Program-made: the position numbers and the translations under genes
NCBI RefSeq assembly: GCF_000270245.1
Contig: NC_015635.1
Span: 3,658,001 to 3,722,000 of the forward strand
Reading direction: 5' to 3'
Source of the DNA: Microlunatus phosphovorus NM-1
GTDB lineage: Bacteria; Actinomycetota; Actinomycetes; Propionibacteriales; Propionibacteriaceae
Length of the DNA: 64,000 nt
Shown: positions 1-64,000 of the stretch, one piece after another
How the letters are laid out: every line of letters begins with the position of its first letter
Position numbering within the stretch: the stretch's first letter is position 1
The notes under the pieces: model-generated
Databases searched by the model: none
What the model was told of the DNA's origin: nothing
What the model saw: the letters and a program-made list of their open reading frames with translations, nothing else

Positions 1-1156
<1,156 letters not shown>

Positions 1157-1219
1157 CTAGTGGGCCCTGCTGCGGCAGCGAAGGAGGAGCAGCGCGAAGG
1201 CGCGCTCGGTGCCAGCCAT
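1157..1219 (-). CDS. leuL: leu leader peptide (20 aa, four consecutive Leu codons)
   Basis: A 20-codon reading frame with four Leu codons in a row (CTG CTC CTC CTT, codons 10-13), ending in TAG 69 bases before leuA. This is the layout of branched-chain leader peptides in actinobacteria: ribosome pausing at Leu codons when charged leucyl-tRNA is scarce changes the fold of the downstream RNA. Codons 14-18, immediately after the Leu run, contain the segment that can compete for the leuA Shine-Dalgarno sequestering strand. There is no room for a Shine-Dalgarno of its own: the -10 box ends 6 bases before the ATG, so the peptide is probably translated from a leaderless end. Confidence 0.8.
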   Translation of the reverse strand: MAGTERAFALLLLRCRSRAH

Positions 1220-1225
1220 GCGGTA

Positions 1226-1255
1226 ACCATAACCCAGCATGCGAACCCTTGTCGA
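1226..1255 (-). promoter_or_regulatory. leuL-leuA promoter
   Basis: On the minus strand TCGACA (1250-1255), an 18-base spacer, then TATGGT (1226-1231). The predicted transcription start is the A of the leader ATG at 1219, which makes the mRNA leaderless. Confidence 0.65.
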
Positions 1256-1275
1256 TGCGTCGCGCCCGGCGAGTC

Positions 1276-1944
1276 TCAGCGGGACCACTCATAGCTGTGT
1301 TCCGGACGCCCGTGGGTTCCGTAGCGCAACGAGAGTGTGACCAGCTGCTCGTCCACCAGATCGGCCAGATAGCGCTGCGCGGTGGCGCGCGAGACCCCCA
1401 CCTCCTCCGCGACGGCGATCGCGGTCATCGGTCCTTGGTGCGTACGCAGCAGCGCCGCGACCGCCTGCGCGGTGATGGTCGAGCGTCCCTTGGGCATTCG
1501 GGTGAGTGGCCGAGAACGAAGCAGCGCAGTCAGGTCATCGATCTCGGCCTGGGTGGCGGGACGATCAGCGCGCACCGCGGCCTCGTGGAATCGGCTGTAG
1601 TCGGCGATCCGTTCCAGCAGCTGAGACATCGCGAACGGCTTCACGATGTAGCCGACCGCTCCCCGGGCAAGGGCACGTCGCACCCGCTCCCAGGAATCGG
1701 CCGCGGTCACCATCAGCACCGAGGCGTCGCTCGCTCCCACCAGGTCTGCGCCGCTGCCGTCGGGCAGGTACTCGTCGGCGAGCACCAGATCGACCGACCG
1801 GGTCGCCAGCAGTTCCCGGGCCTCGGCCAATGTCCTGGCCTTGCCGACGACCTGGCACCCGCGTACCCGCTCCAGCGCCGCCGCATGCATCGCGGCGACC
1901 CGGAAGTCGTCGTCCACCACCAACACCCGCAGCAACTCACTCAT
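1276..1944 (-). CDS. CitB/DcuR-family response regulator
   Basis: 222 aa. The N-terminal receiver domain shows the acidic cluster VVDDD near residue 10, the LVLADEYLPDG phosphoacceptor region and a KPF motif. The C-terminal part (about 150-222) is a helix-turn-helix of the CitB type rather than a NarL or OmpR type (ITAQAVAALLRTH, then VGVSRATAQRYL). It starts at ATG 1944, overlapping the stop of the sensor kinase gene by ATGA, so the two are translationally coupled. Family members respond to extracellular citrate or C4-dicarboxylates and switch on the matching transporter; the CitMHS gene next door is the obvious target. Confidence 0.9.
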   Translation of the reverse strand: MSELLRVLVVDDDFRVAAMHAAALERVRGCQVVGKARTLAEARELLATRSVDLVLADEYLPDGSGADLVGASDASVLMVTAADSWERVRRALARGAVGYIVKPFAMSQLLERIADYSRFHEAAVRADRPATQAEIDDLTALLRSRPLTRMPKGRSTITAQAVAALLRTHQGPMTAIAVAEEVGVSRATAQRYLADLVDEQLVTLSLRYGTHGRPEHSYEWSR

Positions 1945-3569
1945 CCGCGCACCGCCACCTGCCGTAGTGCCCCGCGCAGCCGCGCGCCGAAGGTCGCCCC
2001 GTGATCATCCCCGCGCCCCGCGAGCAGTTCCACCTCGCCGCCGTGGTGCCGCGCCGTGGTGCGAGCCAGTGCCAAGCCGAGCCCATGGGCCTCGCGATCG
2101 CGTCCCTTCGTCGTCCAGCCTCCGGCAAAGACCTCCACCTCTCGTCCGGGCGGCACACCGTCGCCGCTGTCGATCACATGAACCACCAGGTCGTCACCAT
2201 CGCCCAGCAGGGACACATCGACCCAGGCCGGGCGCCGCCGCCCACCGGCGGCCGCCCGGATCGCGTTGTCGAGCAGATTCCCTACCACGGTGATGGTGTC
2301 CAGCGGGCTGATCAGCGATCCTTCCACCCAGGTGGCCTCGGCGATCCGCAACTCCACGCCCAACTCCGATGCGGTCGCGCCTTTGGCCTCCAAGATCCCG
2401 TTCAGGTACGGGTCCTCGACCCCGCGGCTCCACGACTCGGCACCGGTCAGCTGCGCCAGGTAGTCCGCCGCCTCGTCGACGTGACCGAGGTGCAACAGCC
2501 CTGCCAGGACGTGCAACCGGTTGGTGTACTCGTGCGCTTGGGCTCGCAATGCGTCAGTCAGCCCGCGGGTCGCCTCCAGCTCACGGCCGAGGTCGTCGAG
2601 GTCGGTACGGTCGGCGATCACCAGCACAACCCCGAGGTCATGACCCTGGCGTTCCACCGTGATCCGGCGGACCAGCAGGATCCGGCCATTCATGACCAGC
2701 AGTCGGCCGGCCTCAGGCCAGTCCCGTCCGGCCGGACCCAGCAGCGCGACCAGCGCCGTCGGCAGCCCCGATTCGACGACCGGCCTCCCGACCCGCACCT
2801 CGGCTCCGAGATGCTGCTGGACAACCTCGTTGGCCAACCGCACCAGTCCCGTGGCGTCGACCGCGACCACGCCCTCCAATGCCCCGCCAAGGACGGCGGC
2901 GTGCTCGCGCAACAGGTCGGCCATCTCCTCCAGTTCCAGACCATGGGTGATCAGGTGGAGCCGGCGGGTCTGCCAGACGGTGACGAGCAGGCTCGCGGCT
3001 ACGGCGACGGCCCCGACGCCGAGCATCACCAAACCAAGACCTCGCTGCAGCTCACTCACCGCGCTCACCGGGATGCCGACCGAGATCGAGCCCACGACCC
3101 GACCGGCCTGGTCGCGCAGCGGCACCTTGCCTCGTGCCGACCAGCCGAGGGTGCCCTGCTCGAGTCCGTCGGTGTCCTGCCCCGAAAGCGGCACCGAGGG
3201 GTCGGTGCTGACGACCTGACCGATGAGCTCGCTGTTCGGGTGACTGTAGCGGCGGCCACGGTCGTCGGTCACGACCACATACAACGCCTCGGTGCGCTTG
3301 CGCAGCTGCTCGGCGGCGACCTGGACCGGTCCGTCCGGGTCCGGCGGTCCGGCAATCACCCAGCCGGCATAACGGGGATCGCTGGCAGCGGCGCGGGCGA
3401 TAGCCAGTGCGTTGTCCTCACCCTGCTCCTCGATGATCTGACGGGCAGCGATCAGCGAGCCGGCGAGCGAGGCGATGATCGCCGCAGCCACCACGGTGAA
3501 GAACACCGCCGATACCTGGCCTCGCCAGGTCAGCAGGCGAGATCTCCTCCGCCGGGTCGGTGCTTCCAC
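1941..3569 (-). CDS. CitA/DcuS-family sensor histidine kinase
   Basis: 542 aa from GTG 3569. Order: short Arg-rich N-terminus, one membrane helix, a periplasmic-type PAS/Cache sensor domain (QIIEEQGEDNALAIAR onward), a second membrane helix (LGLVMLGVGAVAVAASL), a cytoplasmic PAS domain, a SpoOB-type dimerisation helix with the phosphoacceptor His (AHEYTNRLH), then a HATPase domain (GNLLDNAIRAA, DSGDGVPP, HGLGLALAR). The GTG was chosen because TACGAT lies at 3577-3582, 7 bases ahead, giving a leaderless mRNA. A longer frame to 3734 would run across the intergenic repeats and add a non-conserved tail. Likely ligand is citrate or another tricarboxylate, inferred from the adjacent transporter. 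Confidence 0.88.
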   Translation of the reverse strand: MEAPTRRRRSRLLTWRGQVSAVFFTVVAAAIIASLAGSLIAARQIIEEQGEDNALAIARAAASDPRYAGWVIAGPPDPDGPVQVAAEQLRKRTEALYVVVTDDRGRRYSHPNSELIGQVVSTDPSVPLSGQDTDGLEQGTLGWSARGKVPLRDQAGRVVGSISVGIPVSAVSELQRGLGLVMLGVGAVAVAASLLVTVWQTRRLHLITHGLELEEMADLLREHAAVLGGALEGVVAVDATGLVRLANEVVQQHLGAEVRVGRPVVESGLPTALVALLGPAGRDWPEAGRLLVMNGRILLVRRITVERQGHDLGVVLVIADRTDLDDLGRELEATRGLTDALRAQAHEYTNRLHVLAGLLHLGHVDEAADYLAQLTGAESWSRGVEDPYLNGILEAKGATASELGVELRIAEATWVEGSLISPLDTITVVGNLLDNAIRAAAGGRRRPAWVDVSLLGDGDDLVVHVIDSGDGVPPGREVEVFAGGWTTKGRDREAHGLGLALARTTARHHGGEVELLAGRGDDHGATFGARLRGALRQVAVRG

Positions 3570-3597
3570 GAAGCTGATCGTAGAACCCGATGGCCAG

Positions 3598-3652
3598 TGC
3601 GCAGAATGCGCAGAATGCGATCTAGCGCGCACAATCCGACATGCGCGCACAA
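3598..3652. promoter_or_regulatory. direct repeats between the kinase gene and the CitMHS gene
   Basis: Two exact copies of TGCGCAGAA in tandem (3598-3606, 3607-3615) plus a partial third (TGCGA, 3616-3620), then two exact copies of GCGCGCACAA (3625-3634 and 3643-3652) 18 bases apart. They fill the 176-base divergent region and are good candidates for response-regulator binding sites. The assignment to the CitB-like protein is inference. Confidence 0.5.
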
Positions 3653-3745
3653 GTCTGGACCTGAACCGAGCGCCGTACCTATCGTTCCGATTTGGCACTA
3701 TGCCGCCCGGATACCAACGCCGCACCGGAGACAAGGGAGATCTGA

Positions 3746-5077
3746 ATGCTCGCCATTTGGGGACTGTCGATCGTCGTCATCTTCCTCGTCTTGATCATGA
3801 GCAAGAAGGTCACCCCCTTCACCTCCTTGGTGCTCACTCCTGTCGTGATCGCGATCTTCGCCGGCTTCGCCGCCCAGATCGGGGTCTTCGCGCTGGAAGG
3901 CGTCCAGGGCGTGGCGACCACGGCGATCATGCTGTTGTTCGCCATCTTGTACTTCGGCCTGATGCTGACCGCAGGTCTCTTCGACCCTCTGGTGCATTTC
4001 ATCCTCCGGGTCGCCAAGGGCGATCCGCTGCGGGTGCTGGTCGGTACGGCGATCCTGGCTGCCGCGATCTCGGTCGACGGCGATGGCTCGACCACGACCA
4101 TGATCGTCTGCTCGGCGATGATCCCGGTCTACAAGAAGCTCGGCATGAAGATGATGGACCTGGCGGTGATCATCATCATGGCGAACTCCGTGATGAACCT
4201 GCTGCCCTGGGGCGGACCGACCGCACGCATCATCGCCGCACTGAAGGTGGACGAGGGCGAACTGCTGCGCCGGCTGCTGCCCGGCATGATCATCGCGATC
4301 CTCTGGGTCATCGTGGTCGCCTTCCTGCGTGGCCTCTCCGAGCGCAAGCGGCTCGGCATCGTGGAGCTGACGCCGGAGGAGATCAAGAACCTGCACGTGA
4401 ACGAGGTGACCGGCGGCGATCACGCCGAGGGGGACAAGCTGAAGCGGCCGAAGATGATCTGGGCCAACCTCGCCCTCACCTCTGTGGTGATGATCCTCTT
4501 GGTCTTCGGCGGCATGGCGTTCATTCCCAAGCTCCCGGCTCCGATCATCTTCGAGGTCGCCTTCGCCATCGCGCTGCTGCTCAACTATCCGAGGCTGAAG
4601 GACCAGCGGCAGATCATCGAGGAGCACGGCGCGAACGTCATGCACGTGATCACGATGGTGCTCGCTGCCGGCGTCTTCATGGGCATCCTGAACGGCTCGG
4701 GGATGTCGGAGGCGATGGGCGTCTGGCTCGCCGACGTGGTGCCGTCGTCGATGGGCAATCACTGGGCACTGGTGACCGCGCTCGCCTCGGCCCCGGGCAC
4801 CTTCATGCTGAGCAACGACGCCTTCTATCTGGGTGTGCTGCCGGTCCTCGCCCAGACCGGCGCGAACTACGGGTTCACTGCGATGGACATCGGCGTCGCC
4901 TCCACCGCTGGGCAGGCATTCCACCTGCTCTCGCCCCTGGTGGGCTTCATCTATCTGCTGCTCCATCTCACCGGGGTCGAGATGGGCGCCTGGCAACGAA
5001 CCGCGGCGAAATGGTCCATCGGCACCTTCATCATCTTCCTGGTCTCGATGGCGGTCTTCGGCGGCGTACGGCTCTGA
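3746..5077 (+). CDS. CitMHS-family metal-citrate:proton symporter
   Basis: 443 aa, about 11-12 hydrophobic segments across the full length. It carries the family signature SVDGDGSTTTMI (about residues 112-123) and NLLPWGGPTAR (about 151-161). CitMHS proteins import citrate complexed with a divalent metal (Mg or Ca, depending on the subgroup) with protons. ATG 3746 is preceded by GGGAGA at good distance. It lies divergent from a citrate-type two-component system across a repeat-bearing control region. This is a sensor-regulator-transporter cassette for tricarboxylate use. Which metal complex is carried cannot be read from the sequence. Confidence 0.9.
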   Translation: MLAIWGLSIVVIFLVLIMSKKVTPFTSLVLTPVVIAIFAGFAAQIGVFALEGVQGVATTAIMLLFAILYFGLMLTAGLFDPLVHFILRVAKGDPLRVLVGTAILAAAISVDGDGSTTTMIVCSAMIPVYKKLGMKMMDLAVIIIMANSVMNLLPWGGPTARIIAALKVDEGELLRRLLPGMIIAILWVIVVAFLRGLSERKRLGIVELTPEEIKNLHVNEVTGGDHAEGDKLKRPKMIWANLALTSVVMILLVFGGMAFIPKLPAPIIFEVAFAIALLLNYPRLKDQRQIIEEHGANVMHVITMVLAAGVFMGILNGSGMSEAMGVWLADVVPSSMGNHWALVTALASAPGTFMLSNDAFYLGVLPVLAQTGANYGFTAMDIGVASTAGQAFHLLSPLVGFIYLLLHLTGVEMGAWQRTAAKWSIGTFIIFLVSMAVFGGVRL

Positions 5078-5086
5078 CACCGCAGT

Positions 5087-5129
5087 TTTTGTGCCCTGGT
5101 CCCCCTCCGGCGTGGCCCAAGGCACAAAA
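5087..5129. repeat. inverted repeat after the CitMHS gene
   Basis: TTTTGTGCC (5087-5095) and GGCACAAAA (5121-5129) are perfect complements separated by 25 bases. It starts 9 bases after the CitMHS stop and ends 39 bases before the next ATG. It may act as a terminator, though no run of T follows the stem. Confidence 0.45.
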
Positions 5130-5168
5130 TCGGTGGCGCCGGCGCGGTGAGCGGGTCACCCTGGAGAC

Positions 5169-6218
5169 ATGTCTGCTCCTGCCATCCAGTCCCGGACCGA
5201 GGCTCATCAGTTGCGCGTGGTCCGCGTCGACCCCCAGGACCGGACGGCAGTCACCGCTTCGGTCGACCTGCTCAATGCCGCCCAGCGCATCGACGACCCC
5301 GGCGACCATCCAGCCATTCCCGAACTGGTCGCCGGCTGGTTGGAGTTCGGCTGGGACCTCGAGCCCGATGAGCGCTATCTGGCGTACGCAGCCCACTGCG
5401 ACGAGCCGGTCGGAATTCTGGATGTCGCGCTGCCGACCCGCGACAACCGTCACCTGATCTGGGGAAACATCGTCGTCCATCCGGGCCACCGAAGGCATGG
5501 CCACGGCTCGGAGCTGCTCGCCGGGCTGGTCCGGCGAGCGGAGACCGAGCACCGAGACACCCTCTGGTTGGGCACCGGAGAGGACGACCTGGGCGCTCGC
5601 ACCTTCCTCGAGCACCACGGCTTCCACTACGCCAGTCACGATGCACGACGCAGGCAGGTGCTGGCCGACGTCGACCAGGACGCTGTCGCCCGGCTGCACG
5701 CCCAGGCGAGCGAGGCAGCCGAGGACTACGTTCTCGAACGGCTCGTCCCGCCGGTCCCCGACGAGGTGCTGGAACAGCTGGTCGAGGTCACCGCGGCGAT
5801 CAACGACGCCCCGATGGGCGACCTCACCTTCGAGGACGAGGTCTTCGACCTGGCCCGGCTGCAGGACATCGAGACGGCCCGCGTCGGCCGCGGTGACCGG
5901 ATCTATCGGATCGCAGCCCGGCACCGCCGAACCGGCGTGATCGGCGGCCACACCTTGGTCGGGCTCCACCCGCTCGATCCGACCCATGCCCACCAGGGAG
6001 ACACCGCCGTACACCGGGATCATCGGGGGCACCGGCTCGGGCTGCTGCTCAAGATCGAGATGATGCGTTGGCTGGCCGAGGCCGAGCCGCAGATCACCGA
6101 GATCACGACCTGGAACCACGCCGACAATCGCTACATGATCGACGTCAACGAGGCCATCGGCTATCGGCTGTCCCGGGTGTTCGCGGCGTACGAACGATCC
6201 CTGTCAGACCGGTCGTGA
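5169..6218 (+). CDS. tandem GNAT-fold acetyltransferase
   Basis: 349 aa with two GNAT halves. The first (about 15-160) has the acetyl-CoA loop-like VVHPGHRRHGHGSELL. The second (about 190-345) has VHRDHRGHRLGLLLKIEMM and ends with NHADNRYMIDVNEAIGYRL, the usual last strand-helix of the fold. Double-GNAT proteins of this length are common in actinobacteria; the mycothiol synthase MshD is one example, but no residues specific to it were recognised, so the acceptor substrate is unknown. ATG 5169 has GGAG upstream. It stands alone, facing the cardiolipin synthase gene tail to tail. Confidence 0.8.
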   Translation: MSAPAIQSRTEAHQLRVVRVDPQDRTAVTASVDLLNAAQRIDDPGDHPAIPELVAGWLEFGWDLEPDERYLAYAAHCDEPVGILDVALPTRDNRHLIWGNIVVHPGHRRHGHGSELLAGLVRRAETEHRDTLWLGTGEDDLGARTFLEHHGFHYASHDARRRQVLADVDQDAVARLHAQASEAAEDYVLERLVPPVPDEVLEQLVEVTAAINDAPMGDLTFEDEVFDLARLQDIETARVGRGDRIYRIAARHRRTGVIGGHTLVGLHPLDPTHAHQGDTAVHRDHRGHRLGLLLKIEMMRWLAEAEPQITEITTWNHADNRYMIDVNEAIGYRLSRVFAAYERSLSDRS

Positions 6219-6238
6219 GGTGGCGCCGCTCTGGCGGA

Positions 6239-7690
6239 TCACTGGACGGCCGACGTCAACCGCATCACGTTGTCCACCCATCGCTTCGTGAGCGGCCGCT
6301 GCTTCCACTCTGCCAAGGTCAACTCGTGGGACAGTGAACGGTACTCGTCCTCGACCTCGCGCATCCGGGCCACGAACGACTCACCGATGCACATCATCGA
6401 CACCTCGAAATCGAGGTTGAACGAGCGGATGTCCATGTTGCTGGAGCCGATGACCGCCGTGTTGTCGTCGACCGACATGTGCTTGGCATGCAGGACGGCC
6501 GGATACGGATATTGGAAGATCCGCACGCCCGCCTCGAGCAGGAACCGGTAGTAGGAGTTCTGAGCGTGCGACACCATGAACTGCTCGCCCACTGCGCTGA
6601 CGAACAGCTCCACCGCGACGCCGCGCTGGGCCGCGGTCGTGATCGCGTACAGCAATGACTCGTCGGGCACGAAGTACGGGCTGGTGATCGACAGCCGCCG
6701 CTGGGCGCCGTAGATCAAGGTGTTGAACAGCCGCAGGTTGTTCTCGTCGGGGAAGCCGGGGCCACTCGGCACGATCTGACACGTGAGATCGCCGAGGTCG
6801 TCGGGGAAGTCCACCGGCTGGACGTAGTCGCGAAGGATCTCCTTGGACTCGATGAACCAGTCCGAGGCGAAGACGAGGTTCAGCGTCTGGACGACCGGTC
6901 CTTCGACCCGGGTGGTGAGCTCGTGCCAATGGCGACCGGCGGCCTCGTGCTTCTTCTTGTGATAGCTGGAGTCGATCATGTTCTGGGACCCGACGAACCC
7001 GGCCCGCCCGTCGACCACGACGATCTTGCGGTGGTTCCGCAGGTCCGGTCGCCGCCACTCCCCCTTCAGGGGTTGGATCGGCAGCATCGGCCGCCACTCG
7101 ATACCGGCCTGATCGAACTCGGCCAGGAGCTGCTTGTGACCAGGCAGTCCGAAGGTCGACATGTGGTCGAAGAGCACGCGGACCTTCACGCCGCGCCCGG
7201 CCACCTCGAACAACGCAGCGAAGAAGTCCTTGGTGGTCTCGTCGCGGCACATCATGAAGTACTCGACGTGCACGAACCGCTCGGCGGTGCGTACCAGGTC
7301 GGCCTTCGCCTGGATCGATTCCTCGTAGTTGCTGAACAGCTGAGCGCGGTTGTGCTGCATGCTCGGCAGCCAGGCGAGGGTGCGATTCAACGTCATCGCC
7401 GTATCCAGCCAACCGGGCCGGTCCGGAGATGGCGGCAGCGCAGGCATCCCCGTCAAGCGGGACCGGATCAGATCGCCGGTGACCCGCTGTTCCTCCCGTC
7501 GCTTCTCCGGTACGTACGGACTGCCGATCAGCAAGAACAGCAACAGGCCGATGCCCGGCAGGAAGAAGATCAGCAGCAGCCAGGCCATGGCCGAGGACGG
7601 TCGGCGCCGCTCGGGCACCAGGCCGAGAGCGACCACATTGATCGCGAAGATCACGACAGCTGAGGTGATCGTGATCCAGAGCGGGGTCAC
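6239..7690 (-). CDS. cls: cardiolipin synthase (phospholipase D family)
   Basis: 483 aa. Two N-terminal membrane helices (about 5-25 and 35-57) are followed by two HKD motifs: HRKIVVVDGRAGFVGSQN from residue 220 and HAKHMSVDDNTAVIGSSN from residue 401. The enzyme makes cardiolipin at the inner face of the membrane. The length matches the family. GTG 7690 overlaps the stop of the upstream DUF2252 gene by four bases (GTGA), so the two genes are cotranslated. Nothing appears to be missing. Confidence 0.93.
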   Translation of the reverse strand: MTPLWITITSAVVIFAINVVALGLVPERRRPSSAMAWLLLIFFLPGIGLLLFLLIGSPYVPEKRREEQRVTGDLIRSRLTGMPALPPSPDRPGWLDTAMTLNRTLAWLPSMQHNRAQLFSNYEESIQAKADLVRTAERFVHVEYFMMCRDETTKDFFAALFEVAGRGVKVRVLFDHMSTFGLPGHKQLLAEFDQAGIEWRPMLPIQPLKGEWRRPDLRNHRKIVVVDGRAGFVGSQNMIDSSYHKKKHEAAGRHWHELTTRVEGPVVQTLNLVFASDWFIESKEILRDYVQPVDFPDDLGDLTCQIVPSGPGFPDENNLRLFNTLIYGAQRRLSITSPYFVPDESLLYAITTAAQRGVAVELFVSAVGEQFMVSHAQNSYYRFLLEAGVRIFQYPYPAVLHAKHMSVDDNTAVIGSSNMDIRSFNLDFEVSMMCIGESFVARMREVEDEYRSLSHELTLAEWKQRPLTKRWVDNVMRLTSAVQ

Positions 7691-9135
7691 AGCCCGGTCC
7701 TCGCGGTCACGCGGCCGGAGTCCACGGCAGCTCTCAGGGCCTGGTAATCGCGCTCGTTCTGGTCGGCATAGGCGGCGGAGAAGTCCGCGATCGCCCGGTC
7801 GAACACGTCACCGTTGCCGAGATAGGCAGCGATGGCGATGCGATCGCCGGATCGCGCATGAGCGCGGGCCAGAGTCGAGCCGCAGACCCGGGAGTACGCC
7901 GTCATCACCGCGGGCGCCATGTTGTCGACATCGGCGGAGCCCTTCCAGTCCCGCAGCTGACGGACGTAGAAGTCGCGCACCTGACCATCGAGTCCGTTCA
8001 CCCGCTGCCAGCCGAGGAAGATGTCGCTGGCGGCCTGCATCAGTCGCTGACCAGCGACCACCCGCTGTCCATGGTTCTGGTACCGGCTCTTCCCCACGAA
8101 GCGCTCCAGCACCGACTCCTGTGCCTCCTTCGCCTGCAGGAACAGAGGATCCTGGTCATCCCTCCCGCGGAGCAGCAGGATCCAGGCCCGGGTGCCGACG
8201 CTGCCGACGCCGACCACCTTCCGGGCGAGGTGGACGAGCTCGAACTCCTCCAGCAGATGCCGTCGATCGGTCTCCAGCGTTCGGCGATAGGACCTGATCA
8301 GGCCGCGGATCTCCGCTTCGACCTCGTCGCGCTGCCGCCTTTCCGGCAGCAGTTCCTCGATCGGCACGACCAGCGGCGGGTCTGACGTGATCCGCCGCTC
8401 GCCGTCCAGGTCATGGGTGAGCTTGGCGAACGCCTGCATGCTGTCCCGAGTCCTGGCCTTGGCCACCGTGGCCTTGGCCTTGGCCAGATGCTTCCTGCTC
8501 AGGTCGGCCTTCATCTGCTCGAACAGCTGGGTGACCTCGACGTGGGTGTACCACAGCTCGAGGTTCCTCATCTCGGCGGCCTGCCTCATCCGCACCCGAT
8601 ACTCCGCGGCTCCGGCGAGCACGATCTCTCGTCGCTGCGCCTCGCTGAATCCCCGGTCCCGGCCGGCGATCTCGAAGCTCGCGCCGAGCCGCTTCACGTC
8701 CCACTCCCACGGTCCGGGGAGCGTCTCGTCGAAGTCGTTGATGTCGAACATCAGCTGGCGTTCCGGTGAGGCGAACACGCCGAAGTTCGACAGGTGCGCG
8801 TCGCCGCAGACCTGGACGTTCAACCCCGAGCGAGCGGTGGCCGCCAGGTCGGCGGCCATGATCAGCGCCGCACCGCGGTAGAAGGTGAACGGTGACACCA
8901 GCATCCGGCCGTAGCGGATCGGCACCAGCTCCGGCACTCGCGTGGCCGCCTGCTGCTCGAGCAGCGCCACCGGGTCGGGCCGGTGGTCGGCCGGGACCCA
9001 CCGCCCATGGCTCGAGCGCGGCACCTCGTTCCGGGCCGCCTTCCCCCGAGCCGTACGCTCCTCGGGCGTCAGATGCGCCATCGTGCGACCGGCCGGCCTG
9101 GCCGCTGCCGCGCCATCGACGGTGCCAACGCTCAT
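7687..9135 (-). CDS. DUF2252 family protein
   Basis: 482 aa matching DUF2252 over its whole length: VPIRYGRMLVSPFTFYRGAA, CGDAHLSNFGVFASPERQLMFDINDFDE and PWEWDVKRLGASF. The GDxHxxNF and FDxNDFDE signatures resemble the catalytic loops of aminoglycoside-phosphotransferase-like kinases, so a kinase-like fold is plausible; no substrate is known. ATG 9135 is preceded by a strong GGAG/GAGG site. It is the first gene of a pair with cardiolipin synthase, which may hint at a role connected with the membrane, but this rests only on coupling. Confidence 0.85.
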   Translation of the reverse strand: MSVGTVDGAAAARPAGRTMAHLTPEERTARGKAARNEVPRSSHGRWVPADHRPDPVALLEQQAATRVPELVPIRYGRMLVSPFTFYRGAALIMAADLAATARSGLNVQVCGDAHLSNFGVFASPERQLMFDINDFDETLPGPWEWDVKRLGASFEIAGRDRGFSEAQRREIVLAGAAEYRVRMRQAAEMRNLELWYTHVEVTQLFEQMKADLSRKHLAKAKATVAKARTRDSMQAFAKLTHDLDGERRITSDPPLVVPIEELLPERRQRDEVEAEIRGLIRSYRRTLETDRRHLLEEFELVHLARKVVGVGSVGTRAWILLLRGRDDQDPLFLQAKEAQESVLERFVGKSRYQNHGQRVVAGQRLMQAASDIFLGWQRVNGLDGQVRDFYVRQLRDWKGSADVDNMAPAVMTAYSRVCGSTLARAHARSGDRIAIAAYLGNGDVFDRAIADFSAAYADQNERDYQALRAAVDSGRVTARTGL

Positions 9136-9287
9136 CCTCGATGCTCCTCACCTCAATGTGTGAAGACACCTTGGCACTGCCGGCGCTGCGCCGCCAGCAG
9201 AAACGTCGATGGTCGCCCGAGTCCAGGTGAGCTTTCACCCCCGGAGGGCGAGGTGACGGCCGCTTCTCGATGGCAGTCGGGGTGGTC

Positions 9288-9361
9288 AACAACGACCGTA
9301 GGTCCCGCGGGTGGTGCGGACGTCTTGCGCTGCGGGGCCACAGACGACCACGCGGACGGCC
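9288..9361 (-). repeat. single-locus copy of the 52-base repeat (about 1.4 units) after era
   Basis: 9288-9339 is a diverged unit of the 52-base repeat seen at 37.4 and 39.8 kb, in the same register; 9340-9361 starts a second unit. Shared segments on the plus strand include ACGTCTTGCGC and GGGGCCACAgACGACC. It fills the space between the era stop (9364) and the DUF2252 start, and relative to era it has the same orientation as the other two arrays have to their upstream genes. Nothing else was seen in 9136-9287. Confidence 0.65.
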
Positions 9362-9363
9362 GG

Positions 9364-10314
9364 CTAGAAGCCGAGTCGGTTGAGGTGCTTGGCGTCGCGC
9401 TGCCACTCCTTGAGCACCTTGACCTTCAGGTCCAGGTAGACCGGGGTGCCGAGCAGCGCTTCGATCTGCTGTCGCGAGGCGGCACCGATCTCACGGAGAC
9501 GGCTGCCACGGTGGCCGATCACGATGCCCTTCTGGGAATCCCGCTCGACGATCATGGTCGCGTACACGTCGAGCAGCGGCTTGTTCTCCGGTCGCCCTTC
9601 GCGCAGACCCATCTCCTCGACCTGCACGGTGATGGAGTGCGGCAGCTCGTCGCGGACGCCTTCCAGCGCCGCCTCGCGGATCAGCTCGGCGACCAGGGTC
9701 TCCTCCGGCTCGTCGGTGATCTCGCCGTCCGGATAGAGCATCGGGCCCTCGGGCAGCAGCGCCACCAGCTCATCGGCGAGCACGTCCAACTGCTCGCCCT
9801 GGGTCGCCGACACCGGCACGATCGAACTCCAGGAAACCCCGAGAGTCTCCTCCAGAGCGGCGATCGCCAACAGGTGCTGCGCCATCCGATCCGGGCTGAC
9901 CAGGTCGGACTTGGTGGCGATCGCGACCAGCTTGGGCCGTTTCGGCAGGGCGGCGATCTCCCCCACCAGATAGGTGTCGCCGGGGCCGATCTTCTGGCTG
10001 GCAGGCAGACAGACGCCCACCACATCGACCTCGGTCCAGGTGCCGCGGACCAGGTCGTTCAACCGCTCGCCCAGCAGAGTACGAGGCTTGTGCAGCCCGG
10101 GTGTGTCGATCAACACCAGCTGTGCATCCGGCCGATGCACGATGCCGCGAATGGCGTGCCGCGTGGTCTGCGGCTTGGACGAGGCGATCGCGACCTTGCG
10201 GCCCACCAGCGCATTGGTGAGCGTGGACTTGCCCGCATTGGGCCGACCGACGAAGCACGCGAAGCCCGATCGGAATCCTTCCTGCGGCGTGGGCGACAAG
10301 ACGCCGTCGGTCAC
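9364..10314 (-). CDS. era: GTPase Era
   Basis: 316 aa. GTPase domain: G1 GRPNAGKS (residues 23-30), switch region KPQTTRHAI, DTPGLHKP (G3), TKSDLV (G4) and VSATQG (G5). The C-terminal KH domain carries GHRGSRLREIGAASRQQIEALL. Era binds the 3' end of 16S rRNA during 30S maturation. GTG 10314 overlaps the stop of the cytidine-deaminase-like gene (GTGA). It is the last gene of the phoH-ybeY-CNNM operon, as in other actinobacteria. Confidence 0.97.
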   Translation of the reverse strand: MTDGVLSPTPQEGFRSGFACFVGRPNAGKSTLTNALVGRKVAIASSKPQTTRHAIRGIVHRPDAQLVLIDTPGLHKPRTLLGERLNDLVRGTWTEVDVVGVCLPASQKIGPGDTYLVGEIAALPKRPKLVAIATKSDLVSPDRMAQHLLAIAALEETLGVSWSSIVPVSATQGEQLDVLADELVALLPEGPMLYPDGEITDEPEETLVAELIREAALEGVRDELPHSITVQVEEMGLREGRPENKPLLDVYATMIVERDSQKGIVIGHRGSRLREIGAASRQQIEALLGTPVYLDLKVKVLKEWQRDAKHLNRLGF

Positions 10315-10673
10315 ATCTGGATCCGCTCGACGACGGCACCGGCGGGATCGGTGAGCCAGACCACGATCTGCTCCCCGCCGAGGTCGGCGATCGCCGCCCG
10401 GTCGGTCTCAGCCAGAGCCCAGGCACCGTTCAGCGCGACCGCCTCCAGTCCAGCGACACCGGATGAGACCGCCATCGCCACGGCCACCTGAACGGCGGAC
10501 AGCTGGAGGCTGGGCAGCGCAACGCTGGTGGCGGCATACGTACGCCCGTCGGTGTCGCGTACGCAAGCGCCTTGGGCGGCGTTGGTCCGCGCCCGGGCAG
10601 CGCGCGCCAAGGTGATGATCTTGCGATCCTCGGGGTCGAGTACCTCGCGATCGTCAGGGTGATGTCCGGTCAT
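10311..10673 (-). CDS. cytidine-deaminase-like protein without catalytic residues
   Basis: 120 aa. Its length, its place between the CNNM/CBS gene and era, and segments such as ITLARAARARTNAAQGACVRDTDGRTYAA and AVALNGAWALAE match the actinobacterial protein annotated as cytidine deaminase at this spot. The active-site signature HAE is absent (the segment reads SLQLSAVQVAVA) and so is the PCxxC zinc pair (IVVWLTDPAGAV). It is therefore probably not a deaminase; a structural or regulatory role is possible. Overlap with era by GTGA shows tight coupling. Confidence 0.7.
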   Translation of the reverse strand: MTGHHPDDREVLDPEDRKIITLARAARARTNAAQGACVRDTDGRTYAATSVALPSLQLSAVQVAVAMAVSSGVAGLEAVALNGAWALAETDRAAIADLGGEQIVVWLTDPAGAVVERIQM

Positions 10674-10699
10674 GGGCGGAGCCTCTCGGGAGTGCAGGA

Positions 10700-10738
10700 G
10701 CGGTTTTGCGTGACATGCTTTTCGTCACGCAAAACCGC
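10700..10738 (-). repeat. perfect 15-bp hairpin in the phoH-era operon
   Basis: GCGGTTTTGCGTGAC (10700-10714) and its exact reverse complement (10724-10738) enclose a 9-base loop. It lies in the 131-base gap between the CNNM/CBS gene and the deaminase-like gene, the only sizeable gap in the operon. Neither strand has a T-run after the stem. It could be a terminator, an RNA processing site or a stabiliser of the upstream message. Confidence 0.6.
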
Positions 10739-10804
10739 GACGAACGAGCGAGATCTCGCGGAGCCCAGGACCGCGGAGCGCGGAGCGCGACAATTCAACA
10801 CAGC

Positions 10805-12175
10805 TCATGATGCCCTTGCCTGGCGATCCGACGCCAGTCCGGTCGCCGCGTCCACGCCGGCCTCTTCCGCCGAGTTCCTTTCGGCGTCGTCCTCGGTCTC
10901 GTCGTCATTCTCGGCTATCCGGGACACGAGCACCGACCCGACCTTGTTGCGTCGCCCGGTCGCGCGCTCGGCGACGAGTTGCAGTCCGCCGTAGCTCACG
11001 GTGGCACCGGCGATCGGCACCTTGTTCAGCAGCTTGGCCATCAGGCCGCCGACCGTCTCGACGTCCTCGTCCTCGAGCTCGAGTCCGAAGAGGTCGCCGA
11101 GATCATCGACCGACAGCCGGGACGAGACCCGAAAGCGGCCACCGGCCAGCTGGATGACGTCGCTGTTCTCCTCGTCGTACTCGTCGGTGATCTCCCCGAC
11201 GATCTCCTCGAGGATGTCCTCGATGCTCACCATCCCGGCGGTGCCACCGAACTCGTCGATCAGGATCACCAGATGTACGCGCTTGGCCTGCATCTCCTTC
11301 AGCAACTGGTCGACCGGCTTGGAGTCCGGGCACCACAGCGGCTTGCGCATCATCGATTCGACCCGCTCGGTGGTCTGCGAGTCCGGGAAGTCGTAGACCC
11401 GCTTGATCACGTCCTTGAGGTAGAGGACGCCGACCACGTCGTCGAGCCCGTCCTTGATCACCGGAATCCGACTGAACCCCGAGCGGAGGGCGAGTGAGAC
11501 AGCCTGCCGCAGGGTCTTGTAGTGCTCGATGTAGACCATGTCGGTCCGCGGCACCATCACCTCGCGAGCGATCGTGTCGCTGAGATCGAAGACGGAGTGG
11601 ATCATTTCCCGTTCGCCGGACTCGATCAGCTCACTGCGCTCGGCCAGATCGACCAGCTCTCGCAGCTCCGCCTCGGTCGCGAACGGTCCCTCCTCGAAAC
11701 CCTTGCCCGGGGTGAGCGCATTGCCGAGCAGGATCAGCAGCCGGGGCAGCGGGCCGAGCACCTTGGTCAGCAGCATCAGCGGCCCGGCCACTCCACAGGC
11801 CACGCGGTCATGGTTCTGCTGCCCGACCGTGCGTGGCGCCACACCCCACAGCACGTACGAGACCACGATCATCGGACCGGCCGTGATCAGGATCCGTTCC
11901 CAGGTCGCGTCGAAGATCCCGAACACCACCAGCGCGACCAGCACGATCACCGAGATCTCACAGACCGTTCGGATGAACAGCGCGGTGTTGAGGAATCGCG
12001 GTGGGTCCTCGGCGATCTGTCGGACCCGTCGCGCTCCCGGACGGCCTTCCTCGACCAGCCAGTCGGCACGGGCCCGGGTGATCGCTGACAGCGCGGCATC
12101 GGCGGCCGCCATCAGTCCGGCCAGCATCGCCAGCACGAGCGCGATGCTCAGCTGGATCCAGTCGGCCTGGTTCAC
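10805..12175 (-). CDS. CNNM/CBS-domain membrane protein (CorC/HlyC-like)
   Basis: 456 aa. The N-terminal DUF21/CNNM membrane domain has about four helices (residues 5-145). A CBS pair follows (REVMVPRTDMVYIE and SMMRKPLWCPD regions), then the FGGTAGMVSIEDILEEIVGEI segment and a C-terminal CorC_HlyC domain (about 345-430). Family members act in Mg or Co efflux; bacterial hemolysin is a historical name. GTG 12175 was chosen because it overlaps the ybeY stop as GTGA and places the first membrane helix directly after the start. The C-terminal 35 residues are acidic and low in complexity. Confidence 0.88.
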   Translation of the reverse strand: MNQADWIQLSIALVLAMLAGLMAAADAALSAITRARADWLVEEGRPGARRVRQIAEDPPRFLNTALFIRTVCEISVIVLVALVVFGIFDATWERILITAGPMIVVSYVLWGVAPRTVGQQNHDRVACGVAGPLMLLTKVLGPLPRLLILLGNALTPGKGFEEGPFATEAELRELVDLAERSELIESGEREMIHSVFDLSDTIAREVMVPRTDMVYIEHYKTLRQAVSLALRSGFSRIPVIKDGLDDVVGVLYLKDVIKRVYDFPDSQTTERVESMMRKPLWCPDSKPVDQLLKEMQAKRVHLVILIDEFGGTAGMVSIEDILEEIVGEITDEYDEENSDVIQLAGGRFRVSSRLSVDDLGDLFGLELEDEDVETVGGLMAKLLNKVPIAGATVSYGGLQLVAERATGRRNKVGSVLVSRIAENDDETEDDAERNSAEEAGVDAATGLASDRQARAS

Positions 12176-12657
12176 CGGACTCGCGTCCCCCGGCTGCTGC
12201 GCTGAGCACGCTCCGCAGCCCAATCCTCGAGCAGTTCATCCTTCAGGGCGAACATCTCGATCCGTTCCTCAGCGGTGGCGTGGTCGTAGCCGAGCAGGTG
12301 CAGCAGACCGTGCACCAGCAGATACTCGGCCTCGGCATCCGGCGTACGACCGTGCTCGGCCGCCTGCCGGGCAGTCACCGCGGGACACAGCACGATGTCG
12401 CCCAGCAGACCCTCCGGCGGATCCTCGTCTTCGGCCGGCGGCCGGAGCTCGTCCATCGGGAAGGACAAGACATCGGTCGGCCCCGGCTCGTCCATGTACT
12501 TCTCGTGGTACGCGCTCATGGTGTCCTCGTCGACCAGGACAATGGACAGCTCGGCCTGCGGATGGATCCGCAGTCGCTCCAGCGCGAAGTCGGCCAGCCG
12601 GAGCAGGCCGGTACTGTCGGCCTCCAAACCGGACTCGTTGTTGATCTCTACGGTCAC
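12172..12657 (-). CDS. ybeY: endoribonuclease YbeY
   Basis: 161 aa. The zinc site HGxLHLLGYDH is intact (His116, His120, His126), with the upstream conserved TDVLSFPMDE and GDIVLCP segments. YbeY is a single-strand-specific endonuclease needed for 16S rRNA 3'-end maturation and ribosome quality control. It follows phoH by 14 bases and overlaps the next gene, the usual phoH-ybeY-CNNM-era order, so its ribosome role fits with Era. Confidence 0.95.
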   Translation of the reverse strand: MTVEINNESGLEADSTGLLRLADFALERLRIHPQAELSIVLVDEDTMSAYHEKYMDEPGPTDVLSFPMDELRPPAEDEDPPEGLLGDIVLCPAVTARQAAEHGRTPDAEAEYLLVHGLLHLLGYDHATAEERIEMFALKDELLEDWAAERAQRSSRGTRVR

Positions 12658-12671
12658 TTGGGGTTTCGTTC

Positions 12672-13733
<1,062 letters not shown>

Positions 13734-13760
13734 CTCGGGCAGGGATCGTTGTACTAGCCC

Positions 13761-13789
13761 ATCCTAGTGAACCTCGCCGACAGCCCCAA
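13761..13789 (-). promoter_or_regulatory. promoter of the phoH-ybeY-CNNM-era operon
   Basis: TTGGGG (13784-13789), a 17-base spacer and TAGGAT (13761-13766) on the minus strand. The predicted start is about 20 bases before the GTG of phoH. Confidence 0.65.
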
Positions 13790-13869
13790 GACGATATCTG
13801 CGCCCGCTGCGCCACCGCGTGCCGGACCCGGGAACAAGTCGTGTCAGACCTCGGGGCGATGATCGGTGA

Positions 13870-14964
13870 ATGCAGCAGCTGACCCGTCGCCAGGCCCGAC
13901 GGATCGCCGTCCGGGCCCAGCTTCTCGATGCGCCCCGGCCTACCGACCTGTTGACGGTCGTCCGGCACCTGACCGGGCTCCAGGTGGATCTGACGGCCGC
14001 CGTGGCTCCGAACGCCGGCCTGGTGCTGTGGTCGCGTCTCGGCTCCCGCCGGTTCGCCGCAGACGACCTCGACGAGGTGCTCGGCGACGGTTCGCTGGTG
14101 GAGCGTGGCGCCCGGCTCCGCCCCGTGGAGGACGTCGCGCTCTACCGGGCCGAGATGGCGGTCTGGCGCAGCGCCGACCCGCTGGATGACTGGCGGTCGG
14201 AGTCGCAGACCTGGCTGGCGGCCAACGAGACGGCCCGGGAGGACATCCTGAACGAACTCCGCTGCGAGGGGCCGCTACCGGCCCAGGCCATTCCGGACAC
14301 CTGCGATCTCCCGTGGCGCTCGTCCGGATGGACCAACGGCAAGAACGTGATGAAGATGCTGGAGATCATGGAGGCCCGCGGCGAGGTCGCGGTCGCGTCC
14401 AGGGAGGGCCGGGTGCGGCACTGGGATCTGGCCGAACGGGTCTGGCCCGACGATCCGGATCTGGCGCCCGGTCTGGATGAGGCGTTGGCCGAGCAGGGGC
14501 GACGGCGGCTTCGCGCGCTGGGTCTGGAGCGACCGATCGCATCTCAGGTAGCGAGCCCGGACGCCGTCGAGGTCGAGATCACCGGCGTCCGGGGGACCTG
14601 GCACGCAGACCCGGTCCAACTCGCGCGGCTCGACGAGCCGTTCCGAGGACGTTGCGCGCTGCTCTCGCCGCTGGACTTGCTGGTGTTCGACCGCGTCCGG
14701 CTGGCCGAGGTGTTCGAGTTCGACTATCTGCTGGAGATGTACAAGCCTGCGGCCAAACGGCGCTGGGGCTACTGGGCGATGCCGATCCTGGCCGGCGACC
14801 GGCTGGTCGGAAAGCTGGACGCGACTGCCGATCGCGAGGCCGGCGCGCTGCGGGTGCACGCTGTCCACCAGGACGACGGCTTCACCGCAGTCACGGCCGC
14901 TGCCGTCGACCGCGAGCTCCGCGACCTGGGCCGCTATCTGGGTCTGGACGTCGTCGAGGACTAG
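13870..14964 (+). CDS. winged-helix DNA glycosylase-like protein (YcaQ/AlkX type)
   Basis: 364 aa, HTH_42 superfamily: tandem winged helices typified by LTRRQARRIAVRAQLL at the start, a central part with WRSSGWTNGKNVMKMLEIMEARGEV, and a C-terminal LLSPLDLLVFDRVRLAEVFEFDYLLEMY segment. Characterised members are E. coli YcaQ (AlkX) and Streptomyces AlkZ, glycosylases that unhook bulky or crosslinked N-alkylpurines. The catalytic QxD/QxQ position reads Gln38-Val39-Asp40, the QxD form of the YcaQ-like group rather than the QxQ of AlkZ self-resistance enzymes. It stands alone on the plus strand. Confidence 0.8.
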   Translation: MQQLTRRQARRIAVRAQLLDAPRPTDLLTVVRHLTGLQVDLTAAVAPNAGLVLWSRLGSRRFAADDLDEVLGDGSLVERGARLRPVEDVALYRAEMAVWRSADPLDDWRSESQTWLAANETAREDILNELRCEGPLPAQAIPDTCDLPWRSSGWTNGKNVMKMLEIMEARGEVAVASREGRVRHWDLAERVWPDDPDLAPGLDEALAEQGRRRLRALGLERPIASQVASPDAVEVEITGVRGTWHADPVQLARLDEPFRGRCALLSPLDLLVFDRVRLAEVFEFDYLLEMYKPAAKRRWGYWAMPILAGDRLVGKLDATADREAGALRVHAVHQDDGFTAVTAAAVDRELRDLGRYLGLDVVED

Positions 14965-15021
14965 CGCCAGCCGGGGTGGCGGCGATACCCAGTTCGGATC
15001 AGACCCGCCCGCGTCATCGCG

Positions 15022-15951
15022 TCACTCGCCCGCGAGCAGCGCCAGGTTCGGCTCCAACACATCCAAGAACTCCAGGTGCGCGTGCGGGGAGGCGTACGAG
15101 AGCTCGTTGTTGACCGCCACCACGTGGCCGGCCTTGACCGCCGGGAGCTGGGACCAGATCGGGTCCTTGCGGAGTGCCGCCAGCTCCTTGTCCGGATCGG
15201 AGTCGGTCTCCACCGCGATCATCAGCAGGTCGACGTCCGACAGCTCGGGAATCTTCTCGGCGGAGATCTCCGTCCACTCCTTGCCGACCGCCTTGGGCGG
15301 CTTGATGCCGACCTCGGCGAAGATCTGTCCGATCAGATTGTCCGGCTCGGAGCCGATGAACTCACCATTGCCGCCCGGATAGTAGTAGCCGTACGCCACC
15401 GTCGGCGCCTCGCCGAGCGCAGCGACCTTGGCCTTCACCTCGCCGGTCCGGGTGTTCACCTGCTGGAGGAAGTCCTCGGCCACCTGCTCCTTGCCGAACG
15501 CCGCGGCCACAGCCTTGAAGTCATCCCGCCAGTCGCCGTCGAAGCCGTCGTAGGTGAACGTCGGCGCGATCGCCGCCAGCTTCGCGCCGTCCGGCCCGCC
15601 CTCGTACCCAAGACCGTTGATGATGACGTCGGGCTCGGCCGCGGCGATCTTCTCGTACTCGAACTCGGGGAAGTTGACCAACGGCTCGATGCCCTGCAGC
15701 GGCTCCTGCGGGAAGAAGTCGGGGAATCCGATCGAGCCCTCTCGGATCGATTGCACCGGCGCCAATGGGAGACCGAGGGTGATCGCGTAGTCCAGGTCGC
15801 TGGTGTACATCCCGAACGCCCGCTGAATATCCCCGGGGATCTGCACGGTCTTGCCCGCTGGATCGGTGACCGTTCGCGCGCTGGCCGAACTCTCGGCTGC
15901 CGGAGTCGCGGGTCCGGCCGATGAATCAGCCGGCGAACCGGTCCGTGGCGG
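15022..15951 (-). pseudogene. Fe-siderophore ABC substrate-binding protein without its 5' end
   Basis: The frame encodes a FepB/TroA-type binding protein: TVTDPAGKTVQIPG, RAFGM, PDVIINGLGYEGG, GYYYPGGNGEFIGSEPDN and DVLEPNLALLAGE at the C-terminus. It is open back to a TAG at 15952-15954, and residues before TVTDPAG are a Ser/Ala/Pro linker like that after a lipobox Cys. No ATG, GTG or TTG precedes GTG 15846, which falls inside the conserved first strand, and there is no signal peptide; the sequence upstream is the intact 3' end of pip, overlapping by 26 bases. The gene probably lost its signal-peptide region by deletion. No permease or ATPase partner is nearby. Confidence 0.7.
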
Positions 15952-16882
15952 CTACCAAGGCGGCCGTGATGCCTCGCTCGGAGTAGGCGTGGCCGGCATC
16001 GTCGATCAGGCAGAACTCCGCCGTTGGCCAGGCCCAGTGCAGGTCCCAGGCGGTGACCGCCGGGGTGGCCACGTCATAGCGACCCTGCACGATCACCCCG
16101 GGGATATCACGCAACCTACCGGCATCGGCGATCAGCTGCCCTTCTGCGAACCAGCCACCGTGGACGAAATAGTGGTTTTCGATCCGGGCGAAGGCGAGCG
16201 CATAGGACGGCTCGGCGAACGACGCGATCAGCTCCTCATCGGGTAGCAACGTGATGGTCGCCGCTTCCCAGGTCGACCACGCCACGGCTGCCGGGCCGTG
16301 CACGGCTGGGTCTGGGTCGAAGAGCAGGTCGTGGTAGGCGGCGATGGCGTCGCCACGGAAGTCCCGACCGCCCAGCGGGCCGAGGAAGGTCTCGTACCGG
16401 TCCGGAAACAGCTGCCCAGCACCGCCGTTGTAGTAGAAGTCCAGCTCGGAGCGGCGCAGGGTGAAGATGCCGCGCAGCACCAGCTCGGTGACCCGCTCCG
16501 GGTGCGATTCCGCGTACGCCAGTGCCAGCGCACTCCCCCAGGAGCCGCCGAATACCTGCCAGCGCTCGATCCCCCGCGCCTCCCGCAGCCGCTCCAGATC
16601 GGCGACCAGGTGCCAGGTGGTGTTGGTCGACAGGTCGCCGGTCTCGCTGGCATGTGGTCGGCTTCGCCCGCAACCGCGCTGATCGAGCAGCACGATCCGA
16701 TAGCGAGCCGGGTCGAAGAGCCGCCGCACCCCCGGATTGCTGCCGCCACCCGGGCCACCATGCAGGAAGACCACCGGCTTGCCCGCGGGCGATCCGCACT
16801 CCTCCCAGTAGATCTGCTGACCATCGCCGACATCGAGCAGACCGCTCGCGTACGGCTCGATCGGCGGATACCCCGCCCTCAT
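15926..16882 (-). CDS. pip: proline iminopeptidase (alpha/beta hydrolase)
   Basis: 318 aa, normal length. The oxyanion loop HGGPGGGSNP (about 41-50), DQRGCGRS, the nucleophile elbow GGSWGS (Ser about 114), YFVHGGWF, the catalytic Asp in QGRYDVATP and the His in DDAGHAYSE are all present. It cleaves N-terminal proline from peptides in the cytoplasm. The C-terminus (TDRFAG) is typical, so the gene is complete despite running into the truncated binding-protein gene. Confidence 0.93.
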   Translation of the reverse strand: MRAGYPPIEPYASGLLDVGDGQQIYWEECGSPAGKPVVFLHGGPGGGSNPGVRRLFDPARYRIVLLDQRGCGRSRPHASETGDLSTNTTWHLVADLERLREARGIERWQVFGGSWGSALALAYAESHPERVTELVLRGIFTLRRSELDFYYNGGAGQLFPDRYETFLGPLGGRDFRGDAIAAYHDLLFDPDPAVHGPAAVAWSTWEAATITLLPDEELIASFAEPSYALAFARIENHYFVHGGWFAEGQLIADAGRLRDIPGVIVQGRYDVATPAVTAWDLHWAWPTAEFCLIDDAGHAYSERGITAALVAATDRFAG

Positions 16883-16905
16883 CTACGCAGCCGGTCCCGG
16901 GCCGG

Positions 16906-17295
16906 TCAGAGGAAGGTGATGATGTGGACGGCGGCCTCCTCGGCGCTCGCTCCGGCGCCGTCGATGCCGACGTCAGCGCCCAGGAGCTCGGAGTCGACGT
17001 CCTCGCCGCTGCCGCCGTTGGGATCGACCAGGCGGCCTGCGCGACGGTCACCGACCTCGCCGTCGTCGACATAGTCGCCGGCCTCCTCGCGCTGCCAGAC
17101 CTCCGGCTCCTCCTCCGCCAGCCGTTGGTCCAAGGTCTCGTGCTCGCCGTAACGAGACAAGCTGGAGGGCCGCTCCGGCGGGCTGTAACCCTCATCGAGG
17201 ACATCGTCGATCCCACGGTCGTCCAGGGTGTCCTCGGGCTGCAGCTGGTTGAGCTGCTCGGACTCCTCGGGCACCTCTTCCCACATCTCGTTCAT
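16906..17295 (-). CDS. DUF5709 family protein
   Basis: 129 aa, strongly acidic. The conserved DTLDDRGIDDVLDEGYSPPERP, HETLDQRLAEEEPEVW and AGRLVDPNGG segments identify the actinobacterial DUF5709 family. The protein has no membrane helix or signal peptide and looks largely disordered. The function is unknown. ATG 17295 follows a G-rich stretch usable as a ribosome binding site. It lies 23 bases upstream of pip on the same strand and may be cotranscribed. Confidence 0.8.
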   Translation of the reverse strand: MNEMWEEVPEESEQLNQLQPEDTLDDRGIDDVLDEGYSPPERPSSLSRYGEHETLDQRLAEEEPEVWQREEAGDYVDDGEVGDRRAGRLVDPNGGSGEDVDSELLGADVGIDGAGASAEEAAVHIITFL

Positions 17296-17362
17296 GCCCC
17301 CAGCCTGCCACGTCTGCGTCGCGGAAGCTCAGGCCCATGGTCCCGGCTTATGATCGTCGCCC

Positions 17363-19423
<2,061 letters not shown>

Positions 19424-19446
19424 CGATTTTCGTCAGTTTCGCAGCA

Positions 19447-19824
19447 TCACACTCGCTCGACGCTGGCGGACACCCCTCGCACGGCGAGAAGGTGCTCGAT
19501 GTCGTCGGGGTTGCTGGTCAGAACCAGGTCGCCGGGACGAACGACCAGGGCGAGGTGGGCGTCGGCAATGTCAGCCGTGCGACTCAGGCCGAGAAGTTCG
19601 CCGATCCTGCGGGATTCCTCGTCGTCGATCTCCCCGATGGCGATGCCGCGGAGTACACGGGCGAGTCTGGCTTGCCGCGTACCCGAACGCCAGACCTGTG
19701 CTACCACCGCGACGCTCGACACCACCCGGATTCGGTGCTGCTGAGCGACCCGCAGTCGTGCGCCAATACGCGCGTCGCCCCGATCGGTTCTGATCAGCGC
19801 ACCGGCGTCGAGAACGAGTGCCAT
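19447..19824 (-). CDS. PIN-domain ribonuclease toxin (VapC-like)
   Basis: 125 aa. PIN-fold acidic residues appear in VLDAGALI (Asp6) and in TADIADAHLAL, with TSNPDDIEHLL near the end. Such toxins cleave tRNA or other RNA using Mg. The ATG overlaps the stop of the upstream antitoxin gene by one base (TGATG), the normal antitoxin-first order. The specific RNA target cannot be told. Confidence 0.85.
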   Translation of the reverse strand: MALVLDAGALIRTDRGDARIGARLRVAQQHRIRVVSSVAVVAQVWRSGTRQARLARVLRGIAIGEIDDEESRRIGELLGLSRTADIADAHLALVVRPGDLVLTSNPDDIEHLLAVRGVSASVERV

Positions 19825-20066
19825 CAGGCGCTGGGAGGCGCTGCGACACCGAGCGAGCGCGCCGCAGCTTCGAGATCAGCGGGGCTGAAAGGCCCGTCCT
19901 CTGCCTCCCACTGGTCCAGTGCGGCACCGAGCATCTCGTTTCGGAGCTGGTCGCCGGCGGCGTTGCTGAGCCAGCGCGACACGCTGACCCCCGACCGCGA
20001 CGCCGCCGCCCGCACCGCGTGACCCAACTCGGGATCAAATGTCACCGAAAGCCTGTCCACCGCCAT
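19824..20066 (-). CDS. ribbon-helix-helix antitoxin
   Basis: 80 aa from ATG 20066. The RHH DNA-binding segment is DRLSVTFDPELGHAVRAAASRSGVSVSRWLSNAA (about 4-37) and an acidic C-terminus (ALDQWEAEDGPFSPADLEAAA) would wrap the toxin. ATG 20066 gives the strand directly after the start; an in-frame start at 20093 would fall inside the operator palindrome. It is coupled to the PIN gene. Confidence 0.8.
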   Translation of the reverse strand: MAVDRLSVTFDPELGHAVRAAASRSGVSVSRWLSNAAGDQLRNEMLGAALDQWEAEDGPFSPADLEAAARSLGVAAPPSA

Positions 20067-20067
20067 G

Positions 20068-20096
20068 CATACAATCGTAATACACACGATCATATG
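20068..20096 (-). promoter_or_regulatory. toxin-antitoxin operator (imperfect palindrome)
   Basis: CATACAATCGT (20068-20078) and ACGATCATATG (20086-20096) are inverted copies matching at 9 of 11 positions, 7 bases apart, ending one base before the antitoxin ATG. The AT-rich sequence would hold the promoter, so the RHH antitoxin binding here would give autorepression. Confidence 0.6.
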
Positions 20097-20126
20097 CGAC
20101 CTGTGAATAGAGATTCGTCCGACGCG

Positions 20127-20690
20127 TCAGCCGAAGATTTCATGGAGGTGGACGGCAAAGCCGGGGACCACGTCCTCGCCGGACAGCATCGCGTCTGCGC
20201 CGCGGAGCAAGGTCACGGCGTCTCCCGGCCTGTGCACGATGACCACTTCTGTCTCCGGCTCGACCACCCATACCAGCCGGACTCCGGCGTCCAGCCACAT
20301 CAGTGCCTTCCGGGTGACGTCAGCGAGCCGGTCGGACGGTGATGCGACTTCGACAACAAGGTCGGGCACGATCGGCGAGAAGGTGCGGTCCGGCGGGCCT
20401 GACAGTCGATCGATCGACGTGAAGGCGAAATCGGGGGCCCGAACTGTGTCTGGGTTGCGTCGAAGGAGGTATCCGGTCTCGGCGCCGGTGATCCGACCCA
20501 ACCCGTTGACCAGGATGTGGTGGCCAACGTAGGCAGCGATCCTGCCGGCGACCGAACCATGCCTTTCTCCAGCAGGCGGCATGGTGGTCAGTTCCCCCTC
20601 GATGAGTTCGTGACGCAAGCCGTCGTCGGGCAACTCGGCTAGTTGCCCGACCGTCAGCAGGTGCGGCCCTCCCGACGTGGCGATCGACAT
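20127..20690 (-). CDS. Uma2-family (DUF820) endonuclease-like protein
   Basis: 187 aa, restriction-endonuclease-like fold of the Uma2 family: YELIEGEL-like RHELIEGELTTMPP, RAPDFAF and PDLVVEVASPSD, the last two forming the PD-(D/E)xK-type site (the usual Lys is not obvious), then MWLDAGVRLVWVVEPE. Such genes often lie in accessory islands; the role is unknown. ATG 20690 follows TATCGT (20697-20702) by exactly 6 bases, a leaderless start. Confidence 0.85.
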   Translation of the reverse strand: MSIATSGGPHLLTVGQLAELPDDGLRHELIEGELTTMPPAGERHGSVAGRIAAYVGHHILVNGLGRITGAETGYLLRRNPDTVRAPDFAFTSIDRLSGPPDRTFSPIVPDLVVEVASPSDRLADVTRKALMWLDAGVRLVWVVEPETEVVIVHRPGDAVTLLRGADAMLSGEDVVPGFAVHLHEIFG

Positions 20691-20785
20691 GGGCCCACGA
20701 TACGCCCCGACCCGGTGCCGGTTTCCCGGCGCAACTCACGATCGACTTGGGAGCTGCCCGCCATCCGGTACCAGTCCCTCATCGA

Positions 20786-20852
20786 CTGGTGCGCTGGGGT
20801 GGCTTCATGTCAATCGAAGCAACCCTTGCGCACCAGTGAGTGAGCGCTCACT
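20786..20852 (-). terminator. long hairpin plus palindrome after rsmE
   Basis: CTGGTGCGC (20786-20794) pairs with GCGCACCAG (20828-20836), and the next 10 bases inside pair with one mismatch (20797-20806 with 20816-20825), making a stem of about 19 bp. Next to it, AGTGAGCGCTCACT (20839-20852) is a perfect 14-base palindrome. They sit in the 183-base gap between the rsmE stop and Uma2. The hairpin is a likely terminator of the hrcA-dnaJ-rsmE transcript; the palindrome resembles TetR operators but no such regulator is nearby. Confidence 0.5.
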
Positions 20853-20873
20853 TCATCAGCGCCCACCACCCAG

Positions 20874-21602
20874 TCAGCGCAGCAGCAGGCCCGCGCAGGC
20901 GACGACACCCGCGGTCGAGGTGCGCAGCACGTGCGGGGTGAGCAGGGTCGGCCGGCCACCGGCACTACTCAGGATCTCCAGCTCCTCGGCTGAGATGCCA
21001 CCCTCGGGTCCGACCACCAGCAGCACCTCGCCCGACCTCGGCAGCTCGATCTCGGCCAGCGGCGTCGCCGCCGACTCGTGCAACAACAGCGCAAGGTCGG
21101 CGGCTGCCACCCGGGCCGCCAATCCCGCGGTGGAGACCAGGTCGCCCACGACTGGTGTCCACAGCCGCCGCGACTGCTTGGCCGCCTCCCGCGCGGTCGA
21201 GCGCCAGCGAGCCAAACCCTTGGCGCCTCGCTCCCCGGTCCACCGGACGATCGACCGGGATGCTTGCCAGGGCACGATCTCGCTGACCCCGACCTCGGTC
21301 AGCAACTCGACCGCCAGTTCGCCCCGATCGCCCTTGGCCAGCGCCTGAGCCACCACCAACCGGAGCGCCGGCGGTTCCTCGACCAGCTGCGAGGCGACCT
21401 CGACCGTGATGCTCTGCTTGCTCACCGCCACCACCGGACCCACGATCCCGCGCCCCGCGCCGTCACTCAGCTGGACCTGCTCACCGACCCGGATCCGGCG
21501 CACCATAGCGGCATGCCGCCCCTCGGGACCGTCCAGCAGGACGGTTGCCCCGACGCCGGGCAGCGGATCAGCGAGCTCGGCGTGGAAGACCGGGTCGCTC
21601 AC
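20874..21602 (-). CDS. rsmE: 16S rRNA (uracil-1498-N3)-methyltransferase
   Basis: 242 aa. The N-terminal PUA-like part ([19 protein letters not shown]) is followed by a SPOUT methyltransferase domain with [38 protein letters not shown], the knot loop [14 protein letters not shown] and [13 protein letters not shown]. It methylates U1498 of 16S rRNA in the 30S subunit. GTG 21602 overlaps the dnaJ stop (GTGA), placing it third in the hrcA-dnaJ-rsmE operon. Confidence 0.95.
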
Positions 21603-22765
21603 TGACCGGCGAACGCATCCCGCAGCCGGCCGAAGAAGCCCTGGCTGTGCTTTTGCACCGCTCCCTCGATCGTCGTCTCCTCGCGCAGCTCGGCAAGCTC
21701 ACGGAGCAACCGGCGCTGCTCGGTATCGAGTCTGGTCGGCGTCTGCACCAACAAGGTGACACCCAGCTGCCCGCGACCGTGCGAACGCAGCCGTGGCACA
21801 CCCTTGCCGTCCAGGGCGACCCTGGTGCCGGACTGCGTACCCGCCGGAATGACGACCGTGGCGGTCGTGTCCTCGGCATCGGCGCTCTCGAGGTCGGCCT
21901 CCAGCGTCGCGATCTCGACCTCGGTGCCGAGGGCAGCGGCCGTCATCGGGATCCTGAGCACCATCTCCAGGTTGTCCCCGTCGCGCCTGAAGATCTCATG
22001 CGGCAAGACGTCGAGCTCGACATACAGGTCGCCGGCCGGACCGCCGCCAGGCCCGACCTCGCCGTGCGCGGCGAGATGGATCCGGTTTCCGGAGCTGACG
22101 CCCGGCGGGATCTTGACGTTGATCGTGCGGTTCGACCGGATCCGGCCGTCGCCGGCGCACTCCAGGCAGGGATCGGGGATCACCGTGCCGTAGCCGTGGC
22201 AGGTCGGGCAGGGGCTGGTGGTGCGGATATCGCCGATGAAGGACCGCTGCACGTGGGTGACCTCACCCTGCCCGTGACAGGTGCTGCACTTGACCGGCTT
22301 CGAGCCCTCCTGCGCACCCGAGCCGTTGCACCGCGGGCAGAGCACCGCCGTGTCGACCCGCAGCGGCTTGGTGGTGCCGAAAGCTGCCTCGGCCAGCTCC
22401 AGATCCAACCGGACCAGCGCATCCTGCCCGCGCCGGACCCGGGACCGCGGCCCGCGGGCGGCCTGCTGACCGAACATGGCATCGACCAGATTGGTGAAGT
22501 CGAAGCCTCCGGCACCGAAGCCACCGTTGAAGCCGCCACCCATGCCACCGCCGAGCGGGTCGCCGCCGCGGTCGTACAGGTCGCGCTTCTTCGCATCACC
22601 GAGCACCTCATAGGCTTCGGCGACCTTCTTGAACTGCTCCCCCGCGTCCGGCTCGGTGGCGACATCAGGGTGCAGCTTCATCGCCTTCCGGCGATACGCC
22701 TTCTTGATCTGCTCGGGGGTCGCATCGCGGGGCACCCCGAGGATCTCGTAGTAGTCGGTGCTCAT
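21599..22765 (-). CDS. dnaJ: chaperone DnaJ
   Basis: 388 aa. The J-domain has the [14 protein letters not shown] form of the HPD motif, then a G/F-rich linker ([16 protein letters not shown]), four zinc-finger repeats ([32 protein letters not shown]) and the C-terminal substrate-binding domain. It is the Hsp40 partner of DnaK. The ATG at 22765 gives the usual [10 protein letters not shown] start; ATG 22774 (three residues longer) is equally possible, and neither has a strong ribosome binding site. It lies behind hrcA, so it is a DnaJ2-type copy under HrcA control. Confidence 0.95.
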
Positions 22766-22823
22766 CGTGTCCATGTTCTCTGCGGTGGATTCTCTTGGGT
22801 GGGGTTCTCTGCGGAGCGGTACA

Positions 22824-23840
22824 TCAGCCTTCGGCCAGGAAACGGCCGACGTAACGGGCCACGGCTCTGACCGAGGCGATGGTCGAGGGGTAGTCCATGC
22901 GGGTCGGCCCGACGATGCCGAGCGTCGCCCAACTGTCTGCGGCGGTGCCATACCCGCTGGCGACCAGCGAGGTGGACCGCAGCTCGGCGTACGGGTTCTC
23001 ACGGCCGATCCGGACCGTCACGACATCGGTCGAGGTCGCTTCACCGAGTAGCTTGAGCAGCACGACCTGCTCCTCGAGCGCCTCCAGCACCGGCCGTACC
23101 GTGGTCTCGAACTCGTCGCCGAAGCGGGTCAGATTGGGCATCCCGCCGACCACGACCCGACTGGACGCATCGTTACCGAGCATGTCGAGGAGCGTGGCGA
23201 TGCAACTGCGGCCGAGCGGCGAGAGCGCCTCCGGCAGCTCGGTCAGCAGGCCGCCGAGCCGAGCGGCCGCCTGGGCCGAACTGTGTCCCACCGCTGCCGC
23301 GTTCAGCAGCGACCGAAGCCTGGTCAGCTCGTCGTCGGTGTGCTCGTTCTCCACGACCCGCTGCTCGATCCGGCCGGTCGAGGTGATCAAGATGACCAGC
23401 AGCCGCTGACTGGACAGCGAGACCAGCTCGACGTGACGGACCTCGGAGTGACTCAGCGTCGGATACTGCACGATGGCAACCTGCTGGGTCACCTGGGCGA
23501 GCAGTCGTACGGTCCGGTGCAGGATGTCGTCGAGATCCACGGCACCGGACAAGAAGGTGTGGATGGCCCGTTGCTCGGCCAGGGAGAGCGGCTTGACCGA
23601 GCCGAGCCGGTCGACGAACAGCCGGTAGCCCTTGTCGGTGGGGATCCGCCCCGCGCTGGTGTGCGGCTGGGTGATGTAGCCCTCTTCCTCCAGCGCCGCC
23701 ATGTCGTTGCGAACCGTCGCCGGGGAGACGCCGAGGTTGTGCCGCTCGACCAACGCCTTGGAGCCAACCGGTTCCTGGCTGGAGACGTAGTCGGTGACGA
23801 TCGCGCGCAGCACCTGCAGCTTGCGTTCGTCCACGCTCAC
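22824..23840 (-). CDS. hrcA: heat-inducible repressor HrcA
   Basis: 338 aa. The N-terminal winged helix ([63 protein letters not shown], read in parts) is the HrcA signature, followed by a GAF-like and insertion domain. HrcA binds CIRCE and is kept active by GroEL. GTG 23840 has an excellent GGAGGGGAGG site just upstream. The CIRCE copy 50-76 bases upstream indicates autoregulation together with dnaJ and rsmE. Confidence 0.96.
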
Positions 23841-23889
23841 CCTCGCCCTCCCCTCCAGGTCCCGGCTTGGTCAACTTACGGGGCCGCCT

Positions 23890-23916
23890 TTGGCACTCAG
23901 GCAGACCGAGTGCCAG
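23890..23916. promoter_or_regulatory. CIRCE element (HrcA operator)
   Basis: TTGGCACTC (23890-23898), nine bases, GAGTGCCAG (23908-23916): the canonical 9-9-9 inverted repeat in its actinobacterial form. A -10-like TAGACT for hrcA (23915-23920, minus strand) overlaps its edge. The element also ends only 9 bases before the ATG of the divergent metallo-hydrolase gene. Confidence 0.92.
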
Positions 23917-23925
23917 TCTAGTCCC

Positions 23926-24756
23926 ATGACGGTATTGCCCGATCCATCCAGCGCTGGACCTTTCCGCCCGGTGGCTGACCACACGTACGTCGCCACCGCG
24001 GGCTTCAGCCTCGACGGCGAGACCGGCGAGATCAATGTGGGACTCGTGGTCGGCAGTGAGGCGGCCCTGCTGGTCGATGCCGGCGGGACGGCCGAGCAGG
24101 GGCGACTGCTGCAGCAGGCAGCCGCGGAGATCACCGAGCTGCCACTGACCACCGTGGTGTTGACGCATGCGCATGCCGACCATGCTCACGGCCTGGCCGG
24201 CATCGAGACAGCAACCTCGATCGCGCACGAGTCGACTCGGGATCGGCTGGCGCTCGATCCGGCGACGCCGACGCTCCCCAGCCGTGCTGTATCGGTAGCG
24301 GCGGCCATCGATCTCGGCGGCGGCGTACGGGTGGAGGCGGTGCATCTGGGCCGGGGGCACACCGACGGGGATCTGATCGTCGTGGTGCCGGATGTCCAGG
24401 TGGTGTTCGCCGGCGATCTGGTCGAGTCCGCGGGGCCGCCGCAGTACGGCCCGGACTCCTATCCCCACGAGTGGCCGGCGACCTTGGACGGCCTGGTCGG
24501 GATCACCCTCGATCACAGTGTCATCGTCCCCGGTCACGGGCCGGTGATGACCCGCGATGATGTGTTCGAGCAGCGCAGCCGGGTCGCTGCCGTGTCGGGC
24601 GAGATCACCCGCTTGGGCAGCCTCGGAGTGAGCGTCGAGGATGCCGAGGACCGCACCGAGTGGGCGTTGCCGTTTGCCGCCGTGCGCGAGGGATATGCCG
24701 TCGGGGTCAAACAGGCAAGGGCAGCTGCCCCGGTCCGGCAGCTGCCCCTGGTCTAG
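23926..24756 (+). CDS. metallo-beta-lactamase-fold hydrolase
   Basis: 276 aa. The metal site HAHADHAHG, then HTDGDLIV, AGDLVESAG and GHGPVMT near the C-terminus follow the MBL order of ligands; it resembles the broad quinoprotein/cyclase-related MBL subgroup. The substrate is unknown. ATG 23926 was chosen because the conserved region begins soon after; longer in-frame starts run back through CIRCE into hrcA. Its promoter must overlap CIRCE, so HrcA may also control it, which would be unusual. Confidence 0.82.
   Translation: MTVLPDPSSAGPFRPVADHTYVATAGFSLDGETGEINVGLVVGSEAALLVDAGGTAEQGRLLQQAAAEITELPLTTVVLTHAHADHAHGLAGIETATSIAHESTRDRLALDPATPTLPSRAVSVAAAIDLGGGVRVEAVHLGRGHTDGDLIVVVPDVQVVFAGDLVESAGPPQYGPDSYPHEWPATLDGLVGITLDHSVIVPGHGPVMTRDDVFEQRSRVAAVSGEITRLGSLGVSVEDAEDRTEWALPFAAVREGYAVGVKQARAAAPVRQLPLV
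24719..24747 (+). terminator. hairpin at the 3' end of the metallo-hydrolase gene
   Basis: GGGCAGCTGCC (24719-24729) and GGCAGCTGCCC (24737-24747) are perfect complements around a 7-base loop and lie within the last codons. Strong stem, no T-run. Apart from this, the 131 bases before the next gene show only its ribosome binding site. Confidence 0.5.
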
Positions 24757-24887
24757 GAGGGGTGTCGTTCCAGAGCTGCTCGGGCTGCAGGGGGCCATGC
24801 CGTAGCGCCGTAGGGTGGGCCTCTGCTCGGCGGGAGCACTCGGTATCGTCCCAGCCGGGAGACTGGGCAGGGGCGAGCGGAGGCGCG

Positions 24888-25940
24888 ATGGGCAGGGTGA
24901 CGGTCAAGACGATCGCCCAGGCGGTCGGCGTCTCGCCGTCGACGGTGTCCAATGCCTACAACCGACCCGACCAGCTGTCGGCCGAGCTGCGAACCAGGAT
25001 CCTGACCGTCGCCGCGAACCTCGGCTATGCCGGTCCGGACGCTGCCGCGCGAATGCTGCGCAGCGGCCGAGCCGAAGCGGTCGGCGTGCTGCTCACCGAG
25101 CGATTGTCCTATGCGTTCTCCGACCCGTACGCCATCGGCTTCCTCACCGCCCTGACTGCGGTGCTCGAGCGCTATCAGACGAGCCTGGTGCTGATGCCCA
25201 TCGGCTATGAGGCGCCGCACGCCGGTGGTCTCCGCACCCCTGATGTCACGGCCGTTCGACAGGCCCACGTCGACGCGATCGCCACCCTCTGCCTCGAAGC
25301 GGCACATCCAGCGATCGAGCTCGCCAAGGCGCGCGGCATCCGGATCATCGGCACCGATATCGACCCAGATCCGAACTCGAGCTGGGTCGCCATCGATGAC
25401 GTGGAAGCGGGCGCGCTGGTCGGCAGGCATCTGACTGAGCTGGGCCACCTGCGGGTCGGGGTGATCGCCGACACCGGCTATCCGTCGGGCACCGTGTCCA
25501 CCGGGCTGAGCATCGACGACATCAGCTGCACAGTCTGCAATGCCCGGCTGCGCGGTCTGGCCGGCACCGTGGATGAGCTGATGATCGTGTCAGGGGGGCA
25601 CAACACGCGCGAGTCGGGGGCCGCTGCCGGTGGGGCGTTGCTCGATGATCCGAAGCAACCGACCGCGATCGTGGGTCTGAGCGATGTGGTTGCCATCGGG
25701 GTGCTGCAGGCCGTCGAAGCCCGTGGGCTGCGGGTTCCCGACGACGTGTCCGTCTCGGGGTTCGACGATGTCCCGGCAGCCGCCGAAATGGGACTGACGA
25801 CGGTACGCCAGCCGATCTGGGAGAAGGGTCGTCGGGTCGGCGAGCTTCTGCTGGACAAGGACTTGGAGCCACGTCAGGTCCTGTTGCCGATCGAGCTGGT
25901 GATCCGGGGCAGCACGGCCGCGCCTCGGCGCCCGAGGTAG
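24888..25940 (+). CDS. LacI-family transcriptional regulator
   Basis: 350 aa. The N-terminal LacI helix-turn-helix is VTVKTIAQAVGVSPSTVSNAYNRP with a hinge SAELRTRILTVAANLGY, followed by a periplasmic-binding-protein-like effector domain (LLTERLSYAFSDPYAIGFL, DDVEAGALVGRHL, VGLSDVVAIGVLQA, SVSGFDDVPAA). The ligand, probably a sugar or nucleoside, is unknown and no catabolic genes adjoin it. ATG 24888 has GGAG 6-7 bases upstream. Confidence 0.92.
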   Translation: MGRVTVKTIAQAVGVSPSTVSNAYNRPDQLSAELRTRILTVAANLGYAGPDAAARMLRSGRAEAVGVLLTERLSYAFSDPYAIGFLTALTAVLERYQTSLVLMPIGYEAPHAGGLRTPDVTAVRQAHVDAIATLCLEAAHPAIELAKARGIRIIGTDIDPDPNSSWVAIDDVEAGALVGRHLTELGHLRVGVIADTGYPSGTVSTGLSIDDISCTVCNARLRGLAGTVDELMIVSGGHNTRESGAAAGGALLDDPKQPTAIVGLSDVVAIGVLQAVEARGLRVPDDVSVSGFDDVPAAAEMGLTTVRQPIWEKGRRVGELLLDKDLEPRQVLLPIELVIRGSTAAPRRPR

Positions 25941-26005
25941 GCCAGCACGCAACTACCTGCGCGCCAATCCGCGGCAACACCGCGGCAAACGCCTACTCTG
26001 CGACG

Positions 26006-26905
26006 GTGCCGCCTCAGGATCGATCCCGTACGCAGAACCGTCCCCAGCAGCCCGTGAACCGCTATGACGGCGATGTGCTGGCAGCCGGCTGGCAACAGAA
26101 GTCGAAGAAGGTCGTGCCCGAGATCGCGCTGGAACGGGGCATGGTGCTGGAGGACGCGACGACCGGCTTCTGTGGCGCCGTGACCCGTTGGGAGAACGGT
26201 CTGGTCGTGCTGGAGGGGCGTGGCGACAAGCGGCGCAGCTTCCCGATCGGCTACGGATTCCTGCTGGAAGGCAAGCCGGTGGCGGTGAAGGCACCGCCCC
26301 GGGCTGCTGGTCGTGCTGGTGCGGTCACAGGGCGCACTGCATCCGGTTCGGTCGCCGGGCCGGCCGAGAAGGCGAAGGTCGCCCTGCCCAGCCGGATCTA
26401 TGTCGAGGGCCGGCACGATGCGGAGCTGGTCGAGAAGATCTGGGGCGACGACCTGCGCCACGTCGGTGTGGTGGTCGAGTTCATGGACGGCATCGACGAC
26501 CTGCACGACATCGTCTCCGACTTCCGTCCGGAGAAGGGACGGCGGCTGGGCGTGCTCGCCGACCACCTGGTGCCGGGCAGCAAGGAGTCCCGAATCGCCG
26601 CCGGTGTCGCGAAAGGGCCGTACGGTTCGTTCGTGCTGGTGGCCGGGCATCCGTTCATCGACATCTGGCAAGCGGTGAAACCGGCCAAAGTCGGGTTGCA
26701 GTCCTGGCCGCACGTGCCCCGCGGCACCGACATCAAACACGGCACCTGTGCCGCGCTCGGCTGGCCGCACCGCGACCAGGCCGATATCGCCCGTGCCTGG
26801 CAACGGATCCTCGCCACCGTGACCAGTTGGAACGATCTGGAACGCGGGCTGCTGACCCCGGTCGAGCAGCTGATCGACTTCGTCACCCAGGATCACATCC
26901 ACTGA
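26006..26905 (+). CDS. DUF3097 family protein (Toprim-like core)
   Basis: 299 aa. Matches the actinobacterial DUF3097 family: NRYDGDVLAAGWQQKSKKVVPEI at the start and, after a low-complexity linker, SRIYVEGRHDAELVEKIWGDDLR, GVVVEFMDGIDDL, LGVLADHLVPGSKESRIA and HPFIDIWQAVKP. The EGxxDAxLVEKxWG and GVLADHL order resembles a Toprim fold, suggesting nucleic-acid work, but no activity is known. GTG 26006 follows TACTCT (25994-25999) by 6 bases, a leaderless start. Confidence 0.85.
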   Translation: MPPQDRSRTQNRPQQPVNRYDGDVLAAGWQQKSKKVVPEIALERGMVLEDATTGFCGAVTRWENGLVVLEGRGDKRRSFPIGYGFLLEGKPVAVKAPPRAAGRAGAVTGRTASGSVAGPAEKAKVALPSRIYVEGRHDAELVEKIWGDDLRHVGVVVEFMDGIDDLHDIVSDFRPEKGRRLGVLADHLVPGSKESRIAAGVAKGPYGSFVLVAGHPFIDIWQAVKPAKVGLQSWPHVPRGTDIKHGTCAALGWPHRDQADIARAWQRILATVTSWNDLERGLLTPVEQLIDFVTQDHIH

Positions 26906-26910
26906 CAACG

Positions 26911-27571
26911 TCAGACGTCGACGATCTCCGACTCCGCGGGAACCCAAGCCTCGCCGCCTGACGACCGACGGAAGACGATCGGCAGGCCGACGGCGGCATC
27001 CCACCGGACCGAGTCGGTGGCCTGCACATGCACATGCGGCTCGGTGCTGTTGCCGGAGTTGCCACACTCCCCGATCTGCTGACCGACGGTCACCACATCC
27101 CCGAGCCCGACGCGGACCGTGCCGGCGCGCAGGTGAGCAAGCAACACGTACGGACCATCGGGCCCGACCCGCAGCACTACGTGGTTGCCGGCGATGGCCC
27201 CGACACCCGCCCGGACCCGTGCTGCCTGACCGAGCGCGTACGGCACCAGGGCGAGCTGCGAGCGTCGCGCCTCATGATCGACCTTCACCGTCATGGGCGA
27301 GGACGACCGTGCCCGCGACCGGTGCCAGGATCGCAGCGCCGAAGCCACGGAAGATCTCCGGTGGTTCGGCCGACAGCAGCGTCCGCCAGCTGCGGACAGC
27401 AGACCGCCCACGATCGTCGACGGCGACGAAGTCGATCGCGTAGGTCACGCCGAATCGATGCGTGCCATGGCTCGGCACCCGCCGTGCCGGACTGTTGCGT
27501 GCCTGCCAGCGTCCACGGAAAGGGAACTCGATCGGCACAGGGGCCGACGGGCTCGCCGCACTCCTGGTCAC
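26911..27571 (-). pseudogene. M23-family peptidase gene with a +1 frameshift
   Basis: The two halves of one LytM-type domain lie in different frames. From GTG 27571 the first frame reads FRGRWQARNSPARRVPSHG, HRFGVTYAIDFVAVD and APVAGTVVLAHDGE, then stops at 27272. The second frame continues with VDHEARRSQLALVPYALGQ, NHVVLRVGPDGPYVLLAHL and NSTEPHVHVQ, ending at 26911. Removing one C from the pair at 27282-27283 rejoins them in the natural order. The zinc ligands (His and Asp of HRFGVTYAID; HVHV) survive in the two pieces. It is a recent mutation or a sequencing error. It sits at the end of a tightly coupled set with the VOC gene. Confidence 0.75.
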
Positions 27572-27717
27572 CGGTTCACGATGACCGGCTCGCACATCGC
27601 GAGCGCCTCGGTGAGCAGCGGTGCCGTGATGATCACACCGAGCCCCAGCAGCGCGCAATAGGCGGCGTCGATCCGCAGGCTCAGACGCCCCAGGCGTTCT
27701 TCGGTCAGCGCGCTCAT
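27568..27717 (-). CDS. 49-aa membrane peptide, possibly the stump of a larger protein
   Basis: Overlaps the VOC gene stop (ATGA at 27717) and the M23 start (GTGA at 27571), so it is read within one coupled set. The sequence LRIDAAYCALLGLGVIITAPLLTEAL predicts one amphipathic start and one membrane helix. The opening looks like the first helix of a small multi-helix membrane protein, but it stops after that helix. It may be real as a micropeptide or a remnant. No function can be assigned. Confidence 0.45.
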   Translation of the reverse strand: MSALTEERLGRLSLRIDAAYCALLGLGVIITAPLLTEALAMCEPVIVNR

Positions 27718-28061
27718 GCCGGTTCCTGATAGATGCCGAGCACGTTGCCGAACGGATCACCGAACAGCGCGATGGTCTCAGTGCTGTGCCCCAGCGGCGC
27801 CACGATCACGCCACCGGCATCGACGATCCGGGTCACGGTCGCAACCGCATCGTCGACCATGATGTAGATCCTGATTCCGTCCTCATCCTGCGGCGAGCGG
27901 CCGGTGACGAAGGCGCCGCTCACCTCGCCGCCGTCATCGAAGGCGACCGCGCCATCTCCTCGCTCACGAATGCGCCAGTCGAACACGGTGGCATAGAAGT
28001 CGGCCGAGACCCTCGAGTCTTCGGCAGGTATCTGCAGGTAGCAGACGCGTGGGGTCGGCAT
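27714..28061 (-). CDS. VOC-family (glyoxalase-like) protein
   Basis: 115 aa, one VOC module: RVCYLQIPAEDSRVSADFYATVFDW at the start and FGDPFGNVLGIYQEP at the end, with IYIMVDDAVATVTRIVDAGG between. Single-module proteins dimerise; family activities range from isomerase to dioxygenase to resistance, and none is evident here. ATG 28061 is preferred over GTG 28067 because GGAGG lies 5 bases before it. Confidence 0.85.
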   Translation of the reverse strand: MPTPRVCYLQIPAEDSRVSADFYATVFDWRIRERGDGAVAFDDGGEVSGAFVTGRSPQDEDGIRIYIMVDDAVATVTRIVDAGGVIVAPLGHSTETIALFGDPFGNVLGIYQEPA

Positions 28062-28124
28062 AGGCACCTCCGTGCTTCCAGAGACTCGTGTGTCGGTGGC
28101 AACGACACTACGCGTCGGCAGATC

Positions 28125-28787
28125 TCAGCCGCCGACCGCGACCAGCCCGGTCTGGTACGCGATCACCACCAACTGGGCCCGGTCACGGGCACCGAGCTTG
28201 GACAGCATGCGACTGACGTAGGTGCGCGCGGTGGCCGGGCTGATGTGGATCTCGGCGGCGATCTCCGCGTTCGACAGACCACGGCCGACGCCGGCGAGCA
28301 CCTCGCGTTCCCGACTGGTCAACTCGGCGATCCGGTGGTCGTCGACCGGGCCACAGGTCCCGGCGACGATGCCGATCATCACCTTCCGGGTCACCGACGC
28401 CGACAGCAACACATCGCCGGCGGCGACGGCGCGGATCCCGTCGCGCAGCTCACCGGGCTCTGCGTCCTTCAGCAGATAGCCGGCCGCGCCGGCCCGGATG
28501 GCGGCAAAGATCTCGTCATCGCCGTCGAAGGTGGTGAGCATGACGATCGCCACCCGGGCCAGCTCCGGGGTCCGGGCGATCCGGCGGGTCGCAGCGATCC
28601 CGTCCAGTCGTGGCATCCGGATGTCCATCAGCACGACGTCCGGCTTCGTGCGGGCAACGACCGCCAAGGCGTCCCGACCGTCCACCGCCTCGCCGACCAC
28701 CTGGATATCGTCACTATTGGCCAGCAGCGCGCGCAGCCCGCTGCGGACCAGTCCCTGATCGTCGACCAGCACGACGGTGATCATCAC
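28125..28787 (-). CDS. NarL/FixJ-family response regulator
   Basis: 220 aa. Receiver domain: VVLVDDQGLVRSGLRALL, phosphoacceptor VVLMDIRMPRLDG, LTTFDGDDEIFAA and LLKDAEPGEL. LuxR-type helix-turn-helix: ELTSREREVLAGVGRGLSNAEIAAEIHISPATARTYVSRMLSKLGARDR. GTG 28787 overlaps the kinase stop as GTGA (ATG 28784 would overlap by one base). It forms a two-component system with the gene upstream; targets are not evident, although the multicopper oxidase gene is divergent from it. Confidence 0.92.
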   Translation of the reverse strand: MMITVVLVDDQGLVRSGLRALLANSDDIQVVGEAVDGRDALAVVARTKPDVVLMDIRMPRLDGIAATRRIARTPELARVAIVMLTTFDGDDEIFAAIRAGAAGYLLKDAEPGELRDGIRAVAAGDVLLSASVTRKVMIGIVAGTCGPVDDHRIAELTSREREVLAGVGRGLSNAEIAAEIHISPATARTYVSRMLSKLGARDRAQLVVIAYQTGLVAVGG

Positions 28788-29971
28788 GGCCGCCCTTGAT
28801 CAGCCTGCCGGCTCGGCAGCACGGCACACACGGTGACACCGCCTTCCGGCCCGGAGCCGGCGACGCTGAGTTGACCATCGCAGCTCTCAGCTCGCTCACG
28901 CATCCCCCGAATTCCGTTGCCGGCAACCAGCTCAGCGGCCGAGGTGACCCCGCGGCCGTCGTCGGCGATCGTCACGATCAGTCGATCGCCCCGCGATCGG
29001 AGCTCGATGCCGACCGCGGTCGCATCGGCATGCCGGATCACGTTCGTGAGCGCCTCTTGCACGATCCGATAGACGGTCAGACCCACCTCATCCGACACCT
29101 CGATCTCATCCCCACGCAGCGTCGCCTGGAGGCCGCTGCCGCGGGCCAGCTCGACCAGCGTCGGGAGCCCGTCCAGACCGACCGCCGTTCGGTCGGTCGA
29201 GTCGAGTGACCGGAGCCGGGTGACCGTGTCCCGCAGCTCGGCCATCGCCTGCCGGCTGACCGAGCGGATCTCGCCCACCGCCTGTTGCGCGGCGGGGATC
29301 CGCTCGGGCAACGACTCGGTTGCGACCGCCGATTGCAGGGACACCACGGCCAACGCATGTCCGAGGGTGTCGTGCAGGTCCCGCGCGAGCACCAACCGCT
29401 CCTCCGCTCGAAGCTGTTCGGCCCGGTGCTGCTGCTCCAGCCGAGTCTGTCGCTCGCGTTCTCGTTGCGAGGCCTGCAGCAACCGGCGGGATCGGGTTCC
29501 GTCGCCGAGCGCCAACGACGCTCCCATCAGCGCGACCACCGGTGGCACCTCATAACCGAGCAGTTCCCCGGCGGCACGCCCCTCGGCGACCTGGAAGTAG
29601 ACCGCCAGCCCGACCAGGACCAGCGAGACGACGACGCCGATCCGGACCCGTCCGGCCTCGGCGACCGAGAACAACGCCGCCGCCATTGGCAGCGCCAACC
29701 CGATCGGCGGATAGTCCAGCGTGTAGTAGACGCAGATGCCCAGGAAGGTGACCAACAGCACCGGTACGGGATGGCGCCGACGCCACAGCAGCACGACACC
29801 GAAGCCCAGCGCAAACACGTACGCCGGCCAGCTCGCGCTCCCGACCGCCAATGGGCTGGTGAGAACGGCCGCAGACACTGCCATCGCCACCAGATAGCCG
29901 AGCAGCGTGTCGACGAGCATCGGCGACAGCCGGATCCACCGACGCCGGGTCGGCTCTGCAGCAGCGGCCAT
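28784..29971 (-). CDS. HisKA_3-type sensor histidine kinase
   Basis: 395 aa. Five or six N-terminal membrane helices (about 18-150) replace a periplasmic sensor domain, then a coiled helix (QRERERQTRLEQQHRAEQLRAEERL), the HisKA_3 phosphoacceptor ARDLHDTLGHALAVV, and a HATPase domain with DDGRGVTSAAELVAGNGIRGMRER. ATG 29971 follows TACAGT (29978-29983) by 6 bases, a leaderless start; longer in-frame starts add unconserved sequence. Kinases of this type often sense envelope stress through the membrane itself, which is only a family-level inference. Confidence 0.9.
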   Translation of the reverse strand: MAAAAEPTRRRWIRLSPMLVDTLLGYLVAMAVSAAVLTSPLAVGSASWPAYVFALGFGVVLLWRRRHPVPVLLVTFLGICVYYTLDYPPIGLALPMAAALFSVAEAGRVRIGVVVSLVLVGLAVYFQVAEGRAAGELLGYEVPPVVALMGASLALGDGTRSRRLLQASQRERERQTRLEQQHRAEQLRAEERLVLARDLHDTLGHALAVVSLQSAVATESLPERIPAAQQAVGEIRSVSRQAMAELRDTVTRLRSLDSTDRTAVGLDGLPTLVELARGSGLQATLRGDEIEVSDEVGLTVYRIVQEALTNVIRHADATAVGIELRSRGDRLIVTIADDGRGVTSAAELVAGNGIRGMRERAESCDGQLSVAGSGPEGGVTVCAVLPSRQADQGRP

Positions 29972-30145
29972 TCGCTCACTGTAGGTGGGCCGATCCGGCT
30001 GCGCTGACAGGTGATCCCCGACCCCGACCCTGACCTCGGTACGTCCAAAGGCGACATCGGCCGTCGCCTCCGGGGAGTGGGCGTCGCAGCAGCCGATTTC
30101 TAGCGTTTCTGCTGCTGAATCTCCACCCACGAAGGATCTGTTCCC

Positions 30146-31663
30146 GTGTCTGCTCGCCTGTCCCGTCGTACCCTGCTCGCCGGTCTCGCAGCCCTTCCGG
30201 CGACCGCGTTGCTCGGTTGCTCCCAGGACCGGACGACCGCGGCACCAATCAGCACCGTCGACACTCTCGACTTCGCCAATCAGTTGCGCATCCCGCCGCT
30301 CGCCACGTCGGTGGTCCGCGACGGGATTCGGCTGTTCGAGCTGAACGTCACGGGCTCCTCGGCCGAGTTCCTCCCAGGTCTTTCGACACCGACACTGGCG
30401 TACGACGACGGTCGATCCGCGGCGCGCTATCTCGGACCGACGCTGCGGGCTCGGCGCGGGGAGCGGGTCCGGGTTCGCATCAACAACCGACTGCCGGAGA
30501 CGACCACCGTCCATTGGCACGGCATGCATCTGCCGGCGACGCAGGATGGCGGCCCGCACCAGGCGATTCCTGCAGGTGGCGAATGGGCGCCGGAGTGGCT
30601 GATCGACCAGCCGGCTGCGACCTTGTGGTACCACCCTCATCCGCACGGTCAGACGGAGCGGCAGGTCAACCAGGGCCTGGCCGGGCTGTTCTACGTCACG
30701 GATGAGGCGAGCCCCGAGCTGCCGTCACGCTACGGGATCGATGACATCCCGGTGATCTTGCAGGATCGACGCTTCGAGGTGACCGGCCGGTTCGATCTCG
30801 GCGGCCGGTCGGTGACCGGCTACGTCGGCGACACCATCCTGGTCAACGGCACCCACAATCCGCACCTCCCGGTGTCCACCGAGCGGGTCCGGCTCCGCAT
30901 CCTGAACGGGTCGAGCGCCAGGATCTATCACCTGGCACTGTCCGATGATCACGAGTTCACCGTGGTGGCCACCGATGGCGGGTTCCTTCCGCGGCCCGCC
31001 CGAATGCGGAGGCTGCTGCTCTCCCCCGGAGAACGAGCCGAGATCGTCGTCGAGCTGCGACCCGGCGAGCGACGAGTCCTGCGATCACTGCCGTGGGATC
31101 TCGGGATGATCGCTCCGCTCACCGACGGCTCCGGCGGCAATGATCGGCTCGACCTGTTGCAGTTGCGGGCCGATCCACAGCTCACGACCAACCCGACGGT
31201 GCCTCACAGACTGACGACGGTGTCCGCGCTGAGCATCGCGGAGGTCGCCGAGCGTCGCGAGATCGTTCTCGAGGGCCGCACCATCAACGGCCGGCCGATG
31301 GAGTTGGGCCGGATCGATGCGGTGATCGCCGCCGGCAGCACGGAGTTGTGGACCGTACGGAACGCCCACAACCAGCCGCACAACTTCCACGTCCACGGGG
31401 TGTCGTTCCAGATCGTGCCCGGCGAGGCGAGCGGGCCCGATCCGGCGCTCGGCGGGAAGGACACCGTGCTCCTCGGTGCCGAGCAGACGGTCACCTTGGC
31501 GATCCGGTTCCCGTCGTTCAGCGACCCGCTGACTCCGTACATGTACCACTGCCATCTGCTCTGGCACGAGGACGAGGGAATGATGGCGCAGTTCACCGTC
31601 GTCGATGCCGACCAGGTCGCGAGCGCGCCGCGAAGTCTTCCGCGCGCCCATGACCACAACTGA
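30146..31663 (+). CDS. Tat-exported multicopper oxidase lipoprotein
   Basis: 505 aa. The signal region SRRTLLAGLAALPATALLGC has twin Arg and a lipobox, so it should be exported folded and lipidated at Cys25. Copper ligands are complete: HWHGMH (His123, His125), WYHPHPHG (His163, His165), HNFHVHG and HCHLLWHEDEGMM at the C-terminus, where Met is the axial type-1 ligand. The closest known types are CueO/FtsP-like oxidases; Cu(I) detoxification is plausible, but no Met-rich insert was seen. GTG 30146 follows GAAGGA by 9 bases. Confidence 0.9.
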   Translation: MSARLSRRTLLAGLAALPATALLGCSQDRTTAAPISTVDTLDFANQLRIPPLATSVVRDGIRLFELNVTGSSAEFLPGLSTPTLAYDDGRSAARYLGPTLRARRGERVRVRINNRLPETTTVHWHGMHLPATQDGGPHQAIPAGGEWAPEWLIDQPAATLWYHPHPHGQTERQVNQGLAGLFYVTDEASPELPSRYGIDDIPVILQDRRFEVTGRFDLGGRSVTGYVGDTILVNGTHNPHLPVSTERVRLRILNGSSARIYHLALSDDHEFTVVATDGGFLPRPARMRRLLLSPGERAEIVVELRPGERRVLRSLPWDLGMIAPLTDGSGGNDRLDLLQLRADPQLTTNPTVPHRLTTVSALSIAEVAERREIVLEGRTINGRPMELGRIDAVIAAGSTELWTVRNAHNQPHNFHVHGVSFQIVPGEASGPDPALGGKDTVLLGAEQTVTLAIRFPSFSDPLTPYMYHCHLLWHEDEGMMAQFTVVDADQVASAPRSLPRAHDHN

Positions 31664-31698
31664 CCCTGACCAACCCACATCGAATCGACAGGAGAACC

Positions 31699-31962
31699 AT
31701 GTCCGACAGTTCCCCGCCGCCGGCCCCGGCGCGCGGACCGCGTACCGGCATCACCATCGCCATGATCCCGCTCGGCGCCATCGCGGGCTCGGTCGTCGCC
31801 CTGCTGCTCGAGATCGTCGTCGGTCTGATCGCCGGAGCCGTGTTCAGTGCCGAGCGCCCGTCGCCCTTCTCCTGGCGGTTCCTGGCCGCGCTGCCGAGCA
31901 CCGGCGCACTGGTCGGCGCCGTGCTGCTGCCGATCCTGTACGTCCGGAGCCGCCGACCGTGA
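31699..31962 (+). CDS. small two-helix membrane protein
   Basis: 87 aa with two membrane helices (about 18-47 and 62-82) joined by a short loop rich in Pro and Phe. ATG 31699 has AGGAG 6 bases upstream. It lies 35 bases after the multicopper oxidase gene and is probably cotranscribed. No family was recognised. The 81 bases to the next, convergent gene show no feature. Confidence 0.65.
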   Translation: MSDSSPPPAPARGPRTGITIAMIPLGAIAGSVVALLLEIVVGLIAGAVFSAERPSPFSWRFLAALPSTGALVGAVLLPILYVRSRRP

Positions 31963-32043
31963 TCAACAGGCCGAGTACGCCGTCGCGGTTCGGTTGGCAA
32001 CCAGCATCTCGGAGCAGTGCTAGCTGCAGAGTTGGATCGACCC

Positions 32044-32730
32044 TCAACTGCCACTGGCACGGATCCCGTGGAGCTGATGGTGGAGACCTTGCATCCTCGC
32101 GTCCAAAGCAGCGGCGATGTCCGCGGCTTCCTTGAGCTCGGCAAGCAGCTGAGCGGGCACCGAGCCGTCGTACTTGTAGTAGATCTTGTGCTCCAGGCTG
32201 GCCCAGAAGTCCATCGCGATGGTGCGGAACTGGATCTCGACCGGGACATTGATCTTTCCGGTCGAGAGGAACACCGGTACGCAGACGATCGCATGCAGAC
32301 TCTGGTAACCGTTGGGCTTCGGCTCGGCGACGTAGTCCTTCACCGTTTGCAGGACGATGTCCTCCTGCTGGGTGAGCAGATCGAAGAGCCGGTAGACGTC
32401 ATCGGTGAAGCTGCAGGTGACTCGCAGGCCGGCGATATCGGTGATCTGCGCCCGGATCGCGGCCAGATCACGTGGGATCCCCCGTCGATCGACCTTGGCC
32501 ATGATGCTGTCGGCGGACTTGACCCGGCTGGAGACGTGCTCGATCGGGTTGTAGTCGTGCATCGTCTCGAACTCGTCCCGCAGGATCTCGATCTTGGTGT
32601 CGATCTCGCGGAGCGCGAACTCGTACTCGAGGATGAAACGCTGCAGTTGACTCTGCATACCGCGCAACTGATCAGGCGTGATCGTGCGCAGCGCCTCGGG
32701 GATCTGGTCGGCCGGCTGCCCAGTGGTCAT
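32044..32730 (-). CDS. small alarmone synthetase ((p)ppGpp synthetase, RelA_SpoT domain)
   Basis: 228 aa with only the synthetase domain and no HD hydrolase. Motifs: HVSSRVKSADSIMAKVDRRG (ATP site), DIAGLRVTCSF, KPNGYQSLHAIV (GTP site), VEIQFRTIAMDFWASLEHKIYYK. It transfers pyrophosphate from ATP to GTP or GDP, RelQ/YjbM style. ATG 32730 has AAGGA 5 bases upstream; ATG 32736 is out of register with it. Monocistronic, with a hairpin-bearing gap behind the CotH gene. Confidence 0.9.
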   Translation of the reverse strand: MTTGQPADQIPEALRTITPDQLRGMQSQLQRFILEYEFALREIDTKIEILRDEFETMHDYNPIEHVSSRVKSADSIMAKVDRRGIPRDLAAIRAQITDIAGLRVTCSFTDDVYRLFDLLTQQEDIVLQTVKDYVAEPKPNGYQSLHAIVCVPVFLSTGKINVPVEIQFRTIAMDFWASLEHKIYYKYDGSVPAQLLAELKEAADIAAALDARMQGLHHQLHGIRASGS

Positions 32731-32759
32731 CGACATCCTTCACGCTAACTCATCGCTGG

Positions 32760-32786
32760 GCTGCCTGGCCGGATGCGTCAGGCAGC
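32760..32786 (-). terminator. hairpin over the CotH gene stop
   Basis: GCTGCCTG (32760-32767) pairs with CAGGCAGC (32779-32786) around an 11-base loop. The stem takes in the CotH stop codon. It is a possible terminator without a T-run. Confidence 0.4.
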
Positions 32787-34055
32787 GTACGAGCGGATCT
32801 TGTCGGCCTCGGTGGTGAGCGTGTCGGTGGCCACGAGGTCTGAGGCACCAGTGGTCAGCAGCTGGGACCAGTCGCCCACGGTCTCGGTCAGCGTGCCGTT
32901 GTCGATCAGTTTGGCCTGGAGGTCCGTCGTGGCCTGCTGATAGAGCGTCTTCCACTCGGCGTTGGCCAGGAAGGCGGTCGACAACGGATTCTCCTTGGTC
33001 TTCGACCCACGTCCCTCCGGCATCCCGCTGGGCCGCTGTCCTGCCGGCATACCGCCGCCCCGACCACCGTCGGCTCGGCCGCCCCCGCCGCCGGGTGAGG
33101 AACCGAAGGCCAGGTTGTGGTCCCAGGCGACCACCGTGAACTTCTTGGTGGCCGAGTCCCAGAGCAGGTACGAGTTGTTGCCGGGTCCGTCGATGTCGTC
33201 GAAGTTGTCGATCAGGTCCTCGAACGCGAGGTAGCTGGCGAAGGAGTCGACGTCCAGCAGGGTCGGGAGCTTCTTGGCGATCTCGGCGGCCGTACCGTTG
33301 TTCACCAGGTCGAGCAACTCGATCAGCGGTGCGTAGGTCTCCTCGCCGGCCTCGACCTCGAACGAACTGGTGTAGTCACCGTCCTCGCCACGCCAGGACC
33401 AGTCGCCGTCGGCTTCGGATTTGTAGAGCACGCTGTCAGCGCCGGCCTCGGGGAAGTTCTGCTCGACCCAGGTGTCGTCGAGATTCTGGACGGTGAGACG
33501 AAGCTTCTCGTCGCTGCCGTTGACCGAGAACCGCGTGCTGATCGCCTCCTCCGACGCCAGGCCGGCGTCGCTCAGCAGATCCAGCGCGACGGCCTCGTTG
33601 ATCGCCGTCTCGCTGGAGTTCGACCGAACGGTGAAGTCGCTGTAGCCGTCGGCATTCTGACCGTCGACGTACTTGTCCAGGCGGATCCGCAACGGCAGCT
33701 CCTGAGCCGGGGTGTCGACCGTGATGTTGCGCAGCGACGAGTTCCCCTTCAACTTGATCCCGACATCGTCGAAGGTCTCACCGTCGATGGTGACCGTCGC
33801 TTTGATCCACTCCTTGTCGCCCTGGTCGAGATAGGTCTGGATCATCTCCCTCAGCGTGGCCTCGTCGACCTCGACACTGATCGTGTGCAGCTTGCTCTCG
33901 TCGAGGACGTTGTCGGTCACGCCGGCCGTCACCGAGTTGCTGGTTGCGGCAATGTCGGCCAGCGAGCATCCGCTCAGGAACAGGGCGAGGGACAAGGTGG
34001 CGGCAGCGATTCCGGTGCGAAGTCGAGGCATGGAACGATGGTGACGAAGTGCCAT
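32778..34055 (-). CDS. CotH-kinase-family lipoprotein
   Basis: 425 aa. The lipoprotein signal TGIAAATLSLALFLSGC predicts surface anchoring. The CotH-like kinase core follows: IKLKGNSSLRN near 115, LPLRIRLDKY, SETAINEAVALDLLSDAG, VLYKSEADGDW, LIDNFDDIDGPGNNSYLLWD and the DxN-type VVAWDHNLAFG. A Gly/Arg/Met-Pro-rich insert (GGGGGRADGGRGGGMPAGQ) follows, common in bacterial secreted CotH proteins. CotH proteins phosphorylate other proteins; here the target is unknown. ATG 34055 is used; ATG 34031 also leaves the signal peptide intact. Neither has a clear ribosome binding site. Confidence 0.82.
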   Translation of the reverse strand: MALRHHRSMPRLRTGIAAATLSLALFLSGCSLADIAATSNSVTAGVTDNVLDESKLHTISVEVDEATLREMIQTYLDQGDKEWIKATVTIDGETFDDVGIKLKGNSSLRNITVDTPAQELPLRIRLDKYVDGQNADGYSDFTVRSNSSETAINEAVALDLLSDAGLASEEAISTRFSVNGSDEKLRLTVQNLDDTWVEQNFPEAGADSVLYKSEADGDWSWRGEDGDYTSSFEVEAGEETYAPLIELLDLVNNGTAAEIAKKLPTLLDVDSFASYLAFEDLIDNFDDIDGPGNNSYLLWDSATKKFTVVAWDHNLAFGSSPGGGGGRADGGRGGGMPAGQRPSGMPEGRGSKTKENPLSTAFLANAEWKTLYQQATTDLQAKLIDNGTLTETVGDWSQLLTTGASDLVATDTLTTEADKIRSYAA

Positions 34056-34129
34056 AGCGATCCGATGATGGTTACCTGTGAGAAGCCTGTACATGTCGCT
34101 ACCTGTCGGTGCTTGACCTACCGCCAGGC

Positions 34130-35104
34130 TCAACCATGGGCGGCGTCCCACCACGCGAGCACCCGCGTGCCGTAGAAGGTGAGCCACTTGGAGGGCTCGC
34201 CGGGCGGCACGTCCACCTCGAACCACACCCGCCCGGGGTGACGTCGTTCCTGCAGCCAGGTGCCATCGGGTCGGCGGGCCCTTCGGATCGCCTCGACCGA
34301 CTCCGCCAGCCGAGGATCCGGTGCTCGATTGTCGTGCAGTGCCGCGTCCCGGAAGTAGTCCACCGCCTTCAAGACGCTGTAGAACCAGCGGAACGGATAG
34401 GCGAACCCGGTCACCCACGGGCCGACGAGCTCTCCGTCAGCCAGCCGGCGCATCAGCCGACGCTCCAGCAGATACGCCTCACCGGTCCGCCGAACCCCGC
34501 ACACCGTGTCATCGCCGATCGCCGTCTCGTAGTAGAGCAGGCCTTTCAGCGAGTTGAGGGTGGAATGGAAGGACGACCGGGTCGAGCCCTCGACCCACTC
34601 GCAGTTCCATCCCCCGTCGGCGAGTTGGTGGTCACCGAACCACTGCGCGATACCGGAGACATCGGCGCCCAGCCACGCGCCGTTCGCCAGCGTGTAGCCG
34701 TTGATGCAGCAATCCACCTCACCGCCCCAATAGGGCAGGCCGTCGTACTCCCAACGGCTGTTCGCTGCCAACTGCTCCGCGGTCCCGGCCAGCACCCGCG
34801 CGTCGAGACCCCAGTCGCGCAGGGTGTTCAGCGACCAGGTGGTGGCGGTCCACGGCTGCCCCGCGCCCTCACCCGACTCCGGTCCCCCGAAATCGAAGTC
34901 CGCCGGGAAGAACGCGCCTCCCGCCCATTGGGCGTCTGGATCCTGGTGCGCCAGCAGTCGCCGACCGAAGCCCTCCGTGGCGATCCGAGCGCGAGTCGCC
35001 TCCCACACCTCGCGCGGCGCACCGGCCAGATCACGCTCGACCTGCCAGCGCAGAGTCGCGTCTGAATCCAGCAACCAGTTGAGAAGACCCTCTGGAGCCG
35101 TCAT
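34130..35104 (-). CDS. terpenoid-cyclase/prenyltransferase-fold protein (squalene-cyclase-like)
   Basis: 324 aa of alpha-alpha toroid type, with repeated W/G patterns: LRWQVERDLAG, QPWTATTWSLNTLRDWGL, ADGGWNCEWVEGSTRSSFHSTLNSLKGLL, RARRPDGTWLQERRHPGRVWFEVD. It lacks the DxDD acid motif of true squalene-hopene cyclases, so it is unlikely to be one; this actinobacterial group has no known activity. ATG 35104 follows TAGCCT (35111-35116) by 6 bases, a leaderless start. It is divergent from padR. Confidence 0.72.
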   Translation of the reverse strand: MTAPEGLLNWLLDSDATLRWQVERDLAGAPREVWEATRARIATEGFGRRLLAHQDPDAQWAGGAFFPADFDFGGPESGEGAGQPWTATTWSLNTLRDWGLDARVLAGTAEQLAANSRWEYDGLPYWGGEVDCCINGYTLANGAWLGADVSGIAQWFGDHQLADGGWNCEWVEGSTRSSFHSTLNSLKGLLYYETAIGDDTVCGVRRTGEAYLLERRLMRRLADGELVGPWVTGFAYPFRWFYSVLKAVDYFRDAALHDNRAPDPRLAESVEAIRRARRPDGTWLQERRHPGRVWFEVDVPPGEPSKWLTFYGTRVLAWWDAAHG

Positions 35105-35143
35105 CCGAGCAGGCTATCGACTTATCGACGGGTCGGCATCCGC

Positions 35144-35184
35144 TTGCGTATGGGTTCTGGGCGGCCTATAGTCCACGTGGACTA
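35144..35184 (+). promoter_or_regulatory. padR-MFS promoter with palindromic operator
   Basis: TTGCGT (35144-35149), a 17-base spacer and TATAGT (35167-35172). TAGTCCACGTGGACTA (35169-35184) is a perfect 16-base palindrome covering the end of the -10 box and the transcription start. A weaker copy, TGGTCCAGACCA, follows at 35200-35211. PadR binding here would block its own operon. Confidence 0.75.
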
Positions 35185-35227
35185 ATCAATACGGATCATT
35201 TGGTCCAGACCATGGGTGGGACTGCCG

Positions 35228-35851
35228 ATGAAGGATGCCGTCGACCGGCTGACTCCGCTGGGAGTCATGGTGCTCGCACTGTTGCGCGAGGGCGACATGC
35301 ACCCGTACGAGATGCTGCGACTGATGCGCCAGCGGCACCACGATCGCCTGGTCGCCATCACCAACGGCACGATGTATCACACCGTGGGGCGGCTGGAGAA
35401 GGTCGGACTGCTCGGCGAGGTCGGTGTCGACCGCGATGGCAACCGACCCGAGCGCACCACGTACACCCTCACCGAAGCCGGCCGCGCGATCGTCAGTGAG
35501 TGGGTACGTCGCGAACTCGTCCGCATCGACCGCCCAGCCGAGTTCCGGGTGGCGCTGGCCGAGGCCCACAACCTGGACCGGCTCGAGGTCGCGGAGCTCT
35601 TGCGCCGTCGCCGCGACGCGCTCGCCGAGGCCCACCAGCTGTATCGCACCGGTCGCGACAAGTCTCGCGCCCTCGGGACACCCGAGCAGTTCCTGATCGA
35701 GGTGGAGCGCTCGGAGTTGCTGCTGGAGGCCGAGTTGCACTGGATCGACACCCTGATCGACCGCCTCGAGCGGCACACCCTGCCGTGGGGTGTCGCCGAG
35801 ATCCCCGACTCACATCGCCACCACCGAGAACGAGAGGCCATCCGGCCATGA
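35228..35851 (+). CDS. PadR-family transcriptional regulator
   Basis: 207 aa. The winged helix is LTPLGVMVLALLREGDMHPYEMLRLMRQRHHD, then TNGTMYHTVGRLEKVGLL and the wing RPERTTYTLTEAGRA; the C-terminal Vir_act_alpha_C helices mediate dimer formation. ATG 35228 starts just before the conserved core; GTG 35216 is an alternative. The stop overlaps the start of the MFS gene (ATGA), the classic self-regulated drug-efflux pair. Confidence 0.9.
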   Translation: MKDAVDRLTPLGVMVLALLREGDMHPYEMLRLMRQRHHDRLVAITNGTMYHTVGRLEKVGLLGEVGVDRDGNRPERTTYTLTEAGRAIVSEWVRRELVRIDRPAEFRVALAEAHNLDRLEVAELLRRRRDALAEAHQLYRTGRDKSRALGTPEQFLIEVERSELLLEAELHWIDTLIDRLERHTLPWGVAEIPDSHRHHREREAIRP

Positions 35852-37392
35852 CCGACCCCACCACCACAACCCCGACCACCGCAACCACACACAAGAACCC
35901 CTGGCCGGCGCTGTGGGCGCTGGTCATCGGCTTCTTCATGATCTTGGTCGACACGACGATCGTCTCGGTGGCGAATCCGGCCATCAAGGCCGCGCTCGAC
36001 CCGAACACCAACAATCTCGACAACGTGGTCTGGGTCACCAGCGCCTATCTGCTCAGCTATGCCGTGCCATTGTTGATCACCGGCCGGCTCGGCGACCGGT
36101 TCGGACCGAAGAACATCTATCTCATCGGTCTCGCCATCTTCACCCTTGCCTCGCTCGGCTGCGGGTTGTCTGCCTCGCTCGGCGCGCTGGTCGCGATGCG
36201 CGCGGTCCAAGGTCTCGGTGCCTCGCTGATGACCCCGCAGACGATGGCTGTCATCACCCGCACCTTTCCACCGAACCGACGCGGCGCCGCCATGGGACTC
36301 TGGGGCGCGACGGCCGGAGTGGCGACACTGGTCGGCCCGCTCGCGGGCGGTCTGCTGGTGGACGGCTTCGGCTGGGAGTGGATCTTCTTCGTCAATCTTC
36401 CGGTCGGCGTGATCGGCTTCGTGCTGGCCTGGATCCTCGTGCCCAAGCTGCCGACCCATCCGCATCGCTTCGACGTCCTCGGCGTCCTGCTCAGCGCGCT
36501 CGCCCTGTTCCTCATCGTCTTCGGCCTGCAAGAGGGCGAGGCCTACGACTGGGGCACGATCTGGGGTCCGATCACTGTCTGGGGCATGATCATCGCCGGG
36601 GTCGTCGTCCTGGTGCTGTTCGTCTGGGCACAGTCTCGGACCAAGCGGGAGCCGCTCGTGCCGCTGGAGCTGTTCGGTGACAGGAACTTCTCGATCTCGA
36701 ACCTGGCGATCGCGACCGTGGGTTTCACCGTCACCAGCATGTCGCTGCCGTTGATGTTCTTCATCCAGCTCGCCATCGGACTCACGCCGACTCGCGCTGC
36801 CCTGCTGATGATCCCGATGGCGGTGATCTCGGGGGTGCTCGCCCCCTTCGCCGGCCGGCTGCTCGATCGGACAGATCCACGATTCCTGCTCGTGCCGGGG
36901 CTGCTGCTCACTTCGCTCTCGCTGTTCTGGTACGCGTGGCTGATGAAACCCGACACGCCCGTGTGGATGTTCCTGTTGCCGTCGGCCCTGATGGGCCTGG
37001 GCAACGCCGGAATGTGGGGTCCGCTGGCGACCATCGCCACCCGGAACCTGCCGCCGCGACAGGCCGGCGCCGGGGCCGGCATCTACAACACCACCCGCAC
37101 CATGGGCTCCGTCATCGGCTCCGCGGCGATCGCCGCCTTCATGCAGAGCCGGCTGGTGGCGAACCTGCCGGGAGCCGCAGAGCACAGCGGCGGCTTCGGC
37201 CAAGGTGCCCTCCCCGCATTCGTGGTCGACGGATTCTCCACCGCAATGTCCCAAGCGGTGTTGCTGCCGGCCTGCGTGCTGCTGATCGGCGTCGTGGCCG
37301 TGCTGTTCCTCCGCCGCCCGAAAGCTTCATCGACAGCGAACTGGCACGCCGCTCACGCCGCTCAGGGTGGTTCGGGTGGTCGACTGCGATAG
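35848..37392 (+). CDS. MFS drug transporter, DHA2 family (14 helices)
   Basis: 514 aa. Typical DHA2 features: FFMILVDTTIVSVANPAIKAAL in helix 1, GRLGDRFGPKNIYLIG in the loop after helix 2, RAVQGLGASLMTPQTMAVI and WGATAGVATLVGPLAGG. It probably exports hydrophobic cations or antibiotics by proton antiport; the substrate is unknown. The last ten residues (QGGSGGRLR region) are encoded by a copied 3' end of the neighbouring HNH gene, so the original C-terminus has been replaced. Coupled to padR by ATGA. Confidence 0.9.
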   Translation: MTDPTTTTPTTATTHKNPWPALWALVIGFFMILVDTTIVSVANPAIKAALDPNTNNLDNVVWVTSAYLLSYAVPLLITGRLGDRFGPKNIYLIGLAIFTLASLGCGLSASLGALVAMRAVQGLGASLMTPQTMAVITRTFPPNRRGAAMGLWGATAGVATLVGPLAGGLLVDGFGWEWIFFVNLPVGVIGFVLAWILVPKLPTHPHRFDVLGVLLSALALFLIVFGLQEGEAYDWGTIWGPITVWGMIIAGVVVLVLFVWAQSRTKREPLVPLELFGDRNFSISNLAIATVGFTVTSMSLPLMFFIQLAIGLTPTRAALLMIPMAVISGVLAPFAGRLLDRTDPRFLLVPGLLLTSLSLFWYAWLMKPDTPVWMFLLPSALMGLGNAGMWGPLATIATRNLPPRQAGAGAGIYNTTRTMGSVIGSAAIAAFMQSRLVANLPGAAEHSGGFGQGALPAFVVDGFSTAMSQAVLLPACVLLIGVVAVLFLRRPKASSTANWHAAHAAQGGSGGRLR

Positions 37393-37409
37393 TGGTGTCC
37401 GGTCGGAGT
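37361..37409 (-). repeat. copied 3' end of the DUF222/HNH gene
   Basis: 37361-37409 matches 38280-38328, the last codons and stop of the HNH gene, with about five differences over 49 bases and in the same orientation. On the minus strand it still reads TPTGHHYRSRPPEPP followed by a stop, against TPTGHHYRSRPPQPP in the intact gene. It provides the final codons and stop of the MFS gene on the other strand. Confidence 0.75.
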
Positions 37410-37422
37410 GGTGACCGCTTTT

Positions 37423-37630
37423 GGCCCGCGGGCGTCACACGTACGGGCGTTATGCGTCACGGCCGGTCGTTCGTGGCCCGCGGGCGCGAACCGTACTCCC
37501 GGCACGCCCAGCCGCCGATCGTCTGCGGCCCACAGGCGCAAGACGTACTTCCGGTCCACTCGACTTGCGGCCGCCTGCGGCCCGGCGGCGCCAAACACGC
37601 TCGTCTTGAGGCTCGGGCTGGGTCTTCGGG
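37423..37630 (+). repeat. tandem array 1 of the 52-base repeat (4 units)
   Basis: Units start with GGCCC at 37423, 37475, 37527 and 37579, exactly 52 bases apart; similarity falls in the fourth. The core is GGCCCGCGGGCGCGAACCGTAC, i.e. a GCCC-NN-GGGC palindrome then a CGTAC box (given in parts: GGCCCGCGGGCG, GAACCGTAC). There are no spacers. The array follows the MFS stop by 30 bases and runs opposite to array 2. The rest of 37631-37752 shows nothing recognisable. Confidence 0.85.
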
Positions 37631-37752
37631 CATTGATGCAGCCACATCCCAGCCGTGAACCAGCCACCGCACCCGAGAGTTCGCCCTGAGATTCGGATGA
37701 TCAGATCCATCGCGAACTCGAGGCGGACGCATCCCACAACCGCTGACGCTCC

Positions 37753-38190
37753 TCACATGAGCGCTTCGACAGCACTCGCCAGCTCCGAGGGGGAACGGCG
37801 GCCGTCCAACTCGACACCCGCACCCTGTCGTAGCAATGGCTCGATCTCGACCAGGTACTTGCGAATCTCGGCCTGTTGTTCTGCCGAACGACCGTACGGG
37901 TTGCTCGTCCGAGTCCCCACCCGCTCAATCAGCACTTCGACCGGAGCGCTGAGCAACACGACATGCTCGAACCGGTCATAGAAACGGCCTTGGTTCTCGA
38001 CGGTCCCCGATACCACCACATCGTGGTGACTAGCCAGAAGATCACTCATCCGCAGCTCGTCCCAACGAGCGTCCAGTAACTTCCAGCCGTCGTAGTCCGT
38101 ATCCACGGTCAGATGCCCACGCCGACGCAACTCTTCGAGCAGCGTCGACTTCCCAGCGCCAGACATGCCGGTGATGAGGATGCGAGCCAC
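37753..38190 (-). CDS. P-loop nucleotide-kinase-like protein
   Basis: 145 aa. Walker A GMSGAGKSTLLEEL (8-21) directly after the first strand, then DTDYDGWKLLD, a Walker-B-like strand VVVSGTVENQGRFYDRF and an Arg-rich lid (RVGTRTSNPYGRSAEQQAEIRKYL). The layout is that of small kinases (adenylate, shikimate or gluconate type) annotated as AAA-family ATPases in actinobacteria. The substrate is unknown. GTG 38190 follows GGTGGAG. It lies between the two 52-base arrays, just downstream of the HNH gene. Confidence 0.75.
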   Translation of the reverse strand: MARILITGMSGAGKSTLLEELRRRGHLTVDTDYDGWKLLDARWDELRMSDLLASHHDVVVSGTVENQGRFYDRFEHVVLLSAPVEVLIERVGTRTSNPYGRSAEQQAEIRKYLVEIEPLLRQGAGVELDGRRSPSELASAVEALM

Positions 38191-38280
38191 TCACTCCACC
38201 TCTGCCATGACCGTCACACTGGAACCCACGCTGGACACAGTCTCACATCCACCACGCGGCTTCGCCGGGCTTGGCGCGGC

Positions 38281-39666
38281 TCAGGGTGGTTGGGGTGGTC
38301 GGCTGCGGTAGTGGTGCCCGGTCGGGGTGACGATCTCCACGGTGTGGGTGTTGGTGTCGACGACTCGGACTGTCCAGCCGGGCATCTCGCGGATGTAGTT
38401 GCCGCGTTCACACACCCCACGTCCGTTGGTCGCGGTGCTGGGTCCGCCGTCGGTGTGACGGTGGATGTGGTCGAGGTGCCGGATCGGCGCCCCACAGAAG
38501 GGGTCGCGGCAGACTTGGTCGCGGCAGCGGATCAGATGGGCAAGCCAACTGCTGAACCGACGCTTGCGCTTGTCCGCGTCGACGATCAACTGGCCGCCAT
38601 CGGGGGTGGGTCGGGTGAACAACCGGCGCCACCAGCACCTCGCCTCGGCATCTTTGATCAACTGACGGATCAGGTCGGCAGGGAGCACGTCGGTGCCGAT
38701 GATCTCGGCGGGTCGTGGATCGTTCGGATCGAGCAGGGTGCCCAGCGGCATGATCACCCCGACCTCGAAGCCGGTGTCGTCGGCGGCTTCTTGGCCGGTC
38801 AACCGGGCGACCAGGGTGTCGGCCATGATCTGACCCCGCGACCGTTGATCACCAGCCGCTTTCGCCGATTTGGCGGCGGCATCCAGGGCGGCGTAGCAGG
38901 CGACCCCTTGCTCCACCGGCAGCAGGCCGGTGAGCAGACTCATCGTGTCCGGCGCCGGCCGCAACGTCACCCGGCGGTCCTTGCGTGCTTTCCTCGCTCG
39001 TTCGGTCGCGGCGACCGGATCCGCCTGATAGGCGAGTCGCTTCGCCGTGGTTTCGGCTCGCCGGGATCCCATCGACCCCAACTCCTTGCCCGCCAACTCA
39101 GCATCCAACCTGCTCCGGGTGGCCCGATCGAGATGCGAGAACTGGCCGACGATCAGGCGGGCCGTCCAGCCGCCGATCTCCCCGACAGCGAGCAGGTCCA
39201 GCAGGAGGGGCATATCGAGCACCAGATCCCGGGCGACATGCAACCTGCGGGATCCCTCCGACGGCGACACTTTGCACGCCAACGCGATCTGCTCACCGAT
39301 CCCGGCACCGATCTTGCTCGGATGCACCCCAAGACGCAGCTGCTCAGCCGACTGGGACTGCGCGAAGGCGACCATCTCCACCGCCTTCACCGCCTCCAGA
39401 CTCGCCTGCAAGCGTTCACACACCGCGATCCGATCAATCCGCGCCGCATCCCCGGCCAGACCCTGATCCATACCCCGGGCCGACACCAGGCCGTGCAGCC
39501 AGTCCAACGTCTCATCCAACCGAACCGTCACACCATCAGCCGCCGCCGCAGTCGTTGGCGTGTCCTCGGTGGCAGCGGCATCGTCGGGCGCAGCAGTATC
39601 GTCAGGCGCAGCAGTGTCGGGCAGGTCGATCCCCTCGACCGCCTCCAACACCGCCGCTGCACTCAT
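38281..39666 (-). CDS. DUF222/HNH endonuclease domain protein (13E12 repeat family)
   Basis: 461 aa. An Ala/Asp/Pro-rich start (TAAPDDTAAPDDAAATED) precedes the DUF222 domain (about 60-330) and a C-terminal HNH motif: CRDPFCGAPIRHLDHI, HRHTDGGPSTATNGRGVCERGN. This is the family of mycobacterial REP13E12, usually present in several copies per genome and prone to recombination. ATG 39666 follows TACCGT by 7 bases (leaderless); ATG 39672 is close by. It is flanked by two inverted 52-base arrays, and a piece of its 3' end lies in the MFS gene. Confidence 0.88.
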   Translation of the reverse strand: MSAAAVLEAVEGIDLPDTAAPDDTAAPDDAAATEDTPTTAAAADGVTVRLDETLDWLHGLVSARGMDQGLAGDAARIDRIAVCERLQASLEAVKAVEMVAFAQSQSAEQLRLGVHPSKIGAGIGEQIALACKVSPSEGSRRLHVARDLVLDMPLLLDLLAVGEIGGWTARLIVGQFSHLDRATRSRLDAELAGKELGSMGSRRAETTAKRLAYQADPVAATERARKARKDRRVTLRPAPDTMSLLTGLLPVEQGVACYAALDAAAKSAKAAGDQRSRGQIMADTLVARLTGQEAADDTGFEVGVIMPLGTLLDPNDPRPAEIIGTDVLPADLIRQLIKDAEARCWWRRLFTRPTPDGGQLIVDADKRKRRFSSWLAHLIRCRDQVCRDPFCGAPIRHLDHIHRHTDGGPSTATNGRGVCERGNYIREMPGWTVRVVDTNTHTVEIVTPTGHHYRSRPPQPP

Positions 39667-39828
39667 ACCCATGACGGTAGAGCAGACCACTGACAATTTC
39701 GGCTCTATGTTCGACTCAAACGCCTCATCTGACCTGAGGATTCGCTATGAGATTCGACTCCGCGAGACCTGCTGTACAGATCCGGCCACGGCCTCCCTGC
39801 CGGCCCGCGCATCTGACGCCCACGGGCC

Positions 39829-40160
39829 ACCAACGTTCGCGAGTCAGGTGTCGCCCACCTACGTCTTGCGCCCACGGTCCACAAACGACCACAAACCAGG
39901 CGGGCGCCGCGTACGTCTTGCGCCCACGGGCCACAAACGACCGCGGGCCAGGCGGGCGCCGCGTACGTCTTGCGCCCACGGGCCACAAACCACCGCGAAC
40001 CAAGCGTGCAACGCGTACGCCTTGCGCCCACGGGCCACAAACCACCGCGAACCAGGCGGCACCCGGGTACGTTTCGCGCCCACGGGCCACAAACGACCGC
40101 GAACCAGGCGGCACCCGGGTACGTTTCGCGCCCACGGGCCACAAACGACCGCGAACCAGG
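39829..40160 (-). repeat. tandem array 2 of the 52-base repeat (6 units plus 20 bases)
   Basis: Units begin at 39829, 39881, 39933, 39985, 40037 and 40089, with a partial one at 40141-40160, all exactly 52 bases long and without spacers. 40037-40088 and 40089-40140 differ at one base. Plus-strand core: TTGCGCCCACGGGCC then ACAAACGACCGCG. It fills the gap between the hemW stop (40177) and the HNH start. Since 52 is not a multiple of 3 the array cannot be a coding repeat in one frame. Bases 39697-39828 show no feature. Confidence 0.92.
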
Positions 40161-40176
40161 CAAGGCAAAGGCAGAG

Positions 40177-41427
40177 TCAGTCCACCAACTCGCGTACGAC
40201 GGCATCGGCCAGCAGCCGCCCAGTCAGCGTCAATTTGAGCCGATCGTCAGCCACTGTCACCAGCCCACGCACGCCGAGATCACCAACCCGTCCCCGGCCG
40301 CGTGCCGAAAGGCGATCCAGCGGCATCCCCTCCGCCAGCCGGATCTCCAGCAGCACCTGCTCCAGCCGGCGGTCGTCAGCGGTCAAGATCTCCCGCGCCT
40401 GGGCCGGGGACTCCCCTGCCCCCAGCCGAGTCGCGTACGCGGCCGGATGCTTGACGTTCCACCACCGGGTGCCGCCGACATGGCTGTGGGCGCCGGGTCC
40501 GATGCCCCACCAGTGATCACCACGCCAGTAGCCCAGGTTGTGCCGGCAGACCGCGTCGGCCCGGGCCGCCCAGTTCGACACCTCGTACGCGTGAAAACCC
40601 TCGCCAGTCAACACTTCCTCAGCCAACAGGTACTTGTCGGCGAGGTCGTCGTCATCCGGCAACGGCAGCTCACCACGCCGCACCCGGGCCGCCAGCTTGG
40701 TGCCCTCCTCCACCACCAGGGCGTACGCGCTCACGTGGTCAGGATCGGCGCCGAGCGCCACGTCCAGACTGTGCCGCCAGTCGGTCAGTGTCTCCCCCGG
40801 TGTGCCGTAGATCAGATCCAGGCTGACCTGGTCGAAGCCCGCGGCCCGCGCCTCCGCCACCGCGGCGATCGGCCGGCCCGGCGAGTGCACCCGGTCCAAG
40901 GTGGCGAGCACGTGCGAGACGGCGGACTGCATGCCATACGAGATCCGCGTAAACCCGCCCGCCCGCAGTTCCGCCAGGGAGGCCGGCGTGACCGACTCGG
41001 GATTCGCCTCGGTGGTCACCTCGGCGTCGGTGGCCAGCCCGAACACGACGCGGATCCGGGCGAGCAGCTTGACCAGGTCCGAGGCCGCCAGCAGCGTCGG
41101 CGTCCCGCCACCGACGAACACGGTCGACACTTCGGGTGCGTACGACCCCAGCACTCGTGCCGCGAGATCGATCTCGGCCAGTGCCGCATCGAGGTACGCA
41201 TCACCCGTCTCACCGAGATCTGACGAGACCTGCAGCTCTGCCACGGCGGAGCCGGTTCTCAGTTCACTCGGCGTATAGGTGTTGAAGTCGCAATAGCCGC
41301 AGCGCGTTCGGCAGAACGGCACGTGCAGATAGATGCCCAGCGGCCGGTCCCCGACCTCCAGCAGCGACGCTCCGGGAAGCGCTCCGTTGACGGGCGCCGG
41401 GTCACCGGGAGGCAGTGCAGAGGGCAT
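40177..41427 (-). CDS. hemW: radical SAM protein HemW (coproporphyrinogen-III-oxidase-like)
   Basis: 416 aa. The cluster motif CRTRCGYC (CxxxCxxC) lies in IYLHVPFCRTRCGYCDFNTY, then VFVGGGTPTLL, TTEANPESV and GMQSAV; the C-terminal HemN_C part is present. HemW binds haem and acts as a haem chaperone; true HemN enzymes carry extra N-terminal residues not seen here. ATG 41427 follows TATTCT (41436-41441) by 8 bases. In related genomes hemW lies between lepA and hrcA, as here. Confidence 0.93.
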   Translation of the reverse strand: MPSALPPGDPAPVNGALPGASLLEVGDRPLGIYLHVPFCRTRCGYCDFNTYTPSELRTGSAVAELQVSSDLGETGDAYLDAALAEIDLAARVLGSYAPEVSTVFVGGGTPTLLAASDLVKLLARIRVVFGLATDAEVTTEANPESVTPASLAELRAGGFTRISYGMQSAVSHVLATLDRVHSPGRPIAAVAEARAAGFDQVSLDLIYGTPGETLTDWRHSLDVALGADPDHVSAYALVVEEGTKLAARVRRGELPLPDDDDLADKYLLAEEVLTGEGFHAYEVSNWAARADAVCRHNLGYWRGDHWWGIGPGAHSHVGGTRWWNVKHPAAYATRLGAGESPAQAREILTADDRRLEQVLLEIRLAEGMPLDRLSARGRGRVGDLGVRGLVTVADDRLKLTLTGRLLADAVVRELVD

Positions 41428-41449
41428 GACGACTCAGAATAGGTGAGCC

Positions 41450-42349
41450 TCAGGGCAGCAGCACGATCTTGCCGCGAGTGTGCCCGGACAACACCGCCGC
41501 GTACCCCTCCGCAGCCCGCTCCAGCGGGAACGTCTGGACCTTGATCACCACCCGACTCTCCGCGAGCAGCCGAGCCGACTCGGCGAGCGCCGCCGCCTTG
41601 TCGATCTCCCCTCCGCCGGTGACCCGTGCCCCGGCATCCCCAGCGGAGAAATTGGCGATCGAGACCACCTGGGCCGGGTCACTCACCAGACCGGTGAGAT
41701 CAGCGATCGGCGTCTTGCCGGCCACATCGAAAACCGCATCGAGCCTCGAATAGCCGGCATCGGCAAGCCGCGCCGCCAGCCCATCGCCGTACGTGATCGG
41801 GATGGCGCCGATCTCACGCAGATAGTCGGCGTTCCGTTCGCTGGCGCTGCCGAGCACCGTCGCGCCCCGAGCCTTGGCGATCTGCACCGCCACCGCACCG
41901 ACCCCACCGGAGGCTCCATCGATCAACACGGTCGACCCCGGACCGACGCCAAGCAGCTCCAGACCGCGCGTAGCCGTCTCGACCACTGTGCCCGCGGCAC
42001 CCGCCACACCCCAGTCGAGCGAAGCCGGCTTCGGTGCCCAACTGGTCAGCACGGCATGCTCCGCCTGAGTCTGGCGACCCAACCCGAAGACGTCGTCGCC
42101 GATCGCGACGCCGGTCACACCATCACCGATCTCGTCGACCACACCGGCGCCGTCCAGCCCCAAGCCGATCGGCTGGGCGAGTGGCCGACCGCCGGACGTC
42201 AGACCACGCAGCACCTTTCCGTCGAACGGGTTGATGCTCGCCGCGCCGACCTTGATCCGGATCTCTCCCGGCCCGGCGTGCGGCTCGGGCACGTCGTCGA
42301 TCCTCAGCTGCTCTGGTCCGCCGTACGCATGGATCCGCAATGCCCGCAT
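41450..42349 (-). CDS. NADP-dependent zinc-free oxidoreductase (MDR/quinone-reductase-like)
   Basis: 299 aa. The MDR fold is seen in MRALRIHAYGGPEQLRIDDVPEP, AASINPFDGKVLRG, LGLDGAGVVDEIG, and the nucleotide-binding VLIDGASGGVGAVAVQIAKARGATV; catalytic zinc ligands are missing, as in quinone reductases. ATG 42349 has GGGAGGA 6 bases upstream. The physiological substrate is unknown. It lies 22 bases before hemW on the same strand and the hemW promoter would lie in its 3' end. Confidence 0.88.
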   Translation of the reverse strand: MRALRIHAYGGPEQLRIDDVPEPHAGPGEIRIKVGAASINPFDGKVLRGLTSGGRPLAQPIGLGLDGAGVVDEIGDGVTGVAIGDDVFGLGRQTQAEHAVLTSWAPKPASLDWGVAGAAGTVVETATRGLELLGVGPGSTVLIDGASGGVGAVAVQIAKARGATVLGSASERNADYLREIGAIPITYGDGLAARLADAGYSRLDAVFDVAGKTPIADLTGLVSDPAQVVSIANFSAGDAGARVTGGGEIDKAAALAESARLLAESRVVIKVQTFPLERAAEGYAAVLSGHTRGKIVLLP

Positions 42350-42393
42350 GTCGTCCTCCCGGTTGGCTCCTCGCAGGGCCAAACTAACCCTCA

Positions 42394-42429
42394 GCATCGA
42401 ACTGTGCCACGGCATCGAACTGTGCCACG
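42394..42429 (+). repeat. tandem 18-base duplication before the POT gene
   Basis: GCATCGAACTGTGCCACG occurs twice in exact tandem (42394-42411 and 42412-42429), directly before the GAAGGAG ribosome binding site. It lies in the 5' untranslated or promoter region. Confidence 0.8.
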
Positions 42430-42445
42430 ATCCGAAGGAGTTCTG

Positions 42446-43910
42446 ATGGGGGCTGAGCACGACCAGCGCCGACCGGCACCGGACGTTCTTCGGCCACCCC
42501 TGGGGGCTGGCCAACCTCGCCGGTGTCGAGATGTGGGAGCGATTCAGCTTCTACGGGATGCAGGCGATCCTCGTCTACTACCTCTACTACTCCCTCACCG
42601 ACGGAGGGCTCGGCCTGCCCGAACCGACGGCGACCTCCATCGTCGGCGCGTACGGCGGCTTGGTCTATCTGAGCGCCATCCTCGGCGCCTGGGTCGCCGA
42701 CCGACTGTTCGGCGCCGAGCGGACCCTCACCTACGCCGCCACGCTGATCATGATCGGGCACATCGCGCTGGCCGTCTTCCCCGGCATCACCGGCGTCGGG
42801 ATCGGTCTGATCTGTGTTGCGGTCGGGTCAGGCACCCTGAAGGCGACCACGAGCTCGGTGTTGGGCGATATGTACGCACCGACCGACGCCCGTCGCGATG
42901 GCGGGTTCTCGATCTACTACATGGGAGTGAATCTGGGTGCCTTCTTCGGGCCGCTGCTGACCAGCGCGGCGTGGGGTTGGAAGGGCTTCCACTGGGGCTT
43001 CGGGCTCGCGGCGATCGGCATGGCGCTCGGTCTCGCCCAGTATCTGCTGATGCGCCGCTCCACCCTCGGCGATGCGGGACACGAGGTGACCAACCCGCTC
43101 GATCGCGCCGGCCGGGTCCGCTATGGTCTGATTGCCTTGGGCGTACTCGCGGTGATCGTGATTCTGGCGCTGGTCGGGGTGATCACGGCGGCCCGACTGT
43201 CCGGCATTGTCGTCATGATCACGTTCGCCGCCGCCATCGCCCTCTTCGCGATCATGCTCACCAGCAAGAACATCGACACCGTGGAACGCCATCGGGTGCA
43301 GTCGTTCATCCCGATGTTCATCGCCTCGGCGATCTTCTGGTCGTTGTTCCAACAGCAGTTCACCGTGGTGGCGCTCTACGCCGACCAGCGCCTCGATCTG
43401 AACGTGTTCGGCATGACGCTGCCGCCGAGCGTCGTGCAGTCGATCAATCCCGTCTTCATCATCATCTTCGCCGGCGTGTTCGCCGGGATGTGGACCAAGC
43501 TCGGAGACCGGCAGCCGAGCACCCCGGTCAAGTTCGCACTCGGCACCATCATCATGGGCGTCGCGTTCCTGCTCTTCCTGCCGTACGCCGACGGGGGCCC
43601 AGGCAGCACTCCGCTGCTGTGGATGGTGCTGATCCTGTTCTTCTTCACGATGGCCGAGTTGTGTCTGTCACCGGTCGGCCAGTCGCTGTCCACCAAGCTG
43701 GCACCGAAGGCGTTCCACACCCAGATGATCGCGCTGTTCTTCTTGTCCATCGCGGTCGGCACCGCCGGCGCCGGCTCGTTGGCCGAGTTCTATGACTCGT
43801 CCAACGAGGTGCCGTACTTCGCCTTCCTCGGCGGCGCTTCGATCGTGGTCGGCGTGGCCCTGCTGGTCTTCCGGAAGGCGATCTCGCGGCTGATGGAGGG
43901 GGTGCACTGA
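42446..43910 (+). CDS. POT-family peptide transporter with out-of-frame start
   Basis: About 485 aa, proton-coupled di/tripeptide transporter of the POT/PTR type: FFGHPWGLANLAGVEMWERFSFYGMQ, YLSAILGAWVADRLFGAE (the GAxxADR loop) and MGVNLGAFFGPLL, with about 14 helices. The main frame is open only from 42447, just after a TGA at 42444. The ATG with an ideal GAAGGAG site (42446) is one base out of frame: it is followed by GGGGG (42448-42452), and removing one G gives ATG GGG CTG AGC and joins the transporter frame perfectly. Otherwise translation would need CTG 42453. Everything downstream is intact. Confidence 0.8.
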
Positions 43911-43924
43911 GCGGCTGGCAACAG

Positions 43925-45493
43925 CTAGTCGCAAGTCGCGAGGAGAGCGAAACCGCCGTCCCGCCGCTGACCATGTTGGAAACCCTCGACAAGGATCTCG
44001 CCCGAACGCAGCCGCGGACCGGTAGAGCGCGACTCGGTAGAAACCAGGAACTTGCGCGGTCCCTCTGAGCCGAGGCGCATGGACTGTACGGCCACACCGC
44101 AGTTGGGCAACTTCACGGCATTGGTCTTGACGATGTAACGACCGGCCGAGTCCGATGGCCGGCGGATCTTCACCTTGGTGGACGAGTCGACGACCTTGCC
44201 GGATGCGCTGACCACCGCCCAGACCTGGGGACTACCATCCCGCCCGTCCTTACCATTGGTCCCGTCCTTGCCGGGTTGGCCCAATTTGCCGTCAACCCCA
44301 TCTTTGCCGGGTTGGCCGTCTTTCCCGTTGGTTCCGTCGATACCGTTGGTCCCGTCCTTACCGTTGGTCCCGTCCGTGCCATTGGTCCCGTCCGTGCCAT
44401 TGGTCCCATTCGTTCCGGGGTCTCCCTGGTCGCCCTTCTCTCCCTTCTCGCCCGTCCTGCCAGTTGGTCCCTGCTGCATCACCACGATGGGCTCCGAGCC
44501 TTCGGACGCACACTCCTCCTTGGTGGCACCGACCTTGACGGTGGCCGTGTCCTTCGCGACGCACAGGATGATCGCACCAGATTGGACTGGGAGGTCAGCG
44601 GGATTGTTCATACATGGCTTCGTTGTCGTGCCGAAGAACAGGGCGGCTGGAGTTGGTTGAAGAAAACCGACAACGCCGGCAGGCAGGAACCACAATGCAG
44701 ACGGGCTTGGTGCGCAGATCTGCCGGCTGACTATCCTTTCGGTGCGAATGAGGTGGATTGAGCGGTCTGGTTGCTTGTCCTCCTTCTGATCATCCTCGTT
44801 CTGGTTCGTCACTTCGCCGTCCGCCAAGAACGAGGTGAAGTCACCCGTCTCTCCAAGGACCCATCCGCTCATCAGCCCTTCTGGATTGATGCGCTCGATC
44901 TGCTCCCGCGGCAACCACGACGCCGAGAACAACTGGATCACAAGAAGCACCCCTATCGTCACCCCCACCAGTGCCAGCCCGGCGATCACGCCAACCATGA
45001 CTGCGAGTCTCTGCTTTTCCTGAAGGACTAGGCTAAGCAGGACAAGGACCACAAACAGGACCGCAACCAATACGAGTCCGATTGGCAGAAACACCATGCC
45101 GAGCAAGACTGCCGTGGGGAACATGACCCAGCCGATCCACCGGTGACGTCTCGTGCTTGCCCGGCCCGGGCCCGCCAGGAAGAAGAGACCCATGGCCACG
45201 ACGCTGAGGATCGCCAGGGGCTGCAAGGTCGAGACAATGAGTGCGACCCCCAAGTCGCCCAATGTCTGGTGTCGCACGACCTCGAGCATGATCGTCGGAT
45301 CGAAGCCGGCGAAGGCGACCAACCTCACGAATGCCCAGAGTGTCAAGATGATGCCTGCGACAGAGGCAACGATCGAGAATGACCCCGACACGAACTGCAC
45401 CACATCACTGAGTTCACCTCGGAGCGCATCCCCTACCCGAGCCCACCACGTGGGTCGCGAGGCGCTATCCGGGGACCGATTGATCGTTGACAC
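43925..45493 (-). CDS. membrane protein with collagen-like Gly-X-Y stalk
   Basis: 522 aa from GTG 45493 (AAAGG just upstream). About five membrane helices (near 38-60, 83-106, 118-157 as two, 162-190), an acidic linker (NQNEDDQKEDKQPD), a further hydrophobic stretch near 266-288, Cys residues at 294, 311 and 328, then 27 uninterrupted Gly-X-Y triplets (342-422; bases 44228-44470) rich in GTD, GTN and GKD, and a C-terminal domain of about 100 residues. Collagen triplets suggest a trimeric rod. It overlaps the gene upstream by 29 bases. Neither the membrane part nor the C-terminal domain was recognised. Base composition looks lower in GC than its neighbours. Confidence 0.75.
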   Translation of the reverse strand: MSTINRSPDSASRPTWWARVGDALRGELSDVVQFVSGSFSIVASVAGIILTLWAFVRLVAFAGFDPTIMLEVVRHQTLGDLGVALIVSTLQPLAILSVVAMGLFFLAGPGRASTRRHRWIGWVMFPTAVLLGMVFLPIGLVLVAVLFVVLVLLSLVLQEKQRLAVMVGVIAGLALVGVTIGVLLVIQLFSASWLPREQIERINPEGLMSGWVLGETGDFTSFLADGEVTNQNEDDQKEDKQPDRSIHLIRTERIVSRQICAPSPSALWFLPAGVVGFLQPTPAALFFGTTTKPCMNNPADLPVQSGAIILCVAKDTATVKVGATKEECASEGSEPIVVMQQGPTGRTGEKGEKGDQGDPGTNGTNGTDGTNGTDGTNGKDGTNGIDGTNGKDGQPGKDGVDGKLGQPGKDGTNGKDGRDGSPQVWAVVSASGKVVDSSTKVKIRRPSDSAGRYIVKTNAVKLPNCGVAVQSMRLGSEGPRKFLVSTESRSTGPRLRSGEILVEGFQHGQRRDGGFALLATCD

Positions 45494-45917
45494 CCTTTGT
45501 CCGTCCTTGGACTGGCTCAGACACCCACGCCCTGAACAGGTCAGCACCGCCAGATCGATTGGGTTCTGGACCGGTGGTTCGATCTCGCGCGGCAACGCCA
45601 ATCGCGTCCAACAGTGACGACTTGTCAACATCGGCGGTCGCGATACTGTCGTCAAGCAGCGACGCCAGCGACGCGAAACTCGGAGCCTCGATCCGCAGTT
45701 CCCAGACCGGGTCTTCCGTCGAGTTGACCGGTTGCATTAGGACCGCGACGAGTCCCCGCTCTGCGATCTTCGGCAGCACCTTCTGCAACTCCGAACCGAA
45801 GGACGACTGTTTCGCCGCCGCCACCTGCCATCTGAGTACCGCCACGGCCGCTGGCTGGATAGTTGCCCCACCCGACGTCCTTGACCGAGTTCCCTTAGCC
45901 TCAGCCATGCTCGTCAC
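45465..45917 (-). CDS. unknown 150-aa soluble protein of the collagen-like module
   Basis: 150 aa, no signal peptide or membrane helix. A Lys/Arg/Ser/Thr-rich start is followed by a compact part (AVAVLRWQVAAAKQSSFGSELQKVLPKIAERGLVAVLMQPV onward, mixed alpha/beta). It starts at GTG 45917 (or ATG 45908) 18 bases after the membrane-protein gene and its 3' end overlaps the collagen-like gene. No known family was seen. Its position between two membrane-protein genes suggests a cytoplasmic partner. Confidence 0.65.
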   Translation of the reverse strand: MTSMAEAKGTRSRTSGGATIQPAAVAVLRWQVAAAKQSSFGSELQKVLPKIAERGLVAVLMQPVNSTEDPVWELRIEAPSFASLASLLDDSIATADVDKSSLLDAIGVAARDRTTGPEPNRSGGADLFRAWVSEPVQGRTKGVNDQSVPG

Positions 45918-45935
45918 CCGTCCGGTCTGATCTCT

Positions 45936-46916
45936 TCATGGGTACGGCTGTCCCGAGTTGGCGGCCTGGTTCCGGCTCGCAATGTCGGCGGAGAGCACCG
46001 TAGCGGAGGTCTTGTCGTCTGCTGCGAGCGTCGGCTTTGGTGAGCGCATGGCTGTCATTCGCCCGAGCAGATCGAACCAGAAGGGTGCACCGAGTGAGAT
46101 CAGCGCGGCCGTGAGGATCCACCCCAAGATGCGAAGCGCCCAAACCGCGTCGCCGGACGATTCTTCACCCCACCCGATCGGGATACCCAACTGGGACAGC
46201 TGATCGGCCTTGTCAGCGACCGATTCGATGGTCTCTGCCAATGTCTCGTCAGTGCCTGTGGTCGTCGATTGGCCAGACCCCTCGGCGGCGGCAACGACCG
46301 CCGTACGAGTTGCGCTGTTGCGCCACAACTCTTGTGCTACATGCGGAACGGATGCGTTGAGAGCTCCGCAGAGAACCAGGCCCAGGACGAAGAGCCAGAC
46401 AGCACTGCGTTTGCGGTAGCGCGATGACAGACCCGCCATCGCCTCGTCGAACCATCGTTCCAGTCCCGCTCGGAATGCCACAGCGTCATTCCCGACACTT
46501 TCTTCCAACACAGCCACCCGTTTGCCCAGCGGCCCGGTCAGCTGGGCACCTCCCCGCAGCTGCTCCTCGACCGCTTCAGCAAACGACTTGGCCGACATGT
46601 AGGCCGGTCGAACCTGCCCTCGTGCCGCGACGGCTCCCTGGTAGACCGATGTCTCCTTAAACGAGTCCCAGGCCCGGGCCGCGGAATCATCAAGCTTCGG
46701 CGCCCCTACGGTCTGCACCAGATGCGTGAGGGCACGCTTCACCCCTCCCTCCCCTGGACTGCCCGCGAGGAAGGACTTGAGTGCCGCCTCGAGATCTTTT
46801 GACCGAGAGTTCAGTAGCCGGCGTACAAGTTCCAGAAAAGCCGATGCTGCCGTCGCCAACACAAACAGCAGGAATGCTATGCCAATGCCCGTTTCCAGCA
46901 CCTGTGAACTCAGCAT
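45936..46916 (-). CDS. unknown 326-aa membrane protein heading the collagen-like module
   Basis: 326 aa. Membrane helix at 7-28 followed by RRLLNSRSKDLEAALKSFL, then a cytoplasm-like helical domain (30-165), a second helix near 175-192, an extracytoplasmic segment with Ser/Thr/Gly (GSGQSTTTGTDETLAETIESV), and a third helix near 265-290 before a Pro/Ser/Ala tail. ATG 46916 has AGGAC upstream and a promoter further up. No family was recognised. First gene of the three-gene set. Confidence 0.7.
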   Translation of the reverse strand: MLSSQVLETGIGIAFLLFVLATAASAFLELVRRLLNSRSKDLEAALKSFLAGSPGEGGVKRALTHLVQTVGAPKLDDSAARAWDSFKETSVYQGAVAARGQVRPAYMSAKSFAEAVEEQLRGGAQLTGPLGKRVAVLEESVGNDAVAFRAGLERWFDEAMAGLSSRYRKRSAVWLFVLGLVLCGALNASVPHVAQELWRNSATRTAVVAAAEGSGQSTTTGTDETLAETIESVADKADQLSQLGIPIGWGEESSGDAVWALRILGWILTAALISLGAPFWFDLLGRMTAMRSPKPTLAADDKTSATVLSADIASRNQAANSGQPYP

Positions 46917-46956
46917 CAGCTTGTCCTAACCGTCGAAGAACGGTGATACGGAGAGC

Positions 46957-46986
46957 ACCATATCGAGCTTCGAGCCACTTATTCAA
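46957..46986 (-). promoter_or_regulatory. promoter of the collagen-like module
   Basis: TTGAAT (46981-46986), an 18-base spacer and TATGGT (46957-46962) on the minus strand, 41 bases before the first ATG. The surrounding 46.9-47.1 kb stretch is AT-rich for this genome. Confidence 0.55.
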
Positions 46987-46997
46987 TAGTTATTCTT

Positions 46998-47025
46998 GGC
47001 GATCTCGACGCCCGTCGAGATCGCC
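46998..47025. repeat. perfect 13-bp hairpin in the AT-rich divergent region
   Basis: GGCGATCTCGACG (46998-47010) and CGTCGAGATCGCC (47013-47025) are exact complements with 2 bases between. It lies upstream of both divergent genes, so it is not an ordinary terminator; it may insulate the two units or be a protein-binding palindrome. Confidence 0.6.
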
Positions 47026-47155
47026 GACAAGACGACCTCCGCGAGGTCTGCATTATTGCATAGGGCGACTACCCTATTCTGAACGGAGTAGCGCTGTGAC
47101 AGTGAAGAAATCTGCCGGTTTGCTGCCGCCGAGACATCCTCAACCTCAACGCGAG

Positions 47156-47188
47156 TGACAGCGATCTGACAGCGGTCAGTCGTACGGT
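47156..47188 (+). promoter_or_regulatory. methyltransferase promoter with SARP-type direct repeats
   Basis: Two identical heptamers TGACAGC (47156-47162 and 47167-47173) are 4 bases apart, an 11-base period, and the second ends 9 bases before TACGGT (47183-47188). This matches the known layout of SARP sites, where heptamers one helical turn apart sit about 8 bases before the -10 box and replace the -35. A SARP regulator gene is next door. A single extra TGACAGT lies at 47097. Confidence 0.55.
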
Positions 47189-47194
47189 CTGCTC

Positions 47195-48253
47195 ATGAGT
47201 GATGCCGAGACCTACGCCGAGCGGCTGTTCGCCGCGAGCATGAGCACGTACGAGACGTTCGGCGTGTACGCCGGGCTGCGGCTGGGCTGGTTCGCGGCAC
47301 TGGCCGACGAGTCGCTGACCAGCACTGAGCTCGCCGAGCGCACCAGCACCCAGGAGCGCTACTGCCGGGAGTTCTGCGAGTTCATGGCCAGCCTGGGGAC
47401 ACTGACCGTCACCACCGGCTCACCGACGAGCCGACGGTTCGCACTGCCGCCCGGACCGGCGGAGGTGCTGCTGGACGAGCAGAGCCTCAACTATCTCGGG
47501 CCGCTGGGGCGGATGGCGGTCGCGGCGGGCCGCCGGATCGACGATCTGCTGGACGCCTACCGAACCGGCGGCGGGGTCAGTTGGGCCGACCTGGGCAACG
47601 ATGCTCGCGAATCTCAGGCGGCTTTGAACCGTCCCTGGTTCACCCGGCGCCTCGGACCAGCGCTGGCCGACGTGCCGGACCTGCACGCTGAGCTCGGCCG
47701 GGCGGGCGCCCGGATCGCCGATGTCGGCTGCGGGGGTGGCTGGTCGGCTCTCGCCCTGGCCCGCGCCTATCCCGACGCCACCGTGATCGGACTCGACGTC
47801 GACGAGCCGTCGATCAGCGCCGCCCGGTCCGCCGCCGAGGCGGAGGGACTGGCCGACCGAGTCAGCTTCGTGCTGGCCAACGGCGCGACCCTGACCGAGC
47901 TCGGACCGTTCGACGCGGCCTTCGCCTTCGAGTGCCTGCACGACATGCCGCGACCGGTGGAGGTGCTGACGGCGATCCGGGACGCGGTGCGACCGGGCGG
48001 ACCGGTGGTGATCATGGACGAGGCCGTCGACGACGAGTTCCGCGCACCGGCCGGCGAGATCGACCAGTGCATGTATGCCTTCAGCCTGTTCATCTGCCTG
48101 CCGGACGGCCTGTCATCGTCTCCCTCGGCAGGCACGGGCACCGTGATGCGGCCATCGACGCTGGCGGACTATGCCCGGCACGCCGGCTTCAGCGCAGTGA
48201 CGGTGCTGCCGATCAGCGACTTCGGGTTCTTCCGGTTCTATCGGCTGAGCTGA
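47195..48253 (+). CDS. SAM-dependent methyltransferase with winged-helix N-terminus
   Basis: 352 aa. The N-terminal dimerisation/winged-helix part (ETFGVYAGLRLGWFAALADESLTSTELAERTSTQERYC) resembles O-methyltransferases. The class I core shows motif I ADVGCGGGWSALALA (about 172-186), VIGLDVDEPSI, and FDAAFAFECLHDMPRP. The substrate is unknown; a small molecule is likely. ATG 47195 follows TACGGT by 6 bases, a leaderless start. It converges on the SARP gene with a 16-base overlap. Confidence 0.85.
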   Translation: MSDAETYAERLFAASMSTYETFGVYAGLRLGWFAALADESLTSTELAERTSTQERYCREFCEFMASLGTLTVTTGSPTSRRFALPPGPAEVLLDEQSLNYLGPLGRMAVAAGRRIDDLLDAYRTGGGVSWADLGNDARESQAALNRPWFTRRLGPALADVPDLHAELGRAGARIADVGCGGGWSALALARAYPDATVIGLDVDEPSISAARSAAEAEGLADRVSFVLANGATLTELGPFDAAFAFECLHDMPRPVEVLTAIRDAVRPGGPVVIMDEAVDDEFRAPAGEIDQCMYAFSLFICLPDGLSSSPSAGTGTVMRPSTLADYARHAGFSAVTVLPISDFGFFRFYRLS

Positions 48254-51096
48254 GTTGAGTCGGGAGGAGCAGCGAGAGCGTGCAGGGCGAAGTCGATGAC
48301 CTGCTCGTCGCGCAGCCCGCGGCCGTCGGTCAACCGGTCGCGTGCCGCCGCTCCCAGCTCCTCACTCAGGCGCCGAGCGGTCACCGTCAACAGCGCCGCG
48401 TCGTCGCCGTATCCGGCCGCGCCGCGCTCGGTGACCAGCAGTGCGGCGGCCAGGACGAGGGCATCCGCCCGTTGGTCGGCACGCAGGACCTGCACCACGT
48501 TGCGCAGCGTCGTCCACTGGTGAGTCAGGTCGCCGCGCAGCCGCCAGTGCCGGATCACCTCGGCGAACAGTCGGCGAGCGACATCGAGCCGGCCGGACCG
48601 GTGTGCGGCGGAGGCTGCGGAGACGAGCGTGACCCCGGTCAGATACTCGTCACCGGAGGCGCGGGCCCGTCCCAGGGCATCGTCCAGCACGCCGTACGCC
48701 CGAGACGGGTCGTCGGACAGCAGCAGTTCGCCCTCGACATATCTGGCCCAGTCCGCGACACTCGCCCGACCGGCGCGCTCGGCGGCGACGCGCAACTGCA
48801 CCACCTCGCCGAGCGGCACCGTGCCCCCGCCGTAGCGCCGCGCAAGCAGCGCGGTGCACTCCATCATCTGCGCCGTCCCGACCACCTCGGGATGTGCGGT
48901 CACCAGCTCGGTCACCCGATCCCGGCACTCCAGCACGGTCGACAGCTCGCCGGCGAACAAGGCCACGTCGGCCCGGACCGCCAACCCGTACGCCAGGCAG
49001 GATGCGTCGGCACCGGCCAGCACGATCGCCTCGTCGGCCAATGCGGCCGCACGCGGCAGGTGGCTGGTGAAACGGGCGCCCGCGGCCGCAACCGCCACCA
49101 CCCAGGGGTCCCGGGGTGGATCCGGATGGGCCAGAACGAGTTCCGCCCAGCCGACCGCCTCGCCGAGCAAGGCATGCTCGACGAGCAGCACAGCGCCGCC
49201 GGCGATCCGGGACACCAGCTCGGGTCGATGCTCCACAGCCCAGCCGAAAGCGGCTCGCAGCTCGTCCACCGCCGCCAGCAAGCGCCGAACCTCTCGAGGG
49301 TGACCCGGGCCGTACAGCTCGGCTCGTCCGGCAACCGCCCGGTCGGCATACAACGTCGCGTGCGCGGCATGGACAGCCTCCTCGTCAGGCCGAGCGGCGA
49401 GCCGCGTCCGGCCGTACTCGCGGACGGTTTCCAGCAGCTGCAGCCGACCGGTGGCCGGCGCGCGGGCGACCATCGACGAGTCGACCAGGGTGGCCAGCGA
49501 CCAGCCCGGATCACTGGTCTCGCCGAGCCGGGTGAGCAGGTCGGTCGCGTCGCCGAGGGAGAACTCTCCGGCGAACACGCTCACCGCCTCGAAGACCCGC
49601 TGCGCCTCGGGCGCCAGCCGGAGGTACGACCAGTCGATCAACGCGGCGAGGCTCCGGTGCCGTGGATCGCCGCCCGGACCCCCACGCAACACGGATTGAT
49701 GCCACGACCAGCGCTCCAGCAGCTCGGCCGGGCTGATCACATCGACTCGGCTGGCCGCCAGCTCGACGGCCAATGGCAGCCCATCCAGCCGGCGACACAA
49801 CTCCTCCACCACATCGTCGGCCGTGGCGAAGTCGGGCTGCCGCCGACGTGCCCGGCGGCGGAACAGCTCGGCCGCCGCCCCTGGCGCCAGTGGGCCCAAG
49901 CGCAGCACATGCTCGGCCGAGAGCCGCAGCGCCACGCGGGACGTGGCCAGCACCCGCAGGCCCGGACATTCCGCCAGCAGCCGATCGACCAGGTCGGCGA
50001 TCTCGACGGCCAGGTGCTCACAGTTGTCCAGCACCAGCAGCACCTCCTGGGCGCGGAACCGGTCGAACAGCTGTGACCGTGGTCCGGCCCGGCCGACCGG
50101 CAGTTGCAGCACGGTGCAGATCGCCGCCGCCAGGTCGTCACCTGGCTCCAGTCGGGCGAGCTCGCTCACCACCACCCCGTCGGCGTACCCGTCGGCAACC
50201 TGGCGTGCGACCCGGTTCGCCAGGGTCGTCTTGCCGATACCACCAGGACCCAGGACGGTGACCAATCGCGCGGTCGCCAGCAGCGCGGCGAGAGCACGCT
50301 CATCCGCGCCCCGACCGAGCACCTCCGTGACCGGCGGCAGACCGATCGTCCGCGGTGACGAACCGGTTCGCAGCAGCGCACGCTGCGCCGCGGCTGCTCC
50401 AGGAGACGGCTCCAAGCCGAGGTCGTCGCGGAGCCTCCGACGCAGGTCGGCGTAGACGGCCAACGCCTCACCGGTGCGGCCGGAAACGTCGAGACACCGC
50501 ATCAGCAGCACGACGGGACGCTCGTCGTACGGGCGATCGACGATCAGCACCGTCAGCCGTTCCTGCGCCGTGCTGGGCTGGCCCGCCGCCAGTTCGGCCT
50601 CGGCCAGGTCGGCGACCGCGCCGGCCCTCAGCTCGGTCAGCGCCACAGCCTCCTCGCGGACGAAGCCCTCGTCGGCCAACAGACCGTACGCGTCGCCGCG
50701 CCAGAGACCGAGCGCCTCGATCAGCACCGCGACTCGATCCTCGGCGACAGCGGTGGCTCGTGCCCGGGACAACAGGCCACGGAAGGCCGACGCGTCGAGG
50801 GACTCCGCGGTCACGCGCAGGGCGTACCCCTCCGGATGAGTGAGCACCTCCGGTCCCCCACCCGCACCCCGGATGGCTCGCCGCAGGCGGGAGATCAAGG
50901 TCTGTACCGCGTTGCCCAGGTGATCGGGGAGGTCGTCGCCCCAGACGATGCCGGCCAACCGGTCGGCCGAAGACACCCCACCGGCATGGGCGGCCAACGC
51001 GGCCAGCAGCCGGCGTACGCGGGGCGCCAGCACGACGGTTGTCCCGTCGGCAGCGAGCAACTCGACCGGACCGAGGACACAGACCCTGGCCGGCAC
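48238..51096 (-). CDS. AfsR/SARP-family regulator (SARP-BTAD-NB-ARC)
   Basis: 952 aa. Order: OmpR-like DNA-binding domain (1-95), bacterial transcriptional activation domain (96-243), NB-ARC ATPase with Walker A GPGGIGKTT (283-291) and LLVLDNCEHL (Walker B), SRVALRLSAEHVLRLGPL, LDGLPLAVELAASRVD, and an all-helical C-terminal region (about 600-940) that may act as a TPR-like sensor. Such regulators use ATP hydrolysis to control transcription of secondary-metabolite or stress genes. GTG 51096 lies 7 bases after the lepA stop. The closest candidate target is the convergent methyltransferase gene. Confidence 0.92.
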   Translation of the reverse strand: MPARVCVLGPVELLAADGTTVVLAPRVRRLLAALAAHAGGVSSADRLAGIVWGDDLPDHLGNAVQTLISRLRRAIRGAGGGPEVLTHPEGYALRVTAESLDASAFRGLLSRARATAVAEDRVAVLIEALGLWRGDAYGLLADEGFVREEAVALTELRAGAVADLAEAELAAGQPSTAQERLTVLIVDRPYDERPVVLLMRCLDVSGRTGEALAVYADLRRRLRDDLGLEPSPGAAAAQRALLRTGSSPRTIGLPPVTEVLGRGADERALAALLATARLVTVLGPGGIGKTTLANRVARQVADGYADGVVVSELARLEPGDDLAAAICTVLQLPVGRAGPRSQLFDRFRAQEVLLVLDNCEHLAVEIADLVDRLLAECPGLRVLATSRVALRLSAEHVLRLGPLAPGAAAELFRRRARRRQPDFATADDVVEELCRRLDGLPLAVELAASRVDVISPAELLERWSWHQSVLRGGPGGDPRHRSLAALIDWSYLRLAPEAQRVFEAVSVFAGEFSLGDATDLLTRLGETSDPGWSLATLVDSSMVARAPATGRLQLLETVREYGRTRLAARPDEEAVHAAHATLYADRAVAGRAELYGPGHPREVRRLLAAVDELRAAFGWAVEHRPELVSRIAGGAVLLVEHALLGEAVGWAELVLAHPDPPRDPWVVAVAAAGARFTSHLPRAAALADEAIVLAGADASCLAYGLAVRADVALFAGELSTVLECRDRVTELVTAHPEVVGTAQMMECTALLARRYGGGTVPLGEVVQLRVAAERAGRASVADWARYVEGELLLSDDPSRAYGVLDDALGRARASGDEYLTGVTLVSAASAAHRSGRLDVARRLFAEVIRHWRLRGDLTHQWTTLRNVVQVLRADQRADALVLAAALLVTERGAAGYGDDAALLTVTARRLSEELGAAARDRLTDGRGLRDEQVIDFALHALAAPPDSTQLSR

Positions 51097-51103
51097 CGCA
51101 GTA

Positions 51104-53023
<1,920 letters not shown>

Positions 53024-53075
53024 GCGCCCATCATTCCATCCCGCGCCGCCCTAGCGCCCGTATGCCTCCGTTACC

Positions 53076-54764
53076 TCACTGAGCGGGCAGGACGTGATCG
53101 GCGACCTTGTCGGTGCTGAGGCACAGCGAACACACGACATCGTCGTGGGTCGCGCAGGCCACCATGTCGGGACGCTCGAACTCCTGTCGGCAGACGTGGC
53201 AGGTGAGGATCGCATCGGACGGGTTGCCGTCCGCGTCGTACATCGGCAGGTCGATGCCGTCATCGGTGCGACGCAGGTAGTAACGGCCCTGCGTTGCCAC
53301 TGCGATGATCGGCGGCAGCACGAAGGCGAGACCGATGGCGACCAGCGGCGAGTACGGCTGGATGGTGGCACCCAGCAGACCGAAGAACACCGCGATGGAC
53401 ACCCCGGCGGAGACCAGCATGGACACGAAGCCGACCGGGTTGATCGCATACAGCATGCCGCGCCGGAACTCCGGTTTCTTCGGCGACAGCTTCAGCACGT
53501 ACTTGTTGATCGCGATGTCGGTGGCCACCACCACGATCCAAGACATGCCGCAGTTGGCGTAGAAGCCGAGGATCGTGTTGAGGAAGTCGAACATGTTCGC
53601 CTCCATCAAGATCAACGCCAGCAGCAGGTTGAAGGCGAGGAACACGACCCGGCCCGGGTAGCGCTTGGTGATCCGGGTGTAGGAGTTCGTCCAGGCCAGC
53701 GAGCCGGAGTAGGCGTTGGTGACATTGATCTTGACCTGGCTGATCACGACCAGCACCACCGCCAGACCCAGTGCCACCGGCGCCGGCAGGAAGTCGCGGT
53801 AGATCTCCAGGAACTGGTGCACCGGCTCGTTCGCCACCGTCGCCCCGTCGGCCACGTTCGCGATGATGTAGACGGCCAGAAAGAGACCGATGACCTGCTT
53901 GATCGCGCCGAAGATCACCCAGCCCGGGCCTGCCAGCACCATCGCAGTCCACCAGCGTCGCTTGTTCTCCGCAGTCCGTGGCGGCATGAAGCGGAGGTAG
54001 TCGATCTGCTCGGCGATCTGGGCGATCAGCGACAGACACACGCCCGCGGCCAGCATGACCGAGCCGAGGCTGGTCGCGCCATTGCCCTTCTCACCCTCGT
54101 AGGCAAAGAAGGTCTCGATCGACGCCGGGTGGGAGATCAGCAGGTACGCGAACGGCAGCACCATCAATACCAGCCACAGCGGAGTGGTCCACAACTGCAG
54201 CTTCGAGAGCACCTTCATCCCATAGATCACCAGCGGGAAGATGATGATCGTCGAGACCGCGTACCCGGCCCACAGCGGCACTCCGAGACCGAGGTAGAGG
54301 CCCTGGGCCATGATCGAGCCTTCGAGCGCGAAGAAGATGAAGGTGAACGTCGCGAAGATGACGTTGGTGACGACCGAACCGTAGTAGCCGAAGCCGGCGC
54401 CTCGAGTGATCAGGTCGAGGTCCAGGTTGTAGCGCGCCGCGTAGTAGGCCAGCGGGAACGACGTCAGGAAGATCACCACGGCGAAAACGGCGATCCCCCA
54501 CAGCGCGTTCGTGGTGCCGTACGCCATCCCGATGTTGGCGCCGATGGCGAAGTCGGCGAGGTACGCGATGCCGCCCAACGCCGAGATCGCCACCACGCCC
54601 GGCGTCCAGCGGCGGTAGTGCCGCGGAGCGAAGCGGAGTGTGTAGTCCTCCAACGTCTCCTTGGTCGCCTCCTTGCCGACCAGGACATGATGCTGGTGGA
54701 TGGTCTCGGGCGCATCGGTGATGACGCTGGAGACGACGGCTGCGTCGGCCGTGATCTCGGACAT
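53076..54764 (-). CDS. NCS1-family nucleobase/vitamin permease with cysteine-rich tail
   Basis: 562 aa from ATG 54764 (GGAGG upstream). About 12 helices of the cytosine/purine/allantoin permease type: GIAYLADFAIGANIGMAYG, RGAGFGYYGSVV, AEQIDYLRFMP, INVTNAYSGSLAWTNSYTRI, MSWIVVVATDIAINKY. After the last helix comes an unusual cytoplasmic tail of about 60 residues with CHVC, CATH and CSLC, spaced like a zinc-binding ribbon or cross-brace. The transported compound is unknown. No cotranscribed enzyme gene. Confidence 0.85.
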   Translation of the reverse strand: MSEITADAAVVSSVITDAPETIHQHHVLVGKEATKETLEDYTLRFAPRHYRRWTPGVVAISALGGIAYLADFAIGANIGMAYGTTNALWGIAVFAVVIFLTSFPLAYYAARYNLDLDLITRGAGFGYYGSVVTNVIFATFTFIFFALEGSIMAQGLYLGLGVPLWAGYAVSTIIIFPLVIYGMKVLSKLQLWTTPLWLVLMVLPFAYLLISHPASIETFFAYEGEKGNGATSLGSVMLAAGVCLSLIAQIAEQIDYLRFMPPRTAENKRRWWTAMVLAGPGWVIFGAIKQVIGLFLAVYIIANVADGATVANEPVHQFLEIYRDFLPAPVALGLAVVLVVISQVKINVTNAYSGSLAWTNSYTRITKRYPGRVVFLAFNLLLALILMEANMFDFLNTILGFYANCGMSWIVVVATDIAINKYVLKLSPKKPEFRRGMLYAINPVGFVSMLVSAGVSIAVFFGLLGATIQPYSPLVAIGLAFVLPPIIAVATQGRYYLRRTDDGIDLPMYDADGNPSDAILTCHVCRQEFERPDMVACATHDDVVCSLCLSTDKVADHVLPAQ

Positions 54765-54911
54765 GGCGGGCTCCTCCCGAACCGCTGGGCTGCGGTCCTC
54801 GGCGCCATCCTCAAGCGGCCCGATCTCCAACCGGTGTCGAATTAGTTCCGATCACGTTTCAGGGTTCTCTCAACAAATCCGCGGAGCTGCAGAGGCTGAC
54901 CCAACGACGAT

Positions 54912-54940
54912 TTTGGCCGCTCCGACGTGGCTGCTAGAGT
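54912..54940 (+). promoter_or_regulatory. rpsT promoter
   Basis: TTTGGC (54912-54917), 17 bases, TAGAGT (54935-54940); the start would leave an untranslated leader of about 60 bases before the GTG of rpsT. The rest of 54765-54911 shows no feature beyond the NCS1 ribosome binding site. Confidence 0.55.
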
Positions 54941-55008
54941 TGGCGGTCGCGCCCACACGCGGGTGCCTTTGAGTCAACACACACGAGAGATCTTCCGAGG
55001 CTAACCCC

Positions 55009-55272
55009 GTGGCGAATATCAAGTCCCAGATCAAGCGGATCAACACCAACGAGAAGGCGCGTCAGCGCAACAAGGCGGTCAAGTCCTCGCTGCGCACGCA
55101 CACTCGTCGGTTCCGCGAGGCTGCTGCCGCAGGCGACGTCGAGAAGGCGCAGGAGTACGCCCGGGCCGCCAACCGCGCGCTGGACAAGGCCGCGTCCAAG
55201 GGCGTCATCCACAAGAACCAGGCGGCAAACCGCAAGTCGGCCATCGCTGCCCAGGCTGCCAAGCTGGGCTGA
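55009..55272 (+). CDS. rpsT: 30S ribosomal protein S20
   Basis: 87 aa, the usual size: [34 protein letters not shown] at the start and [21 protein letters not shown] near the end. It binds the 5' domain of 16S rRNA. It starts at GTG 55009 with a GAGG some 11 bases upstream. Single gene with its own promoter and terminator. Confidence 0.97.
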
Positions 55273-55294
55273 CCCGCCGCGGCAAGTCCGTATC

Positions 55295-55325
55295 ACGTCC
55301 CGATCACCTCTGGTGGTCGGGACGT
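55295..55325 (+). terminator. rpsT terminator hairpin
   Basis: ACGTCCCGA (55295-55303) pairs with TCGGGACGT (55317-55325), and TCACC/GGTGG extend the stem (one G-U) to 14 bp around a 3-base loop. It lies 22 bases after the rpsT stop. Confidence 0.7.
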
Positions 55326-55387
55326 TCTGCGTCACCAGAAAAGCGACCTAGCCTGGGGGCGGAGTCATCACCAGGGGGTGACCGCCT

Positions 55388-56578
55388 ATGTCGAGAGCGA
55401 AGCTCAACCCGGCGCGCGACTCCACGCTGGGTGACCCGGACCCGATCGAGTCGACCACACAGGGCCGACTCGTCGCCGTCGACAACCTCAAGGCCCTGCT
55501 GGTCGCTTGGGTGATCGGTGGGCACACGCTGGCCGGCTACGCGGCCATCGGCGGCTGGCCGTATGACGAGGTCCAGGAGGGCACGCTGCCGCCGATCCTC
55601 GAGTTCGTGCTGTCGGTGCTGCTCGGTCCAGGCGCGCTGTTCGCGATGGGGACCTTCTTCTTCATCTCCGGACTGTTTGCACCACGAGCCATCGCCAAGG
55701 CCGGCCCCGGCGAATACGCAATCAGTCGGCTGATCCGGCTCGGGATTCCCTGGCTCGTCTTCATGTTGCTCATCTGGCCGTTCTTCATGTGGCTCGCCTA
55801 TCTCTCGGCCGGCTACCACCTCACCTTCTGGCAGGCGTTCCTCGGTCGGACGCCCTTCCTGGACTCCGGACCGATCTGGTTCATCCAGGTGCTGATGTAC
55901 ACCTCACTCGGCTACGCGCTGTGGCATCGACTCGGTTGGGGCTCTCGGCTGACACCGACCGTCGTCCGAGGACGGCACCTGGTGCTCCTGGGGATCCTTG
56001 TTGCCGCCAGCTCGTTCGTGCTCAGACTCGAGTTCCCGGCCCGCAGCCAGCAGATCCTCGACCTCCACCTTTGGCAGTGGCCGCAGCTGATCTGCATGTT
56101 CGCGCTCGGTGCCATGGTCGCCAACCAGGGCTGGGCGGCCACCGTTCCGGCGTCGCTCGCTCGGCGATGCTGGATCGTCGTCGCCGCCACGTTCATCCTG
56201 GCACCCATCGCTGTCTGGGCTCTCGGCATCACCAGCTTCGTGCAGGCGGAGCCGACATTCCTCGGCGGCTGGCGCTTGCAGGCGGTCTCGTTCGATGTCG
56301 TCGAAGCGACCTTGGTCGTCGCCGGGTCCGTCGGGATGTTGTGGCTCGCCCAGCGTCACCTCACGTGGCAGACCCCGTTGGCTCGGCGGATCGCCCGGGC
56401 GGCGTACGCGGCGTTCATGCTCCAGGTGCCGGTACTGCTCTCGTTGGAGATCGCCGCTCGACCGTTGCCGGTGCCGATCACGGTGAAGGCCGCCGCGGTC
56501 GGCATCCTCGCGATCGTCTGCTCCTTCGGTCTCGGCTCGGTCCTCGTCTCGCACACTCCCCTGGGCCGACTCGTCTGA
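55388..56578 (+). CDS. membrane acyltransferase family 3 protein
   Basis: 396 aa with about ten helices. The family opening VAVDNLKALLVAWVIGGHTL holds the catalytic-type His; FFFISGLFAPRAI, RLIRLGIPWLVFML and FLDSGPIWFIQVLMYTSLGYALW follow the AT3 pattern of OafA/OpgC-like proteins. These acylate sugars or other envelope molecules at the membrane. The acceptor is unknown. The gene is followed by a hydrolase gene 38 bases on, so the two may form one unit. Confidence 0.87.
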   Translation: MSRAKLNPARDSTLGDPDPIESTTQGRLVAVDNLKALLVAWVIGGHTLAGYAAIGGWPYDEVQEGTLPPILEFVLSVLLGPGALFAMGTFFFISGLFAPRAIAKAGPGEYAISRLIRLGIPWLVFMLLIWPFFMWLAYLSAGYHLTFWQAFLGRTPFLDSGPIWFIQVLMYTSLGYALWHRLGWGSRLTPTVVRGRHLVLLGILVAASSFVLRLEFPARSQQILDLHLWQWPQLICMFALGAMVANQGWAATVPASLARRCWIVVAATFILAPIAVWALGITSFVQAEPTFLGGWRLQAVSFDVVEATLVVAGSVGMLWLAQRHLTWQTPLARRIARAAYAAFMLQVPVLLSLEIAARPLPVPITVKAAAVGILAIVCSFGLGSVLVSHTPLGRLV

Positions 56579-56616
56579 GCCACGTCGATGACCGAGATAT
56601 CCCTCGCGCTCCGCCC

Positions 56617-57579
56617 ATGACCAATCAGCATTGGCGGCCCGACATCCTCGACGGCTACGAGGCCACCGACCTGCCGCTGCCTGGGGTTGCACCGGCGCCT
56701 GGCGAGCCCACGACTGACCCACTGGTCGCCACCCTCGTGCGGCGGCTGCCTGCGTCAGCGGCGCGGGCAGCGGTGCTGTATCTGCCTGGCTGGAACGACT
56801 ACTTCTTCCTCACCCACCTGGCCGATCGCCTGGCAGAGCTGGGATACGACTTCTTCACCATCGATCTGCGGCGCTGCGGGAGGAGTCTGCGCACCGGACA
56901 ACTACGCGGCTATATCGAGGATCTCGACGACTACGACGACGAACTCAGCCAGGCCGCCAATATCATCAGCGCTGACCACGACCGGCTGACCGTCTTCGGC
57001 CAATCCGCCGGCGGGCTGGTTGCCGCGCTCTGGGCAGCCCGCCGGCCCGAGCAGGTCCACGCGCTCGTCCTGACCTCACCGTGGCTGGATCTGCACCGCC
57101 CGGTTGCGGTGGCAGCGGCTGCCACCCGGCTCGTCGACCTGGCCGCCACGCGGATCCCGACTCGCGCGCTCCGCCTGCCAGACGCCGAGCTGTCGATCCG
57201 CAGCGTGCATCGCAGCTTCGGCGGCGAGTGGGACTACGACCTGAGCCTCAAGGCATCACCGTCGCCACCGCTCCGGCTGGGCTGGCTCCGCGCGATGCGC
57301 GCCGGTCATGCCCGCGTCGCGGCCGGGCTCGGGCTGCCCATGCCGGTGCTCGCACTGCTGGCCGCCCGGCATACGATCGCCCGCCGGTGGCGCGCGGACC
57401 TGCGGACCGTCGACACCGTGATCGACGTCGACCATGTCGCCCGCCGCGCCCTCCAGCTCGGCGACCACGTGACAGTGGTCCGGCTGCCGGGCGCCATGCA
57501 CGATCTCCTGCTCTCCGGTGCAGACGTCCGAGAGCGCGCCCTGGCCGAGATCACGCACTGGTGCGCAATCCACGGATGA
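56617..57579 (+). CDS. alpha/beta hydrolase (serine aminopeptidase/lysophospholipase-like)
   Basis: 320 aa. LYLPGWNDYFF gives the first core strand, IDLRRCGRSLR the second, the nucleophile elbow is FGQSAGG (Ser near 132), LTSPWLDLHRP follows, and a late His is in LPGAMHDLLLS. Resembles Hydrolase_4 lysophospholipases. The substrate is unknown. ATG 56617 starts the conserved part; the frame is open further upstream only because of GC-rich codon bias inside the acyltransferase gene. Confidence 0.85.
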   Translation: MTNQHWRPDILDGYEATDLPLPGVAPAPGEPTTDPLVATLVRRLPASAARAAVLYLPGWNDYFFLTHLADRLAELGYDFFTIDLRRCGRSLRTGQLRGYIEDLDDYDDELSQAANIISADHDRLTVFGQSAGGLVAALWAARRPEQVHALVLTSPWLDLHRPVAVAAAATRLVDLAATRIPTRALRLPDAELSIRSVHRSFGGEWDYDLSLKASPSPPLRLGWLRAMRAGHARVAAGLGLPMPVLALLAARHTIARRWRADLRTVDTVIDVDHVARRALQLGDHVTVVRLPGAMHDLLLSGADVRERALAEITHWCAIHG

Positions 57580-57624
57580 GCCGGAATCGGGGCGACGGCC
57601 CGAGGATCTCGTCGTTGCCACAGA

Positions 57625-58584
57625 TCAGGAGCGACGGCTGTTGGCGACGGCGAGGACGAGCTGTTCCAGGGCGAACTCGGCATCATCCGCCGCACCCTTC
57701 ACCGCGGCGTCGGCGGTCGCCACCGCTTGCAGTGCTCGCGCGAGTCCGCGCTGATCCCAGCCGCGGGCCTGGGACCGCATGGACTTCAGTTTCCACGGCG
57801 GCACGCCGACCTCGCGCGCCAGGTCACCTTCGCGCATCCCGGAGGGGGCCCCGATCAGCTTGCCCAGACCACGTACGCCGGAGGCAAATGCGCTGGTCAC
57901 CAGCACCGGCGCGACCCCGGTGGAGAGTGCCCATCGCAGCTGTTCCATCGCCACCCCTGTCCGGCCGGACAGAGTCGCATCGGCCACGGCGAAGCTGGTC
58001 ACCTCTGCGCGGCCACCGAAGTAGCGGCGGACCTGAGCCGCCGTGATCGCACCGTGCTCGCTGTCGGCGAGCAGTTGGGAGACCGCGGCCGCCAGCGCCC
58101 GCAAGTCGTGACCGACAGCCTCGACCAGCAGTTGCGGCGACTCCGGATCGGCGGAACCACCGAGCTGGCGGATCTCGCGGCTGACGAACTGTGGCAACTC
58201 CCAGGTCTTGATCGCCGGACAATCGACCAGCTCGGGTCTGATGGCTTTGATCGCATCGACCAGCTTCTTGTTCCGGGCCGCACCCGAGTGCACCAGGATC
58301 AGTCCGAGGTCGGCGTCGACAGCCTTCGCCAACCCAGAGACCTGCGCCACGAGATCGCCGGGCAGCTCGGCGAGATCGTCCAACACGACCGCGCGCTTGG
58401 CCGAGAACAATGACGGGCCGGTCAGCTCGGCCAGCCGGCCGGCATCGAGCTGCAGTCCGGAGGCTCGGTCGATCTCGACCTCGGGACACTCCTCGCGTGC
58501 CCGATCGAGGACCGCGGAGACGGCCCGCTCGGCCAGCAGCCGCTCAGGACCGAGCACGAGCGTCACGGCCCCGTACGGGGACAT
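57625..58584 (-). CDS. holA: DNA polymerase III subunit delta
   Basis: 319 aa from ATG 58584. Clamp-loader delta fold: VTLVLGPERLLAERAVSAVL, FSAKRAVVLDDLAEL, DLGLILVHSGAARNKKLVDAIK, VDCPAIKTWELPQFV and, at the C-terminus, GLGKLIGAPSGMREGDLAREVGVPPWKLKSM. It opens the beta clamp. In-frame GTG 58611 is an alternative start. It belongs to the comEC-holA-rpsT neighbourhood typical of actinobacteria, here separated from comEC by accessory genes. Confidence 0.93.
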   Translation of the reverse strand: MSPYGAVTLVLGPERLLAERAVSAVLDRAREECPEVEIDRASGLQLDAGRLAELTGPSLFSAKRAVVLDDLAELPGDLVAQVSGLAKAVDADLGLILVHSGAARNKKLVDAIKAIRPELVDCPAIKTWELPQFVSREIRQLGGSADPESPQLLVEAVGHDLRALAAAVSQLLADSEHGAITAAQVRRYFGGRAEVTSFAVADATLSGRTGVAMEQLRWALSTGVAPVLVTSAFASGVRGLGKLIGAPSGMREGDLAREVGVPPWKLKSMRSQARGWDQRGLARALQAVATADAAVKGAADDAEFALEQLVLAVANSRRS

Positions 58585-58733
58585 CGGCGCAGAACTGCGT
58601 TTCGGGCTCACCACACGCTCAGCATGCCAGTCGGTCACGACACTCGCAGATTGCCCGTGACCTACGGCGATTCCGGGGGTCGCGTTGGTATACATGCCCC
58701 AAGTTCCAACACCGAAGGGACAGGCATCCCGTC

Positions 58734-59855
58734 ATGACCACCGACGCTCCCGTGGAGCAGCCGTTCACCGGTCAGACCCGCGAGTTGAACCGTCTCATCC
58801 GGGTGCAGCCTGGCACCGTGCTAGTCGTGTTCCCTCCCGGGGAGCGCCCGAAGGTGCGCCACCCGGGCGAGACGGTGCTGCCTACCTGGAATCCTTTCCA
58901 GTACGCATCTCTTGCCCTGCCGGTGACGACTGGTGTCGTGCCGCTGACTATGACGATCAACGAGCTCACCACACTGGACCATCACACGATCGATCAGGTG
59001 ACGCTGAAGATCATGGTGCAGCTGGCCGACGTCGAGGAGTTCGCGGCGGTGGCCGATCTTGCGGCGGAGTTCGGCGACACCTTCGGCACCTATCTGCTGC
59101 AGCAACTGCAATCCAAGATCGAGAGCAGCGTACGAGGCGCCTTCCGGATGAACCGGCTGGCCGATCTCCGCCGACACACCGTTGCCGCGGTGCTGGAGGA
59201 TCGCTGGATCCCGGTGTCCTTCGCGAACGGCACCTTGATTCGCCGCGGGTTGACCGTCATCGACGTCGCCTGGCCCGAGACTGCCGAGACCACCGCCCCG
59301 ACCCGTACGGAGCCGCGCCCGGACAGCAGCCGATCCACCGCGAGTCCACGTAGCAGTCTTCCGGCTCAGCCCCGGTCGGCCGCGTCCAGCGCCGACCCCG
59401 TGTCCGAACAGCTCGAGCTGTCGCTTGACGCGCGGTTGCGCCGAGTCTGGCGGTCCGGCTCGATGGCGCCGCTGATCGGCATCTCCGGGGCCACCGTCGG
59501 CGCCGAGGCGACCGTCGTGGCGGTCTGCAACAGACCGCCTGCCGAGCACGAGCTGGTCCGACTGCGCGGTGCATTCACCGAGCTGTACGGCGAACGTTCC
59601 ACCTGTCTGGTGGTCAGCGACGCACGAGACTACGAGAATCTCATCGCCAGTTGGTTGGAACAGGTCGACGACGACAACGTGGTGCTCCGCAACGTCGAGT
59701 CGCTCCGCGACGGGGACCTGCTGCGGATCACGCTCGACCGGCCGCTGGCCAGCCCCGAGCAGGCGCACCCGGGCCGGCCGAGCCAGACCGGGTCCGAGGT
59801 CGAGGCGTTGCGGCGACTGCTCCCCCATCGGCACCTCGAGCTCATCAGCGACTGA
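58734..59855 (+). CDS. SPFH/band-7-like soluble protein of unknown role
   Basis: 373 aa, no membrane helix. The N-terminal half (VQPGTVLVVFPPGERPKVRHPGETVLPTW, then VDVEEFAAVADLAAEFGDTFGTYLLQQLQSKIESSVRGAFR and VAWPE) resembles an SPFH domain: strands, then a helix with charged periodic pattern. A Ser/Pro/Thr linker (about 190-225) leads to a second domain (TVGAEATVVAVCNRPPAEHELVRLRGAF). ATG 58734. The next gene starts 12 bases later and encodes a membrane protein, so they probably work together at the membrane. Confidence 0.6.
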   Translation: MTTDAPVEQPFTGQTRELNRLIRVQPGTVLVVFPPGERPKVRHPGETVLPTWNPFQYASLALPVTTGVVPLTMTINELTTLDHHTIDQVTLKIMVQLADVEEFAAVADLAAEFGDTFGTYLLQQLQSKIESSVRGAFRMNRLADLRRHTVAAVLEDRWIPVSFANGTLIRRGLTVIDVAWPETAETTAPTRTEPRPDSSRSTASPRSSLPAQPRSAASSADPVSEQLELSLDARLRRVWRSGSMAPLIGISGATVGAEATVVAVCNRPPAEHELVRLRGAFTELYGERSTCLVVSDARDYENLIASWLEQVDDDNVVLRNVESLRDGDLLRITLDRPLASPEQAHPGRPSQTGSEVEALRRLLPHRHLELISD

Positions 59856-59866
59856 GGACACCGGCG

Positions 59867-61324
59867 ATGAGCAGCACACTCAGCTTCGACGCCCACGACC
59901 TGCCGGATATCGACTACACCGGCCGGACGCCCGACAATCGGAAGCACAGCGATCCCCGCGGCGCCCTGCGCTGGGCCTATCTGCCGATGGTCATCACCTT
60001 GTCGGTGAACGCGATCTTCTTCGTCGCCTGGTGGGTGCCGGAGTTCGCTCGCTTCCCCGGCCACGAGTGGCTCTACAACCAGCTCACCCCACTGGCCTCG
60101 GCATCGCTCACCAGCCAAGGGCAGCCCGTCTCGGCCGTGCAGGCCACCCGAGGGTCCGTGATCGCGACCTTCCTGCTGGTGGCCTCACTGCCGCTGCCGG
60201 CACTTTTCCGGGCGCGCTCCTGGCAGCTGCGGCTCGCCGTGCCCGCCCTGCTGGGCTATGTCGGCGCCATGGGTCTGCTGATCAACTTCCTCAGCCTGCT
60301 GGCGCGGCGCCAGCTGCCAGCGACCTTCATCGGCCTGCTGCTGATCGCGGCCTGGGTCACCGCCATCGGGATCACCATCCGCCGGTTGTTCTGGGTGAAC
60401 ACCGACGACCTGCCTCGCCGGCCGACGAAGGTGCTGTGGATCGTGGTGCTCGTCGCGCTGCTGCATCCGCTGGCGATCGCGATCGGTCGGCGGGTCTTCG
60501 CGCCTGAGTTGCGTACCGCCGTCTCCGAACTGCAGACCAGCGGCCAGGACGCGCTGCTGAACGCGGCTTTGATCGCTCCGGCGACGATCCCGATCTATCT
60601 CAGCGGCGTCGCGGTCGTGCTGGTCGCCTGGGCCTGGTACATGATGGTGCCGCCGTGGCAACCGATCCGCACACCGTGGAAGCGTCCGTCATCCAGCTCG
60701 GAGTCACCGGGTGTGCTCGGGCCACGACTGGTGCTCCTCGCGGTCAGCGTGGTGTTCCTGGCGCTCACCGGAGCGACTGCCTCGTACGCCGGTCAGGCCC
60801 GCGCGCAGCAGATCGAGGTCGGCAGCCCGGCAGCCGATCTCGCCCTGACCTGCGCGTCGTGGGAGCAGCAGCTCAGCAACAAGCCGACGCAGACGGTCGC
60901 CTTCTCGGGCACCAGCTGCAACACCGTGACCGCATTCAGCGGATTCGCCCAGGTCGGCCAGCACACACTGAAGCAGAAGCTCTCCCCGCTGCGCGCCGAG
61001 ACCCCCGATGAGGCGGCCATCTCCGGGCGGGTGGTCGGCGCGCAGTACGGCGCGGTCGTGGTCGTCGCCAGCACTGACGGCAAGGGCTTCCAAGCCGGAC
61101 CTGACCAACTCCAAGGCATCCGGATCGCCGACGGACAGCGCCTGTGGACCTTCCGCTGCGACGACGACGGCGGTCTGCGCCTGCGGTTCGCCGAGGCTGA
61201 CGGTGGCGACGACCCAGCAACGGGACGAGTCACCGACCTGGCCGAACCGCCATCGGTCGTCGCGGCCTGCAGTAACGGCACCGTGAGCCTCGATCCCCAG
61301 ACAGGCAAGGAACTCACGCGCTAG
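59867..61324 (+). CDS. membrane protein with PQQ/beta-propeller-like C-terminal segment
   Basis: 485 aa. About seven helices (from residue 38 to about 305), then an extracytoplasmic region of about 180 residues with GIRIADGQRLWTFRCDDDGG and GTVSLDPQTGKELTR, the form of beta-propeller blades of the PQQ_2 type; too few blades are present for a full propeller. Four Cys residues lie in this region (CASW, SCNTV, FRCDD, AACSNG). No family assigned. It is coupled to the SPFH-like gene. Confidence 0.65.
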   Translation: MSSTLSFDAHDLPDIDYTGRTPDNRKHSDPRGALRWAYLPMVITLSVNAIFFVAWWVPEFARFPGHEWLYNQLTPLASASLTSQGQPVSAVQATRGSVIATFLLVASLPLPALFRARSWQLRLAVPALLGYVGAMGLLINFLSLLARRQLPATFIGLLLIAAWVTAIGITIRRLFWVNTDDLPRRPTKVLWIVVLVALLHPLAIAIGRRVFAPELRTAVSELQTSGQDALLNAALIAPATIPIYLSGVAVVLVAWAWYMMVPPWQPIRTPWKRPSSSSESPGVLGPRLVLLAVSVVFLALTGATASYAGQARAQQIEVGSPAADLALTCASWEQQLSNKPTQTVAFSGTSCNTVTAFSGFAQVGQHTLKQKLSPLRAETPDEAAISGRVVGAQYGAVVVVASTDGKGFQAGPDQLQGIRIADGQRLWTFRCDDDGGLRLRFAEADGGDDPATGRVTDLAEPPSVVAACSNGTVSLDPQTGKELTR

Positions 61325-61371
61325 TGGTTCTCGCCTCGTCAGAGGGTGGGGTCTATGTCACACGCAGCGAA

Positions 61372-61397
61372 GTTTGCGTGTCGTCCAGACGGGGTAC
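61372..61397 (+). promoter_or_regulatory. SigB-type promoter before the CsbD gene
   Basis: GTTT (61372-61375), 16 bases and GGGTAC (61392-61397) match the actinobacterial SigB/general-stress consensus GTTT-N14-16-GGGTAT. It ends 58 bases before the CsbD start. Confidence 0.6.
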
Positions 61398-61455
61398 GAC
61401 CTCCAGCGAATACCGGGGAATCGTTCTCCGGAGCCACCAACAGAGGGAGGACCCG

Positions 61456-61668
61456 ATGGGATTCGGTGACAAGGTTCGCAACAAGGCCGAGGACATCGCC
61501 GGTCAGGCGAAGGAGAAGGTCGGCGATGCCACCGACAACGAGCGGCTGCAGGCCGAGGGCCAGCGTGAGCAGGCGGCTGCCCAAGCCAAGCAGGCCGGAG
61601 AGCACATCAAGGACGCCGCTCAGGACGCCGGCGACGCCCTGAGGCGGGACGACGACGCGGCTCGCTGA
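61456..61668 (+). CDS. CsbD-family stress protein
   Basis: 70 aa, highly charged: GFGDKVRNKAEDIAGQAKEKVGDATDNERLQAEGQREQAAAQAKQAG in parts is the CsbD signature (KxEDxxGxAKExxGxATxxxxLxxEG). Such proteins are strongly induced in general stress in many bacteria, usually under sigma B; the biochemical role is not known. ATG 61456 has GGGAGGA upstream. Its promoter fits the stress sigma type. Confidence 0.88.
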   Translation: MGFGDKVRNKAEDIAGQAKEKVGDATDNERLQAEGQREQAAAQAKQAGEHIKDAAQDAGDALRRDDDAAR

Positions 61669-61719
61669 CTCGATTCGAGTGCGGTGCTGCCGGGCGTACC
61701 TTTGGCCGGCGGCACCGCT

Positions 61720-62715
61720 TCAGCGGCGTTCCAGCAAGTCCAGCATCGACAGGGACCAGCGATGGACCTGGTCGAGTCGCGCCGCGAAGGCCGGGTTGAC
61801 CTGCGCAGTGCCGGTGTACCAGAGATCGAAGGCCACCTGCCTGATGGCGATGAACTCGTCCAGATCGGCGACGTCGATGTCCCGCCGCGAGCGATAGCCG
61901 CCCAGGAGGGCATCTCGGTACGCCGGATAGTCGGGACGCTCTCGCAACTCCCAGAGAGCCACCGCGAGCTCGTACGGGCGTGGCCCGATTCCGCAGTCAT
62001 CGAAATCGATCAGCTTGACCTGACGCCGAGCGAACAGGGCGTTGCCAAGGTGCAGGTCGGCATGAATCAGCCCGACGTCACCAGCTTGCTCCAACAGGGT
62101 CGAGGCCCGACGCCCCACGCCTTCGAACCGGACCCGGACCTCGGCCGGGAGCAGTTCCCAACAGCGTCCGGCCGTGATGTTGCCGTACACCATGACCGAT
62201 CCGAAGAAGGTCTCCTGATCCCATCGCATCCGGATGAACTCTGCCGGCAACGTCCACGCATCAGCCTGCTCATGCAACTGGGCCATGGCCTCGCCGAGAC
62301 GGCGCAGATGCACCGGACGCGGGGACGACTCGTGGATGCGGCCGTCCATCCAGCGGAGCACGGAGCAGGTCCGGGTCGCTCCGTCCGCGGATGCCTCGAC
62401 GGTCGCTGAGCCGTCGAGTGCGTCGAGCGGTTGAGGGACGGCAAGCTCAGTGTCGGCCCGGATCGCACGAAGCCAGGCCAGCTCGGAGCGAATAGCTGCA
62501 GCGGAATCGACACCCCGGCCATGTCGCTGCGGCCGGTGGACCCGGATGAGATGGCGACCTGCCGCGCTGTCGTGGCGATAGGTGGTGTTCTCGCCGTGCG
62601 ACACGAACTCGAGCCGCCCAGCCGGCAACGGATACTGCTCGATCGCAGCCACAGCTACGCGGCGCAACTGCGCCAGCTGGGCTCGGCGAGTCATCATCCG
62701 ATCAGGTTGTCGCAT
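61720..62715 (-). CDS. APH-family phosphotransferase
   Basis: 331 aa. Kinase-like fold: FVSHGENTTYRHDSAAGRHLIRVHRP (nucleotide loop), catalytic VGLIHADLHLGNALF (HxDxxxxN) and metal-binding KLIDFDDCGIGPRPYELA. The subgroup resembles homoserine- or choline-kinase-like Ser/Thr enzymes of the APH superfamily rather than classical aminoglycoside kinases, so resistance should not be assumed. ATG 62715 is used; TTG 62733 and ATG 62697 are possible. It lies 32 bases after comEC. Confidence 0.85.
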   Translation of the reverse strand: MRQPDRMMTRRAQLAQLRRVAVAAIEQYPLPAGRLEFVSHGENTTYRHDSAAGRHLIRVHRPQRHGRGVDSAAAIRSELAWLRAIRADTELAVPQPLDALDGSATVEASADGATRTCSVLRWMDGRIHESSPRPVHLRRLGEAMAQLHEQADAWTLPAEFIRMRWDQETFFGSVMVYGNITAGRCWELLPAEVRVRFEGVGRRASTLLEQAGDVGLIHADLHLGNALFARRQVKLIDFDDCGIGPRPYELAVALWELRERPDYPAYRDALLGGYRSRRDIDVADLDEFIAIRQVAFDLWYTGTAQVNPAFAARLDQVHRWSLSMLDLLERR

Positions 62716-62747
62716 CAGAGTTGATCGTGACAACAGCTTTACGTGGA

Positions 62748-64000
62748 CTATCTGGCGTTGATCGTGGTGACCGCGCCGAGCTGGCCGTCACGCTCGGTGA
62801 TCGCGACGCTGCCTTGCTGGTCGGTGCGCAGCACGCTCATCCCCAGGCCGGTGGCCAGCCGCACCGTGCTCGGCGCCGGATGCCCGTACAAGTTGTCCTT
62901 CCCGGCACTGGCGATCGCCACTCTCGCACCGGTCGCGGCGAAGAACCTCGGATCCTGCCGACTCGAGCCGTGATGTGGCAGCTTCAACACGTCCGCGTGC
63001 AGATCGACACCGGTCGCCAGGATCCGCGCCTGCCCGGCCGGTTCCACATCCCCGGTCAACAACACCGTCAGTCCAGCGACGCCGACTCGCAGCACCAGAC
63101 TCGCATCGTTCTCCGCGCCGGACTCCGCCGACTCCCCGACCTCGGCAGTCTCCCCCGACACCGCGCCCACTGGTCCCAGCACCTGCCACCAGACCTCGCC
63201 CGCTCTGCCGGTCTCCCCCAATGCCGGCGACCGGAGCGCAACGCCCGCCGCCAGGGTCAGCTCACGAACCTCCGCAGCCTCCGCAACCGGAGACGCATGA
63301 GGGCTCACCCACACCTGACCCACCGGCACCCGACCCACCACCCCCGACAGCCCGCCGACATGGTCGGCATGGAAGTGGGTCAACACCACCACCGGAACCG
63401 AACGGATCCGCAGCTCAGCCAGACAGCGTCGGATCACAGCCGGGTCCGGCCCGACATCCACCACCACCGCCTGCCGCGGGCCGGCCCGCAGGAACAGACC
63501 GTCGCCCTGCCCCACATCGCAGGCAACGATCCGCCAGTCCCGCGGCGGCCAGCCCGGTCGTACCGGGCCGGTCAGCATCGATGCCACCAGCAGCACCGAG
63601 GCGCCGACCGCCAGCCAGCGATGCTGGGCCAGCAGCCGTACCGACATGCCCAGCACGATCGCCGCCAGCGCGAGAACTCCCAGCGCGATCGGGGTCGCTG
63701 GCCACTTCCAAGCGGCCCCCGGCAACGCCGCACCCGCGTGGGCGACCCAGATGATCAGCTGGGCACACCACGAGGCACCCCATCCCGCGATCCCGGCCAG
63801 CCAGGGACTCACCAGCGACAGCCCTGCCGCGGCGAACCCCAGCACCGTTGCCGGACCGACGAACGGTCCGGCCAGCGCGTTCGCCAGCAGGCCGGACACA
63901 CTCACCGCACCCGAGATGGCTGCCACCACCGGCAACGTGGCCAAATGCGCCGCCAACGGCACCGCGATCGCCTCCGCCAATGGCCGCGGACACCAGGTCG
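62748..64000 (-). CDS. comEC: ComEC/Rec2 competence channel, C-terminal part (cut by right edge)
   Basis: 417 codons visible. The N-terminal part shown is the end of the Competence domain: several helices beginning PLAEAIAVPLAAHLATLP. Then comes the ComEC metallo-beta-lactamase domain with VTHFHADHVGG-type LTHFHADHVGG, VLLTGDVEPAGQ and KLPHHGSSRQ. The full protein forms the channel for single-stranded DNA entry. The frame stays open to the window edge, so the start and the DUF4131/OB part are outside. Confidence 0.93.
   Translation of the reverse strand, partial: TWCPRPLAEAIAVPLAAHLATLPVVAAISGAVSVSGLLANALAGPFVGPATVLGFAAAGLSLVSPWLAGIAGWGASWCAQLIIWVAHAGAALPGAAWKWPATPIALGVLALAAIVLGMSVRLLAQHRWLAVGASVLLVASMLTGPVRPGWPPRDWRIVACDVGQGDGLFLRAGPRQAVVVDVGPDPAVIRRCLAELRIRSVPVVVLTHFHADHVGGLSGVVGRVPVGQVWVSPHASPVAEAAEVRELTLAAGVALRSPALGETGRAGEVWWQVLGPVGAVSGETAEVGESAESGAENDASLVLRVGVAGLTVLLTGDVEPAGQARILATGVDLHADVLKLPHHGSSRQDPRFFAATGARVAIASAGKDNLYGHPAPSTVRLATGLGMSVLRTDQQGSVAITERDGQLGAVTTINAR

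Follow-up and report, generated by a model that had tools for sequence, protein, structure and literature searches.

A family of 52-bp-pitch palindromic repeat arrays in Microlunatus phosphovorus and a candidate nuclease partner encoded between them

REP elements are short, palindromic, intergenic and lineage-specific repeats that favour convergent and unidirectional gaps near the 3' ends of genes, according to PMC3733652. The same source describes GTAG REPs with a partner gene flanked by repeats and CGTC REPs without a dedicated transposase, and among the CGTC elements HH dimers are predominant and HT dimers negligible. It also describes E. coli REPs as reportedly targeted by gyrase, and CRISPRs as evenly spaced, partly palindromic repeats (PMC3733652). 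Our literature search, whose coverage of subscription journals was thin, returned no prior account of the 52-bp repeat family studied here, nor of DUF559 proteins with palindromic or inverted repeats. Mycobacterial interspersed repetitive units (MIRU) are intergenic actinobacterial repeats, arranged in tandem with a unit length of about 50 bp and in a fixed orientation to adjacent genes.

The analysed stretch of M. phosphovorus NM-1 DNA (the window, 64,000 nucleotides) contains three loci of one repeat family, listed here with their neighbouring genes.

9318..9350, minus strand: single core of the 52-bp family, profile score 36, 13 bp past the stop of the Era-type gene
9364..10314, minus strand: Era-type GTPase gene, neighbour of the single core (PF01926 and PF07650, GTPase and KH)
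35848..37392, plus strand: MFS transporter gene, neighbour of array 1 (PF07690)
37412..37600, plus strand: array 1, four cores at spacing 52 by profile (37412-37444, 37464-37496, 37516-37548, 37568-37600)
39807..40151, minus strand: array 2, seven cores at spacing 52 by profile (39807-39839, 39859-39891, 39911-39943, 39963-39995, 40015-40047, 40067-40099, 40119-40151)
40177..41427, minus strand: radical SAM / HemW-type gene, neighbour of array 2 (PF04055; PF06969 below cut-off)

An earlier note on this DNA had reported an exact 52-base periodicity in two arrays, and the cores listed above confirm it. Array 1 and the single core were located by profile search, and Tandem Repeats Finder gave a 52-base period at 39817-40161, in array 2. 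The third locus, described in the note as about 1.4 units at 9288-9361, amounts to one full core. The neighbours it had named as MFS, hemW and era genes have compatible MFS, radical-SAM and GTPase plus KH domains. A 22-base pattern matched nine times in the window against 0.21 expected. Each of the three loci starts 13-25 bases past the stop of the gene lying upstream of it and runs in the direction of that gene; array 1 lies in a convergent gap, 19 bp past the MFS stop, and array 2 starts 25 bp past the HemW-type stop. A GCCC-NN-GGGC palindrome, attributed to every unit by the note, is found in many units, and core positions 16-18 vary (GGCCCGCGGGC, GGCCCGGCGGC, GGCCCCGCGGC). The other strand of the 3' end of the MFS gene (37345-37413) carries a piece that resembles the C-terminus of a DUF222 protein whose gene lies at 38281-39696 (PTGHHYRSRPPEPP vs. 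PTGHHYRSRPPQPP).

A genome-wide search for the consensus, proposed in the note, revealed a large family. With a strand-competitive, strand-specific profile that assigns each core to one strand, we counted at least 402 copies of a 33-bp core in at least 102 arrays; the census covered about 794 kb of fetched stretches including the window, so both counts are lower bounds for the genome. The reversed control of the profile gave 2 positions in the same stretches. Over the whole genome of 5,683,123 bases, the 22-base pattern had 345 matches with up to three mismatches (33 for the reversed pattern), and a slightly stricter 22-base pattern had 214 with up to two mismatches (1 for the reversed pattern). 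Two cores were the commonest array size (29 of 102), and a core of opposite orientation occurred inside a single array of the 102.

Alignment of first and last units showed that conservation begins sharply at the first base of CGRTCGTYTGTGGCCCGNGGGCGCRARACGTAC and ends after its last base. Cores are parted by a weakly conserved 19-base spacer, so that an array has the form core-(spacer-core)n and starts and finishes with whole cores. Same-strand neighbours were spaced exactly 52 bp apart in 255 of 299 cases. Among the 74 most diverged neighbours (core identity <70%, spacing ≤70), 82% were spaced exactly 52 bp and 97% within 50-54 bp. This distance is close to five helical turns, and we infer that the pitch is under selection. 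Core identity was 0.787 within arrays (neighbouring cores) and 0.715 between them; for spacers the values were 0.644 and 0.458, with a random expectation of 0.312. Direct repeats of 8 bp or more in the flanks, sought as target-site duplications, were found in 0 of 102 arrays (1.9 expected), a test too coarse for duplications of 2-5 bp. Arrays of six loci (L082, L095, L097, L111, L121, and L130) contain higher-order repeats that span two units, about 104 bp. Longer upstream or downstream flanks are common to the arrays of L089, L102, L128, L129, and L130, and to those of L074, L089, and L102, as if these lay inside a larger repeat.

Dyad symmetry is evident in the core, whose reverse complement scored -8 bits in register, compared with -61 for shuffled cores and 36 for the forward strand, and the plain count of self-complementary pairs was modestly raised (8.05 of 15 vs. 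6.81 shuffled). The covariation test suggested by the earlier note showed no compensatory changes: across 361 distinct cores the paired fraction was 0.576, vs. 0.577 after shuffling. With one core per array (n = 98) the values were 0.806 and 0.800, the excess sitting in the adjacent central pair. RNA folding of 11 window stretches was no better than that of shuffles (z from +0.56 to -1.88), and Rfam gave no family above gathering score for 37300-40300, with one sub-threshold match. Because the dyad comes without covariation and without a folding excess, the symmetry suggests a dimer-bound site on DNA and not a hairpin in RNA.

Gene context came not from curated annotation but from a gene caller based on codon usage, for which these loci served as training set. 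Leaving aside one core on the edge of a locus and three singletons that fall within genes (scores 10-13), 98 arrays were classifiable: 35 lay in convergent, 49 in tandem, and 14 in divergent gaps. Core-free gaps of at least 60 bp in the same loci numbered 33, 170, and 83, respectively. Arrays were thus enriched in convergent gaps (odds ratio 4.3, p = 4e-7) and depleted in divergent ones (odds ratio 0.41, p = 0.004). Tabulating distances and orientations, as the note had recommended, brought out a real tendency towards 3' ends: of the 119 array edges that face a stop, 36 were within 30 bp of it, and of the 77 that face a start none came that close. It did not bring out the claimed rule that the repeats are always oriented away from an upstream stop codon. 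In tandem gaps 33 arrays were antisense and 16 sense (binomial p = 0.02 against a fixed sense orientation), and the fixed orientation in the window was a small-sample accident. No replichore orientation bias was evident (first half +22/-24, second half +31/-24, with the origin assumed at position 1). As described, MIRU share with these arrays the tandem intergenic arrangement, a unit length of about 50 bp, and an actinobacterial host; the arrays differ in this free orientation and in a unit made of dyad core plus spacer. Among 203 flanking proteins of the genome there was no shared neighbour gene, the largest cluster having three members. One three-member cluster consists of DUF222 genes adjoining three arrays (window 38281-39696, L103:2477-3835, and L135:2471-3874).

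The core is private to its species in the collections searched. Its pattern had no match in 19 congeners and a single match, with three mismatches, in 76 further relatives; the exact pattern was absent from viral contigs, and the array had no match in plasmids or phages. BLAST of an M. phosphovorus array against eight congeners gave short matches only (best E 0.002). At least three of the 19 congeners (G005, G012, and G007) nevertheless have such arrays, with families of their own that share a pitch of 50-52 bp and have other cores. G005 is the nearest congener by HemW (79% identity). Its core, GCGATTGCTCGCAAACGTCG, was matched 37 times on 16 contigs, many neighbouring matches being exactly 52 apart, and not once in the reversed control; the same pattern gave 7 single matches in five other congeners, which is the control level. 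In G012 a third core, with the pattern ACATCGCANCNGGTGTTACCNAATCGCC, had 14 matches (0 in the control) and neighbours 51-52 apart. The G007 array has seven copies spaced 50-52, and its core resembles that of G012. Single-strand counts gave weak symmetry in both G005 (7.52 of 15 pairs vs. 6.74 shuffled) and G012 (7.26 vs. 6.96), as in M. phosphovorus; profiles of G005 and G012 that mix both strands overstate it.

Random stretches of congeners were also scanned at lag 52. G005 gave 3 matches in 125 kb vs. 1 at other lags not divisible by three, and one of these three G005 matches, at L260:704, looks coding and was taken as chance. G012 gave 3 in 500 kb vs. at most 2 at such lags, a narrow lead. 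One match was found in G011 at a looser threshold. Seven other congeners including G007 gave none in 100 kb each at a stricter threshold and with thin sampling; these zeros are weak evidence of absence because G007 scores zero and yet has an array elsewhere. Two further observations concern G005. A 52-spaced pair with yet another core lies between convergent genes at L268:17190-17300, and this genome may hold more than one family. At L260:3485-3626 a short tandem repeat of TGCACTGTCGATC units occupies an apparent intergenic gap.

Comparison between species was the only route by which a candidate partner gene surfaced. When 677 M. phosphovorus proteins were compared with 36 flanks of 18 arrays, 8 flanks matched, and three of these, from three species, matched the same M. 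phosphovorus protein.

C1:4433016-4433972 (genome coordinates, outside the window): candidate nuclease gene beside arrays in M. phosphovorus NM-1, protein of 318 aa, repeats on both sides

Homologous proteins of 256-340 aa with a DUF559 domain are encoded beside an array in all four species. The gene has repeats on both sides in M. phosphovorus, G005, and G012, and on one side in G007. Within M. phosphovorus, 3 of 677 genes lie between arrays, namely this gene and two others. The protein consists of an AbiEi-like N-terminal part and a DUF559/Vsr-like C-terminal part, and the fold of its C-terminal domain is probably like those of Vsr (1vsr) and of the EDxHD homing endonuclease I-Bth0305I (3r3p). 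It is probably a DNA-cutting enzyme. Differences from the Vsr and EDxHD enzymes are the free-standing gene framed by dispersed palindromes and the AbiEi-like N-terminus, and none was seen in an intron or intein. In G012 the nuclease open reading frame (L400:362-1132) is without about 80 N-terminal residues and is either shortened or has a misread start.

Relatives of the nuclease were then sought in plasmid and phage records regardless of repeats. This yielded three Arthrobacter loci, one Nonomuraea locus, one Tsukamurella locus, and one faecal 'Bacteriophage sp.' contig; the Arthrobacter and Tsukamurella proteins are distant relatives. Viral contigs held no relative of the nuclease; phages had no match to the M. 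phosphovorus nuclease and one match to an Arthrobacter nuclease. None of the Arthrobacter proteins reaches the DUF559 cut-off, and the 'Bacteriophage sp.' contig has no Pfam match; the link of both to the nuclease family comes from tblastn (29-41% identity). Palindrome-type repeats that match each other, inverted or direct, lie near both sides of the gene in the Arthrobacter loci, in Tsukamurella, and in the contig. No flanking repeats were recognised at the Nonomuraea locus. In a flank test that included a weak M. phosphovorus homologue (L099), 5 of 7 loci reached 20 of 24 matching bases between flanks, with gene limits approximate for L404, L406, and L099, the last not being an open frame over the stretch tried. 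None of 119 control genes in M. phosphovorus reached this level (p = 9e-8), and of 71 hemW loci from other genera 2 did (p = 2e-5). Adding the four array loci brought the count to 7 of 11, where G012 (19, with 330-nt flanks) and G007 (16) fall short and the flanks of L267 and L387 are partly below 230. The repeats of the three Arthrobacter loci and of Tsukamurella are dispersed (13, 13, 46, and 20 places). Among 72,556 plasmid records, a set without chromosomes, the Arthrobacter repeats occurred only in records of the same strain and the Tsukamurella repeats only in the same species. On the Arthrobacter sp. ERGS1:01 plasmid (L402), repeats with a pitch of about 31 bp precede the nuclease gene, which adjoins phosphate-transport genes. 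The association of nuclease and repeats is well supported, on few loci.

These features place the family near REP/RAYT systems, with which it shares dispersed short palindromic intergenic repeats with an in-register dyad, a bias to 3' ends, and a partner nuclease gene framed by repeats. Unlike them, it has strict head-to-tail arrays at a 52-bp pitch and no covarying stem, and the candidate partner is a DUF559-type gene whose product probably has a Vsr-like and not an HUH fold. The RAYT domain (Y1_Tnp, PF01797) was found in 0 of 20 genus genomes including M. phosphovorus, compared with 5 of 14 control genomes. We have not filed the family as REP/RAYT because RAYT is absent from the genus genomes, the arrays are head to tail at a fixed pitch, and the nuclease fold is probably different. 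Even spacing and partial palindromes are shared with CRISPR; unlike in CRISPR, the spacers are alike within and between arrays (identities above), the repeats have diverged, and there are about 100 arrays. The lack of flank direct repeats of 8 bp or more separates the arrays from transposon-derived MITEs.

With somewhat more belief than doubt, we read the arrays as REP-like DNA elements that are non-autonomous and have a Vsr-like nuclease as partner where REPs have a RAYT. Such a system would have two parts: head-to-tail copies of a 33-bp dyad core, set about five helical turns apart, and a dedicated gene for the nuclease with the same repeats around it. The nuclease would most likely bind the core of its own species and cut or nick there, and repair of the cut could seed new copies and lengthen arrays. 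Copies would persist where they are least harmful, between convergent genes and past stop codons. The nuclease and its core may change jointly between species, which would give each species its own version. The suggestion in the earlier note of a mobile minisatellite tolerating only 3' ends survives here in changed form, as a dispersed, intergenic, species-private, and 3'-biased repeat with a candidate partner nuclease and a presumed mobility. Protein binding, another idea of the note, would agree, at the level of DNA, with the dyad and with a pitch of five turns. Three points stand against a REP-like element with a nuclease partner: two other genes also lie between arrays, no target-site duplication was found, and nuclease loci are few.

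Alternatively, the arrays could be platforms for a chromosome-architecture protein or a topoisomerase, with dimers on the same DNA face five turns apart that absorb supercoils or insulate transcription at 3' ends and in convergent gaps, and with a nuclease link that is incidental or secondary. We consider this unlikely, although it agrees with the dyad without RNA covariation, the pitch held despite sequence divergence, the enrichment in convergent gaps, and the reported targeting of E. coli REPs by gyrase (PMC3733652). It leaves unexplained why the same protein family is encoded beside the arrays of different species and why palindromes surround nuclease relatives in other genera, and the sequence turnover among congeners is fast for an essential site. 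Quite unlikely, in our judgement, is a passive minisatellite, in which slippage and recombination extend chance duplications, purifying selection clears genes and promoters, and the pitch is merely inherited. The greater likeness of cores and spacers within arrays than between them and the 104-bp higher-order repeats would fit such a process, but some dispersal route is required to bring one bounded core to about 100 separate loci, whole cores stand at both ends of the arrays, other cores recur at nearly the same pitch in three congeners, and even the most diverged neighbours keep their spacing. The 3'-UTR RNA element in fixed orientation put forward in the earlier note (a terminator, processing, or stability hairpin) was rejected as highly improbable, since covariation, folding, Rfam, and orientation (antisense excess in tandem gaps, 14 arrays in divergent gaps) all speak against it, despite the position past stop codons and the sense orientation of all three window loci.

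Returning to REP-like elements with a nuclease partner, a broader proposal, to which we give an even chance, is that they form an undescribed class of actinobacterial repeats. Each lineage would have its own dispersed palindromes around a free-standing nuclease (AbiEi-like/Vsr-like) that co-evolves with them, a PD-(D/E)XK-type counterpart of REPIN/RAYT, and some Microlunatus elements would have grown into helically phased 52-bp arrays. If true, this would give palindromic repeats that lack a RAYT a partner. A non-homologous nuclease with lineage-private palindromes in several actinobacterial genera would suggest more than one origin of repeat-nuclease partnerships. Nuclease and core would be directly testable enzyme-site pairs, and the near-constant pitch under changing sequence would be a clean case for selection on helical phase.
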